Of a stretch of 10,157 nucleotides of DNA, positions 1 through 10,157 are shown piece after piece (the first letter of the stretch is position 1; every line of letters starts with the position of its first letter). Below the pieces are notes generated by a model, which had not been told where the DNA came from, searched no databases, and saw only the letters and a program-made list of their open reading frames with translations. A program made the position numbers and the translations under genes. The DNA is from an uncultured bacterium (lineage in GTDB: Bacteria; Bacillota; Clostridia; Lachnospirales; Lachnospiraceae): positions 1 through 10,157 of the forward strand of contig CAMNLO010000036.1 in NCBI GenBank assembly GCA_946543095.1, in the 5' to 3' direction.

Positions 1-4
1 ATCC

Positions 5-2365
5 ATGGGAAAGTATGACGAGGCGCTGAAGGGACAGCCCTTCAAGGACTACGGGGAGTACATGCAGTATGTATTCGATTGTGTGAACCGTAGTCTGGAT
101 TCTTATCTTGGAGAAATGAAGACCGTCTTCGCCTCCGGGCAGGGCGGATACAAAAACGTGCTGTACCCCGATCTGGAGATCGCCAGCGATGTCTGTAAGG
201 CAAAGCTGGAAAGCTTTGAGCTCCAGACCATAAGCACGGAGAGCGAGGGCGAGGAGGACGAGGAGGAGGGGGATTTCCCCGAGATCGACAATGATCTTCT
301 GGCCCTGTTTTCCGATTTCTCCGGGACGCCCATGGACGTGGAGGAGGAAGATTCCGGAAGCTCTTCCGAAGCATCCTCCGGCTCCGAACGGTCCTCCGCC
401 CCGAAGAATGCCGCGGAGATCATGGAATACATCAAAAGCCGCGCCGAGGCCACACTGGAGGCGGGGATCAGCCTTCCCTTCTACGAGCTGTGCAAGAAGC
501 TGAACTTCGAGACCTTCACGATCTACACCTTCGCCTCCGCAGTGCTTTCCTCCACCCAGACGGATTATGCGGGGGTTTTCCAGATCGTTAACGAAAACAG
601 CGTTCTGGCATCTCCCACCATCGAGTCCGCCGCCAGGGTCTATTACGGTTTAAGCTTCTCCATCACCGGCGCCTACGGCGATATGTCCGTGTGCCTGGAG
701 CAGCTCCTTCCGATACTGGATCTGCATGTGGTGAACAGCATGCCCTTCTCCACCGTGGTGTCTCCGGACAAGAGGATCATCGACTTCCTCTTCGGCAGAC
801 ATCCCATGCGGCTGGATGAGAACTATATCCGCTTCTTCAAGATGTTAACGGAGGACACGGATCTGGATCCCATCCTGGCCAATGACGGACAGCTGGATGC
901 CATGAAGATCTCCTATAATGAAGGAGTCCGGATCTTCTCTTATTTCGGGGACGAGGGCAGCGGCCGCAAATTCTTTATCCGGCATTTCGCCCTGGAAAAC
1001 GGCATCGGCGCCGTTACAGTGAACTGCAAAAAGCTGTTCATCTACGATTTCCAGTTTGTGGAAAAGGCTCTGTGGGCCCTGTCCAGAGAGTGTATCCTGA
1101 CCAATTCCTGCGCGGTTCTGGACGAGCTGCAGTTCAGGGAGGATGAAAAGGAAAAATACTACGGCTATATGGACCTGGCCTTTGCCAAGCTTCTGGACAA
1201 GAAGGTGACGGTCTTTGTGGTCAGCCGCGAGAAGCTGGCCATGAGGGATATCACCAAGGAGCAGGTCACGGAGCTGGAGATCCCCACGCCCAACACGGCG
1301 GAAAGAGAGAAGTGCTGGAACTACTTCTCGGAGAAATACCAGCTGGGAGATGATGTGGACAAGCTGGAAATGGCCACGAAATTCCTGTTCACTCCCGGTA
1401 AGATCAAATCCGCCCTATTCCACGCAAGAAGCCTTGCCACGATGAAGAAGGAGATCCTGATCTCCAGGGCCGTTCTCTTCCAGGGGTGCTACGCCCAGAT
1501 GAGCTCGGAGCTGACCCAGAAGGCCTCCAAGATCCCCGCCAATTTCGGCTTCGAGGATATCGTCATGAACAGGGACCAGAGGGAGACCCTGGAGCATGCC
1601 ATCGACCAGATGAATTTCCGAAAGGACGTCTACGACGGCTGGCATTACACCAAGAAATATCCTTACGGCCGCGGGCTTTCGATCCTCTTATTCGGAGCAC
1701 CCGGTACCGGTAAATCCATGTGCGCACAGGTGATCGCCCACGAGCTGAACCTGGAGCTCTACCGCGTGGATCTTTCCAAGGTTATCGATAAGTATGTAGG
1801 TGAAACGGAAAAATCCATCTCCATGATCTTCCGGGAAGCCAAGAAGTGCAACGTGGTCTTATTCTTCGATGAGTGCGATACGCTGTTTGCCAAGCGTTCC
1901 GACGACGGCGGCTCCAACCAGGCCTCCAACAACAATAAGACCGCACTGCTTCTGCAGGAGGTGGAAGGCTATGACGGGGTCTCCGTTCTGGCCACCAACT
2001 ACAAGCACAATATCGACCCGGCTTTCTTCCGAAGGATGAAGTACATCGTGGAATTCCAGTTCCCGGATGTGGACACCAGGGAAATGCTCTGGACCACCAC
2101 CATCCCCAAGGACACGCCTCTGGCAGCGGATGTGGATATCCGGTATCTTGCGGAAAAGTACGAGCTGGTGGGTGGTAATATCAAGAACTGCATCCTGAAC
2201 GCGGCCTTCCTGGCCGTGGCGGATCCGGAGAATACAGACAAGAAGGTGCATATGGTGCACTACCTTCAGGCGGTCAAATATGAGTTCGTAAAGGTGGGCA
2301 AGGTGTTCACCAGATCCGATTTCGAACCCTACGCGGATCTGATCTTCGGGAAGGCAAAGGGGTAA
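5..2365 (+). CDS. AAA+ ATPase (CDC48/Afp15-like), degenerate D1 and active D2, acidic N-terminal insert
   Basis: Predicted cytoplasmic ATP-driven remodelling or threading enzyme of 786 residues. Residues 1-75 are of unknown fold. Residues 79-133 are an acidic/Ser-rich, probably disordered tract. Residues 135-300 are helical and resemble the N-terminal region of contractile-injection-type ATPases. Residues 305-480 form a decayed AAA domain: the Walker A-like GDEGSGRKF (315-323) lacks the normal GK[ST], but Asp373-Glu374 of Walker B remain. The second AAA domain is complete: GAPGTGKS (564-571), pore-loop KYVGE with Tyr597, Walker B FFDECD (Asp622-Glu623), sensor-1 Asn665, Arg676-Arg677 fingers, and sensor-2 GGNIK (723-727). 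The C-terminal half is clearly paralogous to the ATPase at 5847-8099. The stop lies 3 bases before the next gene, so they are translationally linked. Only four bases precede the chosen ATG, so no ribosome site can be seen and the true start could lie upstream. ATPase identity is certain; the substrate is unknown. Confidence 0.93.
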   Translation: MGKYDEALKGQPFKDYGEYMQYVFDCVNRSLDSYLGEMKTVFASGQGGYKNVLYPDLEIASDVCKAKLESFELQTISTESEGEEDEEEGDFPEIDNDLLALFSDFSGTPMDVEEEDSGSSSEASSGSERSSAPKNAAEIMEYIKSRAEATLEAGISLPFYELCKKLNFETFTIYTFASAVLSSTQTDYAGVFQIVNENSVLASPTIESAARVYYGLSFSITGAYGDMSVCLEQLLPILDLHVVNSMPFSTVVSPDKRIIDFLFGRHPMRLDENYIRFFKMLTEDTDLDPILANDGQLDAMKISYNEGVRIFSYFGDEGSGRKFFIRHFALENGIGAVTVNCKKLFIYDFQFVEKALWALSRECILTNSCAVLDELQFREDEKEKYYGYMDLAFAKLLDKKVTVFVVSREKLAMRDITKEQVTELEIPTPNTAEREKCWNYFSEKYQLGDDVDKLEMATKFLFTPGKIKSALFHARSLATMKKEILISRAVLFQGCYAQMSSELTQKASKIPANFGFEDIVMNRDQRETLEHAIDQMNFRKDVYDGWHYTKKYPYGRGLSILLFGAPGTGKSMCAQVIAHELNLELYRVDLSKVIDKYVGETEKSISMIFREAKKCNVVLFFDECDTLFAKRSDDGGSNQASNNNKTALLLQEVEGYDGVSVLATNYKHNIDPAFFRRMKYIVEFQFPDVDTREMLWTTTIPKDTPLAADVDIRYLAEKYELVGGNIKNCILNAAFLAVADPENTDKKVHMVHYLQAVKYEFVKVGKVFTRSDFEPYADLIFGKAKG
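2356..2362 (+). promoter_or_regulatory. Ribosome binding site for the 2369 gene
   Basis: AAAGGGG lies inside the last codons of the upstream ATPase gene, six bases before the ATG at 2369. It supports that start and tight translational coupling. Confidence 0.75.
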
Positions 2366-2368
2366 GCT

Positions 2369-5300
2369 ATGGAAGGACAAAAAAAGCTCAAGCTCACAGA
2401 CTTTGACGATCCTTTATTGGATGACGCCCATAAGCCGCCGAAAAAGGGCGGGCTGCCTTCTGCCGATCAGAAGCTTGGCATGGGGAATGAGGCTAATGAT
2501 GATGCTGACTTCGATGCGTTACAGAAGGAGGTGGAAGAGAATCCGGATTTATTTAAGCCGGAGTTTACGATCAAACAGCCCAAATTCGATAAAAATGGAG
2601 ATCTTATCCTAAGTAAAGAGGAACAAAAGGAAGTCGAAGAGGAGGTAGAGAAACTCGATAAAGAAGTCGGAACTGTGGAAGAAACCGACGAAGATCGGGA
2701 AATCAAGAACCTGGAGGGAGAGCTCCCCGATGACACGGAGCAGATGAAGGAGGATGACGAAGAAGATCAGCTGATCCGGGAGAATGAGCCCGGGCAGGAG
2801 GCCGCACAGCCCAAACAGGGGACGATGGCAAGGCTCGGAGGCTTTTTTTCAGGGCTTGGCAGCAAGATCAAAGGTGCCGGCAGCGCTCTCGGCAGCAAGA
2901 TCAAGGGCCTCTTCAGCAGGAAAAAGAACAATCCCCCGGAGATACAGCTGGAGGATCTGAACGAGGAGGAAGAGGAAAAAGCAGAGGTCGAGGAGGAAGT
3001 CAAAGAGCAGGCCGAAGATCAGAATGAGGAGGATCAGGCACAGCAGGAAGAAGAGCCTCGGCAAAACCGGCCTCAGGCCGCTCCCGGGAGAACATGGTAT
3101 CAGCGGCTGGGGAATAAGATCAAAGGCGCCGGTGCCGCCATAGGCAGCAAGATCAAGGGCCTCTTCAGTAAGAAGAAGGAACCTGAAGAGATCGAAATGG
3201 ACGAGATGGAGCCCGAAGAGGAAGAGAAGGAGCAGGGCAAAGGAGAGAAGAAACCGAACGAAGAAAAGCCGGCTGAGGAAGAGCCGAAGGAAGAAGGAAA
3301 CGAAGAAGAACCGAAGGAAGAAGGAAACGAAGAAGAGGCTGTGGACGAGGCAGTCGAAGAGGCCGTCCAGCCCAAACAGGGGATGGGGGCCCGATTAGGA
3401 GGCTTCTTTGCGGGGCTCGGCAGCAAGATCAAGGGCCTTGGCAGCAAGATCAAGGGCATCTTCACAAAGAAAGAGGCAGAGCCTCCCGAGATCGAAATGG
3501 AAGAGGAGGGAGAAGAAGAGGAAGAGGAAGAGATCGCTGAGATCCCGGAATGTGAAGCCTTAAAGGGCTATCTGGATGCCATCGGTGATACCGGCGGCAA
3601 GGATTCCGCCATCATGACCATGGTGAAGAACCAGATGGAGACAGTGATCGACGCAATGAATGGGAATATGCCCAAGACCGTGGACGGGATCAACGGCGGC
3701 GCAGCGGCTATGGCAGGAATGCTCCGGATGCTCGGCAACAGCTGCAGGACCTATGTGTCCACCCATAAGAATCCGAAGACCGGAAAAGGCGAGGACAGGC
3801 TGGCGTTGGTGCGCAGCATCTGGAATCTGTCCGTGAGCATGGCATCGGGGGCTGTCCCGAAAGCAAGTCTCACCGCTATGTATCTGCAGCGGGGAGGAAA
3901 GCTGGAGGAGGACCACAAGTGGGGGGATATCTACGTCCTTTCCGCAAAGCCTGTGGAGGTTCAGATCAATCCGGAGGATATGCTGGAGGGAGAACCCCAG
4001 GCCCAGGACGGCGATGGAGATAAGCCTAAGGGCGGTGATGAGCAGAAGCCCGGGGACAATGAGAAGGCTCAGGGAGCCGGTGAGAAGCAGAAGGATGCCC
4101 TGAAGGAAAAGGAGGACGAAGAGAAGCCGAAGGAGGATGACGTTGATGCCGCGGCGAAGGAAGAAAAGCCCTCTGCCATTAAGATGAAAAATATCCGGGT
4201 CGAAGGGCCGATGTTCAAGAGCGCCTTACCGGCATTGATCAACGGCACATCTAAGAGAGTGAACGAGGATGCGGAAAAGGCGGGACCCGGGCTGCAAGGA
4301 AGGCAGAAGAAGGTTCATGAGGCTTTTATCAAATCCATTACCCTCCTGAACGAGACACTGGGAGAAACCATGCCCAAGGATCCGGCGACGTTTCAGGAAA
4401 AGCTGCCGGAGGTCAAAAGAAAGTATGCAACTGCCCTGAGGGCCAGCAATCTCATGCTCGGCGAAAATGCGGGGATCTTCAAAGAATCCACGTCCGCCGT
4501 GCAGATTCTACGCAGGAGGCTGATCGCAGAGCATATCCATCTGGAGGCTCAGAGTGCAAAATTCCTGCAGTTCCACAAGGAGAACAACACACTGGGGCAG
4601 GATCATAAGTGGTCGGAGGTGATGGAGAATGTTTTCGCGGCGGATGCCGGGGAAGGCACCGGCTATGAGGATGCGACGCAGTTCAGGGTACGAAATCCTC
4701 TCGGCATACTGAGTGATTATCTGGCATCCCAGGAAAAGGCGGTCCAGGATGCTCCGCAGAAGGGTATTGGCGGAGATGAACTGCAGCAGATGCAGGATCA
4801 GATGGCGATGGTGAAATCATTTAAACAGGCCCTTGGATGGGCGCCTGACAAGAAAAGGGATGCGATCCTTGGAGCCATCCTGCAATTGAAGGAGGATGCC
4901 TTCTCTGAAGGCAGTAAGGATGGGATTCCCGCGATCCTTGGAAAGAATTATAAGAAGCTTCCTTTCTGGACAAGGGTTGAGGCGGTGGACAAGGAAAAGC
5001 TGGTGAAAGCTCTGGAGCCGGCCCTGAAGGTCAAAGCGCAGAATGATTTTATCCGCAATACGGCGGGGATAAAGATGGGGACGAAAACCGCGTTGATGGG
5101 CGTGGCCATGAGCAGGCTTGCCGAAAGCCTCGGAGTAGGCGATATCGTCCAAAAAGAGATGGCAGGGTATTCCCAGGGCGGAGACGCAAAGAAGCTGGGC
5201 GTTTATTCCGAAGGCAGAAAGGGCACGCCTCTCGGAGAGCTGGCTGAAACAATGGAGAAAGATGGGAAACATGTCAGGTACAGTCCCGAAGCCACAAAAC

Positions 5301-5836
5301 AGCTGACCAATCTGCAGGTCCTGGATTATCTCTGCAACAATATGGGCCGGAAAATGGACAATATCCTGGTGGAGTATGACTCCGACGCGGAGGGAGCCCT
5401 TGTAAAGTCCGTGAAAGGCTATGACAACAGCATTTCCTTTGGGGAAGGAGTGGCGGACAAGGACACAAACACCTTCAGCATCCAGAATTTCGCCCGGAAG
5501 GCAGAGCCCCCCAAGGCGGATGATGAGGAGGGAAATGACGAGCAGCAGCAGGATCATTTCAGGACTCTTTTTGAAGCCATGGATCCTGAGCTGTCCAAAC
5601 GTATCATTGAAATGAAGGAATCGACTCTGGAGGTGGAGATGGCAGGGCTTCTGACCCCGGCCCAGATCGAGCTGGCCAAGAAGCGCTTAAGAAATCTGCA
5701 GAGAGTCTTCAGTGCGGATAAGAAGCTGAATGAGAAGAAATACAATCCCGATGACGATATCTGGAGACAGATCGGTGAAAAGGGGTACTCCTTCAAATCC
5801 TATCTGATCGGGATGAAACCAAAGGCACAGGCATAA
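2369..5836 (+). CDS. Large highly charged protein: acidic/cationic repeat region, helical modules, pseudokinase-like region
   Basis: Protein of 1155 residues; I recognise no named family across the full length. Residues 1-150 are very acidic and probably disordered. Residues 150-390 alternate Glu-rich tracts with three cationic repeats (155-186, 246-270, 342-368) built on GSKIKG. Residues 395-518 form a helical module with GKDS (410-413), Cys459, Tyr462, His466, Pro469, Gly474, Arg477 and ending DHKW (515-518). Residues 530-615 are a Lys/Glu/Gly/Asp linker. Residues 648-748 look like a diverged second module, again ending DHKW (745-748). Residues 749-1116 resemble a kinase-like fold: AMSRLAESLGVG (913-924), LQVLDYLC (982-989), GRKMDN (993-998), GYDNSISFG (1017-1025). 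The expected catalytic Asp is Gly993, while Asn998 and Asp1019 persist. There is no signal peptide or membrane helix. It sits between two AAA+ ATPases in one operon, so it may be their substrate, cargo or scaffold; that role is inference. Confidence 0.92.
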   Translation: MEGQKKLKLTDFDDPLLDDAHKPPKKGGLPSADQKLGMGNEANDDADFDALQKEVEENPDLFKPEFTIKQPKFDKNGDLILSKEEQKEVEEEVEKLDKEVGTVEETDEDREIKNLEGELPDDTEQMKEDDEEDQLIRENEPGQEAAQPKQGTMARLGGFFSGLGSKIKGAGSALGSKIKGLFSRKKNNPPEIQLEDLNEEEEEKAEVEEEVKEQAEDQNEEDQAQQEEEPRQNRPQAAPGRTWYQRLGNKIKGAGAAIGSKIKGLFSKKKEPEEIEMDEMEPEEEEKEQGKGEKKPNEEKPAEEEPKEEGNEEEPKEEGNEEEAVDEAVEEAVQPKQGMGARLGGFFAGLGSKIKGLGSKIKGIFTKKEAEPPEIEMEEEGEEEEEEEIAEIPECEALKGYLDAIGDTGGKDSAIMTMVKNQMETVIDAMNGNMPKTVDGINGGAAAMAGMLRMLGNSCRTYVSTHKNPKTGKGEDRLALVRSIWNLSVSMASGAVPKASLTAMYLQRGGKLEEDHKWGDIYVLSAKPVEVQINPEDMLEGEPQAQDGDGDKPKGGDEQKPGDNEKAQGAGEKQKDALKEKEDEEKPKEDDVDAAAKEEKPSAIKMKNIRVEGPMFKSALPALINGTSKRVNEDAEKAGPGLQGRQKKVHEAFIKSITLLNETLGETMPKDPATFQEKLPEVKRKYATALRASNLMLGENAGIFKESTSAVQILRRRLIAEHIHLEAQSAKFLQFHKENNTLGQDHKWSEVMENVFAADAGEGTGYEDATQFRVRNPLGILSDYLASQEKAVQDAPQKGIGGDELQQMQDQMAMVKSFKQALGWAPDKKRDAILGAILQLKEDAFSEGSKDGIPAILGKNYKKLPFWTRVEAVDKEKLVKALEPALKVKAQNDFIRNTAGIKMGTKTALMGVAMSRLAESLGVGDIVQKEMAGYSQGGDAKKLGVYSEGRKGTPLGELAETMEKDGKHVRYSPEATKQLTNLQVLDYLCNNMGRKMDNILVEYDSDAEGALVKSVKGYDNSISFGEGVADKDTNTFSIQNFARKAEPPKADDEEGNDEQQQDHFRTLFEAMDPELSKRIIEMKESTLEVEMAGLLTPAQIELAKKRLRNLQRVFSADKKLNEKKYNPDDDIWRQIGEKGYSFKSYLIGMKPKAQA
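2831..2926 (+). repeat. Cationic GSKIKG repeat, copy 1 (coding)
   Basis: Encodes residues 155-186 of the charged protein: RLGGFF, then two GSKIKG hexads separated by a short Ala/Gly/Ser/Leu spacer, then LFSRKK. The preceding QPKQG is also found before copy 3. Bases 2891-2916 are identical to 3143-3168 in copy 2 (26 bases). The peptide is Gly-rich, cationic and amphipathic in appearance, and is flanked by Glu-rich sequence. Confidence 0.9.
3104..3178 (+). repeat. Cationic GSKIKG repeat, copy 2 (coding)
   Basis: Encodes residues 246-270: RLGNKIKG, an Ala/Gly/Ile spacer, GSKIKG, then LFSKKK. The GGFF segment present in copies 1 and 3 is missing. It is followed by EEIEMDEMEPEEEE, which matches the acidic tail after copy 3 and shows that the basic segment and its acidic linker repeat as one unit. 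Confidence 0.9.
3275..3328 (+). repeat. 27-base tandem repeat coding EEEPKEEGN twice
   Basis: Units 3275-3301 and 3302-3328 differ at two third-codon positions and encode the same nine residues. This in-frame duplication in the acidic linker is a sign of recent slippage or unequal exchange that lengthens the linker without breaking the frame. Confidence 0.85.
3392..3472 (+). repeat. Cationic GSKIKG repeat, copy 3 (coding)
   Basis: Encodes residues 342-368: RLGGFFAGL, two GSKIKG hexads nearly back to back, then IFTKK. At DNA level 3419-3439 and 3440-3460 are a near-perfect 21-base tandem duplication. The QPKQG lead-in (bases 3368-3382) repeats the lead-in to copy 1 (bases 2807-2821). Confidence 0.9.
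3551..3922 (+). other. Helical module A in the charged protein
   Basis: Residues 395-518. Signature GKDS..M at 410-416, then Cys459, Tyr462, His466, Pro469, Thr471, Gly474 and Arg477, closing with DHKW at 515-518. The same signature, with one residue difference in the long spacer, occurs in the protein starting at 8118 (residues 117-185, Trp228). Function unknown; it appears to be a mostly helical domain that precedes the kinase-like region. Confidence 0.7.
4310..4612 (+). other. Probable diverged second helical module in the charged protein
   Basis: Residues 648-748. Predicted helices resemble module A in order, and the block ends with the same DHKW tetrapeptide (745-748). The Cys/Tyr/His/Pro signature is lost, so the duplication is only moderately supported. 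It leads directly into the kinase-like region. Confidence 0.45.
4613..5716 (+). other. Pseudokinase-like region of the charged protein
   Basis: Residues 749-1116. LDYLCNNMGRKMDNILV (985-1001) followed by GYDNSISFG (1017-1025) has the spacing and character of the catalytic loop (D-R-H-x-x-N) and metal-binding Asp motif of HipA / PI3-4-kinase / actin-fragmin-kinase-like folds. The general-base Asp position is Gly993 and the His position is Lys995. Asn998 and Asp1019 are kept. A clear N-lobe Lys and glycine loop could not be found. Residues 1070-1116 align without gaps to residues 437-483 of the protein starting at 8118. The fold assignment is inference from motifs. Confidence 0.5.
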
Positions 5837-5840
5837 AGGA
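5836..5840 (+). promoter_or_regulatory. Ribosome binding site for the 5847 gene
   Basis: AAGGA starts at the last base of the upstream TAA stop and lies six bases before the ATG at 5847. This fixes the start of the second ATPase and shows reinitiation-distance coupling. Confidence 0.75.
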
Positions 5841-5846
5841 TAAGGT

Positions 5847-8099
5847 ATGTATTGTTATACGGATTATTTTGACCCGGATCAGGAAGGGGTCCCTTACGAG
5901 CCGGGAGAGGAACTGGGGGATTATATCACCCTTCTGGACATGCTGCTGGAGCGCTGTCTGGAGAGAAAAGGCTTCTATAAGGAAAAGAAGCCTTTTTCCA
6001 GGGGCCTTGTGATCACGGAATCGGAAATGAAGCAGTATTTTTCCACGGCCCCGCTGCTTCGGGACGTGGAGGACGGAAGCTTCTTTGCCGAGTATTACGA
6101 TGCCATGGAGCTGATCCGTTCCCGCAGCAATGCAAAGGACAGCTTCACTCCCATGAAACAGATTTTTGAGAAGTTTTCCCTGGGGGAGTATGAGCGGATC
6201 GCGGTGCTTTTGGCCATGGCTGTCAGGATCGACCGGAAATACGAGCGGATCTACGGCTATCTCCAGGATCAGATCATGGACAGGGAACCCACCACCGGCC
6301 TTCTGGAAACTGTGTGGAAGGCCATGGAGGCGGATGGCGGATCGCTGCCGGAGGATCTGTTTAAACCGGAAGGCGATCTCTCCAGGTTCTTCTGGCTGAT
6401 GGAACAGGAGGAGACGGCACCCTTTCCCTTAAGACGGGTGTTAAAGCTTCATCCCATGATGGCGAACGCCCTTTTGGGACTCCCGGACGAAACTCCTTTC
6501 TGGAAGGGGGGTTTTTCCGAAGAGTATCCCGGCAGCGATGTGTTTGCGAAAGAGCTGGAGCCCTGCCGGAAAAAGATCTATGGCGCTGCGGCTGCGGCTG
6601 CGGATAAGGAAGGCTATTATGCCCTGGAGACCACGGATTTTTCCTTTGACCGCTATCTGGAATACCGGAACGCAGCGGAAAACGGAGAGTGTCTCTATAT
6701 CCTGGATCTGCGTACCATTCCCCCGAAGGAGCGGAAATACGAGCATTTTGCCTATGGCCTCCAGGAGCTGATGATCCGCAGGAGGCTGCATCCGGGACGG
6801 CTTCTGATCCGGATGCCGGAGGCGGAGCAGGAGGCGAGAGCCGCCTTTTTATTGTTGAAGCAGATGCACTTTATCCTGCCGGGAGAGCCTCCGGCCGCCA
6901 TCTGCGACTATGCGAAGCTGCCGGAATTCTTTATCGAGCGGGGACTGCCCGCCATCCCCCTGGAAAAGCCAGAGGTGGATGCCAGGTGCACGCTCTGGAA
7001 ATCCTTCCTGCCGGAGTCTTTACTGGAGGAGGATGTGTTCCTGGAGGACATCGCGGACTGCTATGAGATTTCCTTCGGAGAGATCGAGCGGGCGGCGGAT
7101 TACGCCATCACCCTTGCGGCTTCCTCGGCCGATGCTTCCCGGGAGAAGGGCGAAGAGATCTCTCTCCGGGGGTCCAAAACGGCAAAGGAAAAGAAGGAAG
7201 CATCCGGAGATCCAAAGGTCTCAAGAGAAATGCTGATCCAGGCGATCCTCCGCCAGAATACGGTGCGCTTCGGCGCTTTGGCATCGGAGATCCGGCCTGT
7301 GTATGACTGGGAAGACATCACCATGCAGGATTCCCAGCGCAAGGTCTTAAAAACCGCCTGCAACCGTTATAAATTAAGAAACCGCATCGGAGACAAGTGG
7401 GGCTTAAAGAAAAAGAACGCCTACGGAAACGGTGTCAGCATCCTCCTCTACGGCCCTCCCGGGACCGGCAAGACCATGGCGGCCCAGGTGGTGGCAAGAG
7501 AGGTGGGGCTTCCCCTCTACAGAGTGGACTTATCCCAGCTGTTTTCCAAGTATATCGGGGAGACGGAAAAGAACCTGGGGATGATCTTTCAGGAGGCCTC
7601 CCGGGCGAATGTGATCCTCTTCTTCGACGAAGCGGATGCGCTGTTTTCCAAAAGGACCGAGGTGAACGACTCCAACGATAAATACGCCAACGCGGAGACC
7701 GCCTACCTTCTGCAGAAGATCGAGGAATACCGCGGCATTTCCATTCTGGCCACCAATTTCTTCAATAATTTCGACCAGGCCTTTGTCAGGCGTCTCACCT
7801 ACGCAGTGCATTTGGAGAGCCCCAATGAGGCGGAGCGGCTGGAGCTCTGGACCAGCATCCTGCCGAAGGAGACTCCCATGGCGAAGAACATCGATTTCAA
7901 GTTCCTGGCGGATTCCTTCGAGCTTTCCGGCAGCAATATCAAGGCCATCCTCTACAGCGCCGCCTACATGGCAGGGGCGGAGGGGACAGAGCTTCAGCCG
8001 AAGCATATCGTGAAGGCAATGAAGTACGAATTCGAAAAACTGGGCCGTATGATCGACGGCTCCCAGTTCGGAAAATACGCAGGCTTCCTCTATCAGTAG
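5847..8099 (+). CDS. AAA+ ATPase (CDC48/Afp15-like), Walker-less D1 and active D2
   Basis: Predicted cytoplasmic hexameric ATPase of 750 residues. Residues 85-210 are a helical/winged-helix-type N-terminal region; the stretch around IDRKYERIYGYLQD (128-141) is characteristic of ATPases linked to contractile injection systems. Residues 255-425 look like a first AAA domain that has lost Walker A and B but keeps a sensor-2-like end (FGEIERAADYA, 410-420). Residues 426-475 are a charged linker. The second domain is complete: GPPGTGKT (536-543), pore-loop KYIGE with Tyr569, Walker B FFDEAD (Asp594-Glu595), sensor-1 Asn637, FVRR Arg648-Arg649, and sensor-2 GSNIK (695-699). The intact pore-loop Tyr suggests polypeptide threading. 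It is a paralogue of the ATPase at 5-2365, which is more divergent in its N-terminal half. The pair flanks the charged protein, suggesting that they act on it or on the protein that follows. Molecular class is firm; the system is not proven. Confidence 0.95.
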   Translation: MYCYTDYFDPDQEGVPYEPGEELGDYITLLDMLLERCLERKGFYKEKKPFSRGLVITESEMKQYFSTAPLLRDVEDGSFFAEYYDAMELIRSRSNAKDSFTPMKQIFEKFSLGEYERIAVLLAMAVRIDRKYERIYGYLQDQIMDREPTTGLLETVWKAMEADGGSLPEDLFKPEGDLSRFFWLMEQEETAPFPLRRVLKLHPMMANALLGLPDETPFWKGGFSEEYPGSDVFAKELEPCRKKIYGAAAAAADKEGYYALETTDFSFDRYLEYRNAAENGECLYILDLRTIPPKERKYEHFAYGLQELMIRRRLHPGRLLIRMPEAEQEARAAFLLLKQMHFILPGEPPAAICDYAKLPEFFIERGLPAIPLEKPEVDARCTLWKSFLPESLLEEDVFLEDIADCYEISFGEIERAADYAITLAASSADASREKGEEISLRGSKTAKEKKEASGDPKVSREMLIQAILRQNTVRFGALASEIRPVYDWEDITMQDSQRKVLKTACNRYKLRNRIGDKWGLKKKNAYGNGVSILLYGPPGTGKTMAAQVVAREVGLPLYRVDLSQLFSKYIGETEKNLGMIFQEASRANVILFFDEADALFSKRTEVNDSNDKYANAETAYLLQKIEEYRGISILATNFFNNFDQAFVRRLTYAVHLESPNEAERLELWTSILPKETPMAKNIDFKFLADSFELSGSNIKAILYSAAYMAGAEGTELQPKHIVKAMKYEFEKLGRMIDGSQFGKYAGFLYQ

Positions 8100-8103
8100 C
8101 ACC

Positions 8104-8110
8104 GGAAGGA
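8104..8110 (+). promoter_or_regulatory. Ribosome binding site for the 8118 gene
   Basis: GGAAGGA, seven bases before the ATG at 8118, within the 18-base gap after the ATPase stop codon. It supports the chosen start of the last, incomplete gene. Confidence 0.75.
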
Positions 8111-8117
8111 CAACACT

Positions 8118-10157
8118 ATGGACAGTTCGGATCTGTTATACGTTCAGCATCAGAAGGGCGAGACCATCCACAGGACCAAAGAGGAGCTGGCTGAAGCAAA
8201 CGCACCTCTTGTAAGCCTTGCGGACAGGGAGCAGCTTCTGGATCCCGCAAGGATTCTGGACAAAAAAGAGCAGCAGCTTCGGGATTTCCGCTCCCGGGTG
8301 GATGCTCTCCTTCCTCCGGAGCAGGAGGCGGGAGAGCAGGTGGGAAATGTGCGGCAGCTTTCCGGAGCGGACGCCTCCCCCGCTTATATTTCCATTACCA
8401 GCGGCTACAGCATTCAGACCATGAAGGAGGAGCTCTTCACCTTCTGGAAATACCAACGCTATAACGGAAAAGATTCCGAAGATATGCTGAGGCTGAAGCG
8501 GGATCTGACGGCCCTGACGAACACCTTTTCCCAGACGGTCCGGTTTGCAAACCATGAAGACATCCGCCAAAGGTGCGGGGAAATGCATGAGAAATACCAG
8601 GGGCTCATTGATTCCTGCGAGGTGTATCTTGCGGGACATCAGCATCCCTGGACCATTGCCGGAAGAGCCCGGAAATCCATGGCAAAAAAGCTTTTGCAGG
8701 CAGCAAGGGCAGAGCTTGACATGCTGGAGGATTCCGCCTTTAACTGCTTTGAGGAGGCAAAGGCCCTCCACGCGGACCTTCCAAATGTAAGGCTTTCCTG
8801 GGATGAGATCCTGCATCACGGCAAAATGCGGACCGTAAAGAGCGACAGGGACCGGATGGATGTCCGGATCGACGCCCATAGTCATACGGCGGAGTTAGTC
8901 CACAGGGATACGGGAGTCCGGGAGGTCATCACCTACGCAAGAGACGCGAAGGAGCTGGAGGAATGCCGGAAGGTGGTGGCCATGAGCAGGCTTGCCCAGA
9001 AGCTGGGCATCGGCGCTTTGGCCGGCGGCGGAGAGATGAACACCCGGATGACCACCATGATTATCAACGGCAAGACGGTGGTGGGCTGCATCACCTCCGG
9101 CGTTACCAAAAAGCCCCTTTCCGACTATCGTGAGGAGGACAGGAATACCCGGCGTCCCGGGGCGGAATTACTGCCTGATAAGAAAACCACCTACGGCCCG
9201 GAGCACTTAAAGGGCCTTCTGGCAATGCCCTTTCTGGATTATCTTTGCGGCGTGGAGCTGGGAAAGCGCAAGGAGGTTTACGGCACCGCAGCGGGCGAGC
9301 TGTTATCGGACAAAACGGAGACCGCAAGAGGCCCCGTGCTGGGGCAGATCCAGGGCCTTTCCCACAGGATCGCGGAGCATGGCTTCGGGACGGGGGCCGG
9401 GGAGTTTCCAGATCTGGGCAATGCCTGGATGAGCGAGGAGCTGGCGGAGAATATCCTCCGGTTAAATGCCGATGATGTGGACAAAATGCTGGTGGGGCTC
9501 ATCGGGAAAGAGGAACGGGCAGCCCTCGCCACCAGGCTTCAGAGCCTGAAGGATCAGATCTCGGCGAAACGGGCCGAGATCCGCCGGCAGGGAGATGCAG
9601 CGCAGGGCAGGAATAATTTTAAAACCGATGAGGACTTAAAGCGGATCCTGGAGCGCCCGGATGACCTTGCGGCCTACGCCCAGAGCCAGTCCCAGGGCCT
9701 TCACAGGCTTTTGGATGAGAATATCGCGCGCAACGGGAACGCCCTGTCAGAGCCCGCAAATCCCACCGGTCTTCTGCTTCCCCTGGAGCATCTCATCGGG
9801 GATCTCAGGGAGCCTGTGGGAAAGAATAAGGATGCGTTAAAGGGCTTCCTTACGGGCTTGACCGAAAAAGTCAATCAATTCGCGGAAAAGCGAAAGGCCG
9901 CCGTTTCCTTTGAGGAAGGCGCGGAAGCTTTGCAAAACGCCATCGGGGAGCAGCTGGAGGATATTCAGGCACTTCGGCAAAGCCTGAAGAACTATCTGAA
10001 GGGGTCCTCCGATCCTGCGGATTTTCCGAACCGCATGGCGGTGGGAAAGCTGCTTCGCGCTTCGGAATACCAGGAGCAGCGCTACAGGGCCCATGTGGGA
10101 GACATGTGCCGCTGGGTGGAGCGGCTGAAGGCGCAGAAGACCGACAGGACCTTCTCC
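8118..10157 (+). CDS. Large helical protein with degenerate kinase-like module, 3' end outside window
   Basis: Open from the ATG at 8118 to the last base: 680 codons with no stop, so the protein is longer than seen. Residues 1-100 are of unknown fold. Residues 105-228 are the helical module also found in the protein at 2369-5836: GKDS (117-120), Cys167, Tyr170, His174, Pro177, Thr179, Gly182, Arg185, Trp228. Residues 229-483 correspond to the kinase-like region: AMSRLAQKLGIG (288-299), KPLSDY, FLDYLCG (372-378), and a C-terminal block at 437-483. The catalytic loop and metal-site positions (around 379-389 and 413-424) hold no Asp-Asn pairs, so no kinase activity is expected. Residues 500-680 are mostly helical and may be coiled coil. 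No signal peptide or membrane segment is visible. Codon use matches its neighbours. It probably works with, or is handled by, the adjacent ATPase; this is inferred from gene order only. Confidence 0.9.
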   Translation, partial: MDSSDLLYVQHQKGETIHRTKEELAEANAPLVSLADREQLLDPARILDKKEQQLRDFRSRVDALLPPEQEAGEQVGNVRQLSGADASPAYISITSGYSIQTMKEELFTFWKYQRYNGKDSEDMLRLKRDLTALTNTFSQTVRFANHEDIRQRCGEMHEKYQGLIDSCEVYLAGHQHPWTIAGRARKSMAKKLLQAARAELDMLEDSAFNCFEEAKALHADLPNVRLSWDEILHHGKMRTVKSDRDRMDVRIDAHSHTAELVHRDTGVREVITYARDAKELEECRKVVAMSRLAQKLGIGALAGGGEMNTRMTTMIINGKTVVGCITSGVTKKPLSDYREEDRNTRRPGAELLPDKKTTYGPEHLKGLLAMPFLDYLCGVELGKRKEVYGTAAGELLSDKTETARGPVLGQIQGLSHRIAEHGFGTGAGEFPDLGNAWMSEELAENILRLNADDVDKMLVGLIGKEERAALATRLQSLKDQISAKRAEIRRQGDAAQGRNNFKTDEDLKRILERPDDLAAYAQSQSQGLHRLLDENIARNGNALSEPANPTGLLLPLEHLIGDLREPVGKNKDALKGFLTGLTEKVNQFAEKRKAAVSFEEGAEALQNAIGEQLEDIQALRQSLKNYLKGSSDPADFPNRMAVGKLLRASEYQEQRYRAHVGDMCRWVERLKAQKTDRTFS
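8430..8801 (+). other. Helical module in the 3' partial gene
   Basis: Residues 105-228. GKDSEDM at 117-123, then C..Y...H..P.T..G..R from Cys167 to Arg185 and Trp228. The distance from GKDS to Cys is 50 residues here and 49 in module A of the charged protein. The distance from the final Arg to Trp is 43 here and 41 there. The ordered match of nine or more spaced residues makes chance resemblance unlikely. Confidence 0.7.
8802..9566 (+). other. Degenerate kinase-like region in the 3' partial gene
   Basis: Residues 229-483. It shares AMSRLA..LG(I/V)G, a G....G...PL block, LDYLC, and the terminal helical block WMSEELAENI onward with the charged protein. At the loop after LDYLC the sequence is GVELGKRKEVYG, with neither catalytic Asp nor metal Asn, and the later GLSHRIAEHGFG lacks the metal Asp. 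If the fold is kinase-like it is a dead copy used for binding or structure. Confidence 0.5.

What the first reader, a model, noticed from the sequence alone, without database searches (positions are those of the whole stretch)
3551..9566. Two dissimilar large proteins in one operon share an ordered multi-module core
The proteins at 2369-5836 and 8118-10157+ share, in the same order, GKDS..M, C..Y...H..P.T..G..R, a Trp about 42 residues later, AMSRLA..LG(V/I)G, a G....G...PL block, LDYLC, and a 47-residue gapless C-terminal block (1070-1116 against 437-483). Spacing within the helical module differs by only one or two residues. This looks like a paralogous family, one member of which gained a long charged-repeat N-terminus. 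I do not recognise it as a named domain, so it may define an undescribed family tied to AAA+ ATPases.
Basis: partly seen in the sequence, partly recalled or inferred. Interest (0 to 1): 0.78.

Follow-up and report, generated by a model that had tools for sequence, protein, structure and literature searches.

The report
Injection-machine cargo with dead kinase domains
Two large proteins from a gut-type bacterium carry the same worn-down kinase domain and sit in the genes of a phage-tail-like injection machine beside two ATPases that probably load them, so they are likely its cargo or cargo regulators.

Summary
Both proteins (2369-5836; 8118-10157, cut by the contig end) share a C-terminal domain and, more weakly, an N-terminal helical module. 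The domain is not an unknown family: it is a PI4K-II/Fam20C-type kinase fold. A profile of nine relatives matches protein 1 at E 7.6e-17 and protein 2 at 7.2e-9 (reversed and unrelated controls 0.5-0.86). Predicted structures of both align best to PI4K-II. Active-site D..N..D is intact in 220 of 223 domain rows covering it; protein 1 lacks the catalytic Asp, protein 2 lacks the motifs: pseudokinases. The AAA+ neighbours are ATPases of an extracellular contractile injection system (eCIS): the window's first 55 bases equal the end of a contig with eCIS baseplate genes, and one contig of another genome shows the same order inside an eCIS locus. Kinase relatives of six other eCIS genomes form one clade; many lie beside a GNAT-like gene. 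The window's own two domains fall outside that clade. Best reading: eCIS cargo, or cargo regulators, loaded by a second ATPase. Delivery and function are inferred.

The parts
1..55 (+). Exact 55-base overlap with the end of contig G000:C142, which carries eCIS baseplate genes
   Evidence: blastn 100% over 55 nt; Baseplate_J above gathering in C142
5..2365 (+). AAA1: eCIS-type AAA+ ATPase (N domain, degenerate D1, intact D2)
   Evidence: Pfam AAA 2.9e-26; 78% identical over 775 aa to AAA1 in the G235 eCIS locus; Walker A GAPGTGKS at 564, Walker B VLFFDE at 618, in D1 only GDEGSGRK at 315
2369..5836 (+). Protein 1 (1155 aa): acidic N-terminus, helical module, kinase-like domain
2825..3484 (+). 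Three Lys/Gly-rich stretches with GSKIKG, about residues 153-187, 246-276 and 339-372, between acidic linkers
   Evidence: pattern listing; Pfam Antimicrobial_9 only E 0.96, not significant
3596..3829 (+). Helical module of protein 1 (residues 410-487)
4973..5767 (+). Pseudokinase domain of protein 1 (PI4K-II/Fam20-like), residues 869-1133
5321..5371 (+). Catalytic loop LDYLCNNMGRKMDNILV: DRHxGN of relatives reads GRKMDN (catalytic Asp position Gly, Asn kept)
5417..5443 (+). Metal-site segment GYDNSISFG (GIDNDxSFG in relatives; first Asp kept)
5847..8099 (+). AAA2: second eCIS-type AAA+ ATPase with winged-helix N domain
   Evidence: Pfam AAA 3.6e-28 and WHD PF22977 2e-14, above cut-off; clade with G235, G405, G041, G362
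8118..10157 (+). Protein 2 (680 aa, open at the contig end)
8415..8765 (+). Helical module of protein 2 (residues 100-216)
   Evidence: helices in model
8820..9587 (+). Pseudokinase domain of protein 2 (residues 235-490; sequence match 284-487), no DRH or DND motif
10048..10157 (+). 110-nt overlap (96.4%) with the start of contig G000:C10, where the open frame goes on and is followed by a GNAT-like gene

Best explanation
The window is the ATPase-and-cargo part of an eCIS (phage-tail-like particle) locus. Proteins 1 and 2 are large, rapidly diverging proteins built from helical modules and a PI4K-II/Fam20C-fold kinase domain that has lost catalytic residues. Proposed mechanism: AAA1 is the conserved eCIS ATPase. 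AAA2 is a faster-evolving second loader, co-inherited with kinase-type cargo. By the Pvc15 precedent, an AAA ATPase takes hold of the N-terminal part of a cargo protein and feeds it into the tube. In a target cell, relatives with intact motifs would phosphorylate a target, while the window's pseudokinase domains would act by binding (docking, scaffolding, or switching on a true kinase as recalled for FAM20A and FAM20C). Shown here by computation: homology, predicted fold, residue losses, eCIS locus. Inferred: packaging, delivery, the AAA2-cargo pairing, the function.
Against: 13 of 20 kinase-positive genomes have no detectable sheath, so the family also exists without an eCIS. The window's own pseudokinase domains are long branches and fall outside the eCIS clade: protein 1 alone, protein 2 with P0001 and P0002 next to a sheath-negative row, G268 (4 window-type rows not one group). 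The G235 proteins in the same two slots show no detectable kinase domain. Nothing shows secretion or packaging. PMC11495950 holds disordered leaders to be a feature of Afp-type eCIS cargo, so leader-based loading may not apply here. Two genes between the baseplate genes and the window on C142 are on the other strand, so AAA1 need not share the core transcript. The models were driven by alignments of mostly intact kinases, with mean pLDDT 67-68, and Foldseek gave protein 2 nothing below 0.001 (best VPS34, 0.029). The residue count comes from relatives found partly by a GIDND pattern, which favours intact ones.
Confidence: 0.57

Rival explanations
1. The two pseudokinases stay in the producing cell and regulate eCIS assembly or firing, for example as scaffolds for AAA1 and AAA2 or as part of the STAS, SpoIIE and HATPase partner-switching circuit around the locus.
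For: STAS-like, SpoIIE and HATPase_c_2 genes flank such loci; each protein lies immediately after an ATPase gene; pseudokinases often regulate (recalled); the window domains do not join the eCIS kinase clade.
Against: Proteins in these slots are large and diverse between genomes (1677 and 1340 aa in G235) while AAA1 is 78% identical: a cargo-like pattern rather than a regulator-like one.
Confidence: 0.24
2. They are active enzymes with a rewired active site (AMP- or glutamyl-transfer, as recalled for other pseudokinases) and act on the target.
For: Protein 1 keeps the Asn and the metal Asp. The protein-2 type, without the motifs, is kept in four of four known members at about 40% identity to the window copy, two of them near-copies of each other, which argues against mere decay. 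One free-standing relative (P0090) also has an Ntox11 domain.
Against: Protein 2 has no recognisable DRH or DND at all.
Confidence: 0.13
3. The kinase family is an ordinary cytoplasmic family and its place in the eCIS locus is incidental.
For: 13 of 20 kinase-positive genomes lack the sheath; in 96 loci the widest shared neighbours were generic families such as ABC transporters (up to 13 loci).
Against: eCIS-genome kinases cluster in the tree, many lie beside GNAT-like genes, and family members lie inside the eCIS array in G235 and the window.
Confidence: 0.06

Closest known systems
PI4K type II / Fam20C-like atypical kinases (PF00454, PF06702)
   Same: Predicted fold and order of motifs; DRHxxN and IDNDxxFG in intact relatives
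   Different: Window copies lack catalytic residues; helical modules around the domain; bacterial eCIS setting
FAM20A-type pseudokinase
   Same: Same fold class; FAM20A is among the best PDB sequence matches of the family profiles
   Different: No evidence of common descent as a pseudokinase; partner kinase unknown; the kinase profile found only protein 1 in this 68%-complete genome
Pvc15/Afp15 eCIS ATPases
   Same: Winged-helix-type N domain (AAA2), degenerate D1, intact D2, next to eCIS genes
   Different: Two divergent ATPases alternate with large proteins; no direct sequence comparison with Pvc15 was made
eCIS effectors (PVC, AFP)
   Same: Downstream of eCIS core genes; many large proteins of these loci have polar N-termini
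   Different: No kinase-fold eCIS effector appeared in the passages that a word search of two eCIS toxin papers gave

Membership tests
PI3/PI4K-Fam20C-like kinase superfamily | Sequence homology to intact members | tested here: met
   hhalign E 7.6e-17 and 7.2e-9, controls 0.5-0.86
PI3/PI4K-Fam20C-like kinase superfamily | Kinase fold | tested here: met
   [not shown]
PI3/PI4K-Fam20C-like kinase superfamily, active enzyme | Catalytic Asp, Asn and metal Asp | tested here: not met
   Protein 1 G/N/D; protein 2 no aligned motif
PI3/PI4K-Fam20C-like kinase superfamily, active enzyme | N-lobe ATP lysine | not tested
   Not aligned with confidence
Pfam PF00454/PF06702 | Gathering score reached | tested here: not met
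   Neither window protein hits; relative L030 does
eCIS ATPase (Pvc15-like), AAA2 | Winged-helix N domain | tested here: met
   PF22977 54.2 bits against cut-off 27; the sheath-adjacent ATPase of L143 has it too
eCIS ATPase (Pvc15-like), AAA1 | Winged-helix N domain | tested here: inconclusive
   PF22977 17.8 bits, below the cut-off
eCIS ATPase (Pvc15-like) | Degenerate D1, intact D2 Walker A and B | tested here: met
eCIS locus | Linkage to sheath, tube and baseplate genes | tested here: met
   C142 overlap with baseplate contig; G235 single contig; in G000 the sheath contig C30 is not physically linked here
eCIS cargo | Position downstream of core genes and beside a loader-type ATPase | tested here: met
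eCIS cargo | N-terminal leader | tested here: inconclusive
   15 of 28 hand-picked large proteins start Met-Asp against 38 of 991 other ORFs, post hoc; protein 1 starts Met-Glu
eCIS cargo | Packaged in and delivered by the particle | not testable with these tools
   -

The most novel reading that the evidence does not exclude
eCISs of these (very probably Lachnospiraceae) bacteria carry an undescribed class of giant, diversifying cargo built on a PI4K-II/Fam20-fold domain, with both active kinases and pseudokinases, cargo genes served by neighbouring GNAT-like partners, and the class as a whole loaded by a dedicated second AAA+ ATPase that co-evolves with it.
Probability: 0.43. Interest if true: 0.78.

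Novelty: new variant of a known kind. Interest (0 to 1): 0.65.

Why it matters
It turns an unnamed shared core into a testable system: an injection machine in gut and rumen bacteria whose likely payload is a large kinase/pseudokinase family. If true, it adds kinases to the known eCIS payloads, suggests that loader ATPases specialise by payload class, and gives a bacterial setting in which active and dead copies of one kinase fold evolve side by side.

Full report
WHAT IS THERE. The window is a whole contig (G000:C36) of a 68%-complete draft genome. It holds four same-strand genes with gaps of 3, 10 and 18 bases: AAA1 (5-2365), protein 1 (2369-5836), AAA2 (5847-8099) and protein 2 (8118 to the end). 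The relatives used come from the same taxonomic family.

THE OBSERVATION. Pairwise evidence is thin: BLASTP E 0.001, and a 47-residue block that 9 of 200 shuffles equal. Profile evidence is strong. A2, an alignment of nine relatives from other genomes with neither window protein in it (found at first with protein 1), aligns to protein 1 residues 874-1119 at E 7.6e-17 and to protein 2 residues 284-487 at E 7.2e-9. The two AAA proteins and both reversed proteins give E 0.5-0.86. The protein-2 family aligns to A2 at E 1.1e-12 and to protein 1 at 4.1e-8. These are E-values for single comparisons. The helical module is weak pairwise (E 2.5e-4) but recurs, often near both ends of relatives, after profile iteration.

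DEAD COPIES. Of 235 domain rows, 12 (including protein 2) did not cover the three positions and were dropped. Of the remaining 223, 220 have D..N..D. The exceptions are protein 1 (G, N, D) and one domain in each of L026 and L035, two proteins whose other kinase domain is intact. The rows include near-copies, and the collection leaned on a GIDND pattern, so true losses are under-counted. Protein 2 and P0001-P0003 (37-41% identical to it; P0002 and P0003 near-copies) keep LDYLC and the flanking helices but hold no DR[HN]..N and no D[NH][DSG] motif. So the state is old and maintained rather than recent decay (inference).

THE ATPases AND THE LOCUS. AAA1 and AAA2 have the architecture described for Pvc15: an N domain (PF22977 above cut-off in AAA2, below it in AAA1), a D1 without a proper Walker A, and an intact D2. 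In L140 and L143 such an ATPase lies directly before a tail-sheath gene; in L139 two lie one and three genes before it (sheath). In this genome the sheath is on C30. The last 55 bases of C142, which carries a Baseplate_J gene, a second gene like one of the L144 eCIS region and an ABC gene, are identical to the first 55 bases of the window, as assemblers leave at a junction (inference). The two C142 genes nearest the window lie on the other strand; both resemble genes found between ABC and AAA1 in L144. At the other end the last 110 bases match the start of C10 at 96.4%. There the open frame goes on with protein-2-family similarity, followed by a 306-aa GNAT-like gene (20.5 bits against a cut-off of 20.7), an NMT1-like lipoprotein, further genes, an MFS gene, SpoIIE and HATPase_c_2. 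G235 (table completeness 100, 20 contigs) shows the whole arrangement on one contig: sheath and baseplate, STAS-like, then 1072-GNAT-800-GNAT-AAA1-1677-AAA2-1340-GNAT-1452-928-GNATs-2286-GNAT-1274 (kinase domain), then genes of 996, 581 and 142 aa placed like the MFS, SpoIIE and HATPase genes of C10 (the last three named by position and resemblance only).

ASSOCIATION. In draws of 397 family genomes (same size, handles agree) the sheath is in 43, the AAA2 N-terminal region in 16 and the kinase profile in 20. Sheath is present in 15 of the 16 (the miss, G389, is a weak hit) and in 7 of the 20 (hypergeometric 4e-15 and 0.003; genomes are not independent). In a tree of 18 ATPases from 12 of the 16 genomes, the AAA2 clade (window, G235, G405, G041, G362; 100/99) is kinase-positive in 5 of 5. 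The domain tree has 44 rows: 17 from six other sheath-positive genomes, 23 from all 13 sheath-negative kinase genomes, and 4 of window type. The 17 lie on one side of one branch (90/90; shuffled mean 13.8 changes, 0 of 500 as low). The window-type rows lie outside it on long branches: protein 1 alone, protein 2 with P0001 and P0002 beside G268. A first tree with 33 rows agreed on the eCIS clade (16 rows, 88/80). GNAT-like genes of one profile lie next to, or up to two genes away from, kinase-family genes in G041 (C7), G184 (C89, three of three), G235, G362 (C4 and C12), G405 (C55 1393 aa, C201) and the window's C10. They do not for G041 C33, G184 C59, G006, the 337-aa kinase of G405 or protein 1. 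The same profile hit none of 22 loci from the 13 sheath-negative genomes (11 in the pool, 11). It hit L092 and L077 weakly, whose genomes were not tested for a sheath.

HOW IT PROBABLY WORKS. Pvc15 needs its N, D1 and D2 domains, hydrolyses ATP only in D2, and loads effectors through an N-terminal leader; the authors hold disordered leaders to be a feature of Afp-type cargo (PMC11495950: abstract, section 3 part 1 and section 4 read). By analogy AAA1 and AAA2 load the large proteins, perhaps by another signal. AAA1 is nearly constant (78% to G235), AAA2 is not (42%), as expected if AAA2 follows a changing payload. 15 of 28 large proteins that I chose from these loci begin Met-Asp against 38 of 991 other ORFs; the set was chosen after seeing the motif, so this is only a hint. 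Tandem proteins with one intact and one broken kinase domain, and the FAM20A/FAM20C precedent (recalled), suggest that dead copies may act by binding or activating. Beyond the cited facts this paragraph is inference.

LITERATURE. No paper in the searched library holds both 'extracellular contractile injection' and 'Fam20c' (0 papers). Searches joining contractile injection with Lachnospiraceae gave one paper, PMC10266427, seen as listing only. A word search in two eCIS toxin papers (PMC11297309, PMC8213781; passages seen) met kinases only as regulators or as a toxin's target. The bacterial pseudokinase review PMC12599244 (passages seen) names Fam20 only in its references. Other searches, seen as listings. 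Subscription journals, preprints and supplements were not searched.

VERDICT. Well supported as homology and as eCIS context; function inferred. New variant of a known kind.

Noticed in passing
window 2825-3484: Protein 1 has three Lys/Gly-rich GSKIKG stretches between very acidic linkers in its first 375 residues; they look amphipathic and might touch membranes.
   Followed up: no
L026 8576-12496 and L035 3338-7057: Single proteins with two kinase domains, one with D..N..D intact and one broken: a fused kinase-pseudokinase pair.
   Followed up: partly
P0090: A relative of 1324 aa carries an Ntox11 domain (1.5e-17) upstream of the kinase-like domain.
   Followed up: no
L176 615-10572: Three kinase-family genes close together, each next to a GNAT-like gene, in a sheath-positive genome.
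   Followed up: partly
L137 12417-16436: The 1340-aa protein in the protein-2 slot of G235 has a C-terminal stretch that looks like a cysteine protease (impression only; no Pfam hit).
   Followed up: no
L005 5485-10592; L158 13700-13996; L167: MFS, SpoIIE, HATPase and STAS-like genes flank these eCIS loci, suggesting partner-switching control of the machine.
   Followed up: no
L174 826-13990: Four kinase-family genes plus two GNAT-like genes in one 13-kb stretch, on another contig than the sheath of that genome.
   Followed up: no
[not shown]
   Followed up: no
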